Below, in pieces: positions 1-60,336 of a stretch of 60,336 bases of DNA. The stretch covers positions 1 to 60,336 of the forward strand of contig CANQSY010000002.1 of the NCBI GenBank assembly GCA_947626635.1. The letters run 5' to 3'. The first letter of the stretch is position 1. Every line of letters starts with the position of its first letter. A model generated the notes under the pieces. It was not told the origin of the DNA and did not search any database. It saw only the letters and a program-made list of their open reading frames with translations. Made by a program: the position numbers and the translations under genes. The DNA is from an uncultured Akkermansia sp. (GTDB lineage Bacteria > Verrucomicrobiota > Verrucomicrobiia > Verrucomicrobiales > Akkermansiaceae).

Positions 1-15
1 GTTATGATACAAGTA

Positions 16-65
16 TCAAACAGAAGTGTAACCCATGTTGTGATACAAATGTGTTACCCATGTTG
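16..65. repeat. Imperfect 25-bp direct repeat at the left edge, insertion-sequence-end-like
   Basis: Two adjacent 25-bp units (16-40 and 41-65) match at about 20 positions and both end in ACCCATGTTG. A further partial unit may precede them at the window edge. Several short direct repeats at one end are typical of IS21-family termini, so this may be the end of an element extending to the left. No transposase is inside the window, so the assignment is inference. Confidence 0.5.
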
Positions 66-684
66 AGGAACTACCCTCCGCCGGCCTCACCCCTCCCCAG
101 AGCATCACCCCGAGCATCGCCGCACACTCCCGGTGCTTGCTCTGCTGCGCCACTCTCACCAGTCTCCCTATATCCTCCCACTCCAAGGCTCTTATCTCTA
201 CTTCCGCCAATCGCGGCTTCATGATCCCATCCACCGGATTGTTACAGCACCACCCGTGCCTCATCCCACACGAAAATATAGAGTGCAGTATCACTCGCGC
301 CTTGCGAAACTGCCGCGGCGTACCGAACAATTTGCTGAGCGCGTCGTAGCAATGCTGCGTCCTTATGGAGCGCAACTGCATCTTTGCCATCTCCGGCATG
401 CCTTGCAGAATCCTCTTGCAGACGTAGCGCAGCTCACTCACCGTACTCGGTCGTCTCCCCTCGCGCTCTCGCAACGATTCCTTTACCGCTACATGAAAGG
501 CCACCGAGGTCGTCGCTTCCACGACGGCTCGACTCCCCTCGCTGATGATTTCTCGGCAGTAGTTGAGTCGGGCTACTCCTTTCTTTTGACGCGGACATCT
601 CTCAAGTAATTCTAACGAGAGCCGTATTGCATCATCCGTCGTTATCCCCATCTTCTGGAGCAAATCTTCATTTAATATATTCAT
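66..684 (-). pseudogene. Tyrosine recombinase/phage integrase, 3' truncated
   Basis: The product resembles the N-terminal half of a tyrosine site-specific recombinase: a helical core-binding region (about residues 55-140) followed by the start of the catalytic domain. The last recognisable segment, LWGGVRPAE, contains the first catalytic arginine. After that the reading frame passes into the repeat DNA at 16-65 and stops with unrelated residues, so the remaining catalytic residues (His, Arg, Tyr) are missing. The break lies near base 66-76. A family member would be about 350-400 residues, and only about 200 genuine residues remain. A possible -10 (GATAAT, 691-696) lies six bases before the ATG, though its -35 is weak. 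The gene is probably a dead remnant of an integrated element, interrupted by an insertion sequence. Confidence 0.7.
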
Positions 685-972
685 GGTAAAATTATCCGGC
701 AGACAACCGGGCTGTGTAATCTACGCCGAGATGACCCCTTTCGTCAACCTCGAATATCATCGCCCCCTCTTTTCTTCCCCCTCCCTCACCTCCTTCACCC
801 GCCATAGTTGAATGTCCTATATTGACTCAGAGTAAACAGTTAAGCATGGGTATCGGGCTGCCGGTAAAGGCTGAAAATCTCTGATGATTTTTTTGACGGG
901 CGGAGCGCCTTCACTTCCTGACCCCGTTAACGCATCCCTCCTGACAAAAGCGTCGAGATGAGTGAAAAAGGC
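685..972. other. Gene-free stretch between the integrase remnant and a lipoprotein gene
   Basis: I see no convincing coding sequence here. A weak AAATC/GATTT hairpin followed by a T-run lies near 875-894 and could be a terminator, but the stem is short and AT-rich. The region is pyrimidine-rich around 750-800. Confidence 0.4.
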
Positions 973-1001
973 TTGACTCAACGAGCGACATGACCTATAC
1001 G
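973..1001 (+). promoter_or_regulatory. Promoter, sigma-70 type, for the lipoprotein gene at 1035
   Basis: TTGACT (973-978), 17-bp spacer, TATACG (996-1001). The expected transcription start near 1008 excludes an upstream ATG at 990 and supports translation from 1035, with a leader of about 27 bases. Confidence 0.65.
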
Positions 1002-1034
1002 GGTGGGCAACAAAAGCATCCGACAGTATTACAC

Positions 1035-1607
1035 ATGAAATGGATATCAAGAACGGTGGCGAGTTTGTGCATGGCAGGTATGATGACTTCATGCATGAGT
1101 CAAATTGCGGGGCAAATCGTGCGCCAACAGGTAAAGGAAGCGACCTCCCAGCTTGCAAAGGCTAAAGACAAGAAGTGGGGACAAATCAACGAAAAGGCAT
1201 ACTCCGATTTGCTGCAAAAGAATCATGCCGCCGCCGGAGCATGCTTCCGGGTCACCAACACCAAGGGGATCGTGAAGGATTTTGTCCTGCCATCGAGTGA
1301 ATTCGCACAGCTCCAAACTATATTGCAGCACACAGGGAGAGTTCCCTCCGCCGACCAAGGGCCCCTGCCACTCACTCTTTCCCGTTCCTACAAGAAAAAA
1401 CTTCTGCTCACAGATGCCTCCGGAAAAGTCATCAAGACTCTCTATTACTCCAACCAGTGGATGAAGGAAACAGAGATGGAGCAGCTGTCCGACAATCGAA
1501 CAACCAATCTCTTCGAGGCGGATTGGTATCTCCCGGACGCAGACTATGATGCGTTCTATTCTCTTCCTTCCCTGCGCGCGGCTGAAAATTGGGCTTCTAC
1601 AAAGTAA
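1035..1607 (+). CDS. Predicted lipoprotein of unknown function
   Basis: 190 residues from the ATG at 1035. This start puts a lipobox (MTSC) at the end of a short hydrophobic signal, with the lipidated cysteine at residue 20. The mature part has a Lys/Gln-rich helical stretch (about 25-55) and then a small mixed alpha/beta region with no motif I recognise. Asn or Met rather than Asp follows the cysteine, so outer-membrane sorting is plausible, but this bacterial group's sorting rule is not known to me. The gene stands alone, with its own promoter at 973-1001 and a different promoter for the next gene. It has no clear Shine-Dalgarno sequence. Function unknown. Confidence 0.75.
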   Translation: MKWISRTVASLCMAGMMTSCMSQIAGQIVRQQVKEATSQLAKAKDKKWGQINEKAYSDLLQKNHAAAGACFRVTNTKGIVKDFVLPSSEFAQLQTILQHTGRVPSADQGPLPLTLSRSYKKKLLLTDASGKVIKTLYYSNQWMKETEMEQLSDNRTTNLFEADWYLPDADYDAFYSLPSLRAAENWASTK

Positions 1608-1767
1608 ATCGCAGCCCTGCCCGCATTTGGTAGCGCACGCGAGATTTCCAGGGATCCCCCTAGTCGCAGAGGGTCTATGACGCTGCACTTGGTCTCCGCT
1701 CGCAGGAGCACGACAGGGAAGAGAACCAGGCTTGTCAATTGATTTGGTCGGCTTCTTCCCTTTTTTC

Positions 1768-1796
1768 TTGTCGGACTTTTTACGGCATGATAGAGT
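1768..1796 (+). promoter_or_regulatory. Promoter with -10 seven bases before the ATG at 1804
   Basis: TTGTCG (1768-1773), 17-bp spacer, TAGAGT (1791-1796), then seven bases to the ATG. Transcription would begin almost at the start codon, predicting a leaderless message. Confidence 0.55.
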
Positions 1797-1803
1797 GAGA
1801 AGC

Positions 1804-2700
1804 ATGAGAGTAATCACAGGTTGTATGATCGTGTTTGCGGTGCTCGCAGGAGGAATCCGGGCACAAGAGACGGAAACGGCGCCGACAAATCACACCGCGC
1901 AATCTGCCGCACAGACGCTGCCCTTTTCGGAGAGTGTTCGGCAATACCTTGAAAAGAATCTCGCAACCATCCGTTACATTCACGAGCTGCTTGCCGGGAT
2001 CACCAACGGAAAACAAGCCCACGAGAAATTGGAAGAGCTTAAAGAGCGCACGTCTGACCTGTGGGATGAACGTCCCCGCACGGAAATTGATGAAATCACG
2101 AGAGATGACGAGCGTATGGCTAAAAAGGTCGTCAAAGAGATGAAACCGATGATTGATGAGGCTCGTCATCAAGTGGACGCGGAAATTAAGCGAATCGTGA
2201 AACTCCAATTTTTTCACTACTTCGGCTTCCAGCACGCAATAAGTCGCCTCGCCGATACCCTCTCGCTGGACGATCCTCTCACGGCTAACAAGAAGCAACT
2301 GGAACGCGCCCAGGAGATGGTGAAGACGCGCTGTAATGAGGCAAGTGAAGAATTGGGGCGTATCGCAACCGGAGGACCCGGGTTAACACGCGAAACAGCT
2401 TGGGTGATGCTGGATGACGATTGCGACGCAGTTGCCCTGCAGTATCAGATCATTCGACTGCTCGGTCTTCCTTTCCCCAAAGAACATGAATTTGTCAAAG
2501 AGAACAATGGCGAGGAAATCAAGGCGGCCTACTCCGTGATGAGCTTCCGTATCAAACTCACGGAAAATGAACACGCCACCATTAAAATGTGGTTTGATGT
2601 TACCAAAGCAGTTCAACGGGCCGCTATCAAAGAAACACCCGACGAGGAAGAGGAAAACATTATCGGAACTGAGCAGTCTGAACCCGGTGGAGATTCCTAA
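1804..2700 (+). CDS. Secreted helical protein, paralogue of the protein at 16767
   Basis: 298 residues from the ATG at 1804, which gives a classic signal peptide (about residues 1-21, ending AGGIRA before QETE). The mature protein is acidic and largely helical or coiled-coil (about 40-190). Its C-terminal third contains GLTRETAWVM, then RLLGLPFP, and ends near IKMWFDVTKAV. The same three blocks recur in the protein at 16767-17570 (GLTRESAWVM, GMLGLSRP, IEMWFDITAYW), so the two are paralogues. I do not recognise the family. The C-terminal tail is Glu-rich and probably disordered. The gene appears monocistronic. The periplasm or outer membrane is the inferred location; function unknown. Confidence 0.75.
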   Translation: MRVITGCMIVFAVLAGGIRAQETETAPTNHTAQSAAQTLPFSESVRQYLEKNLATIRYIHELLAGITNGKQAHEKLEELKERTSDLWDERPRTEIDEITRDDERMAKKVVKEMKPMIDEARHQVDAEIKRIVKLQFFHYFGFQHAISRLADTLSLDDPLTANKKQLERAQEMVKTRCNEASEELGRIATGGPGLTRETAWVMLDDDCDAVALQYQIIRLLGLPFPKEHEFVKENNGEEIKAAYSVMSFRIKLTENEHATIKMWFDVTKAVQRAAIKETPDEEEENIIGTEQSEPGGDS

Positions 2701-2757
2701 CGGACTGCGCCCTTCCCTTCAAGAACCAAAATCTTCCCTGCCCCGCACCGATCCTTA

Positions 2758-3573
2758 TCAGATCCCGGGAGGGAGGTGGAAGAAACGACGAGCATTGTCG
2801 GTGGTGATCCGTTCGATCTCGTCATGTGATTGACCGCGGAGGTGGGCTATTTTGGCGGCTACGAGAGAAACGCGTCCCGGAAAATTGAGTTGTCCCCGGT
2901 AGGGTTCCGGAGACAGGAAAGGAGAATCCGTCTCCAGCATCAGGCGATCCTCCGGGCACCATGCTGCTACATCCCGCACAGCTTCCGTCTTCTTGAACGT
3001 TATCAATCCCGTGAAGGAGATCATACCGTCGAGGTCGGAAAATATGCGCTCCGCCTGCACACGCGTGCCGATGAAGCAATGGAACACGGGGCGAACTCCC
3101 GGAAACTCGCGCGCAATAGCAAAGGCGTCCTCAAAGCAGGCCTGGCCCGCACCGACCTTATCACGCGTATGCAACGAAATGTTTAAGCCAAGGTCGCTCG
3201 CAAGCTGGAAATGGCGCTCCAGGTAGTCGCGTTGCCGAGCACGACAGGCATCCTCCGTCCAGCCTTCCGGTGCATCCCAGTAGTAATCGAGACCAGTTTC
3301 GCCGACGGCGGCCAGTGTATTCTCACGAGCCAGTTGCACCATTTGCCGCCAGTGTTCATCCGTTGTTTCTGTACAATCCGAGGGATGGACCGCCAGACAC
3401 GGCACGATAAAATCCGGAAATTGACGGGCTCCCGCTAAGGTGCGCGCCCAATCCTCATGGCTCGTCCCCTGAGAGATGCACAGGTCAACCCCGAGCGCAC
3501 GCGACTCTTCGCGAACAGCTGCAAGATCCTCATACCGTTGCGAAGCGAGATGACAGTGTGTATCAATGAGCAT
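2758..3573 (-). CDS. tatD: TatD family metal-dependent hydrolase
   Basis: 271 residues from the ATG at 3573. It is a TIM-barrel metallohydrolase of the TatD/YcfH/YjjV group. Family motifs appear in order: HCH metal ligands at residues 6-8, GETGLDYY with the metal-binding Glu, SLHTR, FHCFIGT, and ETDSPFL near the C-terminus with the last catalytic Asp. Characterised members are 3'-5' exonucleases or D-aminoacyl-tRNA deacylases; which applies here cannot be told from sequence. An in-frame ATG 18 bases upstream exists, but the promoter -10 box ends eight bases before 3573, which favours this start. It is divergent from the gene at 3786. Confidence 0.9.
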   Translation of the reverse strand: MLIDTHCHLASQRYEDLAAVREESRALGVDLCISQGTSHEDWARTLAGARQFPDFIVPCLAVHPSDCTETTDEHWRQMVQLARENTLAAVGETGLDYYWDAPEGWTEDACRARQRDYLERHFQLASDLGLNISLHTRDKVGAGQACFEDAFAIAREFPGVRPVFHCFIGTRVQAERIFSDLDGMISFTGLITFKKTEAVRDVAAWCPEDRLMLETDSPFLSPEPYRGQLNFPGRVSLVAAKIAHLRGQSHDEIERITTDNARRFFHLPPGI

Positions 3574-3581
3574 ACATGCGT

Positions 3582-3610
3582 ATTTTACCATCCGCCGCCA
3601 ATTTTCTCAA
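3582..3610 (-). promoter_or_regulatory. Leaderless-type promoter of tatD
   Basis: Reading on the minus strand: TTGAGA (3605-3610), 17-bp spacer ending in TGG, TAAAAT (3582-3587), then eight bases to the ATG at 3573. Confidence 0.65.
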
Positions 3611-3630
3611 GACCAACTCTCGCATTTCCA

Positions 3631-3660
3631 TTGACGGCAAAGGAGGGCCCGTGATAGCAT
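3631..3660 (+). promoter_or_regulatory. Possible promoter upstream of the membrane protein at 3786
   Basis: TTGACG (3631-3636), 18-bp spacer, TAGCAT (3655-3660). An ATG in frame with the downstream gene lies five bases further on at 3666, so translation might begin there rather than at 3786. Confidence 0.4.
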
Positions 3661-3785
3661 GGGGCATGAGGATATCCGGCAGGGCATTCATGCCGGTACC
3701 GTCGGTTTGCAGATTGATTCCGTGCGCGTGCATAGAATATCGGGCCAACGGCACGCCTCAGATGGCTCCCGGACCTCCCTCTGCT

Positions 3786-4226
3786 ATGACGATGAAGAAA
3801 AAGATCGTGTTCGGTATCTGGGCGCTTGCGGCGCTGGCGGGGGGAATATACCTCCTTGTGATGGGGCAGGAAAATCCGAAAGAAAAAATTCTCGGAGAGT
3901 GGATAGAAAAAGGCAGTAAGCTGCGCATCGAGGTACTGCCCGGAGAAATACGGTGGCGAGGCATGGGACACGGCAAGGCTCACTATGAGTGGCTTCGTTA
4001 TGAAAAGAAACCTTACCGGTTGCGCTGCACCGCGCGCGGACATACTTTAGAGGTCGATCTTCATTTTTCCGGGGATGACACAGCCATTGCGGAGCCCGAT
4101 ATTTGGGAGCACTTATCAGACGAAGCGAAGAAAATGCTGCACGATATCAATCGTCAACACGGGCGTCCCGAACAAGAATTCCGACTCATCTTCAAACGCG
4201 TCAAATCTCATGTCTCTCCCTCCTGA
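3786..4226 (+). CDS. Small membrane-anchored protein of unknown function
   Basis: 146 residues from the ATG at 3786 (a second ATG follows at 3792). The start gives a Lys-rich N-terminus and one hydrophobic segment (about residues 7-27), then an exported domain of about 115 residues rich in beta-strand-forming sequence (ILGEWIEKG, EIRWRGMG). The word ILGEW recalls lipocalin-like domains, but I would not assign it. A longer start at 3666 is in frame and is favoured by the promoter spacing; it would put 40 extra residues before the membrane segment. The 3' end overlaps the next gene by 17 bases, suggesting translational coupling. Confidence 0.6.
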   Translation: MTMKKKIVFGIWALAALAGGIYLLVMGQENPKEKILGEWIEKGSKLRIEVLPGEIRWRGMGHGKAHYEWLRYEKKPYRLRCTARGHTLEVDLHFSGDDTAIAEPDIWEHLSDEAKKMLHDINRQHGRPEQEFRLIFKRVKSHVSPS

Positions 4227-5484
4227 TCATCACGTGGAAATTATGGCTCCCGCCGGTTCCTATGAAAGTCTGGCGGCCGCTCTTCGAGCCGGAGCCGACA
4301 GCATCTACTTTGGTGTCGGCAACCTCAATATGCGCGCCCACGCCGCCGCCAACTTTTCCATCCACGATCTGCGTAAAGTCGCGCGTTTATGCCACTCCTG
4401 CGGAGCACGCGCCTACCTCACCTGCAATATTGTCGTCTATGATGCAGAATTGCCGGAAATGCACCGCCTCCTTGCAGCAGCCAAGGAAGCAGGGGTAGAT
4501 GCCGTCATAGCGGCGGATATGGCAGTCGTGCAACACGCCCGCAGGCTCGGGCTGGAAGTGCATATTTCGGTGCAGGCAAACGTGAGCAATCTGGAAGCTG
4601 TACGGCACTACGCGCAGTATGCAGATGCCATCGTCCTGGCACGCGAGCTGCGACTGGAGCAAATCCGGGCCATCGCAACCTCCATTAAACGCGAAAACAT
4701 CTGTGGACCGAGCGGGAGACCTTTGCGTCTCGAGCTCTTTGCCCATGGCGCCCTCTGTATTGCTATCTCGGGCAAATGCGGCATGAGTCTCGCTGCGCAT
4801 GACCACAGCGCCAACCGAGGAGATTGCTACCAGCTCTGCCGCCGCCGCTACCGCGTAACTGACGCTGAAACGGGCTTTGAGTTGGAGCTGGACAACGAAT
4901 ATGTCATGTCTCCGCGGGATCTTTGCACCATCCGAATTTTGGACCGCATCCTTGATGCCGGGGTATCGGTCCTGAAGCTGGAAGGAAGAGGGAGATCAGC
5001 CGCCTATGTTTCGACGGTGACAGCGACATATCGAGAGGCCGTGCAAATTTATGAAAAAGGCACATGGGATGAACGTTCCGCCGCCGGATGGGAAGAAAAT
5101 CTACGCCGCGTGTTTAATCGCGACTTTTGGCAGGGAGGCTACTACCTCGGCCTCCCGTGCGGAGAATGGGCGGGGTCCGCAGGCAACCGCTCCACAGAAA
5201 CCCATGAACACCTTGGACGGGTCAGGAAATTTTATCCTCAACCAAATGTCGGAGAAATAGCCTTGGAAGCTGCGGGGCTCGCTATCGGCGATACGATCGA
5301 AATTACCGGACCGACCACCGGATGCGTGCGCCACACGGTCGTGGACCTACGGCGCGACGATGAACACGGCACGACCCGGCAAATCCAGGCCGCCCGGAAA
5401 GGCGACATCGTCCTGCTCGCGTTGCCTCAGAAAGTACGACGGGGCGACCGAGTTGCGCTTATCGCGCCGCGGCGCGATGCTTGA
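4210..5484 (+). CDS. U32 family protein (RlhA/TrhP-like RNA hydroxylase or peptidase)
   Basis: 424 residues from the ATG at 4210. The U32 signature ELFAHGALC...GKC lies at about residues 175-193. The N-terminal LAPAGS-like opening (IMAPAGSYESL) and conserved cysteines later (RGDCYQLCRRRY) are also typical. Members were first described as collagenases; the well-studied E. coli proteins RlhA and TrhP act in 23S rRNA and tRNA hydroxylation, and UbiU/UbiV carry iron-sulfur clusters in oxygen-independent ubiquinone synthesis. The single-domain length and cysteine pattern fit an RNA-hydroxylation role best, by inference. The gene overlaps the preceding membrane protein and is followed directly by the obgE promoter. 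Confidence 0.8.
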   Translation: MSLPPDHHVEIMAPAGSYESLAAALRAGADSIYFGVGNLNMRAHAAANFSIHDLRKVARLCHSCGARAYLTCNIVVYDAELPEMHRLLAAAKEAGVDAVIAADMAVVQHARRLGLEVHISVQANVSNLEAVRHYAQYADAIVLARELRLEQIRAIATSIKRENICGPSGRPLRLELFAHGALCIAISGKCGMSLAAHDHSANRGDCYQLCRRRYRVTDAETGFELELDNEYVMSPRDLCTIRILDRILDAGVSVLKLEGRGRSAAYVSTVTATYREAVQIYEKGTWDERSAAGWEENLRRVFNRDFWQGGYYLGLPCGEWAGSAGNRSTETHEHLGRVRKFYPQPNVGEIALEAAGLAIGDTIEITGPTTGCVRHTVVDLRRDDEHGTTRQIQAARKGDIVLLALPQKVRRGDRVALIAPRRDA

Positions 5485-5509
5485 CATCTCCGCAACGATA
5501 AGCTAAGCT
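5481..5509 (+). promoter_or_regulatory. Leaderless-type promoter of obgE
   Basis: TTGACA (5481-5486, a perfect -35 overlapping the stop of the U32 gene), 17-bp spacer, TAAGCT (5504-5509), six bases, ATG at 5516. Confidence 0.75.
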
Positions 5510-5515
5510 GGCGAC

Positions 5516-6553
5516 ATGTTTGTGGATCACATACGCATCTTCGCGAAAGCCGGAAAGGGAGGAAACGGACTGGCTAGCTTCAGGCGCGAAAAGTTCGTGC
5601 CTCGCGGCGGACCTGACGGCGGCGACGGCGGCGACGGCGGGGATGTCATTTTGGAGGTGAGCAACGGCATCAACGATCTGCGGCAGTATTTCTTTGACCC
5701 TAAGTTGGTGGCAACAGACGGCATGCCGGGAATGCACGCTCTCAAACACGGTCGCAACGGTAAAACAGTCATTGGCAAGGTACCTCCCGGTACCATCGTG
5801 TACCGCAGCTGCGCTTCTTCTATGCAGGAAGCCTCCTGGATGGAAAAGGAGGGAGAAGACCTCCAACTCGAACAGATAGCTGACCTCACCGAAGAGGGAA
5901 GTCGATTCACCCTTTGTGCAGGAGGAAAGGGCGGTCGCGGCAACTGGCACTTCCGCACGGCAACCGATCAAGCGCCTGTCACTTTTGAATATGGAACAGA
6001 AGCCCAAAGCGGGGTCTTTTTCCTGGAACTGCGACGCATCGCAGATGCGGGTCTCGTAGGCTACCCCAACGCCGGCAAGAGCTCCCTGTTGGGAGGTATT
6101 TCCCGCGCCACCCCCAAGGTAGCAGCTTACCCCTTTACAACCCTTCAACCTGTTGTCGGGGTCGTGCAGCGGAACAACTTCTCGCGCTGCGTCGTAGCGG
6201 ACATACCGGGCATCATTGAAGGAGCTTCGCGCAATCGTGGTCTTGGTCACGAGTTCCTGCGGCATATCATGCGCTGCAAACTCCTGCTTTTTGTCGTCGA
6301 TATGACGGGGCTGGAGCACGATCCTGTGGAGGCCATACAGACTCTGCGCACAGAGATCAAGCTGTATTCCGAAGAACTGGCAGCACACCCGTGGGTTATT
6401 ATTGCCAACAAGATGGATGAAACAGCTACGGCCGAACCGAATCTCGCCATTCTCCGCAATCGTTTTCCCAAGATCGAAATTCTGCCCACGTCTGCCCTCA
6501 CCGGCGCCGGTCTTGATTTGCTTAAAGAACGGCTCTTTGAAATCCTCGCCTGA
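5516..6553 (+). CDS. obgE: GTPase ObgE/CgtA
   Basis: 345 residues. The N-terminal Obg domain is Gly-rich (RGGPDGGDGGDGGDV, about 30-45), followed by the G domain: G1 GYPNAGKSS near residue 181, G2 with YPFTTL, G3 DIPGI near 228, and G4 NKMD near 297. It ends soon after the G domain, so the C-terminal OCT domain of some Obg proteins is absent. Obg binds the 50S subunit and acts in late ribosome assembly, with (p)ppGpp sensitivity in studied species. The gene has its own promoter and converges on the large TPR gene, whose stop is only 24 bases away. Confidence 0.95.
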   Translation: MFVDHIRIFAKAGKGGNGLASFRREKFVPRGGPDGGDGGDGGDVILEVSNGINDLRQYFFDPKLVATDGMPGMHALKHGRNGKTVIGKVPPGTIVYRSCASSMQEASWMEKEGEDLQLEQIADLTEEGSRFTLCAGGKGGRGNWHFRTATDQAPVTFEYGTEAQSGVFFLELRRIADAGLVGYPNAGKSSLLGGISRATPKVAAYPFTTLQPVVGVVQRNNFSRCVVADIPGIIEGASRNRGLGHEFLRHIMRCKLLLFVVDMTGLEHDPVEAIQTLRTEIKLYSEELAAHPWVIIANKMDETATAEPNLAILRNRFPKIEILPTSALTGAGLDLLKERLFEILA

Positions 6554-6577
6554 GGAGACATCTCGTCCGCAACGAAT

Positions 6578-9016
6578 TTATCTGCGCCTGCCGGAGCGAC
6601 GCACCAACTCAATTTCTTCCTCACCTCGCTCGCGGAGACGCTGAGGTTCGGGACGTTTGAGACGCAAGGGACGCAAACCAAGGTGAGTCTTCATGCGAAT
6701 ATTGGCAAAACGATCCTGCTGAGTTTCGTGTCCAATGCCGGCAGGTGACGGCGATTGCACACCTTTCACAGGCTGAGAGACGCGCTCGACCTGAACGAGG
6801 AAGTCGTTGAGCTTTTCCTGCTCGGCTGAAACTCTTTCCGCGTCCTGATTCTCGGTAGTTTCCTCATTTTTGTTCGTGGCATTCTTCGATGCGATCCTGC
6901 TTGACTTTTGCTCATCGAACCCCAGCTCCTTCGCTTCGTCCTCCGGCTTGACCGTAGCCACCAGGTCAGTTCCTAATTTCTGCGTAGCGTCCGTATGGTG
7001 CCGCAGGAACTGCTCAAACTCGGTATCCGGCATGGCGCCGTTGTGTACCGCGCGGTCATACGCTCGCGCGGCATCCGCCAGCCGACCGTCCTCTGCGTAA
7101 AGTCGAGCCATGTTATAGTGGGCATCCGCAAGGCTCGGGTTGATTTTAACGGCGGCTGCGTAATGTTTCAGAGCCCGGTCATGAGAACCACCGATTCCCT
7201 CAATGTTGGCGAGATAGAAGAAGGCCTCCGCGTTGCCCGGATCTAATTGTACCGTACGGGAAAACATCTTCTGCGCCTCGCCCAATTGCTCTTCCCGGTA
7301 GTAGGCTATACCGGCCAAATAATATCCCACCGCCATATCAGAAGCAAGGCGTATCGCGCGTTTGAGATAGTTGAGCGCCTCCGCACTCTTGTTGTTGTAC
7401 AGCAGGATGGTTCCAAGGTTGACGAGCCCGGCTACTTGGTCCGGTTGGAGATCGTATAGAGTGAGGTACATTTGCTCGGCAGAAAGATAACGCCCTTTAG
7501 CGAATGCCTGGTTGGCAAGGTCTGCCAAGGTATGGACCTCCAACTCGAGGCGGGCAGCATCATCGGATTCCGGTTTTTTTTCAGAAAAATGGCGTCGCAC
7601 GCTCTCGAGAGCCTCCTGCTCGCTTTCCGTGAGACCGGGCATGCCTTCTTCCTTTAGTTTTTCGAGCATCTGCATCACGGCCGGATCACTGTTTTTCAGC
7701 TTACCGTACGTCTCGATGAGCAAGCGGCGGCTCTCCTGCTGCATGGCCAGCGCCTTCTTCTGTTTATCGATAATATCGCGCAAGAGCTTATTCTCCTCCT
7801 GCAGAGCCGGATCCACGACCGGGCGACTCTCGCGTTCCTCGAGGTCGGCCTCAAGGTTATTGAGCTGAGCCGTTAACTCCGAGACTCTTCGCCGATAACC
7901 CATATTTTCATCGTAAATGCTGTTCAGCTCATCGCGCAGCCGGGCGGCCTCGGCGCGGGCTTCGTCCAATTGGTGCGCCAAGACTTCATTCTCATCACTG
8001 CTTCCTGTTTGCGCTGCCTCCAGTTCCGCTATTTTTTCCTTAGCCGTCTTAAGCTGTTCCGCCAGTGTCAGATTCTGGTCAAGAAGAGCCTTCGTCTTCT
8101 CCGGACTGTTGAGTTCCACGACGGCTCGCAGCTGTTCATTTTCACGGGCAAGGTTGTCGCGCTCATGAGTGACACGTTCGAGAGTTTGTTGAGTTTCGGC
8201 GAGACGGCGCTCAAGCTCTTCCGCATGGGTACGCTCACTCTCGAGTGATTTTTGAGCATGGCGGTATTTCGATTCAGCCTCGGCAAGTTGACGGGAGAGG
8301 GAATCGACAACGCTATTGCCGGCGGCGCGCTCTGTCGTCACCTGCTGTCGCAATTTTTCGTAGTGCTCCTTATAAGTATTCTGCTCCATCTGGGCAACAG
8401 CCAACTTCTTCTGCGTCTCCACAAAGCGAGCGTTGAGATCTCGATAGGCCTCCGCCATACGCCGACATTCTTCCTGTGCTCGTTGCAACGCCTGGTACAG
8501 CTTGCGCTCCCCCTCATTATAGTACTGCACGCCTGCCTCACGCAGCAAGGGGGCAGATGGCAACTCGGTCTGTAATTCTGCCTGCAGATCTTCATGGGTG
8601 CGCCTTGGACTCTCCTTCTTTTCTCCCGGAGGCGTACTCCCCTTCTCTCCCTCCTCCTTAAGCGCCCGACGATAATTCGCCATGTTCTCAGCAAGCAACC
8701 GCCGACGCGTACCCACTAAATTGGTCTTCCAATTCGGATGGTCGCGCACGAGTGTGGCCAACAGTCGTTCGGCCTCCATCCCCTTACGCAGCGCGGCGCG
8801 TATGCTTTGCTTCTCCGCCAACAACTCAGATTCGCGACACAGGCGATAGGCGGATAAGTAGAGATCTCCGGGGTCACTCTCAGGACGAGCCGATGATACC
8901 ACTTCTCCCACATTGTTGTACACCCCGCCACTCCCTTGCGCCAACACCTCGGGCAAAAGGACCGGAATCAGGCTCGCGATGGCGAGGCATCGGGTGACAA
9001 GATGAAGATGTGCCAT
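6578..9016 (-). CDS. Large secreted coiled-coil/TPR protein
   Basis: 812 residues from the ATG at 9016; an upstream ATG at 9097 would place 27 extra residues before the signal peptide. The signal (about 1-27, ending EVLA before QGSGG) is followed by a helical region, a long coiled coil of Glu/Ala/Leu heptads (about 190-470), and then at least four TPR-like repeats (about 530-680; for example AVGYYLAGIAYYREEQLGEAQKM is one). The tail is Lys/Glu/Arg-rich and ends in a basic stretch. The design suggests a periplasmic scaffold, possibly for envelope or division complexes, but I recognise no specific family. A possible -10 (TATAAC) lies near 9070 and an AAAGGAG sequence near 9043. Confidence 0.8.
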   Translation of the reverse strand: MAHLHLVTRCLAIASLIPVLLPEVLAQGSGGVYNNVGEVVSSARPESDPGDLYLSAYRLCRESELLAEKQSIRAALRKGMEAERLLATLVRDHPNWKTNLVGTRRRLLAENMANYRRALKEEGEKGSTPPGEKKESPRRTHEDLQAELQTELPSAPLLREAGVQYYNEGERKLYQALQRAQEECRRMAEAYRDLNARFVETQKKLAVAQMEQNTYKEHYEKLRQQVTTERAAGNSVVDSLSRQLAEAESKYRHAQKSLESERTHAEELERRLAETQQTLERVTHERDNLARENEQLRAVVELNSPEKTKALLDQNLTLAEQLKTAKEKIAELEAAQTGSSDENEVLAHQLDEARAEAARLRDELNSIYDENMGYRRRVSELTAQLNNLEADLEERESRPVVDPALQEENKLLRDIIDKQKKALAMQQESRRLLIETYGKLKNSDPAVMQMLEKLKEEGMPGLTESEQEALESVRRHFSEKKPESDDAARLELEVHTLADLANQAFAKGRYLSAEQMYLTLYDLQPDQVAGLVNLGTILLYNNKSAEALNYLKRAIRLASDMAVGYYLAGIAYYREEQLGEAQKMFSRTVQLDPGNAEAFFYLANIEGIGGSHDRALKHYAAAVKINPSLADAHYNMARLYAEDGRLADAARAYDRAVHNGAMPDTEFEQFLRHHTDATQKLGTDLVATVKPEDEAKELGFDEQKSSRIASKNATNKNEETTENQDAERVSAEQEKLNDFLVQVERVSQPVKGVQSPSPAGIGHETQQDRFANIRMKTHLGLRPLRLKRPEPQRLRERGEEEIELVRRSGRRR

Positions 9017-9144
9017 AGGGTGCGGGAATCGAGTCGTTTCTCCTTTATCCGCCCGCTTGCATCCCTCTGTTATACCATTTTCCCGAGGCAAGGGCATCCC
9101 CCTGCTCTCGGGAAAAAGTCATTCTCCTGACAGGAGTTAGCTCC

Positions 9145-9582
9145 TTACGCTTGTGCAGCACCTGTCTCCGGAGCATTCTCCGCAGGTACCTGCACCAGGC
9201 GTAGCGGTGTGCGGGAAAGAAGTTCTCCATCAAGAGTCACATCCACGGAGTAGGTCCCCGTCTTCTCAAACCTCAACCCTTGGAAGTTCATAATGAGGTT
9301 GCGCGTCAGGAATGACGTCCCTTCCGGCAGCCCCACCTTCAGATCTCCCACAATCGGCATCCGCTCCTTATCCAGCGGCACCCCGTCCTCATCCACTATG
9401 GAGATCCCCAACTTATGCTCGCCCGCATCCTCCGGTACCAAGCACAACCGCAGCGCCAAAGCGCAAGCCGGATGCACTACCGGGAATTGTCGCGCGAACA
9501 ATGTGTCAAATGCTCCCTGTACACACAGCTTTCCTTGGTAGTCAGCTGCGTAATCGCAAAGTACTGAGACTTGTGTGTCCAT
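9145..9582 (-). CDS. Conserved small protein of unknown function (possibly DUF6941)
   Basis: 145 residues with no signal or membrane segment, so probably cytoplasmic. The sequence is beta-rich: it opens with VSVLCDYAADYQGKL and contains several alternating strands (LALRLCLVP, YSVDVTLDGELL). The opening and the GAFDTLF block look like a small conserved family that I believe is catalogued as DUF6941; the name is from memory and unverified. The fold would be a beta-sandwich by inspection. The gene lies between the TPR gene (same strand, 128 bases downstream) and a divergent secreted-protein gene. Confidence 0.65.
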   Translation of the reverse strand: MDTQVSVLCDYAADYQGKLCVQGAFDTLFARQFPVVHPACALALRLCLVPEDAGEHKLGISIVDEDGVPLDKERMPIVGDLKVGLPEGTSFLTRNLIMNFQGLRFEKTGTYSVDVTLDGELLSRTPLRLVQVPAENAPETGAAQA

Positions 9583-9651
9583 ATCGTCGATTGTTTTTCG
9601 TCCTTAATTGACTGTCCCCTCCATTGATGAGAGGCTTGTCGTTTCTCCTTT

Positions 9652-9681
9652 CTATCACATGTGGCGTGTAAATCAAGTCAA
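9652..9681 (-). promoter_or_regulatory. Promoter for the conserved small protein at 9582
   Basis: On the minus strand: TTGACT (9676-9681), 18-bp spacer, TGATAG (9652-9657). This predicts an untranslated leader of about 60 bases, so this gene differs from the leaderless class. Confidence 0.45.
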
Positions 9682-9867
9682 ATTCCTGTTTGCAAGTGAA
9701 AAAAACTCTTCGGCCGGGTGAGAAGGACGGTATATTTTCTCATTCTTCGGTCACATGTGGTGCCACGGTGTATCCCGGTCTCGAAGTGCGTGGAGAAACA
9801 ACAGGACCCATTTATCCCAATTCCCCGACGCAACTATCTTCACGTGTACGCATTTGCCGGGGCGAGC

Positions 9868-9896
9868 TTGCCATGGAGATGGGATTATGGTAGTAT
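9868..9896 (+). promoter_or_regulatory. Leaderless-type promoter for the secreted protein at 9903
   Basis: TTGCCA (9868-9873), 17-bp spacer ending in TGG, TAGTAT (9891-9896), six bases (GGAGAC), ATG at 9903. Confidence 0.65.
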
Positions 9897-9902
9897 GGAG
9901 AC

Positions 9903-10670
9903 ATGAGAATGAGAATCGGCAGAATAGTGATGGTAGTGATAATGGGGAGCGGGATAGCCTTAGGAGAGGCCGTGAGTGACCTAGCGCGCACGGCAGTGGA
10001 GGCGGCGCGTAGTTATGGTGCGGCTGTGAGATCCTGCGACATGGGCTGGGCCTTGGACTACATGTACCCGCCGATCAAGCGCATGTATGCGGAACAATTC
10101 TCGAACAGAACAGGGAAAGAAGCGGACAATGCCCGCCGAATCATGGGCCTCACCGAAGAAAGTCAGGAACAAGCTCGCACCCGGATTCAGGAAGGTCTCA
10201 AAGCCTTGCGTGAACACTACGTCAAGATGGGGAAAGCCATGGTTGCGTCCGGTCTGAAAATCGAATCCTTCATTGTGCAGGATCCTGTTGCTGAATATGT
10301 GGTGGCCCCACCATCCGGAGTGGTGCACGCAGTGCGGCGCGATTCGGATGGAAAGATTGCGGCGGATCAATTGCAAGGGGGCGGCGAGCGCAGTCGCTTG
10401 GTCGTTCTGCCGACGGTTCTCATCGTGAGCGGTCCGAGCCCGAGCGGCGGAGTGACCCGTGTCGAACGACGCTCCCATATCTACGCCATCCGCGATGAGG
10501 TTGTGGAGGGTCACCTCAATCGCAATGGTCTCACTTCACGCGATACACGCCTCAACAAATGGTACTTTGTGGATGGCAACACGGATATCAATACCCTGCG
10601 AGCCTTCTTCCCGCAGCTTCCCCTGCGCCTTAATCTCCCCGGCGGAGGCGAACGCATCCTGCACCAATAA
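9903..10670 (+). CDS. Secreted protein of unknown function
   Basis: 255 residues. A hydrophobic N-terminus (about 1-21) looks like a signal peptide. The mature protein starts with helices (LARTAVEAARSYGAAVRSCDMGWALDYMYPP) and ends with a beta-rich part (about 100-245) that contains KWYFVDGN, a pattern often seen in NTF2-like or similar small exported domains. I cannot name a family. The promoter spacing fixes the start at 9903. The helicase gene downstream follows in the same frame 33 bases after the stop, so the two are probably co-transcribed, though no functional link is evident. Confidence 0.65.
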   Translation: MRMRIGRIVMVVIMGSGIALGEAVSDLARTAVEAARSYGAAVRSCDMGWALDYMYPPIKRMYAEQFSNRTGKEADNARRIMGLTEESQEQARTRIQEGLKALREHYVKMGKAMVASGLKIESFIVQDPVAEYVVAPPSGVVHAVRRDSDGKIAADQLQGGGERSRLVVLPTVLIVSGPSPSGGVTRVERRSHIYAIRDEVVEGHLNRNGLTSRDTRLNKWYFVDGNTDINTLRAFFPQLPLRLNLPGGGERILHQ

Positions 10671-10703
10671 CTGCGACTGATTGAACGCCACCCCGTCTCT
10701 CGT

Positions 10704-12704
10704 GTGCTCAATCTCAGCGAACAAATTGAACATGACTTTGCTCCGGATGGCGTTCTTTCCGGCGCGCGAGGGTATGAATTCCGCCCGGAACAGCAGCAAC
10801 TCGCCGTGGCTTTCGCACGCGCCATGGAGGAGGATAGCGCCTTACTGGCAGAGGCCGGCACCGGCGTCGGCAAATCCCTTGCGTACTTGCTGCCGGCCGT
10901 GCGGTTCGCCGTAGAACAGGGACGGAAAGCTATCATCTCCACCCACACCATTAACCTGCAGGAGCAGCTCTTCGGGAAGGATATTCCTACCGCGTCCCAA
11001 GCATTGGGCATCCCCTTCAAGGCCGCACTCCTCAAAGGGCGCGCGCATTACTTGTGCCACACTCGCCTACAACGTGCCATCGACCAAGCCCAGGATCTGT
11101 TTAACCGCGATGAAATGGAGCAACTCCAACGCGTCCGCGAGTGGGCACAAGATTGCGGCGAGGGTTGGCTCTCGGATATTCCTCCGGAACTCGCCATCTC
11201 TGAAAAAGTACGCGCCCAGGTATGTAGCGAAAACCACGTATGTTCCCTGCGCAACTGCGGACCCAACTGTCCGTATCAGATTGCTCGCCGCAAGGTAGAG
11301 GAGGCAGATCTCGTCGTGCTCAACCACACGCTTTTCTTTGGATTAATGAGCATGACAGATCTCATCCGCGAGGAACAAGCGACCGAACACGACGTTGATT
11401 CACTCGGATTCATTTTCCCGCATGACTTCGTCATCCTTGATGAAGCCCACACCATCGAAGACGTGGCCTCCACGCAGTTCGGCACGGCGCTGCCTGAGTT
11501 TGAGCTTCGTCGCGACCTGTGGCGCCTTTACAACCCGCACACTCGTAAGGGCAGCCTGCGCCACGCCGCCACACCTCGTCTCCTCCAGCTCATCGAGGAA
11601 GCACAAATGGCCTGTGATGAATTCTTTGATCGCGCCTTCAAGGACTCTCAACTCGCAGCCAACGAAGCTGCGCAAATACGTTTGCGCAGTCCCCTTTGGA
11701 CAGAAGACATCCTTACCTCTCCCCTCGCTGACCTGGAGGAAGAGGTTCTCGACATGGCTCGCGGCGAAGAAAATGAAATCACCCGTGCGGAGCTTATGGA
11801 CACTGCTACCCGCCTGCTCGCCTACAGAAACGCCGCAGAGGATCTTATCAACCTTCGTCACGAGGGCGAGGCCGTATACTGGGCGGAAGGCGCAGGCGAC
11901 CGCACATCCCGTCGTTACCTTACCCTGCGCTCTGCCATCGTCAATGTAGCGCCTGTACTGCGAGAGAAGCTCTTTGAAAGCGGAAGGTGTTGCATCTGCA
12001 CAAGCGCTACCCTCTCCGCCGGCTCCATGGGAACGACCTACTTCGCCGGACGCGTCGGCGCCGAGTCCGCGCAAGCTTTACGCATCGGCAGTCCATTCGA
12101 CTATTCGCGCCAAATGCAGGTTACCGTGGCGCGCAGCATGCCCTCTCCGCTCGAGGAAGAATACGAAACTGCCCTCTTCAAGACCATTTGCCTCGCCCTG
12201 GAGAAGACGTGCGGTCATGCCTTCGTCCTTTTTACGAGCTACCGTACCCTGCGCAATATAGCGGAGCAATTGCGTCCTTTTTGTGCGGAGAAAGGCTGGC
12301 CATTGCTGGTGCAAGGCGATGGAATCAACCGCACGGATATGCTCAATGCTTTTCGCCGTCAAACCGGTAGTGTCCTACTCGGCACAGACAGTTTCTGGAT
12401 GGGGGTCGATGTCCCCGGCGATGCCCTCACGCACGTCATTTTGACCAAGCTTCCCTTTGACTCTCCCTCCGATCCCCTCGTTGAGGCGCGCTCCAATGAC
12501 ATGGTGGCCAACGGTCGCAGCCCCTTCTACGAGTACTCCCTTCCTCAAGCCATCCTCAAGTTTCGTCAAGGTGTCGGTCGCCTCATTCGTTCCCAATCTG
12601 ACCACGGCCACATCACCCTTTTGGATTCACGACTCTGCTCAAAGTCGTACGGTCGCCTTTTCATACAGGCTCTTCCACCGGGAGCTCCCGTCTCATATAT
12701 GTAA
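10704..12704 (+). CDS. dinG: ATP-dependent helicase, DinG/XPD (Rad3) type
   Basis: 666 residues from a GTG at 10704. Superfamily 2 helicase motifs are present: Walker A in AEAGTGVGKSLAY (about residues 48-60), a DEAH box in ILDEAHTIED, and motif VI in FRQGVGRLIRS near the C-terminus. Four cysteines between motifs I and II (a CHTRL context, then CSENHVCSLRNCGPNC) match the iron-sulfur cluster of XPD/DinG proteins. It would unwind DNA with 5'-3' polarity and resolve R-loops or recombination intermediates. It lacks the N-terminal exonuclease domain of Gram-positive DinG. No upstream ATG is available after the preceding stop, so GTG is the best start. It converges with dnaE. Confidence 0.88.
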   Translation: MLNLSEQIEHDFAPDGVLSGARGYEFRPEQQQLAVAFARAMEEDSALLAEAGTGVGKSLAYLLPAVRFAVEQGRKAIISTHTINLQEQLFGKDIPTASQALGIPFKAALLKGRAHYLCHTRLQRAIDQAQDLFNRDEMEQLQRVREWAQDCGEGWLSDIPPELAISEKVRAQVCSENHVCSLRNCGPNCPYQIARRKVEEADLVVLNHTLFFGLMSMTDLIREEQATEHDVDSLGFIFPHDFVILDEAHTIEDVASTQFGTALPEFELRRDLWRLYNPHTRKGSLRHAATPRLLQLIEEAQMACDEFFDRAFKDSQLAANEAAQIRLRSPLWTEDILTSPLADLEEEVLDMARGEENEITRAELMDTATRLLAYRNAAEDLINLRHEGEAVYWAEGAGDRTSRRYLTLRSAIVNVAPVLREKLFESGRCCICTSATLSAGSMGTTYFAGRVGAESAQALRIGSPFDYSRQMQVTVARSMPSPLEEEYETALFKTICLALEKTCGHAFVLFTSYRTLRNIAEQLRPFCAEKGWPLLVQGDGINRTDMLNAFRRQTGSVLLGTDSFWMGVDVPGDALTHVILTKLPFDSPSDPLVEARSNDMVANGRSPFYEYSLPQAILKFRQGVGRLIRSQSDHGHITLLDSRLCSKSYGRLFIQALPPGAPVSYM

Positions 12705-12740
12705 CCCTCCTTTTGTCCCCTCGTTCATTGGACGTTTGGG

Positions 12741-15700
12741 TCAGGAATAGAGGGAAAGTTCCCTGTCAAGTTCAGGTGAAGGAGAAACGGCAAAGTTGGC
12801 AGGAAGTTCAAGTTGAGCTTCGTTACCGAGGGAGTTCCGAAAGGTGATACGGACGGGGACATTGCCGGGGTGGCGGGAAAGGACACTGCGGATGAGGTGA
12901 ATATCGCCCAGATCGTGGCGGGTAGTAAGCAGAGAGATATCGTAGAAAGAGCGCTCTTTGTCGTGCTTCTTTTGGGGACGAGGGGCAATTTGTTCTATGT
13001 AGTTGGCAGAGACGCGTTTACTGCCCGGGTTGCGTTCATCTTCGGAGATACGGGCACGGAAGCGGACGAAGTTACCTTCGGTAAGAAGCCCTTCTGTGTC
13101 GGCTGCGTTGGCGTATGCATCGGACCAGAGCACGACCTCCGTACTCCCGGTAAAATCTTCAATGGAGAGCACAGCGAAGCGCTGAGCGGCATTTTTTTTA
13201 CTGGTACGGATAGTAATTGATCGAATCATGCCGGCCATTTCCTTTTGCCTAGACATGTCATCCTGGGAAAGTTCCGGAAGAGAGCCAATGGACGTATAAC
13301 GCGGCAGGTCAATGATTCCGCGCATGGAGTCCAAGGGATTGCCGGTAAAATATGCGCCGGTAAGATTTTTTTCCTGGTCGAGTCGTTGATCTTTAGGCCA
13401 TTCAGCGATACGCAGTTCAGTGGATTTGGTATCGCTCATGGTGGTACTCATATCGAAGAGAGCCATTTGTCCTGCTTCGTTGTCGCGGTGCACGGTGGCT
13501 GCTCCATTGAGGCAACGATCGATGGACTCAAAGATCTGCGCGCGCGCCTCATGGGTCCAGTCAAAAGCGCCACACTGCACAAGAACCTCAATTTGGTTGC
13601 GTCGCGTATTTTGAGGAGGTATGCGCAGACAAAAATCTTCCAGACTTTTGAAGGGACCGTGGTGGAGGCGTTCCTCGACGATGCTGTTGACCGTATCTGA
13701 GCCGAGACTCTTCACGGCGGCAAGACCAAAACGGACGGCGAGGCGCCCGTTGGGCATGACCTCGGGCTGGAATTTTACCTCAGAATGGTTCACACAAGGA
13801 CCAAGCACCTCAATCCCCATGCGGTGAGCCTCCTGAATGAACAGCCCGATTTTCTCGCTCGTCGCTTCGTTGGACATAAGTCCGCAGAGAAACTCCACGG
13901 GAAAATGAGCTTTGAGGTAAGCGGTCCAGTAGGAAATATGTCCGTAGCAAGCGGAATGCGATTTATTGAAACCATAGCCGGCAAATTTCTGAATCTTATC
14001 GAAAATGGCATTGGCCGTTTTTTCATCGATATCGTTGGTTTCCTTGCATCCGCGCACAAAGCGAGCCCGTTGCTCACGCATCTCTCGCTCATCCTTATGT
14101 CCCATGGCGCGGCGCAGCAGGTCAGCGCCGCCAAGGCTGTACCCGGCCAAACGTTTCGCTGCCTCCTGAACCTGCTCCTGGTAGATCATGACGCCGTAAG
14201 TGGGACCTGCCACCTCTTCCAACAGGGGATGTTCATATTCCGCTATCTTTTCCCCCTTCTTAACGGCTACCATATCCTTAATGAATTCCATGGCTCCGGG
14301 GCGATAGAGCGCCAGTAGGGCGATGATATCGTCAATCTTGTCGATGCCGTAGCGCCGACAAGTATCCACCATACCCCCGGATTCCAACTGGAACACTCCC
14401 ATCGTGTCGCCCCGATTCAACAAAGCCAATGTATCGGCATCATCAATATCCACCTCGTCGTACCGAAAGTCAGGCACCCGACGGCGGACATAAGTCTCCG
14501 CATCTTTCATCACGGTGAGGGTCTTGAGTCCCAAGAAGTCCATCTTGAGCAACCCCGCGTTGTATATGGCATCCATATCGCACTGCGCGACCACTTCACC
14601 CTTCGGGTTACCGAGATCGTCACGGGTCAATGCCACGTACTCATCCAGCGCGCGATCACCGATAACGACCCCCGCTGCGTGCATACCCACGTTACGAATG
14701 GTTCCTTCCAACTTGCGAGCGTACTTCCACACTTCACCATATTTGGGATCTTCAACAATATGGCGAAGATCTTCACTGGCTTTATAGCTGCTGTCGAGGG
14801 TGACCTTGGGTCCGCTCTCGATGAGTTTAGCGATCCGGTCGCTGTCGGAATAAGGAAGGTCGAGAACACGCGCTACATCACGAATGACCAATTTGGCACC
14901 CATGGTACCGTAAGTAATAATGTGCGTGACAGCCCGCTCGCCGTACTTTTGGCGCACATAGTCGATGACCTCCGAGCGGCGGCTTTGGCAGAAGTCAATG
15001 TCAATATCCGGGGGGCTAACGCGTTCAGGGTTTAGAAAGCGCTCGAAAAGAAGACCGAAATTGATCGGGTCGATATTCGTGATGCGCATGCAGTAGGCAA
15101 CGAGCGAACCGGCAGCCGAGCCGCGTCCCGGACCTACAGGGATATCGTGATCCTTCGCCCAGTTGATAAAATCGGCGGTAATGAGGAAGTAGCTGGCAAA
15201 GCGCAGCTGGTTGATGATACCTAATTCCTTTTCCAGCCGTTCCAGCAGCACCGGGTCGTTTTTCGCGCGCTCCTCACCGTACCTCTGCGCAAGCCCCTTG
15301 TAGCATATTTTGCGCAGGTATTCCTCCCGTGGCGTTCCATCCGGGGTAGCGAACTCAGGGTAACGCGCGGTGGACGTGGGGTCCAGTTTGATGGAGGTGT
15401 TACAGCGCTGGGCAATGCGCACAGTATTATCGTAAGCATCGGGATATTCCGGGAAGAGTTCACGCATCTCCTCTTCACTTTTCAGGTACGAACTACTTGG
15501 GTAGTGGATGCGTTTTTTATCTTGGCGCTTATTTCCCGTGCCCACACAGATGAGGATATCGTGTGCATCGTGGTCGGCGGCGTTGAGAAAGTGGGCGTCA
15601 TTGGTCACCACGAGGGGGACATTGTGCTTACGCGCGAGTCGCACAAGTTCCGGAGTACAGCGCTGCTCATCGGCCAACTCGTGATCCTGCAGCTCCACAA

Positions 15701-16265
15701 ACAAATTGTTCTCCCCGAATATATCTTTTAATTCCAGCAGTACTTCTTCCGCCTTCTCGGGCTGTCCCTGAAGAATCCACTCCTGCATCGGACCTGAAAC
15801 ACATCCCGTCAAGCAGATCAATCCCCGGCTCAATTCCCGCAACGTCGCCTTATCAACCCGCGGCTTGTAATAAAAACCTTCCAAGTGTCCACGAGATACT
15901 ATTTTGACGAGATTGGACCAACCGATGTTGTTTTCGCAGAGCAGAACAAGATGCGTGTAGTTCTTCCTACCGGGTATCTGCTTTTTTACATCGAGGGGTG
16001 TAGCCGAAAGATAAATTTCACACCCTAAGATAGGTTTGAAATAAGGTTTTTTTTCGTCCGGATGCTGCTCATTCCATTGACGAATCCCCTTGTTGTGCTT
16101 CTTCACATTGACCATGAATTCGATCGCGGCAAACACGTTCCCGTGATCCGTGATCGCCACTGAATTCATCCCCATCTCCGCGCATTTCTCGATCAAATCT
16201 TTCGTCCGTATCATCCCATCCAACAGGGAATATTCCGTGTGTACGTGAAGATGAGCAAATGCCAT
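12741..16265 (-). CDS. dnaE: DNA polymerase III alpha subunit
   Basis: 1174 residues, the usual length for DnaE. The N-terminal PHP domain opens with HLHVHTEYS. Palm-domain catalytic aspartates sit in PPDIDIDFCQ (about residues 414-423) and in MDFLGLKTLT (about 575). Fingers, a helix-hairpin-helix region and a C-terminal OB fold (MAGMIRSITIRTSKKN onward) follow. It is the replicative polymerase; the beta clamp gene dnaN lies 2.6 kb away and holB at 32.5 kb. The promoter -10 ends six bases before the ATG, confirming the start. Confidence 0.97.
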   Translation of the reverse strand: MAFAHLHVHTEYSLLDGMIRTKDLIEKCAEMGMNSVAITDHGNVFAAIEFMVNVKKHNKGIRQWNEQHPDEKKPYFKPILGCEIYLSATPLDVKKQIPGRKNYTHLVLLCENNIGWSNLVKIVSRGHLEGFYYKPRVDKATLRELSRGLICLTGCVSGPMQEWILQGQPEKAEEVLLELKDIFGENNLFVELQDHELADEQRCTPELVRLARKHNVPLVVTNDAHFLNAADHDAHDILICVGTGNKRQDKKRIHYPSSSYLKSEEEMRELFPEYPDAYDNTVRIAQRCNTSIKLDPTSTARYPEFATPDGTPREEYLRKICYKGLAQRYGEERAKNDPVLLERLEKELGIINQLRFASYFLITADFINWAKDHDIPVGPGRGSAAGSLVAYCMRITNIDPINFGLLFERFLNPERVSPPDIDIDFCQSRRSEVIDYVRQKYGERAVTHIITYGTMGAKLVIRDVARVLDLPYSDSDRIAKLIESGPKVTLDSSYKASEDLRHIVEDPKYGEVWKYARKLEGTIRNVGMHAAGVVIGDRALDEYVALTRDDLGNPKGEVVAQCDMDAIYNAGLLKMDFLGLKTLTVMKDAETYVRRRVPDFRYDEVDIDDADTLALLNRGDTMGVFQLESGGMVDTCRRYGIDKIDDIIALLALYRPGAMEFIKDMVAVKKGEKIAEYEHPLLEEVAGPTYGVMIYQEQVQEAAKRLAGYSLGGADLLRRAMGHKDEREMREQRARFVRGCKETNDIDEKTANAIFDKIQKFAGYGFNKSHSACYGHISYWTAYLKAHFPVEFLCGLMSNEATSEKIGLFIQEAHRMGIEVLGPCVNHSEVKFQPEVMPNGRLAVRFGLAAVKSLGSDTVNSIVEERLHHGPFKSLEDFCLRIPPQNTRRNQIEVLVQCGAFDWTHEARAQIFESIDRCLNGAATVHRDNEAGQMALFDMSTTMSDTKSTELRIAEWPKDQRLDQEKNLTGAYFTGNPLDSMRGIIDLPRYTSIGSLPELSQDDMSRQKEMAGMIRSITIRTSKKNAAQRFAVLSIEDFTGSTEVVLWSDAYANAADTEGLLTEGNFVRFRARISEDERNPGSKRVSANYIEQIAPRPQKKHDKERSFYDISLLTTRHDLGDIHLIRSVLSRHPGNVPVRITFRNSLGNEAQLELPANFAVSPSPELDRELSLYS

Positions 16266-16271
16266 GTCCTT

Positions 16272-16300
16272 ACTCTACCACATCCTCAGCAAAATAGCAA
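16272..16300 (-). promoter_or_regulatory. Leaderless-type promoter of dnaE
   Basis: On the minus strand: TTGCTA (16295-16300), 17-bp spacer ending in TGG, TAGAGT (16272-16277), six bases, ATG at 16265. Confidence 0.7.
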
Positions 16301-16366
16301 ATGCCAATACATGACATGGACGAAAGATGTTTTGTCACCTCGCATTTCGCTTGGAGGAAGAACCGT

Positions 16367-16394
16367 GATCGGACATAATGAGTGTGCCGAACGG
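16367..16394 (+). repeat. Partial copy of the insertion-sequence-end-like repeat
   Basis: This 28-bp stretch (ATCGGACATAATGAGTGTGC in its centre) matches the start of the 76-bp repeat at 60261-60336 in the same orientation, and lies inverted relative to the copy at 16628-16703. The two copies enclose about 340 bp, like the ends of a small or decayed element. Confidence 0.55.
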
Positions 16395-16452
16395 TTGGCG
16401 TCGCCAGGGGAGGGCAGGATGATTTCATCGATTGCACCTACCCTCGTTTCTC

Positions 16453-16614
16453 CTAATCAGATATGTTCTCTCGCCTCGTTAATCGTTCGTAAAACTTATC
16501 AAGCATTACTTTGAGCTTCACCGAGATTTTCACAAAGTTACACTCCTGCGCCGTTGCCTTGATGCGCTGTATGTTTTTTTTGAGCTCTCTATTCACCAAC
16601 ACTCTGCACGGCAC
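16453..16614 (-). CDS. Possible small basic protein inside the repeat-bounded segment
   Basis: A 53-residue frame starting at a GTG (16614) encodes a Lys-rich helical peptide (RELKKNIQRIKATAQE, then KLKVMLDKFYERL). A -35-like TTGGAC in the flanking repeat and a -10-like TAATAT lie just upstream, so the repeat could drive it. It lies between two inverted repeat copies. I recognise no family. It may be a passenger gene, a transposase remnant or chance; confidence is low. Confidence 0.25.
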   Translation of the reverse strand: MPCRVLVNRELKKNIQRIKATAQECNFVKISVKLKVMLDKFYERLTRRENISD

Positions 16615-16627
16615 ACAGATATTATGG

Positions 16628-16703
16628 TACACTATTTCTGTCCAATTGATAATTCCTATGTCCTCTTTCCCCTCGTTCGGTGCACATATTTTTGTCCGAT
16701 TGC
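16628..16703 (-). repeat. 76-bp dispersed repeat, copy 1 (inverted relative to copy at 60261)
   Basis: The reverse complement matches 60261-60336 without gaps, with six mismatches in 76 bases. Inside it, a motif of the form ATYGGACARAAAT...GTGYA occurs twice. Repeated short motifs at an end, with an outward promoter-like sequence, suggest an IS21-type terminus. Confidence 0.75.
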
Positions 16704-16730
16704 GGATCCACATTATTGCCCTGTTTTTTC

Positions 16731-16759
16731 TTTACTTCTACGGAGGGAGCGGCTAGACT
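16731..16759 (+). promoter_or_regulatory. Leaderless-type promoter for the secreted protein at 16767
   Basis: TTTACT (16731-16736), 17-bp spacer, TAGACT (16754-16759), seven bases, ATG at 16767. Confidence 0.5.
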
Positions 16760-16766
16760 GTCGAAT

Positions 16767-17570
16767 ATGAGTCGTAGAAGCATAATGGGCATCGTTGCCT
16801 TTATGGCATTGTTGTTCGTCCCGATAAATGGTCAGGATGTTGTTCAACCGGACGCAACGTCGGCAGCGGTGGAGCACCAAAAGACGGATGGTGTCTGCGA
16901 GGAGATCAAGTTAATGGGGAAACTGCTGAAAGAAGTTCGCGAAGTGCTGTCAACCATTCAGGATGCGGAGGGGGCTGTTGACAAAGTAAAGACCGTGCGC
17001 GAGAAGTTCGTGCATATCGACGAATGGGCTAGCAAGATTCATGGTGAGCTATCGCCGCAGGACGAGGAATTGTTGACATCGTTGACTCTCGAAATCGGAC
17101 AGGAACTCAAACGCCTCGCCGAAAACGATTGCTACGGCGTTGAAGAGGTGGAAAAAATGGTGGATGGAATGACCTTCTTTTTTAACTTGGACGCTCTGAC
17201 ACCACCTCCGGCTATGGCAACAGATGAGCAACGAGAGCAGATCAGCAAGCGGCTGGCCGAAAGAATGGAGCAGATAGCTGACTACATTGCAGAGGTTGCA
17301 ACGAGCGGATTGGGTTTGACTCGAGAATCAGCGTGGGTGATGAAAGGGGATACCGCTAAGGTTGTTTCCGAGGAATATGCGGTGCTGGGTATGTTGGGAT
17401 TATCGCGACCAGAATCGCAGTCCCTGATGAAAAACGATGGTAAGGTTTATGATGTCCAGCATTTGACCACGAAGGTGGAGGGAGGAAAGAAGGTCCAGAT
17501 TGAAATGTGGTTCGATATTACCGCATACTGGAATAATCCTAATAAATTTGAAGACGACAGCCATGAATAG
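16767..17570 (+). CDS. Secreted helical protein, paralogue of the protein at 1804
   Basis: 267 residues from the ATG at 16767. The N-terminus has a signal peptide (about 1-24, before QDVV). The mature part is acidic and helical, then carries the blocks GLTRESAWVM, LGMLGLSRP and IEMWFDIT that it shares in the same order with the protein at 1804. The proteins differ in the N-terminal half and in the C-terminal tail (this one lacks the Glu-rich tail). The stop codon lies inside the first codons of leuB, an 8-base overlap, so leuB translation may be coupled to it. Envelope location inferred; function unknown. Confidence 0.75.
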   Translation: MSRRSIMGIVAFMALLFVPINGQDVVQPDATSAAVEHQKTDGVCEEIKLMGKLLKEVREVLSTIQDAEGAVDKVKTVREKFVHIDEWASKIHGELSPQDEELLTSLTLEIGQELKRLAENDCYGVEEVEKMVDGMTFFFNLDALTPPPAMATDEQREQISKRLAERMEQIADYIAEVATSGLGLTRESAWVMKGDTAKVVSEEYAVLGMLGLSRPESQSLMKNDGKVYDVQHLTTKVEGGKKVQIEMWFDITAYWNNPNKFEDDSHE

Positions 17571-18660
17571 AGAGTACAGCATCGCAGTGTTGGCCGGAGA
17601 CGGTATAGGTCCCGAGGTGATGCGCGAGGCATTACGGGTCTTGGACGCCGTGGAGACAAAGTATGGCTTCGGCACTCAACGCGAGGAACGTCCCGTGGGA
17701 GGGGCCGGCATCGAGGCTTGCGGCAAAGCGCTGCCGGATGACACCTTGAAGGCCTGTGAATCAGCGGATGCTATTTTGTTCGGATCGGTGGGCGGACCCC
17801 AGTGGGATAGTTTGCCGCCGGATGAACGTCCCGAACGGGCCGCTCTTCTTCCGTTGCGCAAGCATTTTGATTTATATGCCAATTTGAGACCGGGGGTGTG
17901 TCTCCGTGAACTCACGGAGGCCTCTCCTCTCAAGAATCAGCTGATCGAGGGAGGAATCGATATCCTGTGTATCCGTGAATTGACCGGAGGTATGTACTTC
18001 GGTGAGCCTAAGTTTTATGGTGAAAGGAACGGAGAACTGATCGCGCTGGATACGATGATTTACCATCGACGCGAAATTGAACGCATTGCCCATATTGCTT
18101 TCCAGGCGGCCCAGGAGAGGAGCGGCAGGCTTTGCAGCGTCGATAAAGCTAACGTGCTCAGTTCTTCTGTCCTGTGGCGCAAGGTCTTTACTGAGCTTGC
18201 CGGACAGTACCCTAAGGTGCAGTTAACTCATATGTACGTGGATAACGCGGCGATGCAACTCGTGCGTAATCCGCAACAATTTGACGTTTTAGTGACCGAA
18301 AATACCTTCGGTGATATTCTCACGGATGAGATGGCGATGGTCTGCGGTTCGTTAGGTACCTTGCCCAGTGCTTCTCTGGGAGCTCGAGGAGAGCGTACCT
18401 TCGGTCTCTACGAACCATCCGGCGGTTCTGCCCCGGATATCGCCGGCAAAGGTATCGCTAACCCTATCGCGCAAATCCTTTCTCTCGCCATGCTCCTGCG
18501 CTTTTCCCTGCGAGAAATTGCCGCCGCCGACGCCGTGGAGCACGCCGTACGCTCCGTTATTTCGGACGGCTTCAGAACCAAAGACCTTGCCACCGGAGCA
18601 GCAAACGAGCGTATCGTCACCACAGCCGAAATGGGAGAGGCCATCGCTGCTGCCATTTGA
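17563..18660 (+). CDS. leuB: 3-isopropylmalate dehydrogenase
   Basis: 365 residues from the ATG at 17563. It catalyses oxidative decarboxylation of 3-isopropylmalate to 2-oxoisocaproate in leucine synthesis, using NAD and a divalent metal. Family features: AVLAGDGIGPEV at the N-terminus, SVGGPQWD, LRPG with the substrate-binding Arg, ELTGGMYFGEPK, DNAAMQLVRNP, the metal-binding FGDILTDE, and EPSGGSAPDIAGKGIANP. The length matches bacterial LeuB. No other leu gene is in the window; leuB is linked only to an unrelated-looking secreted protein upstream, with overlapping reading frames. Confidence 0.96.
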   Translation: MNREYSIAVLAGDGIGPEVMREALRVLDAVETKYGFGTQREERPVGGAGIEACGKALPDDTLKACESADAILFGSVGGPQWDSLPPDERPERAALLPLRKHFDLYANLRPGVCLRELTEASPLKNQLIEGGIDILCIRELTGGMYFGEPKFYGERNGELIALDTMIYHRREIERIAHIAFQAAQERSGRLCSVDKANVLSSSVLWRKVFTELAGQYPKVQLTHMYVDNAAMQLVRNPQQFDVLVTENTFGDILTDEMAMVCGSLGTLPSASLGARGERTFGLYEPSGGSAPDIAGKGIANPIAQILSLAMLLRFSLREIAAADAVEHAVRSVISDGFRTKDLATGAANERIVTTAEMGEAIAAAI

Positions 18661-18809
18661 TTATCATACTGTTATTCGTTCTTGTGCGCGAAGCGGGCTG
18701 TTAATCTTTTTTCGGCATCCCCTGCCGCATGGGATCCGCTTCATCCACTACATCTTGTGGTAAAAAAATATATGGTATGGAAAATCTTGGAAAAATACAA
18801 AGATAAAGC

Positions 18810-18838
18810 TTGCCAGGGGAGAATGAAACCGTTACAAT
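18810..18838 (+). promoter_or_regulatory. Promoter of dnaN
   Basis: TTGCCA (18810-18815), 17-bp spacer, TACAAT (18833-18838). Expected transcription start near 18845 gives a leader of about 20 bases containing AGGGA before the ATG at 18866, so dnaN is a conventionally leadered gene. Confidence 0.7.
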
Positions 18839-18865
18839 GACAACAGGAAAAATTAGGGAAGACAC

Positions 18866-19954
18866 ATGAAATTCTCACTTGCCAAACAAGTACTGCTGGA
18901 CGGATTGAAAAGAGTCACCGGGGTAGTTTCCACGCGCCCGAATGTGCCTATTCTCTCCAATGTGCTCATTGAAGCGGCGGACGGCGAGCTCAAGCTGACC
19001 ACCACCAACATGGAACTCACCATTCAGGCGAAGGTGCCGGCTCTTGTAGAAACTCCCGGAGCCTTCACCCTGCCGGCTAAAAAATTGCATAGCATCATTG
19101 GCGAGATGCGCGACGGAGAGGTGAGCGTGGAGCAGAAGGGCAACACCGTGACCGTACGCTGCAACCGCGCACAATTCAAGCTGTACGGACTGGCGGCTGA
19201 AGAGTTCCCCCAGCTGCCTGCCTTCAAGGAGGCTCGAGAATTCGAGGTGCCGCAAGCGATGCTCAACAAGGGTCTGCGCTACACGGAGTTCGCTATCTCC
19301 AATGACGACTCGCGTTACGTACTCAACGGCATCTACACCAGCTTCCATGAGGGCAAGCTGACCTTGGTGGCGACAGATGGCCGTCGCTTAGCGCTTTTTG
19401 AAAATGAGCTTGAGTTCCCTGAGTCTCAGACAGTGGATTTCATTCTGCGCAGCCGAGCCGTCGTGGAGCTCTACCGCCTGCTCGGGGATGCGGGCAACGT
19501 TCAGGTGAAGGTCGCTTCCACACAAGTATCTTTTGACTTGGGAGACACGTTGCTCACCGCCAAACTGATTGAAGGCAACTATCCCAATTATCGGCAAGTC
19601 ATCCCAAGCCGGTACAATGAGCGAATTGTCCTGCCGGCGCAAGACCTGAACGAAGCTGTACGCCGCGTGTCTCTGCTGGCTGCCGAGAAAAAGAATACCG
19701 TCCTCTTCCATATCACACCCGGTATCCTGGAAGTGCAGTCCGGTTCGGCCGATGTCGGCGAAGCCAATGAAGAGGTGCCCATCGATTACAAGGGCCGCGA
19801 GCTGACCATCACCTTCAACGCGGATTACGTCCTTTCCCCGCTCAAGGCCGTGGGAGAGAATGAGGTGAGCATTGATCTTATCGATGCGTCGAGCCCCGGA
19901 GTTATGCGGGTGGCGGATGAATTCCTCTATGTGCTTATGCCGATGCATTCATAA
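18866..19954 (+). CDS. dnaN: DNA polymerase III beta sliding clamp
   Basis: 362 residues, a normal length for DnaN. The opening MKFSLAKQVLLDGLKRVTGVVS is typical, as are LVATDGRRLAL in the middle domain and the C-terminal ending EFLYVLMPMHS. Three clamp domains of about 120 residues each fit the length. The clamp encircles DNA and tethers DnaE. Shine-Dalgarno-like AGGGA precedes the ATG. dnaA, gyrB and recF are not adjacent, so this is not the classical dnaA-dnaN origin cluster. An intrinsic terminator follows. Confidence 0.97.
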   Translation: MKFSLAKQVLLDGLKRVTGVVSTRPNVPILSNVLIEAADGELKLTTTNMELTIQAKVPALVETPGAFTLPAKKLHSIIGEMRDGEVSVEQKGNTVTVRCNRAQFKLYGLAAEEFPQLPAFKEAREFEVPQAMLNKGLRYTEFAISNDDSRYVLNGIYTSFHEGKLTLVATDGRRLALFENELEFPESQTVDFILRSRAVVELYRLLGDAGNVQVKVASTQVSFDLGDTLLTAKLIEGNYPNYRQVIPSRYNERIVLPAQDLNEAVRRVSLLAAEKKNTVLFHITPGILEVQSGSADVGEANEEVPIDYKGRELTITFNADYVLSPLKAVGENEVSIDLIDASSPGVMRVADEFLYVLMPMHS

Positions 19955-19985
19955 GCTCTCGCACAAGCCAAGGACGGAAAAGAGA

Positions 19986-20022
19986 AGACTGCTCCCCGGA
20001 GAAACCGCGGAGCAGTCTCTTT
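19986..20022 (+). terminator. Intrinsic terminator after dnaN
   Basis: A perfect 10-bp stem, AGACTGCTCC (19986-19995) with GGAGCAGTCT (20009-20018), a 13-base loop, then a short T-run. Confidence 0.8.
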
Positions 20023-20167
20023 TGTGGATGAGAAGCGGGTATGTTGCCGGAGCCAGTTGTCCATCTTACCGTTCTTTTCTTCATCCGGGGCTTCCTGTCT
20101 TTTACTCGCTCTGCTGAACCAGATGGAAATTTTCGTTAAGTCCCCAGGCGTGGGGAATAATCGCCAC

Positions 20168-20196
20168 TTGCTTACGGTCCCGGGATTTGATACAAT
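20168..20196 (+). promoter_or_regulatory. Near-leaderless promoter of malQ
   Basis: TTGCTT (20168-20173), 17-bp spacer, TACAAT (20191-20196), eight bases, ATG at 20205. Confidence 0.65.
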
Positions 20197-20204
20197 GAGG
20201 CAGG

Positions 20205-21938
20205 ATGGATAGACGACGGATGTCAGGAGTGTTGATGCCGGTATTTTCCCTGAGAAGGAGCCATGATGCCGGAATAGGGGATTTAATGGCGTTGGAGGAG
20301 TGGATTGATTGGGCGGCAGAGCACGATGTAGGGTTTTTGCAGTTGCTGCCGGTCAATGAGCTGGGAGATGAGGACACTCCTTCGCCGTACTCAGCGCTCA
20401 GCTCGGTAGCGTTGGAACCCCTCTATTTGAGCCTGGAGAGGGTACCCGGCATGGTGAAAGAGATCCCACCGTGTCCGGAAGGCCTACCCCCGCTGCAATT
20501 ACCGAGCGGACGAAACTTGGTGGATTACCCGAGAGTACGGCGCTACAAGGGAAGATGGCTGCGGGAGGCCTGGACGCGATTCCGGGTTGAACCTGAATGG
20601 AGGAACGAGCGGGATGAATTCCACGCATGGGTGGAACAGGAAGGAGAATGGCTCCAAGATGATGCGACCTTCCGAGTTCTCAGTCAGGCCTTCGGTACCA
20701 CCGCGTGGTGGAACTGGCCCATCCAGGATACGGACATCGCGCGTCGTTTTGTAGCAAATGACAAACAGGCACTGGAGCAAAAAAATTACCGCATGTGGCT
20801 GCAGTGGCTCTGCGCTCGGGAATGGGCCATGGTGCGTCGACACGCTGATGAACGGGGCGTGCTACTGATGGGAGACGTACCGATCGGCATTTCTGTGGCA
20901 AGTGCGGACGTATTTTTTGAGCGGTACCTCTTTGACATGGATTGGAGCGGGGGAGCGCCGGCGGAGGGGAACTTTGCCGAAGACCCCTTTACCGCAAAAT
21001 GGGGACAGAATTGGGGCATCCCCCTGTATCGTTGGGAGGTCATGAAGAGGGACGGGATGGCTTGGTGGAAGAGGCGTTTGCGCAAACTCACCGAGATATT
21101 TTCGATGTACCGTATCGACCACGTGCTAGGCTTCTACCGGATTTATGCTTTCCCATGGATGCCTTCCCGCAACGACGAATTCCTGCCGCTCTCACCGGAA
21201 GAAGCTGCTGAGCGCTGCGGCGGGCGACGCCCGGGATTTCTCCCGCATCCGGACGATACTGCGGACAACCGCCGGGCGAATCTCATGCAGGGCGACGAGC
21301 TACTCGCCGAGCTTGTACGCGCCACGCCCGGTGTACACGTCATCGGAGAAGATCTCGGTTGTGTGCCGGATTATGTGCGACCGGATTTATCGCGGCTGCG
21401 CATTGCCGGGTTCAAGATACCGCATTGGGAATGCGAACCCACCGGGCAAATCATCAAAGGCGACACCTATAACCCATGTTCCTTCGCGACGTACGCCACG
21501 CACGATTTTCCTCCTCTCTGCGTCGATTGGCAGGAATGGTCTCAACGGGTCAAGAACGGCCGCGCCGCCATGTTGGACGAGAAATTGACCGAGGAAGAGT
21601 TGCGCGAGGTCCTGCGGGTGGCGCGCGACTGCGGAGCAACGATGTGCCGACTGGGCAACTATGCCGGTTTGACAAAGAAAGAGAGCCTCGTGGATTGGTG
21701 CCCGGAAATAAAGAATGCGCTGTACAGTGCGCTCATGCGTTGCCGATCGGACTACGCGGTGTTGCTCTGGACGGAGCTGTTTGACGTGCCGGAACGTTTG
21801 AATTTGCCCGGGACGCAGGGAGGGACTAACTGGCGGCCACGAATGACCTTCACGGCAGCGGAGGCAGCCACCATGCCACAAAGCGCGTGGATACAAAAAA
21901 TTTCCCGGGAAGGAGGACGCATTCCTCACTTGCCCTAA
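20205..21938 (+). CDS. malQ: 4-alpha-glucanotransferase (GH77)
   Basis: 577 residues. The GH77 amylomaltase transfers alpha-1,4-glucan segments and releases glucose. Key blocks: PSPYSALSSVALEPLYL near the N-terminus, YRIDHVLGFYR holding the nucleophile Asp, VIGEDLGCVPDYV holding the acid/base Glu, and ATHDFPPL with the transition-state Asp. The length is that of the short, plant D-enzyme/Thermus-like form without N-terminal starch-binding domains. With the GT35 protein 4 kb away it suggests internal glycogen or maltodextrin use. Its 3' end contains the -35 of the next gene. Confidence 0.93.
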   Translation: MDRRRMSGVLMPVFSLRRSHDAGIGDLMALEEWIDWAAEHDVGFLQLLPVNELGDEDTPSPYSALSSVALEPLYLSLERVPGMVKEIPPCPEGLPPLQLPSGRNLVDYPRVRRYKGRWLREAWTRFRVEPEWRNERDEFHAWVEQEGEWLQDDATFRVLSQAFGTTAWWNWPIQDTDIARRFVANDKQALEQKNYRMWLQWLCAREWAMVRRHADERGVLLMGDVPIGISVASADVFFERYLFDMDWSGGAPAEGNFAEDPFTAKWGQNWGIPLYRWEVMKRDGMAWWKRRLRKLTEIFSMYRIDHVLGFYRIYAFPWMPSRNDEFLPLSPEEAAERCGGRRPGFLPHPDDTADNRRANLMQGDELLAELVRATPGVHVIGEDLGCVPDYVRPDLSRLRIAGFKIPHWECEPTGQIIKGDTYNPCSFATYATHDFPPLCVDWQEWSQRVKNGRAAMLDEKLTEEELREVLRVARDCGATMCRLGNYAGLTKKESLVDWCPEIKNALYSALMRCRSDYAVLLWTELFDVPERLNLPGTQGGTNWRPRMTFTAAEAATMPQSAWIQKISREGGRIPHLP

Positions 21939-21959
21939 AGATACTTTATGCACTACAAT
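21930..21959 (+). promoter_or_regulatory. Leaderless-type promoter for the alcohol dehydrogenase gene
   Basis: TTGCCC (21930-21935, overlapping the malQ stop), 18-bp spacer, TACAAT (21954-21959), eight bases, ATG at 21968. Confidence 0.6.
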
Positions 21960-21967
21960 GTTACATC

Positions 21968-23139
21968 ATGAAAACGATCCCACAATTTGAATTCGACGTT
22001 CCGACGCACACACTTTTCGGAGCAGGTACACTGAATCAGCTGCATAACCGGGCAAAAAGGCCCTGCTCGTCATCTCCAACGGGAAATCCACACGCGCACA
22101 TGGATACTTGGACCGTACCTTGGAGCAGCTCAAGCTCGCCGGAGTAGAGGCCGTGATTTTTGATAAGATACAACCCAACCCGCTGAAAGCAACCGTCGAA
22201 GAAGGAGGGGCCTTCGCAAAGGAACATGGCTGCGACTTTATCGTAGCGCTAGGAGGAGGGAGCTGCATGGATGCCGCAAAGGGCATTGCTGTCATGGCTA
22301 CAAACGGAGGCGACCTTTGGGACTACATTGTGCCCGGTACCGGTAAGGGACAACCCATTACCCACACCCCACTCCCTATCGTAGCCATTACCACCACGGC
22401 CGGCACCGGGTCCGAGACGGATTCCGGAGGCGTTATCACCAATCCCGAAACCCATGAAAAGACGGCTGTCTTTGGACACGACCTCTTCCCGAAGCTCGCC
22501 ATCGTGGATCCGGAACTCATGGTTTCTGTACCTCCCCCATTCACGGCCTACCAAGGCTTTGATGCTCTCTTCCACAGCACGGAAGGCTACATCGCCTGCA
22601 CCGCCAATCTTCTCAGCGACATGGTCGCCCTCACCGCCATTGAAAACGTCGGGCGTCATCTGGCGGCAGCGGTAGAAAATGGGCAGTCTCTGCCGGCACG
22701 CGAGCATGTGGCGTTCGGCAACTGGCTATCCGGTGTGCAAATGGTGGTGGGCACATGCACGAGCGAGCACTCGCTGGAGCACGCTCTTTCCGCCTATCAT
22801 CAGGAACTGCCTCACGGGGCAGGTCTCATCATGATTTCGCGCGCGTACTACACGCACTTCATCGAGCGCGGGGTCACCCCCGAACGTTTTATCCGCATGG
22901 CGCAGGCTCTCGGCAAAGAGGATGCCAAGGTCCCCATGGACTTTGTGCATGCCCTTGCTGAACTGCAGGAGGCCTGTGGCGTCTCGAACCTGAAAATGAG
23001 CGATTACGGCATCACGCCCGATGAGTTTGAGGCGATGGCGCACAACGCAAAGAGCGCTATGGGATGGCTCTTTGATCATGATCCGCTCCCCCTGTCCATT
23101 GAGGATTGTGTGAGTATTTACCAAGCTTCTTACCGTTGA
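21968..23139 (+). pseudogene. Iron-containing alcohol dehydrogenase with a single-base frameshift
   Basis: The gene encodes a group III iron-dependent alcohol dehydrogenase: an N-terminal FEFDVPTHTLFGAGTL strand region, VALGGGSCMDAAKGIA for nucleotide binding, TTAGTGSETDSGGVI, and metal ligands in HSTEGYIAC/SEHSLEHALSAYH. After about 30 codons the frame shifts. At the A-run 22054-22058, adding one A would join LHNRAKKALLVISNGKS to the downstream frame and restore a protein of about 390 residues. The rest is intact and well conserved, so this may be a recent mutation, phase variation or a sequencing error. A separate start (TTG at 22108) would lack the N-terminal strand. It is followed 20 bases later by the CMD-cupin gene. 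Confidence 0.8.
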
Positions 23140-23159
23140 TTGAAAAAAGGATGAAAACA

Positions 23160-24011
23160 ATGAAACCTGCATGGACAAGTTACATCGTGCTGCCGGTACT
23201 TGCAGTACAGATGATGAGTTTTGCACAAGAAAACAACATGAAAAAGATAACACAGACGGCCGGACGCGATCAGCTGGGCGAATTTGCCCCGCAATTTGCG
23301 CATTTCAACGACGACGTTCTTTTCGGAGAAAACTGGAACAACGCAGATTTAGATGTGAAGACGCGCTGTATGATCACCGTGACAGCGCTCATGAGCCAAG
23401 GTATCACCGATAGCTCTCTTATTCACCACCTGCAGAATGCCAAAAACAACGGGGTGACCAAGCAGGAAATCGCCGCCCTCATCACGCATGTTGCCTTTTA
23501 CGCCGGTTGGCCGAAAGCTTGGGCCACCTTCCGCCTCGCCAAAGAGGTCTGGAAAGACGGAGAAGCTCCAGTAGATCAAAACGACAAAGACAGGCACGCC
23601 GCCTCCATCTTTTTCCCTGTCGGGGCGCCCAATGATGCCTATGCCCAATACTTCACCGGTAAAAGCTACCTTGCTCCCATCTCTACGGAGCAGGTCAAAA
23701 TATTCAACGTGACCTTCGAACCGCGCTGCCGGAACAACTGGCACATCCATCACGCCACAAAGGGAGGAGGACAAATGCTCATTGGCATCGGCGGACGCGG
23801 TTACTACCAGGAATGGGGCAAGCAACCCGTCGAAATACGTGAAGGCACCATCATTCACATCCCGGCCAATGTCAAGCACTGGCATGGCGCAGCCCCCGAT
23901 TCATGGTTCTCGCACCTCGCTATTGAAATCGACGGGGACGACACCTCGAACGAGTGGCTCGAACCTGTCACGGATGAGGTTTACGACAATCTTAATCCCC
24001 CAACCAACTGA
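23160..24011 (+). CDS. Exported carboxymuconolactone decarboxylase-like and cupin two-domain protein
   Basis: 283 residues from the ATG at 23160; AAGG lies eight bases before it, better placed than for the ATG at 23151. A signal peptide (about 1-21, ending SFA) is followed by a CMD/AhpD-like domain (about 30-125; RCMITVTALMSQG and ITHVAFYAGWPKAW) and a cupin (about 145-265; metal ligands in HIHHATKGGGQ and a second motif in IPANVKHWHGA). The AhpD CxxC pair is not seen, so peroxidase activity is not implied. It is probably co-transcribed with the alcohol dehydrogenase. The exported location is unusual for this pair of domains. A role in aldehyde or quinone handling is only inference. Confidence 0.8.
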   Translation: MKPAWTSYIVLPVLAVQMMSFAQENNMKKITQTAGRDQLGEFAPQFAHFNDDVLFGENWNNADLDVKTRCMITVTALMSQGITDSSLIHHLQNAKNNGVTKQEIAALITHVAFYAGWPKAWATFRLAKEVWKDGEAPVDQNDKDRHAASIFFPVGAPNDAYAQYFTGKSYLAPISTEQVKIFNVTFEPRCRNNWHIHHATKGGGQMLIGIGGRGYYQEWGKQPVEIREGTIIHIPANVKHWHGAAPDSWFSHLAIEIDGDDTSNEWLEPVTDEVYDNLNPPTN

Positions 24012-24107
24012 TCATCCATCTATTGCTGATTCCGGGTCGGCAAGGACAAAGAGAAAGCAAAGGGATCTTGTCCTCCAAATAAAACTTCATTTATAAGACC
24101 AAAACGC

Positions 24108-24341
24108 TCAATCACGAGCGACATCTTCGATGAAGAGGATGGCCTCGCTCTTGCGCCAGGCATGCTCAATGGCGACATTGGCTACGCGCTCGGGGTCGAG
24201 GATGAAATTGTAGGCATTGCAGTAATGGCACATTGTAGCGGACATTTCAACAACACATCCGCATACGGCGCAGAGTTTGTAGTCTGCTGGGTTAGCGGCA
24301 GCCTGGGCGGCAATGTTGTGGTATGGATCCTTAGAACTCAT
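24108..24341 (-). CDS. Small zinc-ribbon protein
   Basis: 77 residues with a CAVC...CHYC four-cysteine zinc-ribbon pattern in the middle, and a helical C-terminus (RVANVAIEHAWRKSEAILF). No signal or membrane segment. It follows the saccharopine-dehydrogenase-type gene on the same strand with an 83-base gap and is likely its operon tail. I do not recognise a named family; nucleic acid or protein binding is a guess from the zinc ribbon. Confidence 0.6.
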   Translation of the reverse strand: MSSKDPYHNIAAQAAANPADYKLCAVCGCVVEMSATMCHYCNAYNFILDPERVANVAIEHAWRKSEAILFIEDVARD

Positions 24342-24424
24342 GGAAGAAGAAGGGAGTTAGCGATTGATGGGTAGAGGATGAGACGCGGATCATTCCTTGC
24401 CCGAACGACCTGCCGGACGGAAGT

Positions 24425-25621
24425 TCATAGCTCGATGCATCGCCAGGGCAGACCGTACTGATTGAGGGCCTCCATGAAGGGGTCGGGGTCATTCTGCTCC
24501 ATGTTGAACACACCCTCCCCTCCCCAAACTCCGGAGAGAATAAGCCGTCCACCGATGGCAGCGGGGACTCCCGTGGTGTACGAAATAGCCTGCGACCCTA
24601 CCTCGTGGAAGCATTTTTCATGGTCGCAGATATTATAGACGTAGATCTTCTTATCCTTACCATCCCTCTTGCCTTGGATGATGCAGCCGATACAGGTTTT
24701 ACCATGCGTGGTTTTACCGAGATCGCCGGGATTCGGCAGAACCGCCTTGAGAAACTGCAGCGGCACGATTTCAACGCCGTTGTAGAGGACGGGATCAATA
24801 CGCGTCATGCCGACATTTTTCAGCACGGTAAGGTGGTTAATGTAATTCGGAGAAAAGCTCATCCAAAATTGGGCACGCTTGATAGTGGGGATATGGCGCA
24901 CGAGGGATTCCATCTCCTCGTGGTACATACGGTAAATCTCATAGGTGCCGACGTCTTCGGGACAGGTAAACGACTTGTGCAGACTCATAGCCGGAGTCTC
25001 AACAAATTGACCTTCTTCCCAGTGACGACAGGGAGCCGATACCTCGCGGATGTTAATTTCCGGGTTGAAATTTGTAGCAAAAGCCTGTCCATGGTCGCCA
25101 CCGTTTACATCGACGATATCCAGGTACTCGATCTCGTCGAAGTGGTGCTTGAGGGCCCATGCCGTGTAGACATTGGTAACGCCGGGGTCAAAACCGGAGC
25201 CAAGCAGTGCATAGAGTCCCTTTTCGCGAAAACGATCCTGGTACGCCCATTGCCAGCTGTACTCGAATTTTGCAACGTCGCGCGGCTCGTAATTCGCCGT
25301 GTCCATGTAGTTGCAACCGGCCTCCAAACAAGCATCCATGAGCGGTAGATCCTGGTACGGAAGGGCAACATTGATCAAAAGCGAGGGTTGCACCTTACGC
25401 AATAACTCCACCGTAGCGTTCACATCATCGGCATCGACCTGATGCGTGGTGATGCGCACATCCTCTCGAGCCATCACATCGGCGGCGATGGCATCACACT
25501 TACTCAAGGTGCGGGAAGCGAGGTGTATCTCATGGTACACATCAGCCATCTGCGCGCACTTGTGCGCGACCACGTGTCCCACTCCGCCTGCGCCGATAAT
25601 GAGAACGGTGTTTTTTTTCAT
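24425..25621 (-). CDS. Carboxynorspermidine synthase / saccharopine dehydrogenase family protein
   Basis: 398 residues. A Rossmann N-terminus (VLIIGAGGVGHVVAHKCA) and the family blocks LLINVALPYQDLPLMDACLEAGCNYMDTANYEP, GFDPGVTNVY and VNGGDHG are clear. The overall match is to carboxynorspermidine/carboxyspermidine dehydrogenase, which condenses aspartate semialdehyde with a diamine in the alternative spermidine pathway; the partner decarboxylase nspC is not in the window. A lysine-pathway saccharopine dehydrogenase is the alternative. Its start lies four bases from the stop of the GT35 gene, so the two are co-transcribed although their roles look unrelated. Confidence 0.8.
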   Translation of the reverse strand: MKKNTVLIIGAGGVGHVVAHKCAQMADVYHEIHLASRTLSKCDAIAADVMAREDVRITTHQVDADDVNATVELLRKVQPSLLINVALPYQDLPLMDACLEAGCNYMDTANYEPRDVAKFEYSWQWAYQDRFREKGLYALLGSGFDPGVTNVYTAWALKHHFDEIEYLDIVDVNGGDHGQAFATNFNPEINIREVSAPCRHWEEGQFVETPAMSLHKSFTCPEDVGTYEIYRMYHEEMESLVRHIPTIKRAQFWMSFSPNYINHLTVLKNVGMTRIDPVLYNGVEIVPLQFLKAVLPNPGDLGKTTHGKTCIGCIIQGKRDGKDKKIYVYNICDHEKCFHEVGSQAISYTTGVPAAIGGRLILSGVWGGEGVFNMEQNDPDPFMEALNQYGLPWRCIEL

Positions 25622-25625
25622 GGGG

Positions 25626-27302
25626 TCAGGCGTTGTACATTTTCACGTAGTACTCATCCGCCATGCGGTCAGAATCGAATGCCGGGATGATATCATGCAT
25701 CGCGTTGAATACAAGACCCGTCCAACCGTCCGGGTCATCGTAGTAAAGCGGCAATACCTTCGTCTCCAGCAGGCTGTAAAAGTTATCCCGGTCAGAGCGG
25801 TCCCGCGCCTCTACAGGCAGACCCGCCTTCGCCTCCGGGATAATGAAGCAATTCTGTCCATCGCGGGCGAACTCACGCACCCATCCATCGTTCGTCGAAA
25901 CGGTAATGGAACCGTTCATGGTAGCCGACATCCCGGAGGTGCCGGAAGCCTCACGGGTAACGACTGGGTTGTTCAGCCAGATATCGGACCCGTTTTTAAG
26001 AAGGCGGGAAAGTTCAAGCTCATAACCCGTCAGCACGGCGCAGCGCGGGTACTTGTTGCTCAACTCATTGAGCTTGTTGAAAATGTCGACCGCCGCAAAA
26101 TCCGTCGGGTACGGCTTCCCGGCCCATATCATCTGCACCGGGCGATTGGTGCGTTGCAGCATGCGCTCGAACATGACGGGATTCTCCGTGATAAGAGCCG
26201 GCCGCTTGTAGGCAGCGAAGCGGCGTGCCCATACGATCGTCAGAGTATCTTGATCAAAGAGGTGTCCGGTCTGCTCCCCGACAACGCGGAAAAGGTCCTT
26301 TTTCAATGCGCGTTTGCGAGCCCGGAAAGCTTTCTTATCGCCTTCGCGGAAGGCTTCCGCCAACTCAGGATCCTGCCAGTAATCTTTGTTTTGTGCATTC
26401 GTGACATGCGTGATGGGACAAATATCGGTGTATCCCTGCCACATTTGGCGAGAAACTTCTCCATGGAGGGCGGAGACCCCGTTGGCGATATGAGAGAGAC
26501 GCAGAGCCGCCAAAGTATAGTTAAAGGTTTGCTCGTCGTGGTCCAGTTTCAGCATACTGCGCACCTGGTCCAGCGAAAGTCCGTCAAAGAAAGAGAAGTT
26601 GGCCATGAGATTGATGTCCATCTTTTCGTTGCCGGCTTCCTCCGGGGTATGAGTAGTAAAGACGAAGCGGCGCCGCACCTCATCCACATCGCCGCCGTTG
26701 CGCGCCAGCATGTTGAAGGCCGCCCCAATGGCATGCGCTTCATTCATGTGGTAGATTTCCGGCTCTACGCCAAGTTCTTCAAACAGTCGCGCCCCACCCT
26801 GACCGAGCACGATATATTGGGAGATACGCGTCATCGGGTTCGAGTCGTACAACCTCTGAGTGATGCTTCGACTCATTGCATCGTTTTCCGGCAAATCCGT
26901 CGTCAGGAAAAACATCGGGGCCGTTCCAAAGGTCTCTGCCCTTAGGAACAGAGCCTTCACCCACACGGGAGAATTGCACACGCGGATGAGGAATTTAATG
27001 TTGTGATCCTCAAGGAACGTGTAGTCACGACGACGATACTGGGCCGCCATCGAGCCATCCTCTGCGCGGATTTGGCTGTAGTATCCGTAGGACCAAAGGA
27101 TGCCGACACCAACAAGATTTTGGTGCAAAGCCCCGGCTGAACGCATATGTGAACCTGCCAGGTAGCCCAACCCGCCCGAGTAAATCTTGAAGACATTGTC
27201 TATCGCGTACTCCATGCAAAAGTAGGCTACGGACTTCGCGTACTTCGGGTCAATATCGTATGGGTGCGCGTACTGTGCGGGTAAAAAGGATTGTGTGCTC
27301 AT
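25626..27302 (-). CDS. GT35 alpha-glucan phosphorylase homologue, PLP lysine replaced
   Basis: 558 residues from the ATG at 27302; an in-frame GTG at 27347 lies one base after a -10-like TATAAG and is unlikely to be used. The GT35 signatures are an N-terminal FCMEYAIDNVFKIYSGGLGYLAG, a central HMNEAHAIGA and WARRFAAYKRP, and WLNNPVVTREASGTSGM near residue 450. In phosphorylases this last block continues with the lysine that binds pyridoxal phosphate (GTSGMK or GTGNMK). Here residue 459 is Ser (GMSATMN). The protein is shorter than classical GlgP (about 800) and than the TIGR02094 type with an N-terminal DUF3417. It might be inactive, regulatory, or use another mechanism. It lies upstream of the carboxynorspermidine-type gene. 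Confidence 0.8.
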   Translation of the reverse strand: MSTQSFLPAQYAHPYDIDPKYAKSVAYFCMEYAIDNVFKIYSGGLGYLAGSHMRSAGALHQNLVGVGILWSYGYYSQIRAEDGSMAAQYRRRDYTFLEDHNIKFLIRVCNSPVWVKALFLRAETFGTAPMFFLTTDLPENDAMSRSITQRLYDSNPMTRISQYIVLGQGGARLFEELGVEPEIYHMNEAHAIGAAFNMLARNGGDVDEVRRRFVFTTHTPEEAGNEKMDINLMANFSFFDGLSLDQVRSMLKLDHDEQTFNYTLAALRLSHIANGVSALHGEVSRQMWQGYTDICPITHVTNAQNKDYWQDPELAEAFREGDKKAFRARKRALKKDLFRVVGEQTGHLFDQDTLTIVWARRFAAYKRPALITENPVMFERMLQRTNRPVQMIWAGKPYPTDFAAVDIFNKLNELSNKYPRCAVLTGYELELSRLLKNGSDIWLNNPVVTREASGTSGMSATMNGSITVSTNDGWVREFARDGQNCFIIPEAKAGLPVEARDRSDRDNFYSLLETKVLPLYYDDPDGWTGLVFNAMHDIIPAFDSDRMADEYYVKMYNA

Positions 27303-27473
27303 GATCGATGCGTCTTGCTTCCCTTTCTTGTAAAAAAGGGGTTTCACTCTTATACACCATATTCCTCCCGTAGAAAAGCAAAATTAACGGCATAACACAG
27401 CTTTCGCGTCGTTACGGACGACCGCACGAAAAAGACAGCGCCCGTGTGTCGCCGGCGCAGAAATAGTCCGGTC

Positions 27474-28313
27474 CTATCGCCGCTGCGGCGGCAGCTTGGG
27501 ACCCATAGGACCATGCGCGGGCGGACGGTTGGAAGGGAGATGCCAAGCAGGAGGGCGGGGAGGGGGCGGGGCCGGGCGAACCCTGATGGGAGGGAGAACA
27601 ATGGGATTGTTACGGTAGATCGGCACGTAGGTAGGTTCTGAAATGACAACGGTAGAGGGGGGCGCCTGTTGCCGGGTGAGCTGTTCGCACTTCTTCTTGT
27701 AAGTTTGCAGGGAATCCTGTGCCGTTTTGAGTTCGGTGCGGGTCCGGACCAGTTCTTCATTGAGGGCGTCGTATTTTTCGCGCGTACGACGATTCTCCTG
27801 CCGCTCCTCCTCCATGCGCGCGGCGAGAGACTGCGCGTCTTTTTCGTAATTCTCCGCCTCAACGGTCAGGTTGCAGCGCAGGGCCTCCCGGCGGTTCCAT
27901 TCTGCGGCAAGGTACTCAGCTGTTGCGGCAGAGAGCGTCTCCCACGAGCTGAGGAGGGCAAGTACATCGGCGCCGGAGAGATAGCGGGGAGTCAGTTTGC
28001 TGACAGCAAGAGCCTCGCGCTGCCGGGCAATTAGTTTTTCCTGGGCCTTTTGTGTCTCTATCTTCTCGAGCCGTGCTTGCTCACGACGCATCTGCACAGC
28101 CTGCGGAGTGAGGTCCAATTTCTGCTGCAAATCCGGCAACAAGCGGTCAAACTTCACTCTTTGCACGCCTTCGCTGTGACTGATGATCGCAGAGTCGTCA
28201 TCTTTGCGCACCACGCGCGCATCACGTAACAGGGTCCCATCCGCCAGGGTGATGTCTTCCGCCGAACACATCCCGACGACCAGCACAACGAGGAGAAAAA
28301 GGGCCCTTATCAT
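27474..28313 (-). CDS. Secreted coiled-coil protein with proline-rich tail
   Basis: 279 residues. A signal peptide (about 1-18, before EDITL) precedes a short beta region of the type DGTLLRDARVVRKDDDSAIISHSEGVQRV, a pattern common in exported proteins of this phylum. A coiled coil rich in Glu, Arg and Gln (about 60-215) and a Pro-rich C-terminus (about 240-279, PPPPRPPAW) follow. The start overlaps the stop of the ankyrin gene by four bases (ATGA), so the pair is translationally coupled. Function unknown; a cell-envelope scaffold is conceivable. Confidence 0.7.
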   Translation of the reverse strand: MIRALFLLVVLVVGMCSAEDITLADGTLLRDARVVRKDDDSAIISHSEGVQRVKFDRLLPDLQQKLDLTPQAVQMRREQARLEKIETQKAQEKLIARQREALAVSKLTPRYLSGADVLALLSSWETLSAATAEYLAAEWNRREALRCNLTVEAENYEKDAQSLAARMEEERQENRRTREKYDALNEELVRTRTELKTAQDSLQTYKKKCEQLTRQQAPPSTVVISEPTYVPIYRNNPIVLPPIRVRPAPPPPRPPAWHLPSNRPPAHGPMGPKLPPQRR

Positions 28314-29113
28314 GGCAGGAAAGACGAGGTTGGTTCCGGCGAAGTCGGAGTGAAGAGTTGTTCCATCTGCTCCGTGCGAGCGTATTCTTCCGCACGAAGA
28401 CCTGCTGCGTCCCGCAATTTCGGGTCCGCCCCTTTCTCCAAGAGCAACTTCACTGCCTCCGGCCGGCCGGACTGAACGGCTTGGATGAGCGCCGTGCTAC
28501 CTTCTTCATCACGTGTATCCACCGGAGCCCCACGCATAATGAGCCACTTCATCGCGTCGCAGCACCCATTCTGCGCAGCCGCCACCAGCAGCGGCACCCC
28601 GTTGCTCACCGCCGTCGCTTGAAGTCCTACCCGCGCTAAACAGTCCAGCACCCCGACCCGGTTCCCCTCCGCCGCACGCCGTCCGGCTTCGTTAATGACT
28701 TCATCGGATGGACCGGAGGTATCAATGATGTGACGGACAACTTCCTCCTTGCCGAGGGCTGCCGCTCGGGTAAAAAGACATTCGCCCTCCTCATCACGAG
28801 CAAAGGGGTCATCCTGTCTCTGCGCTTCCCGACGGAAAGCAGTCTCCTCCTCGCCCAACGGCATGAATCTTACCGCCCATATCCCGCACCCTATCATAAG
28901 AAACACCGCCGCCCACACCACCTGCATCAACACCCTTCTCCGCACCAACGCTCCCGCCAACGCCAACGCTCCATTCACTACCACCGCAGTCGTGCACAAA
29001 GCTATTAACCACCCATCCGACTGACCCTCTCCAACTCCTTCCCCAAAAAACGACCGCACAACCACCACGACGATGATCGCCACGAAGATGATCAGATTAA
29101 AAAGATTCTTCAT
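28310..29113 (-). CDS. Membrane-anchored ankyrin-repeat protein
   Basis: 267 residues. Three hydrophobic segments lie in the first 95 residues (about 3-20, 34-58, 66-84), then a soluble domain with about four ankyrin repeats (about 110-245; clear units are NGVPLLVAAAQNGCCDAMKWLI and STALIQAVQSGRPEAVKLLLEKGADP). The C-terminus is Pro/Ser/Thr-rich. Ankyrin repeats mediate protein contacts; partner unknown. It is first in a two-gene operon with the secreted coiled-coil protein and has a clear promoter at 29122-29150. AGGAGATC before the ATG is Shine-Dalgarno-like, though the promoter spacing would leave almost no leader. Confidence 0.75.
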   Translation of the reverse strand: MKNLFNLIIFVAIIVVVVVRSFFGEGVGEGQSDGWLIALCTTAVVVNGALALAGALVRRRVLMQVVWAAVFLMIGCGIWAVRFMPLGEEETAFRREAQRQDDPFARDEEGECLFTRAAALGKEEVVRHIIDTSGPSDEVINEAGRRAAEGNRVGVLDCLARVGLQATAVSNGVPLLVAAAQNGCCDAMKWLIMRGAPVDTRDEEGSTALIQAVQSGRPEAVKLLLEKGADPKLRDAAGLRAEEYARTEQMEQLFTPTSPEPTSSFLP

Positions 29114-29121
29114 GATCTCCT

Positions 29122-29150
29122 CTTATACCAAATACGCCCGCTCGTCTCAA
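29122..29150 (-). promoter_or_regulatory. Leaderless-type promoter of the ankyrin operon
   Basis: On the minus strand: TTGAGA (29145-29150), 17-bp spacer ending in TGG, TATAAG (29122-29127), eight bases, ATG at 29113. Confidence 0.65.
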
Positions 29151-29252
29151 GGAAATTCCTTGTCCTTCTCCATCTTTGCACACGATCCCTCTCACCGAAA
29201 AAGAGAGCCTCTTGGAAAACCGCTCCGCCGTCCGGCAGACTCCTGCGGACAA

Positions 29253-31148
29253 TTAACTCACCAGCCCCTTCAGGAGGAGCTCGGCATTATTCTGCGTTTT
29301 CCGAATATTCTCAAGGAGCAGTTCAAGAGCCTCCCAACCGGGATGACTTGCGAGCTGCCGGCGCAACTGCAGCACTCGGGACATCTCATCCGGATGATAG
29401 AGGCGATCATCATTGCGGGTGCCGCTCTGGGCAAGGGCAATGGCGGGGTAAATACGGCGCTCGGCGAGCTCGCGGTCGAGTCGGATCTCCATGTTGCCGG
29501 TTCCCTTAAATTCCTCGAAGATGATTTCATCCATCCGCGACTCTGTATCCACGAGGCAAGTGGCTATGATGGTAAGGCTGCCGCCTTCTTCTACATTACG
29601 TGCCGCGCCAAAAAATTTCCGGGGTTTCTCGAGGGCCTTGGAATCCAGCCCTCCGCTCATCGTTCGTCCACCTGTGGCATTTGCATTGTAGCCGCGTGCT
29701 AGCCGGGTCAATGAATCGAGCAGAATGACGACATCTTTTCCCTGCTCCACGAGGCGACGCGCCCGCTCCAGGACAACATCGCTGAGTTGCTCGTGCCGGC
29801 GAGACGTCTCGTCAAACGTGGAGGCAAAAACCGGCACCTTCACGGTCTCCTCAAAATCCGTCACCTCTTCCGGTCTCTCATCCAGCAGCAATACCAGCAA
29901 CTGCGACTCCGGATAATTCGCCCGCAAGGACTTCGCGATCGTCTTGAGCAGGATGGTCTTTCCGCCTCGCGGAGGCGCCACCAGCAAGGCTCTCTGCCCC
30001 ATGCCGAGCGGTGCCACGAGATCAAGCAATCTCATGGCCGGGGACTTGATATCCACGTTTTCAAGGATGAGTCGCCGGGTCGGAATGAGCGCGGTAAGGG
30101 CTTCGAAGTCTTTTTTCTGTTCAAATTCCGAGGCCGGCACACCTTCGATTTCCACAATATCTGCCGCACACAGGGGCTGCTCCGGGCGATGGGGAGAGGC
30201 GACGCGTACCTTTACCTTGTTTCCCGGACGCAGCCCATGGCGCTCCATCATGTCCGGGTTGATCTGGACATCGTCCTCACCGGGACGGAAACTGCATTCC
30301 TCGTAGCGCAGCACATATTGCCGCGGGTACCGTCCGTAATCGATGACCCCCGTGGAATAGACCTGACTTCCTTCCGCACAGCACGTGCGCGCCAATCCCT
30401 CAATGATCCGCCTGCGCGTCAGGTCGCCCGTCATGTTTCTGGCAGCCGCCCCTTCCGCCATTTTCTGCAAGTCCGGGTAGCTGTGTGCATGCAGCTCATT
30501 GATATCAAGCACTATAGACTTGGCGCGGTGAGCCTTGGCATCACGTTCAATTTCTGCCTCATAAAAGGTCCTCACCTGAGCCTCCAGTTGCTCTCTACCG
30601 CCCTCATTCCAAAATACGTAATCAGCCTTGTCGATTTTTTCTTGGGTTGTCCCCTGCACCTGGATCATCTTCTTGGCCACTTCCTCATCTATTCCGCCCC
30701 TCTCCTTGAGTCTCTCGAGTTGCGTCTCCGGCGTCAGCGCCACGGTGCACACTTTGTCCGCTGACACATGCACCAGCTTGCTTTCAAAAAACAGAGGAAT
30801 ATCGGCAAGGAAGGTGTGAACTTCCCCTCCCTGGCGGGCAGCAGCCTGCTCTTCGTTGCACATCTGCGCCAACTTCGGATGGACAATGCCCTCCAATTGG
30901 GCTCGTCCTTGAGCATCTTCCGTCACGACTTTTCTTAAAAATTCCCGGTCTACCGTCCCTTGATCATTCAACGCGTGCGGTCCAAACGCCGCCACCAAAT
31001 CGCGCGAGACCTTCCCCGCCGCATACAACTCTTCCACCGCCCGATCACAGTCAAACACCCGCAAGCCCTCTCCACACATCTCCTGCAGCATTCGTACAAC
31101 TGTACTCTTGCCGGAGGCTATTCCTCCTGTTACTACGATTACCTTCAC
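29253..31148 (-). CDS. coaE-rho: Fused dephospho-CoA kinase and transcription termination factor Rho
   Basis: 631 residues from a GTG at 31148 (a start at ATG 31157 would add three residues, but the promoter -10 spans 31156-31161). Residues 1-205 are a complete-looking CoaE: P-loop GGIASGKST (8-16), FDCDRA, IVHPKL and [10 protein letters not shown]. Residues from about 225 are Rho: an RNA-binding domain ([28 protein letters not shown]), hinge [20 protein letters not shown]-loop [45 protein letters not shown] and [11 protein letters not shown] with the Q/R loops. Both halves keep catalytic motifs. CoaE makes CoA from dephospho-CoA; Rho is the hexameric RNA translocase ending transcription. The two run in one frame with no stop. 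Such fusions may occur elsewhere in Verrucomicrobiota, which I cannot check. Confidence 0.92.
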
Positions 31149-31155
31149 GCCCGCC

Positions 31156-31184
31156 ATCCTACCACGTCACGGCTCCTACCGCAA
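31156..31184 (-). promoter_or_regulatory. Leaderless-type promoter of coaE-rho
   Basis: On the minus strand: TTGCGG (31179-31184), 17-bp spacer ending in TGG, TAGGAT (31156-31161), seven bases, GTG at 31148. It decides for the GTG start over the ATG at 31157, which lies inside the -10 box. Confidence 0.6.
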
Positions 31185-31392
31185 GCCGAATTTCCCCCTC
31201 ACTCCTTACTTCGGAGGACAAATGGACGTGCACCGGGGTCATGACATAGAAAACTCGCCTTGCTCATCCCGAAACGACCGACATCGAAAGACGGCGCTTC
31301 AGGCGCGCCAAGGTGTCGGGGGTGTCCTCCCTCGTGCTTGCGGAAAACTCTCTACCTACCTATTCCGTAGATACGCTTGAGGGTTTCTGCGC

Positions 31393-31421
31393 TTGTAAAG
31401 GAGGGGCGAATATGGTAGGAT
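31393..31421 (+). promoter_or_regulatory. Near-leaderless promoter of the pheA operon
   Basis: TTGTAA (31393-31398), 17-bp spacer ending in TGG, TAGGAT (31416-31421), nine bases, ATG at 31431. A predicted leader is at most three bases. Confidence 0.6.
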
Positions 31422-31430
31422 TCGGGAAAG

Positions 31431-32501
31431 ATGAAGGAGATAGCTAAACTCAGGGAGCAGATAGACGAGATAGACAGCTCCATCGTGGAACTGCTTAAAC
31501 GGCGTATGGAGTGCGTGCATCGGGTGGGGGAGATCAAAGCAGAGGAGAATGCGGCGCTATTTGTGCCGGAACGAGAGAGTGCACAACGGGAAAAGCTCAT
31601 CCGGATGAATGCAGGCGTCCTGCCGGAGGGGGCCCTCCTGAACATCTACCGTCAGATCATCAGTTGCGGCTATCTGCTGGAAGGAGGGCTGCGCATCGGC
31701 TACCTGGGACCGGAGGGCACATGGAGTCACCAAGCGGCTCTTGCCCGCTTCGGCGACAGCGTTCAGCTCATGCCCTTCCCCTCCTTTTCCCACGTATTTG
31801 AGGCAACGGAGCGCGGCGAGGTCGATTATGCCGTGGTGCCCATTGAGAACAGCACGGACGGATTCGTGACGCAAGCGATGGACCTGCTCATGGCAAGTCG
31901 CTCGCTGCGAATTTGCGCGCAAACGCATCTGCGGGTGCAAAATTGTTTGCTGACCAACGTGGCGCGAGAGAAGGTAACGGTCATCTATTCGCACCCGCAA
32001 GTGCTGGGACAATGTCGGCGCTGGCTACAACAAAATTTTCCCCATGCGGAACAGATTTCCACCGCCTCCACCGCCGCCGCCGCCAAGCTGGCGCTCCGAG
32101 ACGAGAAAAAGGGTTCTGCGGCGCTGGGCAGCAGACTGGTGGGCGAACTATACGGTCTGGCCGTTGCGGAATCAAACATTCAGGACGTTGCATCCAACAC
32201 CACCCGTTTTGCCGTCATTGGTACCCAACTCACCCATCCTACCGGCAAAGACCGCACGACCATTTGCTTCGGCGTGCCCCATACCGCAGGCTCGCTCGCG
32301 GATGTGCTCATGCTCTTCAAGCAACACGGCATTAACATCTACTGCATTGACTCACGCCCGGCGCGCCACACCTCATGGGAATACCTCTTCTCCATCGATG
32401 TTGAGGGGCACGAAGAAGCAGAGCCTCTGAAGGGATGTCTGGAAGAGGTGCGCCGCAACGCGCCGATGCTTAAGGTTCTGGGTTCCTACCCGGAGCAGTG
32501 A
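31431..32501 (+). CDS. pheA: Chorismate mutase/prephenate dehydratase (P-protein)
   Basis: 356 residues in three parts: an AroQ chorismate mutase domain (about 1-85; LREQIDEIDSSIVELLKRR), a prephenate dehydratase domain (about 90-270; YLGPEGTWSHQAA, VVPIENSTDG, SNTTRFAVIG with the catalytic Thr), and an ACT regulatory domain (about 280-355; GSLADVL, IDSRPARHTSWEYLFSID). It makes phenylpyruvate from chorismate; the ACT domain normally senses phenylalanine, and the ESRP-type motif is present as DSRP. It begins a six-gene operon ending at 37517. Confidence 0.95.
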   Translation: MKEIAKLREQIDEIDSSIVELLKRRMECVHRVGEIKAEENAALFVPERESAQREKLIRMNAGVLPEGALLNIYRQIISCGYLLEGGLRIGYLGPEGTWSHQAALARFGDSVQLMPFPSFSHVFEATERGEVDYAVVPIENSTDGFVTQAMDLLMASRSLRICAQTHLRVQNCLLTNVAREKVTVIYSHPQVLGQCRRWLQQNFPHAEQISTASTAAAAKLALRDEKKGSAALGSRLVGELYGLAVAESNIQDVASNTTRFAVIGTQLTHPTGKDRTTICFGVPHTAGSLADVLMLFKQHGINIYCIDSRPARHTSWEYLFSIDVEGHEEAEPLKGCLEEVRRNAPMLKVLGSYPEQ

Positions 32502-32531
32502 GGAAACGACGTATGACCCTGAAATCGTAAA

Positions 32532-33506
32532 ATGTCCTTTACACCGAACCAGGCTCTTGAACTGCTCAAGAGAGCGCACGTCACCGGACGGATGCCCCAT
32601 GCCCTCCTCCTTGTCGGCGACAAAGAAGCCGGCGCGCACACCCTTGCCCTGCGCCTTGCTGAGTACCTGGATGGCGCGCATGCCGAATCCCTTGAGCACC
32701 TCATCCACCCCCTCGTGCGCATTATTCGTCCCGGATCAAAAATTCGCACCATCACCATTGACGCCGTACGCAGCGTAGAGCCGTTTCTCTCCCTGCGCGT
32801 CCAGCCGGAGGAAACAAAGCTGGTTATCGTGATGGAAGCCGACCGATTGACCGATGACTCCGCCAACGCCTTCCTGAAAACATTGGAGGAACCGCCGCCG
32901 CAGACCCTGATCATCCTCATCACCGAGATGCCGGGACGTTTGCTGCCGACGATCCTATCGCGTTGCATCCGTCTGGATCTGCCGACACCGGGGACCAAAC
33001 TCCATCTTGGCGAGACGCAAAAACGATTTTTGCCCGCACTGAAAGAGGCCTTACGCGAACTCGGAAGCGATGTAGCGGCTCTTGCCTTACGAGCCGACTT
33101 CCAGGCTCTTATGACCGAATTGCGTGAAGAAATAACCGAACGGATCAGCTCTACCTTGAAAGCTGAGGCCAAGATGATCGCTGAAGGCACTGATATCCGC
33201 GACTGGGAGGCTCGACAGAAGGACGTCACCACGGCGTTGATTGAAACGGAATATCTGGGCACACGCGCGCAGGCTCTCGAGCTCATCAGCCTCTGTTTGG
33301 GGCAGGCCGTGCTGTTGGCGGTCCACGCGCCGGATGTCCACCCCGTGGTGCCGGAGCTCGCGGAGATTGCGGCAAAGTTCACCGTGGCCGACCTTCTGCG
33401 AAGAATGCGTGCCGTGGAAGAGCTTAAGAAAAATCTCAGTTTTAACGTGCAGGAAGCATTAGCACTGGACGCAGGATTTACTCAAATAATCGGAACAACC
33501 CTATGA
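32532..33506 (+). CDS. holB: DNA polymerase III delta' subunit-like clamp-loader protein
   Basis: 324 residues. An AAA+ clamp-loader fold is indicated by HALLLVGDKEAGAHTLA, where the P-loop is degenerate (no GKT), VIVMEADRLTDDSANAFLKTLEEPPPQTLIILITEMP, and TILSRCIRLDL carrying the SRC arginine-finger motif. Loss of the P-loop with an intact SRC is characteristic of delta'. Zinc-binding cysteines of classical delta'/gamma are absent. Second gene of the pheA operon, with the yicC start overlapping its stop by four bases. Confidence 0.8.
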   Translation: MSFTPNQALELLKRAHVTGRMPHALLLVGDKEAGAHTLALRLAEYLDGAHAESLEHLIHPLVRIIRPGSKIRTITIDAVRSVEPFLSLRVQPEETKLVIVMEADRLTDDSANAFLKTLEEPPPQTLIILITEMPGRLLPTILSRCIRLDLPTPGTKLHLGETQKRFLPALKEALRELGSDVAALALRADFQALMTELREEITERISSTLKAEAKMIAEGTDIRDWEARQKDVTTALIETEYLGTRAQALELISLCLGQAVLLAVHAPDVHPVVPELAEIAAKFTVADLLRRMRAVEELKKNLSFNVQEALALDAGFTQIIGTTL

Positions 33507-34387
33507 ACAGCATGACCGGATTCGGAGCCGCCTCGGCGGCTCTGCGTGGTTTGACCCTTTCTGTCGAGGTCAGCGGCGTGAACCGTAAACAAGCCGAAAT
33601 CATCGTCAATCTTCCGCGCGCGCTCAGCGACTTGGAACCCCGCGTCCGTCAAGCCGCAATCGCCGCCATCAATCGCGGACGTCTCACGATATCCGTCAGT
33701 TTAACGGAAAACCTCTCGGCAAACTCCGGCGATGTTTTCACGCTGCATACCGAAAAGTTGCACGCCCTCTGCGCCAGATTGGACGAGGCTCGAAGCGCTA
33801 CGGGAAAGGACATACAGGTGAATCTGGAAGCCCTGTCTCGCTTTGGAATCATCACCAACGCCAGTGAGGAACTTCCTCCTTCCGCCGACGTGTGGGAGGA
33901 GGCTCTTGAAGCATCCCTTCGACAGGCTCTGGACGCATTTTGCGAGATGCGCGCGAGGGAAGGCAACAATCTCTGCAAGGATTTGCTCGACCGTCTGGAT
34001 ACTCTGTGTCAACTTCGCGAACTCATGAAACAGCAAGCGGCGGAAGTCCCAAAACACTACCGCGAGCAACTCTACAAGCGCCTCAGCGACCAGGGATTCG
34101 CTGCGGCATTGGACGATGAACGCGTGCTCAAAGAGCTTGCCCTGTTTGCCGACCGTTGTGATGTGAGCGAGGAAATGACGCGCCTTTCCTCCCACCTTGA
34201 ACAATTCCGCGCACTCTGTCTGAGCGAAGAAAGCGTCGGGCGCACCCTTGATTTTCTGTGCCAGGAAATCTTCCGCGAACTGAATACCACCGGCTCCAAA
34301 GCCAACAATGCCGAACTTGCCCAAACCGTTGTACGCGCTAAAACCGAACTTGAAAAAATACGAGAACAAGTCCAAAATGTCGAGTAA
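33503..34387 (+). CDS. yicC: YicC family endoribonuclease-like protein
   Basis: 294 residues. The opening MNSMTGFGAAS and VNRKQAEIIVNLPRAL (usually VNHRYLDI), GRLTISVSL, and the C-terminal block EIFRELNTTGSKANNAELAQTVVRAKTELEKIREQVQNVE with its conserved Glu residues identify YicC. E. coli YicC is reported to act on RNA, including a small RNA, with RNase features. The gene sits directly before gmk, a common order. It starts with ATGA overlapping the holB stop and its end overlaps gmk by 11 bases. Confidence 0.9.
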   Translation: MNSMTGFGAASAALRGLTLSVEVSGVNRKQAEIIVNLPRALSDLEPRVRQAAIAAINRGRLTISVSLTENLSANSGDVFTLHTEKLHALCARLDEARSATGKDIQVNLEALSRFGIITNASEELPPSADVWEEALEASLRQALDAFCEMRAREGNNLCKDLLDRLDTLCQLRELMKQQAAEVPKHYREQLYKRLSDQGFAAALDDERVLKELALFADRCDVSEEMTRLSSHLEQFRALCLSEESVGRTLDFLCQEIFRELNTTGSKANNAELAQTVVRAKTELEKIREQVQNVE

Positions 34388-34973
34388 ACAACTAGGAACC
34401 CTGCTCATCGTCTCCGGTCCGAGCGGCTGTGGGAAGACGACTCTCTGTCGACGTGCGGAGAAAGATGGTCTCACCGGCTACTCGATCTCATGCACAACGC
34501 GCGCGCCTCGCCCCGGCGAGGTCAATGGCGTCGATTACTTCTTCCTCACACAAGAGGAATTTGACTCCCGCGTGGCCACCGGTGATTTTCTCGAACACGC
34601 CTGCGTTCATGGCAACCACTACGGCACCCTCAAAAGCGAGGTCCTGCGTCTGCTGTCCGCCGGCAAAAACGTCGTCATGGACATCGACGTCCAGGGAGCT
34701 GCCAGCATCCGCGCTTGTCAGGATCCCGAAATCCGCCGCGCCTACGCCGATGTTTACATTCATGTGCCTTCAGAGGAGCTCGAGCACCGCTTGCGGGGAC
34801 GCGGAACGGACGCGGAGGAGGTCATCCTCTTGCGACTTCACAACGCAGCCATAGAGGACGCCCGCCGCGATGAATACCAGTATATCCTTAGTTCCGCTGA
34901 AAGAGAAGCCGACTACGCGCGATTCAAGGCACTGCTGACAAGCCTTGGTATGCGCACCCAACTGAAACGATAA
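34377..34973 (+). CDS. gmk: Guanylate kinase
   Basis: 198 residues from the ATG at 34377, overlapping the yicC stop. P-loop GPSGCGKTT at residues 14-22, SCTTRAPRPGEVNGVDYFF for GMP binding, EHACVHGNHYGT, and VMDIDVQGA are all in place. It phosphorylates GMP and dGMP with ATP. The length is standard. The yicC-gmk pair is conserved in many bacteria. Confidence 0.97.
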   Translation: MSSKQLGTLLIVSGPSGCGKTTLCRRAEKDGLTGYSISCTTRAPRPGEVNGVDYFFLTQEEFDSRVATGDFLEHACVHGNHYGTLKSEVLRLLSAGKNVVMDIDVQGAASIRACQDPEIRRAYADVYIHVPSEELEHRLRGRGTDAEEVILLRLHNAAIEDARRDEYQYILSSAEREADYARFKALLTSLGMRTQLKR

Positions 34974-34980
34974 GCAAGGC

Positions 34981-36633
34981 ATGAAATTTCTACGACGCAA
35001 CTTGAGTTTAATGCTGGCGGTGAGGTATCTCAACCCCCTGCGATCCATGTTCTCTATCATCACGCTGATTTGCCTGGGAGGGGTAGCTCTTGGCGTTATG
35101 GTCCTCATTGTGGTGCTCAGTGTGATGGAAGGGTTACAGAAAGAAATGGAAACACGAACCTTGGCTTTTACCCCTCACTACGTCGTTTCCCTCTACGAAC
35201 AAGGTCGGCTCTCCACCCTCACCGAGGAAGATACCAACTGGCCCTCCATCGTCGATAAAATCTCCCGGCTCCCCGGAGTGGTCAGCGTCTATCCACTCAT
35301 CGAGCAGGACTCTTTCCTGCAGGGCGAAAATTCACGCCTCAGCGCTCGGATGCAGGCGATTGACCCCTCCAATCATTCCCAGATGCTCCCCTTGCTGCCC
35401 ATGCTGCGCGCAGGGTCCTTCGATTTTGGCGAGGGACTGGACCAGGAATGCGTCATCTCCGCACAAGTCGCCAGCGCCCTGCACATCGGGATTGGCGACC
35501 AAGTGCATATAACCCCTGTCGGCAGCATCGATCGTGTCGCTACCATCTATTCGATGATCCAGACTCCTCTGCTTACACAGCGGGATGACAAACTTCTGCC
35601 TTCCCTGCGAGGGATCTTCGAAAACAGCAGCCCGGCGCGTGGCGGCGAGCGGGTCCCCGCAGAAAAACTCCAGGCTCTCGCCGACCACATCAACGAGTAC
35701 AGTCCCGATCGCCTGCGCCGCAGTGAACGCGACCTGCTCGGCGATTTCTACACGGATGCTCTTAACCACATCGGCGACGTCCCTTTCACGCCGGACGAGA
35801 AAAAACGCTGGTTCGCCCGCATCGATGCTCTCGCTGCGCTGGATCGCGATAAAGAAGACGGCAAGGAAGTGAAATCCATCAACGAGATGGTCATGCCCAT
35901 GGACCTCAATGTTGTAGGCATCTATCAGCCCCCGGAAAATATGCCCGGTCCGGGGATCTTCATCCCCCTCACCATCGCTCAGGACCTGGTAGGCTACGGT
36001 TCGCGCGGGATGAATGAGGTGATGGGTCTCTGCGTGCGCATCGAGGATCCCAATATGCCCGGCAACTTGGAACAATCCATCTTGGAGCTGCTGCCTGATC
36101 TCTCGGGTTCCACTGAAAACCATCCGGTCGGTCGCATGTGGAGTGTTTCGTCATGGACCCATAATCTTGCGCAATGGTTCAAGCTTATTGCCAACGAACG
36201 CACCATGATGAGCTTTGTGCTCTCGATTATTTCACTCATCGCGAGTTTCTGCATAATGGCGGTCATGTTCACGATGAGCCTGCAGCGCAAACGCGAAATA
36301 GCCGTCCTCCAGGCGCTCGGCGCGACTCCCGGAAAGATCATGGCCATCTTCACCTGGCAGGGTATCATCATCGGCATCGGGGGAGCTGTCATGGGAATTG
36401 TGCTCGCCTTGCTCGTCCTTTACTACCGCCTTGAAATTCAAGCGGCCCTCGCCGGCATCGGGTTGGACCCCTTCCCCATGCAGGCTCACGGCATTACCCT
36501 CCCTGCTGAGTACAACCCCGCCACGTTTGCCCGCCAAGCCATTATGGCCTTCATGATGGTCACCATCGCCGCCATCATTCCCGCCTTTTTCATCTCTCGT
36601 CAAGACCCGGCCAAAGCTCTTCGCTCCAACTAA
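34981..36633 (+). CDS. LolC/E-type lipoprotein-releasing ABC permease
   Basis: 550 residues. FtsX-family permease architecture: one transmembrane segment near the N-terminus (about 20-45), a large periplasmic domain, and three at the C-terminus (about 405-430, 460-485, 515-540). Family motifs are LAVRYLNPLRSMFSIIT and the final QDPAKALRSN. Lipoprotein-releasing permeases are near 400-415 residues; the extra 140 residues lie in the periplasmic domain (about 140-380), which is an insertion or extension. AAGG precedes the ATG. The ATPase LolD is not in the window, so it must be encoded elsewhere. Confidence 0.8.
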   Translation: MKFLRRNLSLMLAVRYLNPLRSMFSIITLICLGGVALGVMVLIVVLSVMEGLQKEMETRTLAFTPHYVVSLYEQGRLSTLTEEDTNWPSIVDKISRLPGVVSVYPLIEQDSFLQGENSRLSARMQAIDPSNHSQMLPLLPMLRAGSFDFGEGLDQECVISAQVASALHIGIGDQVHITPVGSIDRVATIYSMIQTPLLTQRDDKLLPSLRGIFENSSPARGGERVPAEKLQALADHINEYSPDRLRRSERDLLGDFYTDALNHIGDVPFTPDEKKRWFARIDALAALDRDKEDGKEVKSINEMVMPMDLNVVGIYQPPENMPGPGIFIPLTIAQDLVGYGSRGMNEVMGLCVRIEDPNMPGNLEQSILELLPDLSGSTENHPVGRMWSVSSWTHNLAQWFKLIANERTMMSFVLSIISLIASFCIMAVMFTMSLQRKREIAVLQALGATPGKIMAIFTWQGIIIGIGGAVMGIVLALLVLYYRLEIQAALAGIGLDPFPMQAHGITLPAEYNPATFARQAIMAFMMVTIAAIIPAFFISRQDPAKALRSN

Positions 36634-37517
36634 TGCAAATCTACTGGATAGAGAAGCAAAAACGCCGGGGTCCGGTCTCGGTCGCGGACGTTCTTTCCCT
36701 TATCGAGCTCGGCGAGCTGTCCGCAGATACACAGGCATGGCACGCCGGTTGCAAAGACTGGATGCCCCTCAAATGTCTTCCCGCTTTGCAGGAGTATTTC
36801 CGCGACACTTCGGAAAAGGTTCCTGATGAACCGCGCAACGCGACAGCTCCCTCAAACGTCTCGGCGGTTCCCGAAGCGCCCCCTGATTCCTCTCCCTCGC
36901 CCGAAAAAGCAACCACCGTTCCGATGACTGCTTTCCTCGTCGGATTTTTCCCTCGGCTTGTTGCGAGATTGCTTGATTGCGCCCTGTACGCCACAATGGT
37001 TTTGGGCATCCTCTATTCGTTCCATGCGCCCTTTTCTCCCTATTTCCTGCCGGGGAATCCTCTCTTCTGGCTTCCTTTCGTTGTGCTGGAAAGCATCTTT
37101 GCGTACACGTTGCGCACAACCCCCGGCAAATTTTGGCTGGGAATAGCCCTATTCCCTATCTCCGGTAAAGCGAGTTATTCTCAATGCCTGTGCCGCAGCC
37201 TTCTTGCTTTTTCCTTGGGAATGGGATTCATGATTCCCATTATCCTCCTCGTTTCTTTTCCCTTCTGTGTTTGGAGTATCCGACGCAACAAGCTTACTTT
37301 CTGGGACGCGCGCTCCGGCATTGCCCCCTTCTCTCCTCACCCATCCTTCTCCCCTCTCCGCATTCTTTCCATCGGTTTCACCCTTTTCCTCTGCCTTCAA
37401 CTTTGCTCGCTCTTCCTGGAGCCATGGATACCGGACATGCTCCGCGACCTCGCCACACAAAACCCCGATGCCGCCAACTGGCTTCACGATTTCCTCTCAT
37501 CTCTGGAAACGCCCTGA
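36633..37517 (+). CDS. GYF_2-RDD domain membrane protein
   Basis: 294 residues. An N-terminal GYF_2-type domain (about 1-55; YWIEKQKRRGPVSVADVLSLIELGELSADTQAW and DWMPL), a Pro/Ser/Glu linker (about 60-95), then an RDD membrane domain (about 105-275) with RLVARLLDCALYATM, TTPGKFWLGIALFPI and WDARSGIAP. RDD proteins have three or more membrane segments and often no known role, some being transport-related. The ATG overlaps the stop of the permease gene by one base (TAATG). It is the last gene of the pheA operon. A second GYF_2 protein lies at 40057. Confidence 0.78.
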   Translation: MQIYWIEKQKRRGPVSVADVLSLIELGELSADTQAWHAGCKDWMPLKCLPALQEYFRDTSEKVPDEPRNATAPSNVSAVPEAPPDSSPSPEKATTVPMTAFLVGFFPRLVARLLDCALYATMVLGILYSFHAPFSPYFLPGNPLFWLPFVVLESIFAYTLRTTPGKFWLGIALFPISGKASYSQCLCRSLLAFSLGMGFMIPIILLVSFPFCVWSIRRNKLTFWDARSGIAPFSPHPSFSPLRILSIGFTLFLCLQLCSLFLEPWIPDMLRDLATQNPDAANWLHDFLSSLETP

Positions 37518-37587
37518 GAGACACCTTCCCCGGGAAAAGCAGACAGGAGCGTTGCTCTGCCCATGAGATGAAGGGCACCCGGGTCCG

Positions 37588-38856
37588 TCACTGCTTCCTG
37601 GGTATCAGCTCGCAGATAATGTCCTCAAGGAGGAGTCGTTTGGACTCCCGGGTATCCATTTTTTTAAGTTCAATGACCGGATATTCTGCACCGATGATGG
37701 CGGCATATTGGGCTCCTATACGTTCGGCATGGCGCAACTGCTTGCCCAACTTCACATCCGCCAAGGGGAGATCGACCCGGACCCCGGCGTCCCGAAGTGT
37801 CGAAGCCAGCATGAGCATCTGCCCGCGCATCTCGGGCGCCGCCAAGGCCAGACACACATCGCACACATGCGGGACCAACGCCGCATCCTTCTGAGCTTTT
37901 GCCGTCGGACACGTCTCGATCAAATGCGCGATCACGGCATCTCCCATGGCAAAGCCTGTAGCAGGCATATCGATACTTCCATCCGTAAGAGTGGAGATGA
38001 GACGGTCGTACCGCCCCCCGCCGGCAACGGCTCGTAAGTTGTGCCCTTGGTCGAATATCTCAAAGACGAGACCCGTATAGTACGCCAGACCGCGCACAAC
38101 GCCAAGGTCGAGCTTGACATAGTCTCCCAAGCCTCGAGCCTGCAAATCAGCAAGCACCGACTCATAGCGCGGAGAAATCCCCGTCGGCGGATGAGCGATA
38201 AACTCCATGATGCTGTCGCGAGATAAACCGAGCTCACGCAGCTTTTTATCGCTTTCCTCGGGGAGGGTGCGCTCTAATTTGTCGATGACCCCCAAGAAAT
38301 CCTGCACCCTAGGCTCGGGCACGTCGTGCTGGCGCGCGTACTCCAACCATACCTCACGGTCACTCACCCTCACAATAAAATCTTTTGACGTAAATCCCAA
38401 CTCGCGCATACAGTCAATCGCGAGCGCCAACAACTCCGCATCCGCACCGGTGCCGGCTTCCCCCAAGATGTCCGCGTTGAACTGCACAAATTCACGCAAC
38501 CGTCCCTTCTGGGGTTTTTCATAACGAAAGCACGACCCGATTTCGTACCACTTCAGTGGCTTGTTGTAATCCAAGTAGCAGGAACTCACGATGCGCCCGA
38601 GCGATGCAGTCAGCTCCGGCCGCAACGATATATCTCTTTCTCCTTGGTCCTTAAAGCGAAATAGTTGCGTAGGCAGCTCGCCACCGCTCTTTTTCAAGTA
38701 GAGTTCCGTCGGTTCGACGGTAGGGGCTTCCCATTCGACGAAGCCGTAACGGCGAGCCACTGATCTCCACGCTCTGAATAAATATTCCCTCAGCGCATAT
38801 TCCTGCGGCGCAAAATCCCGGAATCCCGGGAGCGGTTGTAATCGTGGATCTGCCAT
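37588..38856 (-). CDS. hisS: Histidyl-tRNA synthetase
   Basis: 422 residues. Class II synthetase motifs: GFRDF near the N-terminus, motif 1 region, motif 2 CFRYEKPQKGRLREFVQF, histidine-specific VVRGLAYYTGLVFEI and motif 3 GGGRYDRLI/TGFAMG. In the HisA region a common form is RGLDYYT; here Ala replaces Asp, a change seen in some HisRS groups. The C-terminal anticodon domain (about 325-422) is present. A leadered promoter at 38888-38916 precedes it, and GAGAAGG lies before the ATG. Confidence 0.95.
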   Translation of the reverse strand: MADPRLQPLPGFRDFAPQEYALREYLFRAWRSVARRYGFVEWEAPTVEPTELYLKKSGGELPTQLFRFKDQGERDISLRPELTASLGRIVSSCYLDYNKPLKWYEIGSCFRYEKPQKGRLREFVQFNADILGEAGTGADAELLALAIDCMRELGFTSKDFIVRVSDREVWLEYARQHDVPEPRVQDFLGVIDKLERTLPEESDKKLRELGLSRDSIMEFIAHPPTGISPRYESVLADLQARGLGDYVKLDLGVVRGLAYYTGLVFEIFDQGHNLRAVAGGGRYDRLISTLTDGSIDMPATGFAMGDAVIAHLIETCPTAKAQKDAALVPHVCDVCLALAAPEMRGQMLMLASTLRDAGVRVDLPLADVKLGKQLRHAERIGAQYAAIIGAEYPVIELKKMDTRESKRLLLEDIICELIPRKQ

Positions 38857-38887
38857 ACCTTCTCGTTGACGTCCTTCGTCTGCTTCA

Positions 38888-38916
38888 TTGATACCCTTTC
38901 ATACCCCGATCGTCAA
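38888..38916 (-). promoter_or_regulatory. Promoter of hisS
   Basis: On the minus strand: TTGACG (38911-38916), 17-bp spacer, TATCAA (38888-38893). The leader would be about 25 bases with a Shine-Dalgarno-like GAGAAGG, so hisS is of the leadered class. Confidence 0.6.
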
Positions 38917-38947
38917 GACGATTTTTTATGAGCGGGGTGTGGTTTTT

Positions 38948-38977
38948 CTGGCATGAGTCCGGGAGGTATGGTATGCT
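38948..38977 (+). promoter_or_regulatory. Leaderless-type promoter of rnc
   Basis: CTGGCA (38948-38953, a weak -35), 18-bp spacer ending in TGG, TATGCT (38972-38977), six bases, ATG at 38984. Confidence 0.5.
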
Positions 38978-38983
38978 CGGGGT

Positions 38984-39670
38984 ATGCAGAGGGAGAAGAT
39001 TGAGGAGAAGTTGGGGTATCAATTTAAAAACGTCGAGTTGTTGGTAGAGGCGTTGACGCACCCCAGTGTGCAGCGGGAAAGCAAGGTAGCGTCGCCTTAC
39101 GAACGCCTGGAGTACCTGGGGGACGCCGTGCTTGAGTTAATTGTTTCCTTACAGCTCTTCCTCTCTTTTCCAAAAGCCGATGAGGGAAGTCTCACCAAAA
39201 TGCGCGCTGCCATTGTTAGCCGCAAGCACCTCGGCGCCCTCGCAAAAAAACTTGGTTGGGGAGACCAACTGAACATGAGTAACTTCTTGGAAAACTCCGG
39301 CGGCCGTTCCACTTCCTCCATCCTGGCAAACACATTTGAAAGCATCATCGGCGCCGTTATGTTGGACTCTGATTTCACCACGGCCTCGCGGGTAGCGCTC
39401 CATCTGCTCGGCGATCAGTGGCTGGACGAAGCAAGGGATCTCGCCTCCGCTAATCCTAAAGGTGAACTGCAGGAGCTGTTGCAAAGCATCGACAATACCT
39501 CTGCTGATTACCAAGTAGAGCAAATCTCGGCCGTTCCACCCCTTTATCGCGCCACGGCCGTCTGGCAAGGTCGTCAGCTCGGTTGCGGGAAAGGTAGCAG
39601 CAAGCGCCGCGCCGAGACTGCCGCCGCCGAACAAGCCCTCCGCCTCCTCAGGTCAGAAATTTCCACTTGA
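38984..39670 (+). CDS. rnc: Ribonuclease III
   Basis: 228 residues. The RNase III signature is ERLEYLGDAVLEL (about 40-52, Tyr replacing the usual Phe), and the second catalytic block is ANTFESIIGAVMLDSDF with the metal-binding Glu. A C-terminal double-stranded RNA-binding domain (about 158-225; PKGELQELLQ and GKGSSKRRAETAAAEQAL) follows. It cleaves double-stranded RNA in rRNA processing. Monocistronic, with its own promoter. Confidence 0.96.
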   Translation: MQREKIEEKLGYQFKNVELLVEALTHPSVQRESKVASPYERLEYLGDAVLELIVSLQLFLSFPKADEGSLTKMRAAIVSRKHLGALAKKLGWGDQLNMSNFLENSGGRSTSSILANTFESIIGAVMLDSDFTTASRVALHLLGDQWLDEARDLASANPKGELQELLQSIDNTSADYQVEQISAVPPLYRATAVWQGRQLGCGKGSSKRRAETAAAEQALRLLRSEIST

Positions 39671-39695
39671 CGAACGAGACATGAAAAGGTATCAA
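39667..39695 (+). promoter_or_regulatory. Promoter of the ArsR-family gene
   Basis: TTGACG (39667-39672, over the rnc stop), 17-bp spacer, TATCAA (39690-39695), 13 bases to the ATG at 39709. The leader would be about six bases. Confidence 0.6.
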
Positions 39696-39708
39696 GGGAA
39701 GTAACGAT

Positions 39709-40023
39709 ATGAACGACCTGTGCAAAATAGATGCTGTCATGCCGCCCGATGAGGAAATCTGTGATTTGGCGGATTTTTTTAAGGTATTTGGCGACAGTTC
39801 AAGGCTTAAGGTACTGTGGGCGCTGCACCATGGCGAACTATGCGTCTCTCACCTCGCCGAACATCTCGGCATGAGCGTCCCGGCTGTCTCTCATCAGCTC
39901 AAAATCCTGCGTCAGGGACACCTTGTGCGTACGCGCCGCGAGGGGAAGAATATCTACTACTCCCCGGCCGATGACCATGTAAAGAAGATCCTCGACCTCG
40001 GCATGGAACACATGAACGAGTGA
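39709..40023 (+). CDS. ArsR/SmtB-family metal-sensing repressor
   Basis: 104 residues, a winged-helix repressor of ArsR/SmtB type: GDSSRLKVLWAL, ELCVSHLAEHL, SVPAVSHQLKILRQGHLV recognition helix, and RREGKNIYYSPADDHVKKIL. The C-terminal helix has Asp88, His90, His101 and Glu104, with exactly the spacing of the zinc-binding alpha-5 site of SmtB and CzrA. The alpha-3 site of CadC-like proteins would need a second Cys (ELCVC); here it is ELCVS. So Zn or Co sensing is inferred. No metal transporter is adjacent, so its targets lie elsewhere, or it regulates its own gene. Confidence 0.85.
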   Translation: MNDLCKIDAVMPPDEEICDLADFFKVFGDSSRLKVLWALHHGELCVSHLAEHLGMSVPAVSHQLKILRQGHLVRTRREGKNIYYSPADDHVKKILDLGMEHMNE

Positions 40024-40056
40024 CGTCCACAGGACGATTCCTCGATCATCGTCCAC

Positions 40057-40419
40057 TCATGATTTTGAGAGGAGCGAGAAGAACATATATCCAAGCAGGA
40101 GCACCAGCACAACAGGCCACGCATACATAAGCAGTCCTACTCCAATCGCGATAACGACCACTAGGACTGCTGCCAACAGCAGCAAACTGCACCAGGAAAA
40201 ATGATGCGTGAGAATCTGCCATAACGTGGGATGCGCCTCCTGCTCTTCTTCCGCACTCAAATCGATCTGCGAGAGCGGACGCCACGTGGAAGAATCCTCT
40301 CTGCGTACCCATGTGTCGTCGGCTATTTCACCTCCGGCGCGCAGTCGCACAAGATCGTTACCCGTCACCGGACCGACCTTTTTTTCTCCTGTATCGTAAA
40401 AGAAACGCCGCGACATCAT
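40057..40419 (-). CDS. GYF_2-domain small membrane protein
   Basis: 120 residues starting at either of two consecutive ATGs (40419, 40416). A GYF_2-like domain (about 1-55; FFYDTGEKKVGPVTGNDLVRLRAGGEIADDTWVRRED, WRPL) is followed by two hydrophobic segments (about 75-97, 98-115). The domain is shared with the RDD protein at 36633. Role unknown; GYF_2 proteins in bacteria are usually membrane-anchored. It lies convergent with the ArsR gene. Confidence 0.75.
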   Translation of the reverse strand: MMSRRFFYDTGEKKVGPVTGNDLVRLRAGGEIADDTWVRREDSSTWRPLSQIDLSAEEEQEAHPTLWQILTHHFSWCSLLLLAAVLVVVIAIGVGLLMYAWPVVLVLLLGYMFFSLLSKS

Positions 40420-40427
40420 ACGAGAAA

Positions 40428-40457
40428 TAGATAGGCAAGGGCTCTATTGATTGTCAA
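40428..40457 (-). promoter_or_regulatory. Leaderless-type promoter of the GYF_2 gene
   Basis: On the minus strand: TTGACA (40452-40457), 18-bp spacer, TATCTA (40428-40433), eight bases, ATG at 40419. The -35 overlaps the end of lpdA. Confidence 0.6.
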
Positions 40458-41848
40458 GCGTGGATAGAATTCCCATCTGCTCCCAGAGTGGCTTCGTGGA
40501 GGGCTTCCGCTAAAGTGGGATGGGCGAAGATAGTGGCATGCAGGTCTTCGTCTGTGAGCTCAGCCGCGATGGCAACGCCGGGCGCGGCAATGAGTTCCGT
40601 GGCGTTTTCCCCAACGATATGCGCCCCGAGTAGCTCTCCGTGTTCTGCACCGAAAAGAAGTTTGACAAACCCCTCGGTCTCTCCGGCGGCCACGGCACGC
40701 CCGCTTGCCTGAAAGGGAAACTTGCCCACTTTATACGCCACGCCGCTTTCCTTGAGCTCGCGCTCGCGTTTTCCGATACTCGCCACCTGCGGGTGGCAGT
40801 ACGTACAACCAGGGACGTGATGCGGTTTGCGTGGTTTCGAGCCGGGCACAAACATGCCTTCCACCGCCTGGGTCGCCTCGTAGCTGGCCGTGTGGGCCAA
40901 CATGATGCCTCCTATGCAATCCCCCGCCGCATATACCCCGGGCAGACTGGTCTCATACTTCTCGTTTACCTCAATAAATCCGCGGTCGGTAAGTTTCAAT
41001 CCGGGCAGCACCTCGGGCACCACGGGCTGTACGCCGATCGCCACGAGACAGACCTCGGCCCGGACCTGCTTCGTCTGCCCATTTTTTGCGGTAATGGTGG
41101 CAAGCACCCCACCGCCTTCTACTTCCACAAGGCTCTCGACCTTCGCTCCGGCCATACAGGTGATACCCTTTTTCTTGAAGGAGCGTTCCATCGCCGTGCT
41201 TACCTCGTCATCTTCGTTCGGCAGGATACGCGGCAGAGCCTCAACAAGCGTCACTTGGGAGCCAAAGCAGTTGTAAATGTACGAAAACTCAGCACCTATC
41301 GCACCGGACCCTATCACCATGAGGCTCTCCGGCACCTTCGGCAACACCATGGCGTCCTTACTGCCAATGATGCTCTTCCCATTCATCGGAAAGGCCGGCA
41401 CCTCACGAGTACGCGCTCCGGTGGCAATGAGTATTTTGTCTGCCTCCAGCAGGCTTGTCTGACCATCCGCTCCTTTCACCTCCACCTTACCCGCAGCTAC
41501 AATACGCGCCTCCCCGCGCACACTCTCAATTTTGTGCTTTTTAAAGAGAAAACTTATCCCTCCCGAAAGGCGCTCGCTCACTTGTCTCGACCGTGCCACG
41601 ACAGCCCCCCAATCCAACTTGGGTTTTTCTTCCAGATGCATTCCGAACTCCTCCGCACGTGTTACCACGGTTCTATACAACTCCGCATTTTCCAGCAAAG
41701 CCTTCGTCGGTATGCATCCCCAGTTCAAACACGTCCCGCCCTCCCGTTCCTTCTCCACACATACAACCTTCTTCCCAAGCTGCGCCGCGCGTATTGCTCC
41801 TACATATCCCGCAGGACCACCGCCTATGACAATTAAATCGTATCCCAT
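40454..41848 (-). CDS. lpdA: Dihydrolipoyl dehydrogenase
   Basis: 464 residues from the second ATG (41848); the first in-frame ATG at 41866 lies upstream of the -10 box and is excluded. The FAD-binding GGGPAGYVGA, redox-active cysteines 40 and 45 in GGTCLNWGC, NAD-binding VIGSGAIGAEF, FAD contact GVYAAGDC and the C-terminal catalytic His in FAHPTLAEALHEA (usual form HAHPTLSEA) identify E3. It reoxidises lipoamide in 2-oxoacid dehydrogenase and glycine cleavage complexes. None of those partner genes is in the window. Confidence 0.95.
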   Translation of the reverse strand: MGYDLIVIGGGPAGYVGAIRAAQLGKKVVCVEKEREGGTCLNWGCIPTKALLENAELYRTVVTRAEEFGMHLEEKPKLDWGAVVARSRQVSERLSGGISFLFKKHKIESVRGEARIVAAGKVEVKGADGQTSLLEADKILIATGARTREVPAFPMNGKSIIGSKDAMVLPKVPESLMVIGSGAIGAEFSYIYNCFGSQVTLVEALPRILPNEDDEVSTAMERSFKKKGITCMAGAKVESLVEVEGGGVLATITAKNGQTKQVRAEVCLVAIGVQPVVPEVLPGLKLTDRGFIEVNEKYETSLPGVYAAGDCIGGIMLAHTASYEATQAVEGMFVPGSKPRKPHHVPGCTYCHPQVASIGKRERELKESGVAYKVGKFPFQASGRAVAAGETEGFVKLLFGAEHGELLGAHIVGENATELIAAPGVAIAAELTDEDLHATIFAHPTLAEALHEATLGADGNSIHA

Positions 41849-41854
41849 GCCCTC

Positions 41855-41883
41855 ATCATACCCCATCCCCCTCCTTGTTGCAA
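41855..41883 (-). promoter_or_regulatory. Leaderless-type promoter of lpdA
   Basis: On the minus strand: TTGCAA (41878-41883), 17-bp spacer, TATGAT (41855-41860), six bases, ATG at 41848. Confidence 0.7.
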
Positions 41884-41991
41884 ACTAATTGTGTAACATG
41901 CAAGGTCCAAGCTGCTTGCATGGCCTTTCATCCACCGTTCACGCTCTGCGGCATGATGACCCTGCGGGGGACCGCAAGGGTTGGGATCAAC

Positions 41992-42717
41992 TTAACGAAT
42001 GAAATGGGTAAATTGGCGTTCGACGGGCTGCGGCGGGGGTACAAGGGCATATGCTTTCATCGCGCGAGCCAAATTGCGTCCCAGCTGTCGCATCACCGAA
42101 ACTCCTTCCTCGTCCTTCATCACATCCTCGGCGGAAAAACCGTGCACTTCGTTCCAGTAGTATGAAGAAATAACCGGCATCTGATTAATGGTCATGTGCT
42201 TCTGGATGGCATCAATGGTGGCGAGAGAACCTGCCCTGCGCGAGGATGCCACCGCTGCCCCGGGTTTCCCTTCAAAAGCGAAACTCCCGGCGTAAAAGGC
42301 GCGATCCAAAGCGCTGAGCAAGCGACCGGATGGGTGTCCGTAATAGACCGGTGAACCAAATACAAAACCGTGTGCGTCTTTTGCCTTGGCAATGAGCTCA
42401 TTCACGGGGTCATCCTTCCAGATGCACACCCCCGGGTGCTTGCGACAATTCCCGCAGGCGATGCAATCCGACACGGGCGCCGGACCCAGCTGAAAAATTT
42501 CTGTCCGGACGCCGGCCGCTTGCAGCTCCTGCGCCACAAGCGAGAGAGCCGTGAATGTGCACCCTTCCGCGTGCGGGCTGCCGTTGACAAGGATAGCCTT
42601 CAGCTGCGAAGACTGAGATGTTTCCTCTGCCGCTGCTTCTCCCATCATCCCGGCAGCAGCTATTGCTCCCCCTACTAGTCCCATCTTTGCCATAAAAGTG
42701 CGTCGATCTGTTTTCAT
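41992..42717 (-). CDS. Tat-exported flavodoxin-family NAD(P)H-dependent FMN reductase-like protein
   Basis: 241 residues from the ATG at 42717. The N-terminus (DRRTFMAKMGLVGGAIAAAGMMGEAAA) is a twin-arginine signal. The mature protein is an iron-sulfur flavoprotein/FMN-reductase type: FMN-phosphate loop ILVNGSPHAEGCTFTAL (about 43-58), a cysteine cluster CIACGNCRKHPGVCIW (about 87-105), SPVYYGHPSGRLLSALDRAFY. The cysteine spacing (C-x2-C-x2-C-x5-C) could hold a metal centre, or act in redox. Export of a flavodoxin-like protein before FMN loading suggests Tat-dependent cofactor insertion. Substrate unknown. Confidence 0.82.
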   Translation of the reverse strand: MKTDRRTFMAKMGLVGGAIAAAGMMGEAAAEETSQSSQLKAILVNGSPHAEGCTFTALSLVAQELQAAGVRTEIFQLGPAPVSDCIACGNCRKHPGVCIWKDDPVNELIAKAKDAHGFVFGSPVYYGHPSGRLLSALDRAFYAGSFAFEGKPGAAVASSRRAGSLATIDAIQKHMTINQMPVISSYYWNEVHGFSAEDVMKDEEGVSVMRQLGRNLARAMKAYALVPPPQPVERQFTHFIR

Positions 42718-42730
42718 GTCGATGCTGTTC

Positions 42731-42759
42731 CTTATAACCCATCTCTCCCTGCCTGGCAA
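42731..42759 (-). promoter_or_regulatory. Promoter of the Tat flavoprotein gene
   Basis: On the minus strand: TTGCCA (42754-42759), 17-bp spacer, TATAAG (42731-42736), 13 bases to the ATG at 42717; leader about six bases. Excludes the in-frame ATG at 42759. Confidence 0.6.
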
Positions 42760-42847
42760 GAAAATAAAGAATTGTTCCCGTTTTGTTTTTCCTCACGGAG
42801 AGCGCGATTTTGTTGGAAAGTAGGCCGGAAAATGTCCTGATAATAAC

Positions 42848-42876
42848 TTGACGAGAGGGCAGATATCAGGCATGAT
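42848..42876 (+). promoter_or_regulatory. Leaderless-type promoter of bamA
   Basis: TTGACG (42848-42853), 17-bp spacer, CATGAT (42871-42876), eight bases, ATG at 42885. The sequence GGCATGATA is shared with the region before the start at 1804. Confidence 0.5.
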
Positions 42877-42884
42877 AAGAGGGT

Positions 42885-45509
42885 ATGAACGCAAGCCTAC
42901 TGCATCCACGATCAGTTTTGGCATTGGTTATGGTCGTGGCGGCGGCCACGCCGAGCCTTACGGGACAAGATACTACTGATGACCCGTTTTTGAAGGCAAT
43001 GCTGGATGAGGCGACTTCAGAGAGCGCAACTTCAACGATAAAGCAACCCTTACCTCAACAAACAACGACCTCGCCACAGGCTGTTGAAGGAACCGAGAAT
43101 CAGCAAACAACCTCAACAACGGCAAAGCCGCAGCTTATCAACACGGCACAGGACACGCAGCTGCTCAAGGATGATACTATTGTACGTGAGTTGGGTGCCT
43201 CGACCGGGTTGGGCATCTTGGGAAATACAGAGAACTATGAGGGTCGTACAGTGACCGCCGTCAATATACGGTACACGAGAGGCAAACAGACGGTGCCGGA
43301 TCAGCGACTACTGGACGTGATACAGACAGCGCCGGGAAGCAAGTATTCCTCCTCCCGCATCAATGACGATTTGGAACGCCTCCTGCAAAAGGGACTTGTG
43401 GGGAATAACGCCCGAGTTTCGGTGAGTCCGAGTGGAAAGAATGGGGTGCGGGTAACGTTTGAGGTCGAGTCAGCAGGCGTGATGGGAGGAGTCGGATTCA
43501 CCGGCAATCACCATATGAGCGCCAAGAAGCTCCGCGAAGCGACCAAACTCATGTCGAGCCGTATCATCAATGACCACGACTTAGCTTTGGCCCGAGCGGA
43601 AATCATCAGGTTGTACCATGATGCCGGATACCCGGACGTCAAAGTTGGCTGGCGCAGCAACGGAACAGCTCGAGCAGGCTATCAGGACATTATCTTTGAT
43701 ATCACCGAGGGGCGCGAAGTGCGTATGCAACGCATCAATTTTACAGGTAACCACCTGTTCGACTCCCAGCAATTGCGCCGCATCATGCAAACCAAGCAAC
43801 GCAATCCCCTGCTTTCATGGTTGGACGACTCGGGAAAGGTGAATCGTGAACGCATCGAGGACGACCTGCAGGAAATCATACGCCATTACCGTAATTACGG
43901 TCATTTGAGGGCTGCTATCACGAAGGTCGACTACGCCCAATATGGCAAAAAAGATGGTCCCCAAAATCTCAACATGACGGTACATATCAACGAGGGCCCC
44001 CGCTACCGCGTGCGTCATGTTTCCTTCAAGGGCAACACGATCTATACTGCCAAAGAACTTGAACCGGGTATGAGTATGTTGGACGGAGATATCTATTCTT
44101 TGCAGAAGGTATCTGACGACACGACCATGATTCGCCGCTACTACGGAGCGAAGGGCTACGCCGACGCGGATGTGCGACCGGACATCAATGAGGTAGGCGT
44201 CGAGAAAGATGGGACGCACGTGATTGACATCTGCTACGAAGTCACGGAAGGGAATCCGTACGCCGTGGGACGCATCAATGTACGTGGTAACACGAAGACA
44301 AAACCATACGTCATCCTGCGTGAACTTCCTCTCAAGCCCGGCCAGAGCTTCAACTCCGTTGACCTGGAGACTGCCCGGAAACGACTTAATAATCTCGGTT
44401 ATTTCGCGCCGCCCGTTGATGTATCTCCGTCCGCCTCTGAGGTGCCGGGTTACCGAGATATCAACATTAATGTACGGGAAGAGCGCACCGGATATCTTTC
44501 GCTGGGTCTCGCCGTGTCATCCGTCGAAAATGTTTACCTCTACGCGAACGCCACGCAAAAGAACTTTGACATCCGAGGATTGTTCGGTAGGGGCTCGATC
44601 GTAGGAGGAGGACAACGTCTTACTGTTGCCGGAAAATTAGGGTGGGAAACACGCAGCGCAAGTATCAGCCTCCTGGAACCCTGGTTCCTGGACCGCAAGC
44701 TGGCATTTGGCAATGAGCTTTACTACGAGGACTCGACGTACATGAGCGACTACTACACGCAGGAAAATTACGGTTACGACGTATCCCTGCGCAAGGCTCT
44801 GGATGACAAACGATCTGTCCGTGTCGATTATCGCATCGAAAATTACAATCTCAAGCCGCAGTGGGATGCGCCGATATTCTTCCGAGCAAACTGCGGGGAA
44901 TACACGCGCAGCAATGTGCGGTTGGCCTATGAATACGATACGCGTGATGCCATGGTCAACCCGCGCAAGGGTGGAAACTTTGAAGCCCATGTTGCCTACA
45001 GCGGTCCCGGCAGTACGGTGGAAACGTACAGCGCCGGGATCACCGCCTCCATTTACTACAATTCCATCTGGGATTCCATTTTCAGCCTCAACATGGGACT
45101 TGAAACTATTGACACCGTGGACAGCGAGGAAAGCGTACCCATCTTTGAGCGATGCTACCTGGGCGGGCCCGCCAACTTGCGCGGATTCCGGTTCCGTGAC
45201 GTAGGTATGGTGGATGAAGCTCTATCAGGTGATGAAACGATGGGCGGTAAATCATCGGCTTACGTCCAAGCGGAGGTGAGTATACCGATTATTGAGAATG
45301 TGAGGTTCGCTTTCTTTGTTGATGCCGGCTTTGTGCATGAGGATTCATTCGACTTCGAGCTGAAGGATTTCTGCGCAGATTACGGCATAGGGTTACGCAT
45401 CCAACTACCGATGGGACCTGTCGCGGTGGATTATGCGATCCCATTCAAAACGGTCAACGCGATTGACCGCTCCGGTACCTTCCAATTCTATGTGAACTAC
45501 AAATACTGA
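42885..45509 (+). CDS. bamA: Outer membrane assembly factor BamA
   Basis: 874 residues. A signal peptide (about 1-26) precedes a low-complexity Thr/Gln/Ala-rich segment (about 30-85) and about five POTRA domains (about 120-530; repeated forms of VRHVSFKGNTIYTAKEL and VGRINVRGNTKTKPYVILRELPLKPG). A C-terminal 16-strand barrel (about 540-874) has the Omp85 motif region GGPANLRGFRFRD with the conserved Arg of the VRGF/Y loop, and ends in QFYVNYKY. It folds barrel proteins into the outer membrane. The linker before POTRA 1 is longer than usual. Downstream genes are on the same strand but not known Bam partners. Confidence 0.95.
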   Translation: MNASLLHPRSVLALVMVVAAATPSLTGQDTTDDPFLKAMLDEATSESATSTIKQPLPQQTTTSPQAVEGTENQQTTSTTAKPQLINTAQDTQLLKDDTIVRELGASTGLGILGNTENYEGRTVTAVNIRYTRGKQTVPDQRLLDVIQTAPGSKYSSSRINDDLERLLQKGLVGNNARVSVSPSGKNGVRVTFEVESAGVMGGVGFTGNHHMSAKKLREATKLMSSRIINDHDLALARAEIIRLYHDAGYPDVKVGWRSNGTARAGYQDIIFDITEGREVRMQRINFTGNHLFDSQQLRRIMQTKQRNPLLSWLDDSGKVNRERIEDDLQEIIRHYRNYGHLRAAITKVDYAQYGKKDGPQNLNMTVHINEGPRYRVRHVSFKGNTIYTAKELEPGMSMLDGDIYSLQKVSDDTTMIRRYYGAKGYADADVRPDINEVGVEKDGTHVIDICYEVTEGNPYAVGRINVRGNTKTKPYVILRELPLKPGQSFNSVDLETARKRLNNLGYFAPPVDVSPSASEVPGYRDININVREERTGYLSLGLAVSSVENVYLYANATQKNFDIRGLFGRGSIVGGGQRLTVAGKLGWETRSASISLLEPWFLDRKLAFGNELYYEDSTYMSDYYTQENYGYDVSLRKALDDKRSVRVDYRIENYNLKPQWDAPIFFRANCGEYTRSNVRLAYEYDTRDAMVNPRKGGNFEAHVAYSGPGSTVETYSAGITASIYYNSIWDSIFSLNMGLETIDTVDSEESVPIFERCYLGGPANLRGFRFRDVGMVDEALSGDETMGGKSSAYVQAEVSIPIIENVRFAFFVDAGFVHEDSFDFELKDFCADYGIGLRIQLPMGPVAVDYAIPFKTVNAIDRSGTFQFYVNYKY

Positions 45510-45532
45510 CGCCGCGAAACGCTGACCGAAGA

Positions 45533-46465
45533 GTGACGATAGGTCCACCAGTCTTGCCATTCAGTCATCCCACGATAGAGTACGCCGCCGACGTACGGGC
45601 GCTCACGCGGCATGGTCGCGCCAGTGATCAGGCATTTGTCAATATCTATCTCCTGGGGGAAAAATACGGCACCACGGTCGCCATAAAACACAACTGCCTT
45701 TTTCGACACTTTTCAGGACAGGACCGTCTGCGTGGCTATGCCTTCCCCTGCACCTGTGAAACAACGAGTCTCAGGAACGCATTGGAAGCCATACGGGACG
45801 ATGCGTATGCGCGAAAACGCCCTCTTCAGTTTTGTCTGCTAACATCAGAACAACTTGCCGCGGTTCGACAATTTCTTCCGGGAAACTGGGAGGTTCACAG
45901 CGACCGTGGAGATGCGGACTATCTTTACCGACGGGATGAACTCGCCGAGCTCCGGGGAAACGCTTTTCACGGCAAACGCAACCATATCTCTAAGTTCCTG
46001 CGCGAACACCCTGGTAAACTCCACTTTCTCTCTCTCAGCCGGGAAACCGCCCAAGATGCCCTTCACGTGGCGCAGGAATGGCTTTCTGACCGGGAACTAA
46101 CGCTGGCTCTTGCTTATGAAGCCCGCGCCCTCCACAACGCTCTGCAAGCCGTGGAAGAATTGGAGCTCTTCGGGACGGTGTTGTACGCCGACGGTCAACC
46201 GATTGGCATGTCGGTAGGGAGCATGATATCTCCGGAAGTAGCAGACATCCATTATGAAAAATGCACGCCTCCGTACCGCGGAGCGTATCCGTTGCTCACG
46301 CAGAAGGTGGCAAGACAACTGCCATCCGACTGCGAGTACATCAACAGGGAAGAAGATCTCAATCAACCCGGCTTACGCCAAGCCAAGCTCTCCTTCTATC
46401 CTTGCGAAATCATCGAAAAATACAGCGCTACATTAAACCCTTCCCAGGAAAACCTTCAAAGCTGA
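45533..46465 (+). CDS. DUF2156/LPG-synthase C-terminal-like acyltransferase-fold protein
   Basis: 310 residues from a GTG at 45533. The two GNAT-like lobes typical of DUF2156 are seen: KRNHISKFLREHP in the middle and YINREEDLNQPGLRQAKLSFYP near the C-terminus (a signature of this family). The family is related to the transferase domain of phosphatidylglycerol lysyltransferases (MprF) and to FemABX. It has no membrane segment, so it is soluble. Substrate unknown. It lies 23 bases after bamA and 11 before the cysteine-cluster gene, so the three may be one transcript. Confidence 0.82.
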   Translation: MTIGPPVLPFSHPTIEYAADVRALTRHGRASDQAFVNIYLLGEKYGTTVAIKHNCLFRHFSGQDRLRGYAFPCTCETTSLRNALEAIRDDAYARKRPLQFCLLTSEQLAAVRQFLPGNWEVHSDRGDADYLYRRDELAELRGNAFHGKRNHISKFLREHPGKLHFLSLSRETAQDALHVAQEWLSDRELTLALAYEARALHNALQAVEELELFGTVLYADGQPIGMSVGSMISPEVADIHYEKCTPPYRGAYPLLTQKVARQLPSDCEYINREEDLNQPGLRQAKLSFYPCEIIEKYSATLNPSQENLQS

Positions 46466-46476
46466 CTCCCCTGCCC

Positions 46477-46983
46477 ATGCTCACTGAATACATCAGCGCT
46501 GAGCAATGCGCTCACTGCAGGCTCTGCTGCCATTTCCGGCGCAACTCCGCTTGGGAAACGCCTGCCCTCGAACCTGAGAGGGCCAGACAATTGACCGAAC
46601 GTGGCATCCCCCTCATGCAGCGCAGGGAACATCCCGACGCCAACGAACATACCACGTTTGCTCTGCACTACGACGGGACCGACCCGGCAGAAACGGCCCC
46701 CTGCCCCCTGCTCACTTCGACCGGTTGCGCCCTCCCACGGGAACAACGGCCCTTTGAATGCCGTATATGGCCTCTGCGCCTCATGCTCTCTCCGACAGGT
46801 CTGCCCTCCGTCGCCCTTTACAATGCGGGTTGTTCCGCTCTCATGGTCCCATCGGACCGTAGTCGCCTCATTTCTTTCGCGACAGGTCCCTTTCTCCCCA
46901 CACTGCGCCGCTTCGCCGCCTCTTTTCCTCCGTCTATCCGTCCCTTCCATTCGGACTACATCATCCTTTGCCCATTGAACTGA
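46477..46983 (+). CDS. YkgJ-type cysteine-cluster protein
   Basis: 168 residues from the ATG at 46477. The N-terminal CAHCRLCC and later cysteines (APCPLLTSTGCALPREQRPFECRIWPL) give the typical CxxCxxCC...C...C...C arrangement of the YkgJ/CxxCxxCC family, which is proposed to bind zinc or an iron-sulfur cluster. No biochemical function is settled. The gene follows the DUF2156 gene closely and lacks its own promoter. Confidence 0.8.
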   Translation: MLTEYISAEQCAHCRLCCHFRRNSAWETPALEPERARQLTERGIPLMQRREHPDANEHTTFALHYDGTDPAETAPCPLLTSTGCALPREQRPFECRIWPLRLMLSPTGLPSVALYNAGCSALMVPSDRSRLISFATGPFLPTLRRFAASFPPSIRPFHSDYIILCPLN

Positions 46984-47126
46984 TTTCCGCCTCAGGAAAT
47001 TGGTCCGTCCCCAAACAGTTTGAGGCTCCCCTGCCCCTCATCATACACCCTCTATTCAATGAAACACCTTGAATTTTAATATCTAACTTATTTAGTTTCA
47101 ATAAATAACTATTGGAGCGGGACACC

Positions 47127-47156
47127 TTGACAAAAAGAGTTCGTTACGGGTACAAT
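47127..47156 (+). promoter_or_regulatory. Promoter of the outer-membrane barrel gene
   Basis: TTGACA (47127-47132), 18-bp spacer, TACAAT (47151-47156). The leader would be about 60 bases, longer than at most genes here, so translation control in this leader is possible. Confidence 0.7.
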
Positions 47157-47221
47157 CGCCCCGTCACGCGGACTACAAGCAATTTTGTGGCCCCGTCAAA
47201 ATGAATCAATCCATTATCATC

Positions 47222-47860
47222 ATGAAAACAGCATTGTTCGCTCTAGCTGCCGTTGCTATGCCCGCCATGGCCGGTACCTACACCGTCGTCGAACCCCAAA
47301 ATCCCTATTCTCTCGAACTAGGGGTCAGCTATAATTTCGCTGCGCGCGATATTGTCAACGCCGAAGGCCTCAATACTCCGAGTATCGATACCATGGGCGT
47401 CGATCTCACCGGCGTTTATAAGGTCAACGATCGCTCTTCCTTCAATCTTCGCTTCGGTTTTGCAACCGGATCCGATGACGCTACTCAGTACGACGGCTAC
47501 AAAATGGATGTGCGTGTCAACGATTTCATCCTTATGCCCGGTTATCGCTACACACACCCCATGGGAGAATACCTCGATGGATTTATAGGTGCTAATGTCG
47601 GTGTCATCAACGAGAGCTTGAAATTGAAATTGGAATCACCGGACGGGGAAACTTACCGCACTCATAACTCTGAGTACGCCTTTGCTTACTCTGCTGAAGT
47701 CGGTTTGCGTTACCGCATCTCACGTCATTTCGAAGCCTTTCTTGCATATCAATTCTTCGGGTCAACAGCCGATCCCGGTTTCACCGACTCCGATGATGCC
47801 ATCAATACCCGAGAGCAGCTTTACCATTGCGTCCGGCTCGGAATGTCCCTTAATTTCTAA
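47222..47860 (+). CDS. Small outer-membrane beta-barrel protein
   Basis: 212 residues from the ATG at 47222, which gives a compact signal peptide (about 1-19, ending PAMA before GTYTV); an in-frame ATG 21 bases upstream would lengthen it. Alternating aromatic strands (YSLELGVSYNFAARDI, SFNLRFGFATG, AFAYSAEVGLRYRISRHFEAFLAYQFFG) and a terminal Phe (LGMSLNF) match an 8- to 10-strand OmpA/OmpW-like barrel. It would reside in the outer membrane. Ligand or role unknown. Strong promoter and a strong terminator bracket it, suggesting high expression. Confidence 0.8.
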   Translation: MKTALFALAAVAMPAMAGTYTVVEPQNPYSLELGVSYNFAARDIVNAEGLNTPSIDTMGVDLTGVYKVNDRSSFNLRFGFATGSDDATQYDGYKMDVRVNDFILMPGYRYTHPMGEYLDGFIGANVGVINESLKLKLESPDGETYRTHNSEYAFAYSAEVGLRYRISRHFEAFLAYQFFGSTADPGFTDSDDAINTREQLYHCVRLGMSLNF

Positions 47861-47955
47861 TACATTCGCTCTCCTTCAACTCCCCTGCCCTACCCTTCTT
47901 CCGCCTCACCGGCGAAAGGATGCAGTGGGTGGGAGGAAAAGAAGAACCCATAACG

Positions 47956-48002
47956 AGATCCACGTACTCCGACCCCCTGAGGGTGGGTACGTGGATCTTT
48001 TG
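47956..48002 (+). terminator. Intrinsic terminator after the barrel gene
   Basis: A perfect 12-bp stem, AGATCCACGTAC (47956-47967) with GTACGTGGATCT (47987-47998), followed by a short T-run. Confidence 0.85.
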
Positions 48003-48017
48003 TCATAATCTGTCAAA

Positions 48018-48033
48018 TGTTCCATGTGGAACA
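48018..48033. promoter_or_regulatory. parS-like palindrome, downstream of argS
   Basis: TGTTCCATGTGGAACA, an otherwise perfect palindrome within AATGTTCCATGTGGAACATT. It differs by one base from the ParB site TGTTCCACGTGGAACA found at 49932. It could be a ParB-binding site for chromosome partition. Confidence 0.6.
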
Positions 48034-48094
48034 TTGATTGATAGGAAATCTGAAATTGATCCTTGCGAGAAGACAGCTTCTCAGAGAAGAATCC

Positions 48095-49870
48095 TTACAT
48101 ACGATCCGGCATTTCGATGCCTAAAAGACCCGTGCCACAACGGAGAACACGCGCGGTAAGATCACAGAGAGCCAACCGGGATGACTGAATCATTTCTTCG
48201 GCACGAAGAACGGGACAAGCCTCGTAGAAACTGTGGAAAGCCCGCGCAAGATCGTAAAGATAAGCAGCCAGGAGATTGGGTCGACAATCATCGAGGGTAG
48301 CCGGGACAACCTCTCCGAAACGGGCAAGCATGCGGGCAAGATGAAGTTCTTCAGCGGCGTTCAATTGGACAGGAGAAGGTGCAGTTTGTTGTTGGGGAAT
48401 TCTCTTCTCCCCAATTTTACGAAAGATCGAGCGGACGCGGACGTAGGAATTTTGGAGGTAGGGAGCCGTATCGCCGGAGAGAGAAAGCATCTTGTCCCAG
48501 TCAAATATGTAGTCGCTGAGACGATTTTGCGAAAGCTCAGCGAATTTAATAGCGCCGATGCCGACAACCTGTGCCACGTGAGCTTTTTCGTCGGACGGCA
48601 TGTCCGGACTTTTTTGTTCAACGACGCGTGCGGCGCGTTCAATAGCTTCATCAATGACATTTTGCAGGGAGACTGTTTCACCGTCGCGTGTTTTGAAGGG
48701 ATGCCTGTCTTTGCCGAGGATGGAGCCAAAAGCGACATGTCGGAAGTCGCCCGTGACACCTCGCATGCGTTCAATATCGAATATCTGCTTAAAGTGTTTT
48801 TCCTGGGGGGCACCGACAACGTACCAGATCGAATCAGCGTGAAAATGATTCATGCGGTAATCTAAAGTTGCCAGATCCGTCGTGGCGTAGAGAAATGCGC
48901 CATCGGCTTTACGGATGATCGCCGGCACCGACTGCCATTCCTCATTCTTATACACGAGGAATGGGTCGTCTTCCGGTTTATGGAACCCGTCTGAAAAGAC
49001 ACAGACAGCTCCGTCGCTCTCCCGTGCAATACCTTGCTGCATGAGCTGATTGACCAGACCCGGTAAAGCATCATTGTAAAAGCTTTCGCCGAGCCAGACG
49101 TCAAAATGAATATCAAGCTGGTTATAAATCTTATCAAGACCCTTCTTTGTCACCTCAATACAGCGTTTCCATATGGAAATATTTTCATCATCACCACTCT
49201 GGAGTTTGACCAATTCAGCCTTACATGCCTCAAGGAGTTCAGGCTGCTCCTTGCAGCGTTTGTTAACCTCCTTGTACACGTTGAGCAAAGCTTCAATCGG
49301 ATCGGCATCGAGAGCCTGAGGATCCAGCAGATTCTTCCATCCCCAAAGAATCATTCCAAACTGTGTCCCCCAATCGCCGATGTGATTATCCGCAATCACC
49401 GTGTGTCCCATAAATCGGGCAAGTCGCACGAGGGTATCACCGATAATTGTAGATCGAATGTGTCCGACATGCATGGGTTTCGCAACGTTCGGAGCCGAAA
49501 AATCGATCACAATTGTTTTCGCTGTCTCCGCCGTCGGTACCCCTAAACGCTCATCGTTTATCATGTCCTGCATGTATTGTGCAAAGTAGTCTGCATTTAC
49601 TCGAAAATTAATGAATCCTGGACCCGCAATCTCTACCGTCGCTAGGGACAAATTCCCCATCTCTTCAATGACCTTCATCGCTAATGTGCGCGGATTCATC
49701 TTCACTCGCTTTGCCAACACCATCGCCGCATTGCTCTGGTAATCTCCAAAACGGAGATCCTGAGAAGCATTCACGGTCATTGTCCCGTAATCTTCAGGCA
49801 TTGCTTCCCCTAATACTCGACGAAATGCTTCCGTTAACCGGCTTTCTAGTTGTTTGGGTATCGTCGTCAT
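48095..49870 (-). CDS. argS: Arginyl-tRNA synthetase
   Basis: 591 residues from the ATG at 49870; an upstream GTG at 49882 abuts the -10 box and is unlikely. The class I ArgRS features are the N-terminal Add-1 domain, FSAPNVAKPMHVGHIRSTIIGD with the HIGH motif as HVGH, IGDWGTQFGMI, FVYKNEEWQS-like central strands, and ARRYL-type C-terminal anticodon-binding domain ending RCGTGLLGIEMPDRM. KMSKS is degenerate, as is normal in many ArgRS. The leader would be four bases. Two parS-like sites flank the gene. Confidence 0.95.
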   Translation of the reverse strand: MTTIPKQLESRLTEAFRRVLGEAMPEDYGTMTVNASQDLRFGDYQSNAAMVLAKRVKMNPRTLAMKVIEEMGNLSLATVEIAGPGFINFRVNADYFAQYMQDMINDERLGVPTAETAKTIVIDFSAPNVAKPMHVGHIRSTIIGDTLVRLARFMGHTVIADNHIGDWGTQFGMILWGWKNLLDPQALDADPIEALLNVYKEVNKRCKEQPELLEACKAELVKLQSGDDENISIWKRCIEVTKKGLDKIYNQLDIHFDVWLGESFYNDALPGLVNQLMQQGIARESDGAVCVFSDGFHKPEDDPFLVYKNEEWQSVPAIIRKADGAFLYATTDLATLDYRMNHFHADSIWYVVGAPQEKHFKQIFDIERMRGVTGDFRHVAFGSILGKDRHPFKTRDGETVSLQNVIDEAIERAARVVEQKSPDMPSDEKAHVAQVVGIGAIKFAELSQNRLSDYIFDWDKMLSLSGDTAPYLQNSYVRVRSIFRKIGEKRIPQQQTAPSPVQLNAAEELHLARMLARFGEVVPATLDDCRPNLLAAYLYDLARAFHSFYEACPVLRAEEMIQSSRLALCDLTARVLRCGTGLLGIEMPDRM

Positions 49871-49881
49871 AAACGCTGTCA

Positions 49882-49910
49882 CTTATACACGTTTGAAACT
49901 CATTTGTCAA
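49882..49910 (-). promoter_or_regulatory. Promoter of argS
   Basis: On the minus strand: TTGACA (49905-49910, perfect), 17-bp spacer, TATAAG (49882-49887), 11 bases, ATG at 49870. Confidence 0.7.
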
Positions 49911-49931
49911 TCCTACCCCATGTGAAATATA

Positions 49932-49947
49932 TGTTCCACGTGGAACA
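49932..49947. promoter_or_regulatory. parS site (ParB-binding palindrome)
   Basis: TGTTCCACGTGGAACA is an exact 16-bp palindrome and equals the parS sequence known from Pseudomonas, a close variant of the B. subtilis site. It lies in an untranslated region beside the argS promoter. With the imperfect copy at 48018 it suggests this region belongs to the origin-proximal partition domain. Confidence 0.8.
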
Positions 49948-49949
49948 AT

Positions 49950-50375
49950 AGAGTCGAATGCGAGGATGACAAAACCTACCTGTCATTTTGCATCAATGCT
50001 TCCAATGATGATAGACTACTGAATATACCTCTTCCTAAGAACAATGATTCCTACGATCGTCAAAAAGATTCAAGAAGCCGCTGTGCCGTCGGCGGTAGGA
50101 AAGCCACGTTCCCAGAAGTTAAGGTGGGTGCGGGGTCGGGTTTGCCTGAGGTATCCATAAAGGACGGAACATGAAACCCTGAACACGATGCTCCCTTATC
50201 AGTTTATAACGGTCCGGGCTGTATGTACCGCGCGTCACGTGCACAGCAGCGATTTTATGTATAGCACACGGAAGAGAAATGTTCAAGTCAATCTTACGTC
50301 AACATCAAAATAAAATAGAAATTTCGTGGACCTCCGGAACCCGTGAAAGGAGCTTACTGAAAAATGAAAGAAAAA
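49950..50375. other. Gene-poor region between argS and a lipoprotein gene
   Basis: No convincing protein gene. It contains a GC-rich island (about 50073-50255) with long-range complementarity, annotated as a candidate RNA, set in AT-rich sequence. Confidence 0.5.
50065..50257 (+). ncRNA. Candidate structured RNA, rod-like (possibly 6S-like)
   Basis: A GC-rich island in AT-rich DNA folds by eye into nested helices: GCCGCTGTGC (50077-50086) with GCACAGCAGC (50241-50250, one mismatch); GCGGTA (50092-50097) with TACCGC (50226-50231); AGCC (50102-50105) with GGCT (50217-50220); CGTT (50107-50110) with AACG (50208-50211); and GGGTTT (50138-50143) with AAACCC (50174-50179). The closing stem, internal loops and apical stem, at about 180 nt, recall 6S RNA, but I see no conserved 6S sequence and the identity is unproven. 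A TACGAT box (50052-50057) could be its -10. GATTTTATG after the closing helix could aid termination. The strand is not certain. Confidence 0.4.
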
Positions 50376-50404
50376 TTGACAAGAAAGAGAAGGATTGGTA
50401 CTCT
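50376..50404 (+). promoter_or_regulatory. Leaderless-type promoter of the lipoprotein at 50411
   Basis: TTGACA (50376-50381), 17-bp spacer ending in TGG, TACTCT (50399-50404), six bases, GTG at 50411. This rules out a start at 50279. Confidence 0.7.
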
Positions 50405-50410
50405 GGTGAT

Positions 50411-51034
50411 GTGAAGAACGTCTACAGAGTGGTGATGGGGATTATCATGGGGTTTGTTGTAAGTTCCTGTGCGTATATGCAAACTCATAAAAACGTTGAG
50501 GAAGTGGGAAGCTACTATGCGGGACATTTGCTGCGTCAACAGGACATGCAACTGTACAGGGCAGGGGAGAAATGGTATCTGGCGGCATATCCTGCAAAAT
50601 TTCGATTGAAGTATCCGGTAGTTTATGATTCCGTGTTTCGCCGAAAAAACAGTGCGCCTCACTTTCAGCTGATAAATTATGAACAGCAACTTCATTTTCA
50701 TGAAATATCACCTTCGGCAGCGAAAGTCCTGATGCGGCCGGATGGATATTTCCGGATGGATGCTCTGGTGGATAATATTAAAAAGAACTCCGGTGAATGG
50801 ATATCACATCTACCTGCGGGCGCTTCTCGTCTACCTGTCCATGCAGAACTTAGTGGTCATCAATCACAGTCAATCGAAGAAGAACGTGTACCTTCAAAGA
50901 AAACACTTCTTGGACTCACACTTGGCAAAATCGATTTCATCATCGTTGATGTTCCGGGTACACTTGCTTACAATGTAGCCATTCCCTTTATGGCTCCCTT
51001 TGTTTTCTTCTATGAATTCTCGACAGAACATTAA
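50411..51034 (+). CDS. Predicted lipoprotein of unknown function
   Basis: 207 residues from the GTG at 50411. A short signal ends in the lipobox VSSC with cysteine 20. The mature protein begins with Ala-Tyr and is rich in Tyr and Arg (YYAGHLLRQQDMQLYRAGEKWYLAAYPAKFRLKYP). The C-terminus contains a hydrophobic stretch (FIIVDVPGTLAYNVAIPFMAPFVFFYEF, about 178-205) that could re-insert in membrane. I know no family. Codon use and base composition look AT-richer than in most neighbours, as does ribD, hinting at a different local composition or transfer. Confidence 0.7.
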   Translation: MKNVYRVVMGIIMGFVVSSCAYMQTHKNVEEVGSYYAGHLLRQQDMQLYRAGEKWYLAAYPAKFRLKYPVVYDSVFRRKNSAPHFQLINYEQQLHFHEISPSAAKVLMRPDGYFRMDALVDNIKKNSGEWISHLPAGASRLPVHAELSGHQSQSIEEERVPSKKTLLGLTLGKIDFIIVDVPGTLAYNVAIPFMAPFVFFYEFSTEH

Positions 51035-51263
51035 TACTCAACCAATAATAACATACCAACACATAAAGTGAACAACTCGGTGAATAAATGGAGGATAAGG
51101 GATAATGACGGCAGACTATTCACGAAATGAAAAGATATGAGAAGAGTTTTTCACGTTGAAGAAGGATTGGTCTTTGTATAGTATCAAGAAGTAAGGAATG
51201 TTATTCTACTTATTCACTTCATAGATGATGATGAATTGATCATTATAAAATTTATTCATCAAA

Positions 51264-52322
51264 ATGAAATCCTACGAGAAAGAGCAGATACATCGGATGA
51301 TGCAAGCCCTGCAGCAAGCCGGGTATGGGAAGGGAACAACGAGTCCTAATCCGCCTGTGGGAGCTGTTCTTTACCATGGAGATGAAATTATTGGTGCAGG
51401 ATACCACGAAAAAGCAGGAGAGGACCATGCAGAAATCCGTGCACTGGAAGATGCCAGGAAAAGGGGCAATGGTGAGCTCATCAAGGGTGCGGAATTGTAC
51501 GTCACTCTTGAGCCATGCTCCAGTTATGGGAAGACACCTCCATGTACCGATTCTATTATTGCCTCAGGCATTAAAAAGGTGATTTATGCGGTTGTTGATC
51601 CGAATCCGAGGCACAGAGGGCACGCAGATGAAGTTTTGCGCGCGGCAGGGATACAAGTGCAGGGAGGGATTGGGAAAGAAGCTTGTGAGGCATTTTTGAG
51701 GCCTTGGATGCATAGTATGGCGACAGGAAGGCCATGGGTCATAGCGAAGGTAGCGAGCACGTTGGATGGGAGAATCATGCGTAGCAAGGGGCGACGGTCC
51801 ATAAGCGGGGACGAGGCAAAAGTCTTTGTTCATAATTTGAGAGCGGAAAGCGATGCTCTATTGGTGGGAGGTCGTACAGCTCGGATAGATGATCCGGCGC
51901 TTACGGTGCGGTACGCAAGCCGATTTTTATCGCCGCGTAAAGAACAACCATGGCGCATTGTGATGACGCACAGCCGGGACAGTCTGCCGGAAGATTTGAA
52001 GATATTTACAGATGAATATGCTTATCGTACCATCGTGTATGAGAATGTCCTTGATATAGGCGGTATGCTAGAAGAACTGTATAAGGAACGTGGTGTGGTG
52101 CAGCTGATGTTGGAGTGTGGCGGAAATTTACTACGCCAATTTATTATGGCAGGTTGTATCAATGAGTGGATACAGATCATTGCGCCTATCATCAGCGGCG
52201 GAAATGAATATGTTTTACCGGGTGAATATTTGGATTCTGAGCAACGTATTATTTCACCGGAAATCATCCACTGTGGCAATGATTGCGTCATTCGCGGCCT
52301 CGTGCATTCCTCACATAGTTGA
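51264..52322 (+). CDS. ribD: Bifunctional pyrimidine deaminase/reductase RibD
   Basis: 352 residues. N-terminal deaminase domain (1-145) with zinc site His55-Ala-Glu57 in HAEIRAL and Cys85/Cys94 in EPCSSYGKTPPC; C-terminal reductase domain (about 150-350) with WVIAKVASTLDGRI, SDALLVGGRTARIDDPALTVR and LECGGNLLRQF. It performs two riboflavin steps, on diaminohydroxyribosylaminopyrimidine phosphate and the resulting uracil. No other rib gene and no FMN riboswitch are visible upstream. The end overlaps the end of mfd by 12 bases on the opposite strand. Confidence 0.95.
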   Translation: MKSYEKEQIHRMMQALQQAGYGKGTTSPNPPVGAVLYHGDEIIGAGYHEKAGEDHAEIRALEDARKRGNGELIKGAELYVTLEPCSSYGKTPPCTDSIIASGIKKVIYAVVDPNPRHRGHADEVLRAAGIQVQGGIGKEACEAFLRPWMHSMATGRPWVIAKVASTLDGRIMRSKGRRSISGDEAKVFVHNLRAESDALLVGGRTARIDDPALTVRYASRFLSPRKEQPWRIVMTHSRDSLPEDLKIFTDEYAYRTIVYENVLDIGGMLEELYKERGVVQLMLECGGNLLRQFIMAGCINEWIQIIAPIISGGNEYVLPGEYLDSEQRIISPEIIHCGNDCVIRGLVHSSHS

Positions 52323-55300
52323 CAGCATGTGTGCTACCTCCGTAAGTTTTTCTTCCGGCGTAGTCTTTTTTAATTGAGGAAATCGGTGAGACAACAGGAT
52401 ATAATCATTGTTGCGCATCAACATCAACTTCTGTCCCCGCACTTCCACCGTAGAAATTTGATGGGCCGTCGCTTGAATCTTAATTCGTTGCAATAGGAGT
52501 AAATGTCGAACTTCCGGAGGGACGGGTCCATAGCGATCTGTCCACTGACGCGAAAGCTCATCGACAGTTTTCAATGTATTCGCCTGTGCCAGGGATGTAT
52601 AACATTCCATGCGGCCGCGCGTTGATGGCACATACGTCGAGGGGACAAAGGCGCCAATGCACTGTGTATTTTCCGCCTGCATGGGAAAAAGGGATTCGCT
52701 GAGACACAAAAAATCAAGTTTTACTTGAGCATCGGCACGTTTCTGCGGGGTTATGCCGCGAAGTGAATCGATGCTCTGCCGTAAAAGCTGGCAATAGAGT
52801 TCAAAACCAATGGCTGCTATATGACCGCTTTGCTGGGTACCTAGAAGATTTCCCGCACCGCGTATTTCCAAGTCCCTCATGGCAATTTTGAAACCGCTTC
52901 CCAACTCTGTGTATTGTCGGATGGCAGACACGCGCCGCCGCGCGTCACCTGTACAAATGGCTTCTTCCGGCAAAAGGAGGTAAGCGTAGGCACGTTGGTT
53001 GCTTCGACCGACGCGTCCCCGGAGTTGGTAGAGGTCAGCCAGACCGAAGCAATCTGCGCGGTTAATAATAATGGTGTTGGCGTTGGGAATATCAATACCG
53101 CTTTCAATAATGGTTGTGGAAAGTAAGATATCTATTTTTCCTTCCACAAAATTACGCATGATATTTTCCAGATCATTTTTATCCATTTGACCATGGGCAA
53201 CGGCAATGCGTGCAGCAGGTGCGAGTTTTTTCAAAATCTTCGCCATGCTTTCGATTTCTTGGACGCGGTTATGCAGGAAAAAAACTTGACCTTTTCGCAG
53301 CAATTCGTGAGAAATAGCTTGCTTGATGATATCCTCATTGTAAGGACATACTACTGTCTGCACAGGCAAGCGGTTAGGCGGCGGCGTGTCAATCGTGCTC
53401 ATATCCCGCGCTCCCATGAGCGCCACATAGAGAGTACGCGGTATAGGAGTGGCAGAGAGAGTAAGCATATCTACCATGTGAAACGAACGCTTGAACTGCT
53501 CCTTGTGGCGAACACCAAAGCGTTGCTCCTCATCAATAACCGCGAGACCGAGATTGTGAAAGAATACGTCTTTTGAAAGTAAACGATGCGTCCCGATCAC
53601 AATATCGACATCCCCGCTTTGAAGGCCGGATATAATGTCCTTAACATTTTTTTTCGGCGTGAAACGACTGAGCATTTCAATGCGTATGGGGTACTCGCTC
53701 ATGCGCTCACGAAACGTGTGATAATGCTGATTAGCCAGAACGGTCGTAGGAGCAAGAATAGCCGCCTGTCTGCCACTGGTCACGCATTTGAAGGCAGCAC
53801 GCAGGGCCACCTCCGTTTTTCCGAACCCGACATCGCCACAGATAAGACGATCCATCGGACGGGAGGATTCCATGTCCTGTTTCGTAGCTCGTATGGCTGC
53901 GAGTTGGTCGGGTGTTTCGCGAAAAGGGAAGGAGGCTTCAAATTGCCACATCCACGACGAGTCCGGAGGGTGTGGTTCGGCCTTATTGCTCTCGCGTTCA
54001 GCTTGTACTTCCAGTAATTGGGCTGCATAATCCGCTACGGCCATTTCTGCTGCCCGGCAGGCTCTCTGCCAACGAGAGTCCCCGAGCTTGTTGAGTTCCG
54101 GCATTTTGGAACCCAGTCCTACGTACTTGGAAACGAGATGGGCTTGGCTGAGCGGTATGCGCAAAAGAACACCGCCAGCATACTGTATGTGAAGCTCCTC
54201 CTCACCCGTTTCTTCATGTCGCACAATACCGATAAACGACCCGACTCCATGAGCGGCGTGCACGACAAGGTCGCCCGGTTGAATTTCATGAAGCGAAGTT
54301 TGAATTTGTGCAGCTCGGATACGGCTTTCACGGGAATTACCGCGATGAGTGCGCGCAGTGATATGACGACCGAAGATTTCTGCCGCACTGAGGACAGCAA
54401 GCTTCGCCGAGGGCACGGTAAAACCAAAGGGTAGGGCCCCTATTTGCGCGTGGACAGCGTCCCAAACGGGATCCTCGCCACATATTTCTTCAAAACGCTT
54501 CTGCTCACTTTCATGAGCAAAATACATCACAATCCTCCATTTTTCTCTACGCCGTTTTTCAAGCGAATTTCGAGCATACCGTCGTCGCGCCTCCTGCATC
54601 ACGAAGTCACCGGTGTCGAAGGAGCCCAATGGCGTCGGGTAGATAGAGAGCGCATCGTGATCCGTTAAGCTATCAATCGAGACGGAGGACCCATCGGCAT
54701 CCGGTTGAGTCTCATAGACGAGTACATCGCCCGGGACGCCGCAGCCCGGTAAGCTGAGGATGCAGTCGGACTCGGCAATCAGGTCGCTTAGAAGTGCATT
54801 GTCCGGCGGTTCCTTGAGCAGCACATCAACACTCGCCAACTTGAGGAAGGATAGTTGCGAATCGACATCAAACGCGCGGATACTCTCGATTTCTTCTCCG
54901 AAATACTCGATACGCAATGGCCAAGCCGTTTGCAGAGGATAGACATCTAAAATGCCGCCACGCCTACTCCACTGGTTACGAGCCGTCACCTGTTCGACCC
55001 GTTCAAAACCGCAATGGGTAAGACACGTTGCAAGGATATCCGGGCCATAATTGTTCATTCCGCAGCTCAGATGAAGGGTGCCTTCCTCATTTTTCTCAAA
55101 GCGGGGCACTTCCTGCTGCAAACCTGCCGTCGTTACAATCACGATACGGCAATCGTGAACGCTGCGCGTGAGTCGGTAAATGGCTTCCAAGCGCTCGGCT
55201 GTGCTATCAGGATCCGTAACGCTGCGTTTGATGTGCCACTCTTGTTCGGGCACCATCACGCTCGGCAATTTGCTCCATATTGAAAATTCTGCCGCTATCC

Positions 55301-55487
55301 GTTCCTGCACGGGAAGTGAATCAGCTACGACCCATACGCGTCTATTCTCTCCTACCGCATCGGCCACCATCGCCGTCACAAATGAATACGCCGCTTCGCA
55401 GACAGCAGGAAAGACGACAGGAGCCTCTCTGGTCCCTGCATGCCGCAGCTTCCCCAACTCCCTCGCAAATGCCGGGGAGTTTGCCAC
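52311..55487 (-). CDS. mfd: Transcription-repair coupling factor
   Basis: 1058 residues if translation starts at the GTG at 55487; the position expected from the promoter (seven bases after the -10) is an ATA at 55511, which would give 1066 residues. The open frame continues to 55886, but that part lies upstream of the promoter and is not expected to be expressed. Mfd domains are clear: UvrB-like N-terminus, RNA-polymerase-interacting domain (HAAHGVGSFIGI), helicase motifs GDVGFGKTEVALRAAF, the DEEQRFG box, TATPIPRTL, and QLRGRVGRS in the translocase part, and the C-terminal TRCF domain. It removes stalled polymerase and recruits UvrA. Confidence 0.93.
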   Translation of the reverse strand: MANSPAFARELGKLRHAGTREAPVVFPAVCEAAYSFVTAMVADAVGENRRVWVVADSLPVQERIAAEFSIWSKLPSVMVPEQEWHIKRSVTDPDSTAERLEAIYRLTRSVHDCRIVIVTTAGLQQEVPRFEKNEEGTLHLSCGMNNYGPDILATCLTHCGFERVEQVTARNQWSRRGGILDVYPLQTAWPLRIEYFGEEIESIRAFDVDSQLSFLKLASVDVLLKEPPDNALLSDLIAESDCILSLPGCGVPGDVLVYETQPDADGSSVSIDSLTDHDALSIYPTPLGSFDTGDFVMQEARRRYARNSLEKRRREKWRIVMYFAHESEQKRFEEICGEDPVWDAVHAQIGALPFGFTVPSAKLAVLSAAEIFGRHITARTHRGNSRESRIRAAQIQTSLHEIQPGDLVVHAAHGVGSFIGIVRHEETGEEELHIQYAGGVLLRIPLSQAHLVSKYVGLGSKMPELNKLGDSRWQRACRAAEMAVADYAAQLLEVQAERESNKAEPHPPDSSWMWQFEASFPFRETPDQLAAIRATKQDMESSRPMDRLICGDVGFGKTEVALRAAFKCVTSGRQAAILAPTTVLANQHYHTFRERMSEYPIRIEMLSRFTPKKNVKDIISGLQSGDVDIVIGTHRLLSKDVFFHNLGLAVIDEEQRFGVRHKEQFKRSFHMVDMLTLSATPIPRTLYVALMGARDMSTIDTPPPNRLPVQTVVCPYNEDIIKQAISHELLRKGQVFFLHNRVQEIESMAKILKKLAPAARIAVAHGQMDKNDLENIMRNFVEGKIDILLSTTIIESGIDIPNANTIIINRADCFGLADLYQLRGRVGRSNQRAYAYLLLPEEAICTGDARRRVSAIRQYTELGSGFKIAMRDLEIRGAGNLLGTQQSGHIAAIGFELYCQLLRQSIDSLRGITPQKRADAQVKLDFLCLSESLFPMQAENTQCIGAFVPSTYVPSTRGRMECYTSLAQANTLKTVDELSRQWTDRYGPVPPEVRHLLLLQRIKIQATAHQISTVEVRGQKLMLMRNNDYILLSHRFPQLKKTTPEEKLTEVAHMLSTM

Positions 55488-55518
55488 AAGCTCTGTGAGC
55501 GCTTTCGCTATGACACAC

Positions 55519-55547
55519 AGTGTACCACGTTCCGCCCTGTTAGACAA
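55519..55547 (-). promoter_or_regulatory. Promoter of mfd
   Basis: On the minus strand: TTGTCT (55542-55547), 17-bp spacer ending in TGG, TACACT (55519-55524). The codon at leaderless distance is ATA (55511-55509). Confidence 0.6.
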
Positions 55548-55639
55548 GCAGGACGTGAAAATTACTCTTTCGAGGGGTGGCAGGGCATCAAACTCATCCG
55601 CTTTGGATGAGATACTTTGATCCGAAACGGAATGATGAA

Positions 55640-55669
55640 TTCGACAAGGAGTGCAAAATGTGATAAAAT
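55640..55669 (+). promoter_or_regulatory. Leaderless-type promoter of the Sel1 gene
   Basis: TTCGAC (55640-55645), 18-bp spacer, TAAAAT (55664-55669), seven bases, GTG at 55677. Confidence 0.55.
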
Positions 55670-55676
55670 AACGGAG

Positions 55677-56669
55677 GTGAAGAAGTATCCGAAAGCTGTC
55701 GTCTTCATGCTTGCGCTGACTGTGTTGATGGTCGGGTCGGACGTGACGTATGCTGTGGGTCACATCGCTAGTGAGGAGGATGTGGAGAGTTTGTACGCGC
55801 ATGCCTGTACAATGCTGGAGGACCACACAATACGGGACGTAAGCGCTGTACCAAAAATGTTGGAGGAATGCGCGGAAGTAGGACATGTACCATCTCGACT
55901 CATGCTGCTGGATGTCTATGAAGGCAAGCGCAAGGGGATTGCGCCTGCCCCGGAAAAGGCGTTTGAGCTGGCGAAGAAGATGAGTGAAGAAACGTCGGTG
56001 GTGGGGGAATCGATTGAAAAATCAGCCGAGCAGGCTGCCGGACGGAGTGAAGCCATGTACCGCTTGGCGCTCTACTACGAGAAGGGTTTAGGCTGTAAAG
56101 CTTCCCCAAAAGAGGCGTTCCGCATCATGCGTAAAGCCGCTTCAACGGGACTTCCCAAGGCTCGTGTGGAACTCGCACGCTACTTGATCAATGGTACAGG
56201 TCATGAGGCGGACTACCGCCAGGCGCGCGCCCTTTTGCGCAAAATTGCCGAGTCTGTGCCCGAGACTCCGAACACGTTCTTTTACCTCGGTTACATGTAC
56301 ATGAATGGGTATGGAATGCATGCTCCCAACCTTCGTATGGCTCGCAGTCTCTACGAACTTGGGCAACGAGTGAATGATGCAAAAGCGATCAATAATCTGG
56401 CTGCCATGTATGAACGAGGTGTCGGTGCACCGCGCGACTTTAGCAAGGCTCTTAGCCTCTACAAACGCGCAGCTTCACTTGGGTGTAAGGACGCTTCTGC
56501 TAATATGCAACGACTCGCCTACAAAGCAACCGTGCGTCCGGATGACACATGGAGGCAACGCATCGGACGCGCCGGGTTGCGGGTGGTCTACGTTCTGCCG
56601 GTGAGTAAAAGAATGCGCAGGTGGTTGGAGATTCCCCTGCGGCACATGGAAACCCCTACCGAGTCATGA
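55677..56669 (+). CDS. Secreted Sel1-repeat protein
   Basis: 330 residues from the GTG at 55677, chosen by promoter spacing; earlier ATGs at 55632 and upstream lie before the -10 box. The signal peptide is VKKYPKAVVFMLALTVLMVGSDVTYA. At least four Sel1-like repeats fill the middle (about 120-280), each with the form LALYYEKGLGCKASPKEAF or LGYMYMNGYG and ending AARSLYELG or KRAASLG. Sel1 proteins scaffold protein complexes, often in the periplasm. Its end overlaps queG by 4 bases (ATGA), so they are coupled. Confidence 0.78.
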   Translation: MKKYPKAVVFMLALTVLMVGSDVTYAVGHIASEEDVESLYAHACTMLEDHTIRDVSAVPKMLEECAEVGHVPSRLMLLDVYEGKRKGIAPAPEKAFELAKKMSEETSVVGESIEKSAEQAAGRSEAMYRLALYYEKGLGCKASPKEAFRIMRKAASTGLPKARVELARYLINGTGHEADYRQARALLRKIAESVPETPNTFFYLGYMYMNGYGMHAPNLRMARSLYELGQRVNDAKAINNLAAMYERGVGAPRDFSKALSLYKRAASLGCKDASANMQRLAYKATVRPDDTWRQRIGRAGLRVVYVLPVSKRMRRWLEIPLRHMETPTES

Positions 56670-57580
56670 AGAAGGCGCGTCAAGCTGTCGAATATGCAGC
56701 GAAGCTGCTTGGGTTCTCTGGCGTAGGGGTGACATCTGCCTCGACTGAGCAGGGGGATACCTTGCGACGCTGGGTCCGGGAAGGCTGTCACGCAGACATG
56801 ATATGGATGGAGCGACATTTGACGGTTCGTGAAAATCCGCAACTCCTTCTTCCCGGCGTCCGGAGCATCATCATGCTCACTTATGAGTATCCGCGGATTG
56901 ATTCGCGCAGCGTGGCAGGCTCGATAGCCCGCTATGCCCAGGGTGAGGATTACCATAAGCTTCTTGCACCTAAACTTGCGGATCTCGACGAGACCCTATC
57001 CTTTTATGGAGGTGTTCAGCGGTGCTTTACGGATAGCGGACCTGTGAGCGAAAGGTTTTTTGCGGCGTGTGCCGGGATAGGCTGGATCGGGAGAAATGGA
57101 CTACTCGTCCGCCGCCGGGGAGGCTCCTACTGTTTTCTCGCCAGCATTTTGACCACTTTGGATTTGCCGACAGATGAACCGATGGCCAACCATTGTGGAA
57201 ACTGCCACCGCTGCGAGGATGCTTGTCCTACGGGTGCCTTGAGAGACGGATCTTGTGATGCTCGACTATGCTTGGCATACTGGACGATTGAGGCCGGGGA
57301 GGGAGCTGATATGCCGCCGGAGGTGCGTGCGGTCCAGGGTGAGCACATGTATGGTTGTGATGCTTGCCAAGAGGTTTGTCCGTGGAACAGGCGTGCGGGA
57401 GATATGCGGGTGGATGCTCATTTGTTGATGCCGGCTCGCCTCGCCAAGACCTCACCCAAGGAGCTTGCGACCATGTCGGAGGCGGAATGGCAGGACATCT
57501 TCGCCCAATCGCCTGTTCGTCGAACCGGTTCCGTGCATCTCCGTAAAAATATCCGCTCCATGTCCGTTTCTCCTTCATAA
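56666..57580 (+). CDS. queG: Epoxyqueuosine reductase QueG
   Basis: 304 residues from the ATG at 56666. It reduces epoxyqueuosine in tRNA to queuosine, using cobalamin and two 4Fe-4S clusters. The clusters are marked by CGNCHRCEDACPTGAL and CDACQEVCPWN. Upstream, SERFFAACAGIGWIGRNGLLV is a conserved block. The C-terminal HEAT-like extension of longer QueG proteins is absent, so this is the short form. It is coupled to the Sel1 gene and 21 bases before the peptidase gene. Confidence 0.93.
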   Translation: MKKARQAVEYAAKLLGFSGVGVTSASTEQGDTLRRWVREGCHADMIWMERHLTVRENPQLLLPGVRSIIMLTYEYPRIDSRSVAGSIARYAQGEDYHKLLAPKLADLDETLSFYGGVQRCFTDSGPVSERFFAACAGIGWIGRNGLLVRRRGGSYCFLASILTTLDLPTDEPMANHCGNCHRCEDACPTGALRDGSCDARLCLAYWTIEAGEGADMPPEVRAVQGEHMYGCDACQEVCPWNRRAGDMRVDAHLLMPARLAKTSPKELATMSEAEWQDIFAQSPVRRTGSVHLRKNIRSMSVSPS

Positions 57581-57601
57581 TTCACTCGATTCATCTCTAC
57601 C

Positions 57602-58372
57602 ATGACGATACTTCACTTTATCCCACTGGCGCAGGACTACTTCATCCCTCATTCCATGGGCTATGGCTCCATGGATGGTTCCTACGCCCTAGGTTTCATT
57701 CTCCTCATTGTGGCGGGTCTTGTCGGCATGATCGTCCAATCCCGCATGCAGGCGCGTATGCAGGAATACTCCGCTGCGCCTGCCGCCAAGACCGGCGCTC
57801 AAATTGCACGCGAAATGTTGGATGCGCACGGCCTTATGGACGTGCAGATCACCCACGTAAGCGGTAAGCTGACGGATCATTACAACCCCATGGATCGCAC
57901 CGTTAACCTGTCTGATATGGTATATTCTCAGGCCACCGTAGCTGCCAATGCCGTGGCGGCTCATGAATGTGGCCATGCTGTACAGCATGCAAAGGCGTAT
58001 CCTTGGCTTGGCTTGCGTTCGCGCATGGTGCCGGTGGTTCAAATCGGCACGCGGCTCGGCCAGATCGTGCTGATGGTCGGGCTTGTATTGGCTGCCGCCG
58101 GCAGTGGTGTTACCATCGCTTGGATAGGTCTGGCGCTCTTTGCGACGTCTACCCTCTTTACTCTTGTCACTCTCCCGGTAGAATTTGATGCCTCGCGTCG
58201 TGCGCTCGCCTGGCTCGAGAATTCCGGCACGACTTCCCGAGAGATGCAAGGCCAGGCGCGCACGGCATTGCGCTGGGCGGCGATGACCTATGTGGCCGCT
58301 GCTTTATCGTCCATTGCGATGCTGTTATACTACGCATTGCGTTTGCTGGCGGCGGGTTCGCGGCGGCGGTGA
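57602..58372 (+). CDS. Zinc metallopeptidase, YugP-type
   Basis: 256 residues. The zinc motif HECGHAVQHA (about residues 121-130) lies in a domain typical of the YugP/Zn_peptidase_2 family; further blocks are VNLSDMVYSQATVAANAVAAHECGH and LPVEFDASRRALAWL. Hydrophobic segments at about 20-40, 155-175, 180-200 and 230-250 anchor it in the membrane. The family is related to HtpX; substrates are unknown. No clear ribosome binding site; likely co-transcribed after queG. Confidence 0.88.
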   Translation: MTILHFIPLAQDYFIPHSMGYGSMDGSYALGFILLIVAGLVGMIVQSRMQARMQEYSAAPAAKTGAQIAREMLDAHGLMDVQITHVSGKLTDHYNPMDRTVNLSDMVYSQATVAANAVAAHECGHAVQHAKAYPWLGLRSRMVPVVQIGTRLGQIVLMVGLVLAAAGSGVTIAWIGLALFATSTLFTLVTLPVEFDASRRALAWLENSGTTSREMQGQARTALRWAAMTYVAAALSSIAMLLYYALRLLAAGSRRR

Positions 58373-58410
58373 TTAACGCCGGGAAAAATATAGTAGGACA
58401 CAAAAACGAC

Positions 58411-58439
58411 TTCACACCTGTGCATAAATACGCCATGAT
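58411..58439 (+). promoter_or_regulatory. Leaderless-type promoter of the thioredoxin-like lipoprotein
   Basis: TTCACA (58411-58416), 17-bp spacer, CATGAT (58434-58439), seven bases, ATG at 58447. It lies in a 74-base gap and favours this ATG over the one at 58435. Confidence 0.5.
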
Positions 58440-58446
58440 ACGGGAT

Positions 58447-59040
58447 ATGCGGGTTGGCGCTCTCTTGCTGGGTTTTTCTTCGGTTGCCTTTTTCCTCATC
58501 GCTTGTAACGACGACGAGGAAGGAGAAACAGCGCCTCAAAATGTGCCCCCCGTCATTTCGCGTCCGGCTCCCCAACCGGAGCGGGAAGCACTCGCCGTGC
58601 GCGCCAACTCTGCCGCAGCTCCCGAGTCCCTGCCCATCGGCCCACGATTTGAACTCTACAGTATGTACGCGGGGCAGGACATCAAGCAAGTGACCGGCGT
58701 GAGCGGGCGTACACTTTGGCTCTGTTTTACGGCGCCTTGGTGTTCTCATAGCAAGGATATGATACGCGAGCTCAAGCTCATGGCTCACGAGGAAAAGGGC
58801 AGCGTGCAGGTCGTGGAGCTCAATGCAGATGAGTATCCTGCCATAGCAGAGCAATTCGGCATCACGAAGGTGCCGACCACCATCCTTTACACGGAGGGAA
58901 TCAAGCTGCGCACCATTGAGGGTGCCTATAATGCCACAAGTCTTCGACGATACCTGCATAAAGTATTGTCTCGCGATGAAGAGACGCCTCCTTCCCAGAG
59001 TTCTGCCTCACCCGACCTCAATCCATCAACTTCTCATTAA
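58447..59040 (+). CDS. Thioredoxin-like lipoprotein with a CxxS motif
   Basis: 197 residues from the ATG at 58447. A lipobox LIAC puts the lipid on cysteine 20. After a Pro/Glu-rich linker a thioredoxin fold begins: LWLCFTAPWCSHSKDMI (about 90-106) and VVELNADEYPAIAEQFGITKVPTTILYTEG (about 118-147, with the cis-Pro). The active site is WCSHSK, so the second redox cysteine is Ser. Such CxxS forms cannot catalyse full disulfide exchange by the usual mechanism and may act as isomerase or binding proteins. A short Ser/Pro tail follows. Upstream of trpS by seven bases. Confidence 0.8.
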   Translation: MRVGALLLGFSSVAFFLIACNDDEEGETAPQNVPPVISRPAPQPEREALAVRANSAAAPESLPIGPRFELYSMYAGQDIKQVTGVSGRTLWLCFTAPWCSHSKDMIRELKLMAHEEKGSVQVVELNADEYPAIAEQFGITKVPTTILYTEGIKLRTIEGAYNATSLRRYLHKVLSRDEETPPSQSSASPDLNPSTSH

Positions 59041-59047
59041 TTCTACC

Positions 59048-60016
59048 ATGCGCTTTCTTACCGGTCTCCAACCAAGCGGTCAACTCCATATCGGTAATTA
59101 CTTCGGAGCAATCCTTCCCGCTGTTCAGCTTCAGCACAAGGGAGAAGCCTTTTACTTCATCGCTAATTACCACGCGATGACAACGATGTCCTCTCCTGAT
59201 GAGTTGCGTGCCAACACCCGATCGCTCGCTGTGGATTTCCTTGCCTGCGGCTTGGATCCGCAAAAGGCAGTTTTTTTTGCGCAATCCTCCGTACCGGAGG
59301 TGAATGAACTTGCGTGGATACTTTCTACGGTGTGTCCGATGGGTTTGCTGGAGCGCTGCCACTCCTATAAAGAAAAAATGGCGCGAGGCATTGCTGCCAC
59401 ACATGCGCTTTTTGCCTATCCTGTCCTCATGGCTGCCGACATTTTGCTTTACGACTCAGATGCCGTACCTGTCGGCAAAGATCAAAAGCAGCATTTAGAG
59501 GTTACGCGTGACCTTGCAGGCAAGATGAATGATGCCTTCGGACCGGATCTCTTTAAGCTTCCGGAGCCTATCATCAGTGAATCGACCGCTGTCGTTCCCG
59601 GTCTGGACGGTCAGAAGATGAGCAAGAGTTATGGCAATGCTCTCCCCATCTTTGGTGAGGAAAAAGAGGTGCGTAAACTCATCAATAAGAAAATCATCAC
59701 GGACGCCACACCGCTGGAAGATCCCAAACCAACCGAAAATTCCATCATTCTCACGCTTTACAAGCTCTTTGCCTCCCAGCAGCAGTTTGATACCATGGTC
59801 GAGCAACATCAAGCCGGCGGTTTCGGTTACGGACAATTCAAGAAAGACCTTTTTGAAGCATACTGGGAGTACTTTCGATCGGCTCGTGAAAAACGAGCAT
59901 GGATTCTCGCCCATCCGGAATACGTCGATGATGTTTTGACCACAGGAGCCCACCGCGCGCGCGAGGAGGCCGCTAAGACTCTCTCCCGGGTGCGCCGTGC
60001 TGTCGGTCTCATCTGA
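59048..60016 (+). CDS. trpS: Tryptophanyl-tRNA synthetase
   Basis: 322 residues from the ATG at 59048. Class I motifs HIGN (residues 14-17 in GQLHIGNYFGA) and KMSKS (about 189-193 in GQKMSKSYGN) are both clear, with VGKDQKQHLEVTRDLA in between. It charges tRNA-Trp and contains the normal 320-residue bacterial layout. It follows the thioredoxin lipoprotein gene by seven bases and probably shares its transcript. Confidence 0.96.
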   Translation: MRFLTGLQPSGQLHIGNYFGAILPAVQLQHKGEAFYFIANYHAMTTMSSPDELRANTRSLAVDFLACGLDPQKAVFFAQSSVPEVNELAWILSTVCPMGLLERCHSYKEKMARGIAATHALFAYPVLMAADILLYDSDAVPVGKDQKQHLEVTRDLAGKMNDAFGPDLFKLPEPIISESTAVVPGLDGQKMSKSYGNALPIFGEEKEVRKLINKKIITDATPLEDPKPTENSIILTLYKLFASQQQFDTMVEQHQAGGFGYGQFKKDLFEAYWEYFRSAREKRAWILAHPEYVDDVLTTGAHRAREEAAKTLSRVRRAVGLI

Positions 60017-60073
60017 ACCATCTAACTCGTCAGCCTCAAGGCGGAGAGTCGGGTGCAAGGAACACGACGGATA

Positions 60074-60106
60074 GAAAAAAGCGGCCCTCCCTGTCGGGAG
60101 AGCCGC
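60074..60106 (-). terminator. Intrinsic terminator after tRNA-Gly
   Basis: On the minus strand a hairpin GCGGC-T-CTCCC...GGGAG-G-GCCGC (60081-60106) is followed by six T residues (60075-60080). Confidence 0.85.
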
Positions 60107-60111
60107 GGAAA

Positions 60112-60182
60112 TACGGGTGGCGGGAATCGAACCCGCGTTACATGCTTGGGAAGCACGTGTCCTGCCATTGAACGACACCCGC
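60112..60182 (-). tRNA. tRNA-Gly, anticodon CCC
   Basis: The 71-base cloverleaf has acceptor GCGGGTG paired with CACCCGT (the last pair is G-U), D-arm, anticodon stem CGTGC/GCATG with loop TTCCCAA (anticodon CCC), and T-arm GCGGG-TTCGATT-CCCGC. The discriminator is A. CCA is not encoded, so it must be added enzymatically. It decodes GGG. It converges with trpS. Confidence 0.93.
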
Positions 60183-60205
60183 GTTTTATGGGGAGGACGA
60201 AGCGC

Positions 60206-60234
60206 AGTCTATAATACCGACGTCGGGATGTCAA
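60206..60234 (-). promoter_or_regulatory. Promoter of tRNA-Gly
   Basis: On the minus strand: TTGACA (60229-60234), 17-bp spacer, TAGACT (60206-60211). The start point lies about 17 bases before the mature 5' end. Confidence 0.65.
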
Positions 60235-60260
60235 GGAAAAAGACAGAGCCGGCAGGGCAC

Positions 60261-60336
60261 GCAATCGGACAAAAATGAGTGTACCGAACGAGGGAAAAGA
60301 GAACAAAGGAATTATCAATTGGACAGAAATAGTGTA
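60261..60336 (+). repeat. 76-bp dispersed repeat, copy 2, at the right edge
   Basis: Gap-free match to the reverse complement of 16628-16703 (70 of 76 bases). It runs into the window end, so the rest of the element is cut off. The internal direct repeat motif is the same as in copy 1. Confidence 0.75.

Follow-up and report, generated by a model that had tools for sequence, protein, structure and literature searches.

A single-copy 6S RNA gene of Akkermansia identified by family match and covariation

The locus and its match to the 6S family

The window, by which we mean the whole stretch of DNA analysed, comprises 60,336 nucleotides of contig CANQSY010000002.1 from an uncultured Akkermansia sp. 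Within it, the listed argS open reading frame lies about 190 bases downstream of a structured RNA and runs in the same direction. The two are separated by the palindrome TGTTCCACGTGGAACA at 49932-49947, a 16-mer that we take to be parS-like and that various relatives likewise carry between 6S gene and argS; it corresponds to the parS neighbour named in the earlier, sequence-only reading of this DNA. On the other side of the RNA, where that reading placed a lipoprotein gene, lies a 251-aa open reading frame (50279-51034), whose listed ATG at 50279 overlaps the -35 box of the RNA gene, and because of this overlap the true start of the frame may be further in.

The sequence-only reading had proposed a rod-like RNA with a strong closing helix at 50065-50257. 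Such a fold is indeed found there, spanning 50073-50255 by the Rfam match and 50071-50255 by our own covariance model, R1. It had also described a GC-rich island in AT-rich DNA, a description that is right for the intergenic flanks, as the feature has 55.7% GC against 37.4% (49883-50072) and 35.9% (50256-50400), but not for the window as a whole, with 54.0%. The features of the locus are collected in Table 1.

Table 1. Features of the 6S RNA locus, in window coordinates
Feature	Position	Strand	Basis
6S RNA (SsrS)	50071..50255	-	RF00013 match (50073-50255) and R1 match
Probable +1	about 50252-50250	-	distance from the -10 box
Closing stem, 5' arm	50226..50250	-	helix 1, dot-bracket coordinates
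Closing stem, 3' arm	50077..50097	-	helix 1
Helix beside central bubble, 5' arm; predicted pRNA template	50211..50220	-	helix 2
Helix beside central bubble, 3' arm	50102..50112	-	helix 2
Central bubble, 5' strand	50196..50210	-	unpaired between helices 2 and 3
Predicted pRNA start template, U	50208	-	analogy with E. coli and GG rule (excerpts of PMC8414754)
Terminal stem and apical hairpin	50126..50195	-	folds; pairing weaker on the MAFFT alignment
-10 box TATACA, preceded by TG	50258..50263	-	sequence; motif in 38/38 copies
-35 box TTGAAC, 17-base spacer	50281..50286	-	sequence; CTTG in 38/38 copies

6S RNA regulates RNA polymerase in a wide range of bacteria. In an Rfam search of positions 49880-50420 with an E-value threshold, the 6S/SsrS family (RF00013) matched 50073-50255 on the minus strand with 39.8 bits (E 1.2e-6) over its entire model (1-187 of 187), while the sole further match in the same region was at chance level (E 6). 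The score of the window copy does not reach the curated gathering cut-off of RF00013, 46.4 bits, which is a curation threshold and not a biological feature. At gathering thresholds, Rfam reported tRNA alone for the whole window and missed the 6S RNA. The view of the sequence-only reading that no known family could be recognised must therefore be given up, since RF00013 matches at full length, though below its cut-off. R1, which was built from 26 sequences of the genus including that of the window itself, matched the minus strand with 179.8 bits. The matches are 183-185 bases long and hence near 180 nt, as in 6S RNA. Across the entire genome assembly (2,155,318 bases in 155 contigs), the RF00013 search gave one match, at this site, and no second 6S gene, better or otherwise.

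Strand, conserved structure and promoter

The sequence-only reading gave no strand for the RNA, which lies on the minus strand. The minus-strand fold has a z score of -2.75, with 1 of 200 shuffles as good. Read on the plus strand, the same DNA folds at -63.6 kcal/mol with a z score of -0.55, and 54 of 200 shuffles were as good; energy alone supports the minus strand only. The RNAalifold consensus was likewise stronger for the minus strand (-29.4 kcal/mol) than for the plus strand (-17.15 kcal/mol). Among the variable pairs of the 26 aligned sequences, read as minus strand, G-U accounted for 122 cells and A-C for 29; read as plus strand, the two counts change places. This excess of wobble pairs identifies the minus strand as the RNA strand.

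The candidate had been made to depend on covariation at paired positions and on conservation in relatives. Covariation was scored on a MAFFT alignment of 26 sequences, in which 88.4% of 1190 cells were paired in the 6S-type structure. Changes on both sides were seen in 17 of 46 pairs and in 70 cells (shuffled mean 23.5), and the covariation score was 0.219 as compared with 0.125 for the shuffled alignments. For each of these measures, namely the paired share, both-side pairs, both-side cells and covariation score, none of 500 shuffles reached as high a value. Further pair types were not above the shuffles (40 vs 41.6; 403 of 500 shuffles reached the observed value). When the 3' partners were slid along, pairing fell to 34.6-46.2%, in a control that is biased towards the window's fold because the structure was drawn with that fold in view. 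By part of the structure, the closing stem (helix 1) had 90.0% of its cells paired and both-side changes in 8 of 21 pairs, helix 2 beside the bubble had 99.0% of its cells paired, and helices 3-7 of the terminal stem, which MAFFT aligned poorly, had 72-92%, with 72.3% for helix 3. The closing stem, the large central bubble and the terminal stem are all kept through compensatory changes.

Upstream of the RNA, the minus strand reads TTGAAC-N17-TATACA with TG ahead of the -10 box (50286 to 50258). A pattern composed after inspection of the sequences, CTTG-N17-20-TANN, precedes the 5' end in all 38 copies, compared with 0 of 38 on the opposite strand and a shuffled mean of 1.3, and a stricter pattern, TTG-N17-20-TAWNA, occurs in 11 of the 38. 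The conserved promoter-like motif is thus that of the minus strand. A generic promoter scan did not report the minus-strand 6S promoter, as its -10 hexamer lacks the final T; at other sites the scan gave 2 hits against 0.9 expected, which is about chance. At the other end, within 16 nt past the closing stem, runs of at least 5 T were found in 20 of 38 copies and of at least 4 T in 27 of 38, as raw counts. Such runs, looked for at 50057-50076 in the window and at the 3' ends of the RNA in the other 37 loci, might perhaps serve, together with the 6S stem, as a terminator. A scan for terminator-like sites on the minus strand returned one, the parS-like palindrome (49947-49932), against 0.7 expected.

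Occurrence and orientation within the genus

Conservation in relatives is extensive. The DNA itself turned up in 32 of the 59 genomes that were searched (its own included), all of one genus. With R1, 73 of 76 genus genomes gave one copy each and no more, a count that includes the genomes from which R1 was built. In one of the three misses (G019), 125 bases separate the start of argS from the end of a contig; the other two (G005 and G079) have zero argS matches. With this neighbourhood absent or truncated by the contig's end in all three, missing assembly likely explains the misses. RF00013 matched in 65 of the 76 genomes (own genome included) and exceeded its cut-off in 5, leaving 71 without a match above it, and Rfam annotation at the cut-off would consequently miss most Akkermansia 6S RNAs. 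In a sample of the class, the family matched in 143 of 188 genomes, 101 of them above the cut-off, with 94.2 bits as the best score. Genomes reached via named loci were matched in 7 of 7 cases by R1 and in 6 of 7 by RF00013, the latter with 35.7 bits in A. muciniphila CSUN-56, 42.2 bits in A. muciniphila Mouse_2 and 59.5 bits in A. glycaniphila Pyt.

The neighbourhood was compared at the argS loci of 80 named ArgS records. The closest of these belong to Akkermansia/Akkermansiaceae, with up to 76% identity, which assigns the window to an Akkermansia-type genome; other Verrucomicrobia among them have 50-61%. A full 6S match was present in the fetched DNA of 44 loci and a truncated match in 1. 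Among the 44, the 6S RNA is directed away from argS in 35 and along with it in 9, the latter being the arrangement of the window, and on a tree of ArgS (47 rows) the label 'same direction' changes at least four times. In the sister loci L097 and L111, the flanks are collinear (71% over 2.4 kb; 79% over 1.9 kb on the flank that contains argS, which is at 3001 in both), while a 183-base 6S match is inverted between them at 86% identity (2712-2897 on the plus strand of L097, 2679-2864 on the minus strand of L111), pointing to an inversion in place. Within the genus, the 6S gene has apparently been inverted in place next to argS on several occasions. A reading in which the gene and its promoter form a small unit, inverted repeatedly beside argS and parS and thus co-directional or divergent depending on the species, strikes us as doubtful. 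Were it true, some process of local inversion might be at work at the site, or the flips might adjust read-through into argS.

The gene does not always accompany argS. No 6S match was found in the fetched DNA around argS for three A. muciniphila loci (L127, L128 and L134), although their genomes do contain one, so that in these genomes the 6S gene must lie elsewhere. In another genome (G059), the 6S gene lies between frames that by eye resemble mutT and an efflux adaptor.

Identity, predicted pRNA and alternative explanations

The 6S-like form noted by the sequence-only reading reflects homology and goes beyond resemblance of shape, as judged from RF00013, R1 and covariation. The window and most Akkermansia copies do score just below the RF00013 cut-off, as would suit a new, non-homologous RNA that had converged on a 6S-like rod. 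Against such convergence, the orthologous RNA exceeds the cut-off in 5 genus genomes, among them that of A. glycaniphila Pyt, relatives in the class score far higher still, the full model is covered, and the pRNA register described below fits; we regard it as very improbable. Less credible still is a structured RNA transcribed from the plus strand. That this strand folds is what any complemented rod would show, the variable pairs become A-C in place of G-U, the promoter motif is not conserved on that strand among the 38 copies, and the RF00013 match is absent from it. The plus-strand fold and the plus-strand consensus were both rejected on the values given above (z -0.55; -17.15 vs -29.4 kcal/mol).

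The closeness and shared direction of RNA and argS in the window would also suit a structured argS leader, that is, a regulator in the 5' UTR. In most loci, however, the RNA points away from argS, and in the three A. muciniphila loci it is missing from around argS while being present in the genome. Given this orientation and this absence, a leader cannot be the conserved role of the RNA, and we consider this explanation to be as poor as convergence.

We therefore read the locus, with a probability of about 0.96, as the single-copy 6S gene of Akkermansia, situated on the minus strand with a sigma-70-type promoter of its own and encoding a rod-shaped RNA, about 180 nt long, that consists of closing stem, bubble and terminal stem. 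Transcription is expected from this reading, and binding of the polymerase and synthesis of pRNA would follow from membership in the family. By the searches made, this is a newly located member of a known family, an ordinary 6S RNA of low surprise. A wide survey of 6S RNAs was reportedly made by Wehner and others in 2014, and among titles and abstract starts of open-licence PMC literature we found no description of an Akkermansia 6S RNA. The finding adds the regulator of the housekeeping RNA polymerase to the known components of an intensively studied gut genus and supplies coordinates, strand and a predicted pRNA, and it leaves the general view of 6S RNA unchanged.

The position of the pRNA start was assigned by analogy with the E. 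coli start, and the corresponding base is a U in 26 of 26 copies, which in the window is U 50208. The predicted template start falls within the 5' strand of the bubble, and the pRNA of the window would start AACGGUCCGGGC. Its predicted 5' end reads A(A/U)CGG in 23 of the 26 copies, with GG at positions 4/5, and AACAG in the remaining 3. The pRNAs of E. coli, A. aeolicus and R. sphaeroides have GG at these same positions, and a conserved adenine adjoins the pRNA start site, according to excerpts of PMC8414754. In the Akkermansia RNAs, the 6S base adjoining the predicted start is A in 13 of 26 and G in 13 of 26, so that the adenine feature is half present. The predicted start and GG register agree with those of other Gram-negative 6S RNAs. 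As summarised in the same excerpts, 6S RNA sequesters the polymerase and pRNA synthesis drives its release (PMC8414754). By analogy, the Akkermansia bubble would imitate an open promoter and hold the housekeeping RNA polymerase holoenzyme under starvation or nutrient stress, and on recovery the polymerase would copy a short pRNA opposite U 50208 and then be freed.

With the 6S/SsrS family (RF00013), the Akkermansia RNA shares the closing stem, central bubble, terminal stem, pRNA register, a promoter-like motif of its own and one copy per genome. It differs in its diverged sequence, which stays below the cut-off, and in that many species of the genus carry the gene next to argS, facing either way. 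The 6S RNAs of lactic acid bacteria, as far as the excerpts of PMC8414754 describe them, likewise have an early conserved GG in the pRNA and were located by means of covariance models together with synteny, but there the GG is at positions 5/6 and the gene lies in the rarA-uspA gap, whereas in Akkermansia the GG is at 4/5 and the gene beside argS. Ms1 RNA of actinobacteria also has a 6S-like form; according to excerpts of PMC9130861 it binds the polymerase core, while for the Akkermansia RNA the match is to the model of the 6S family proper.
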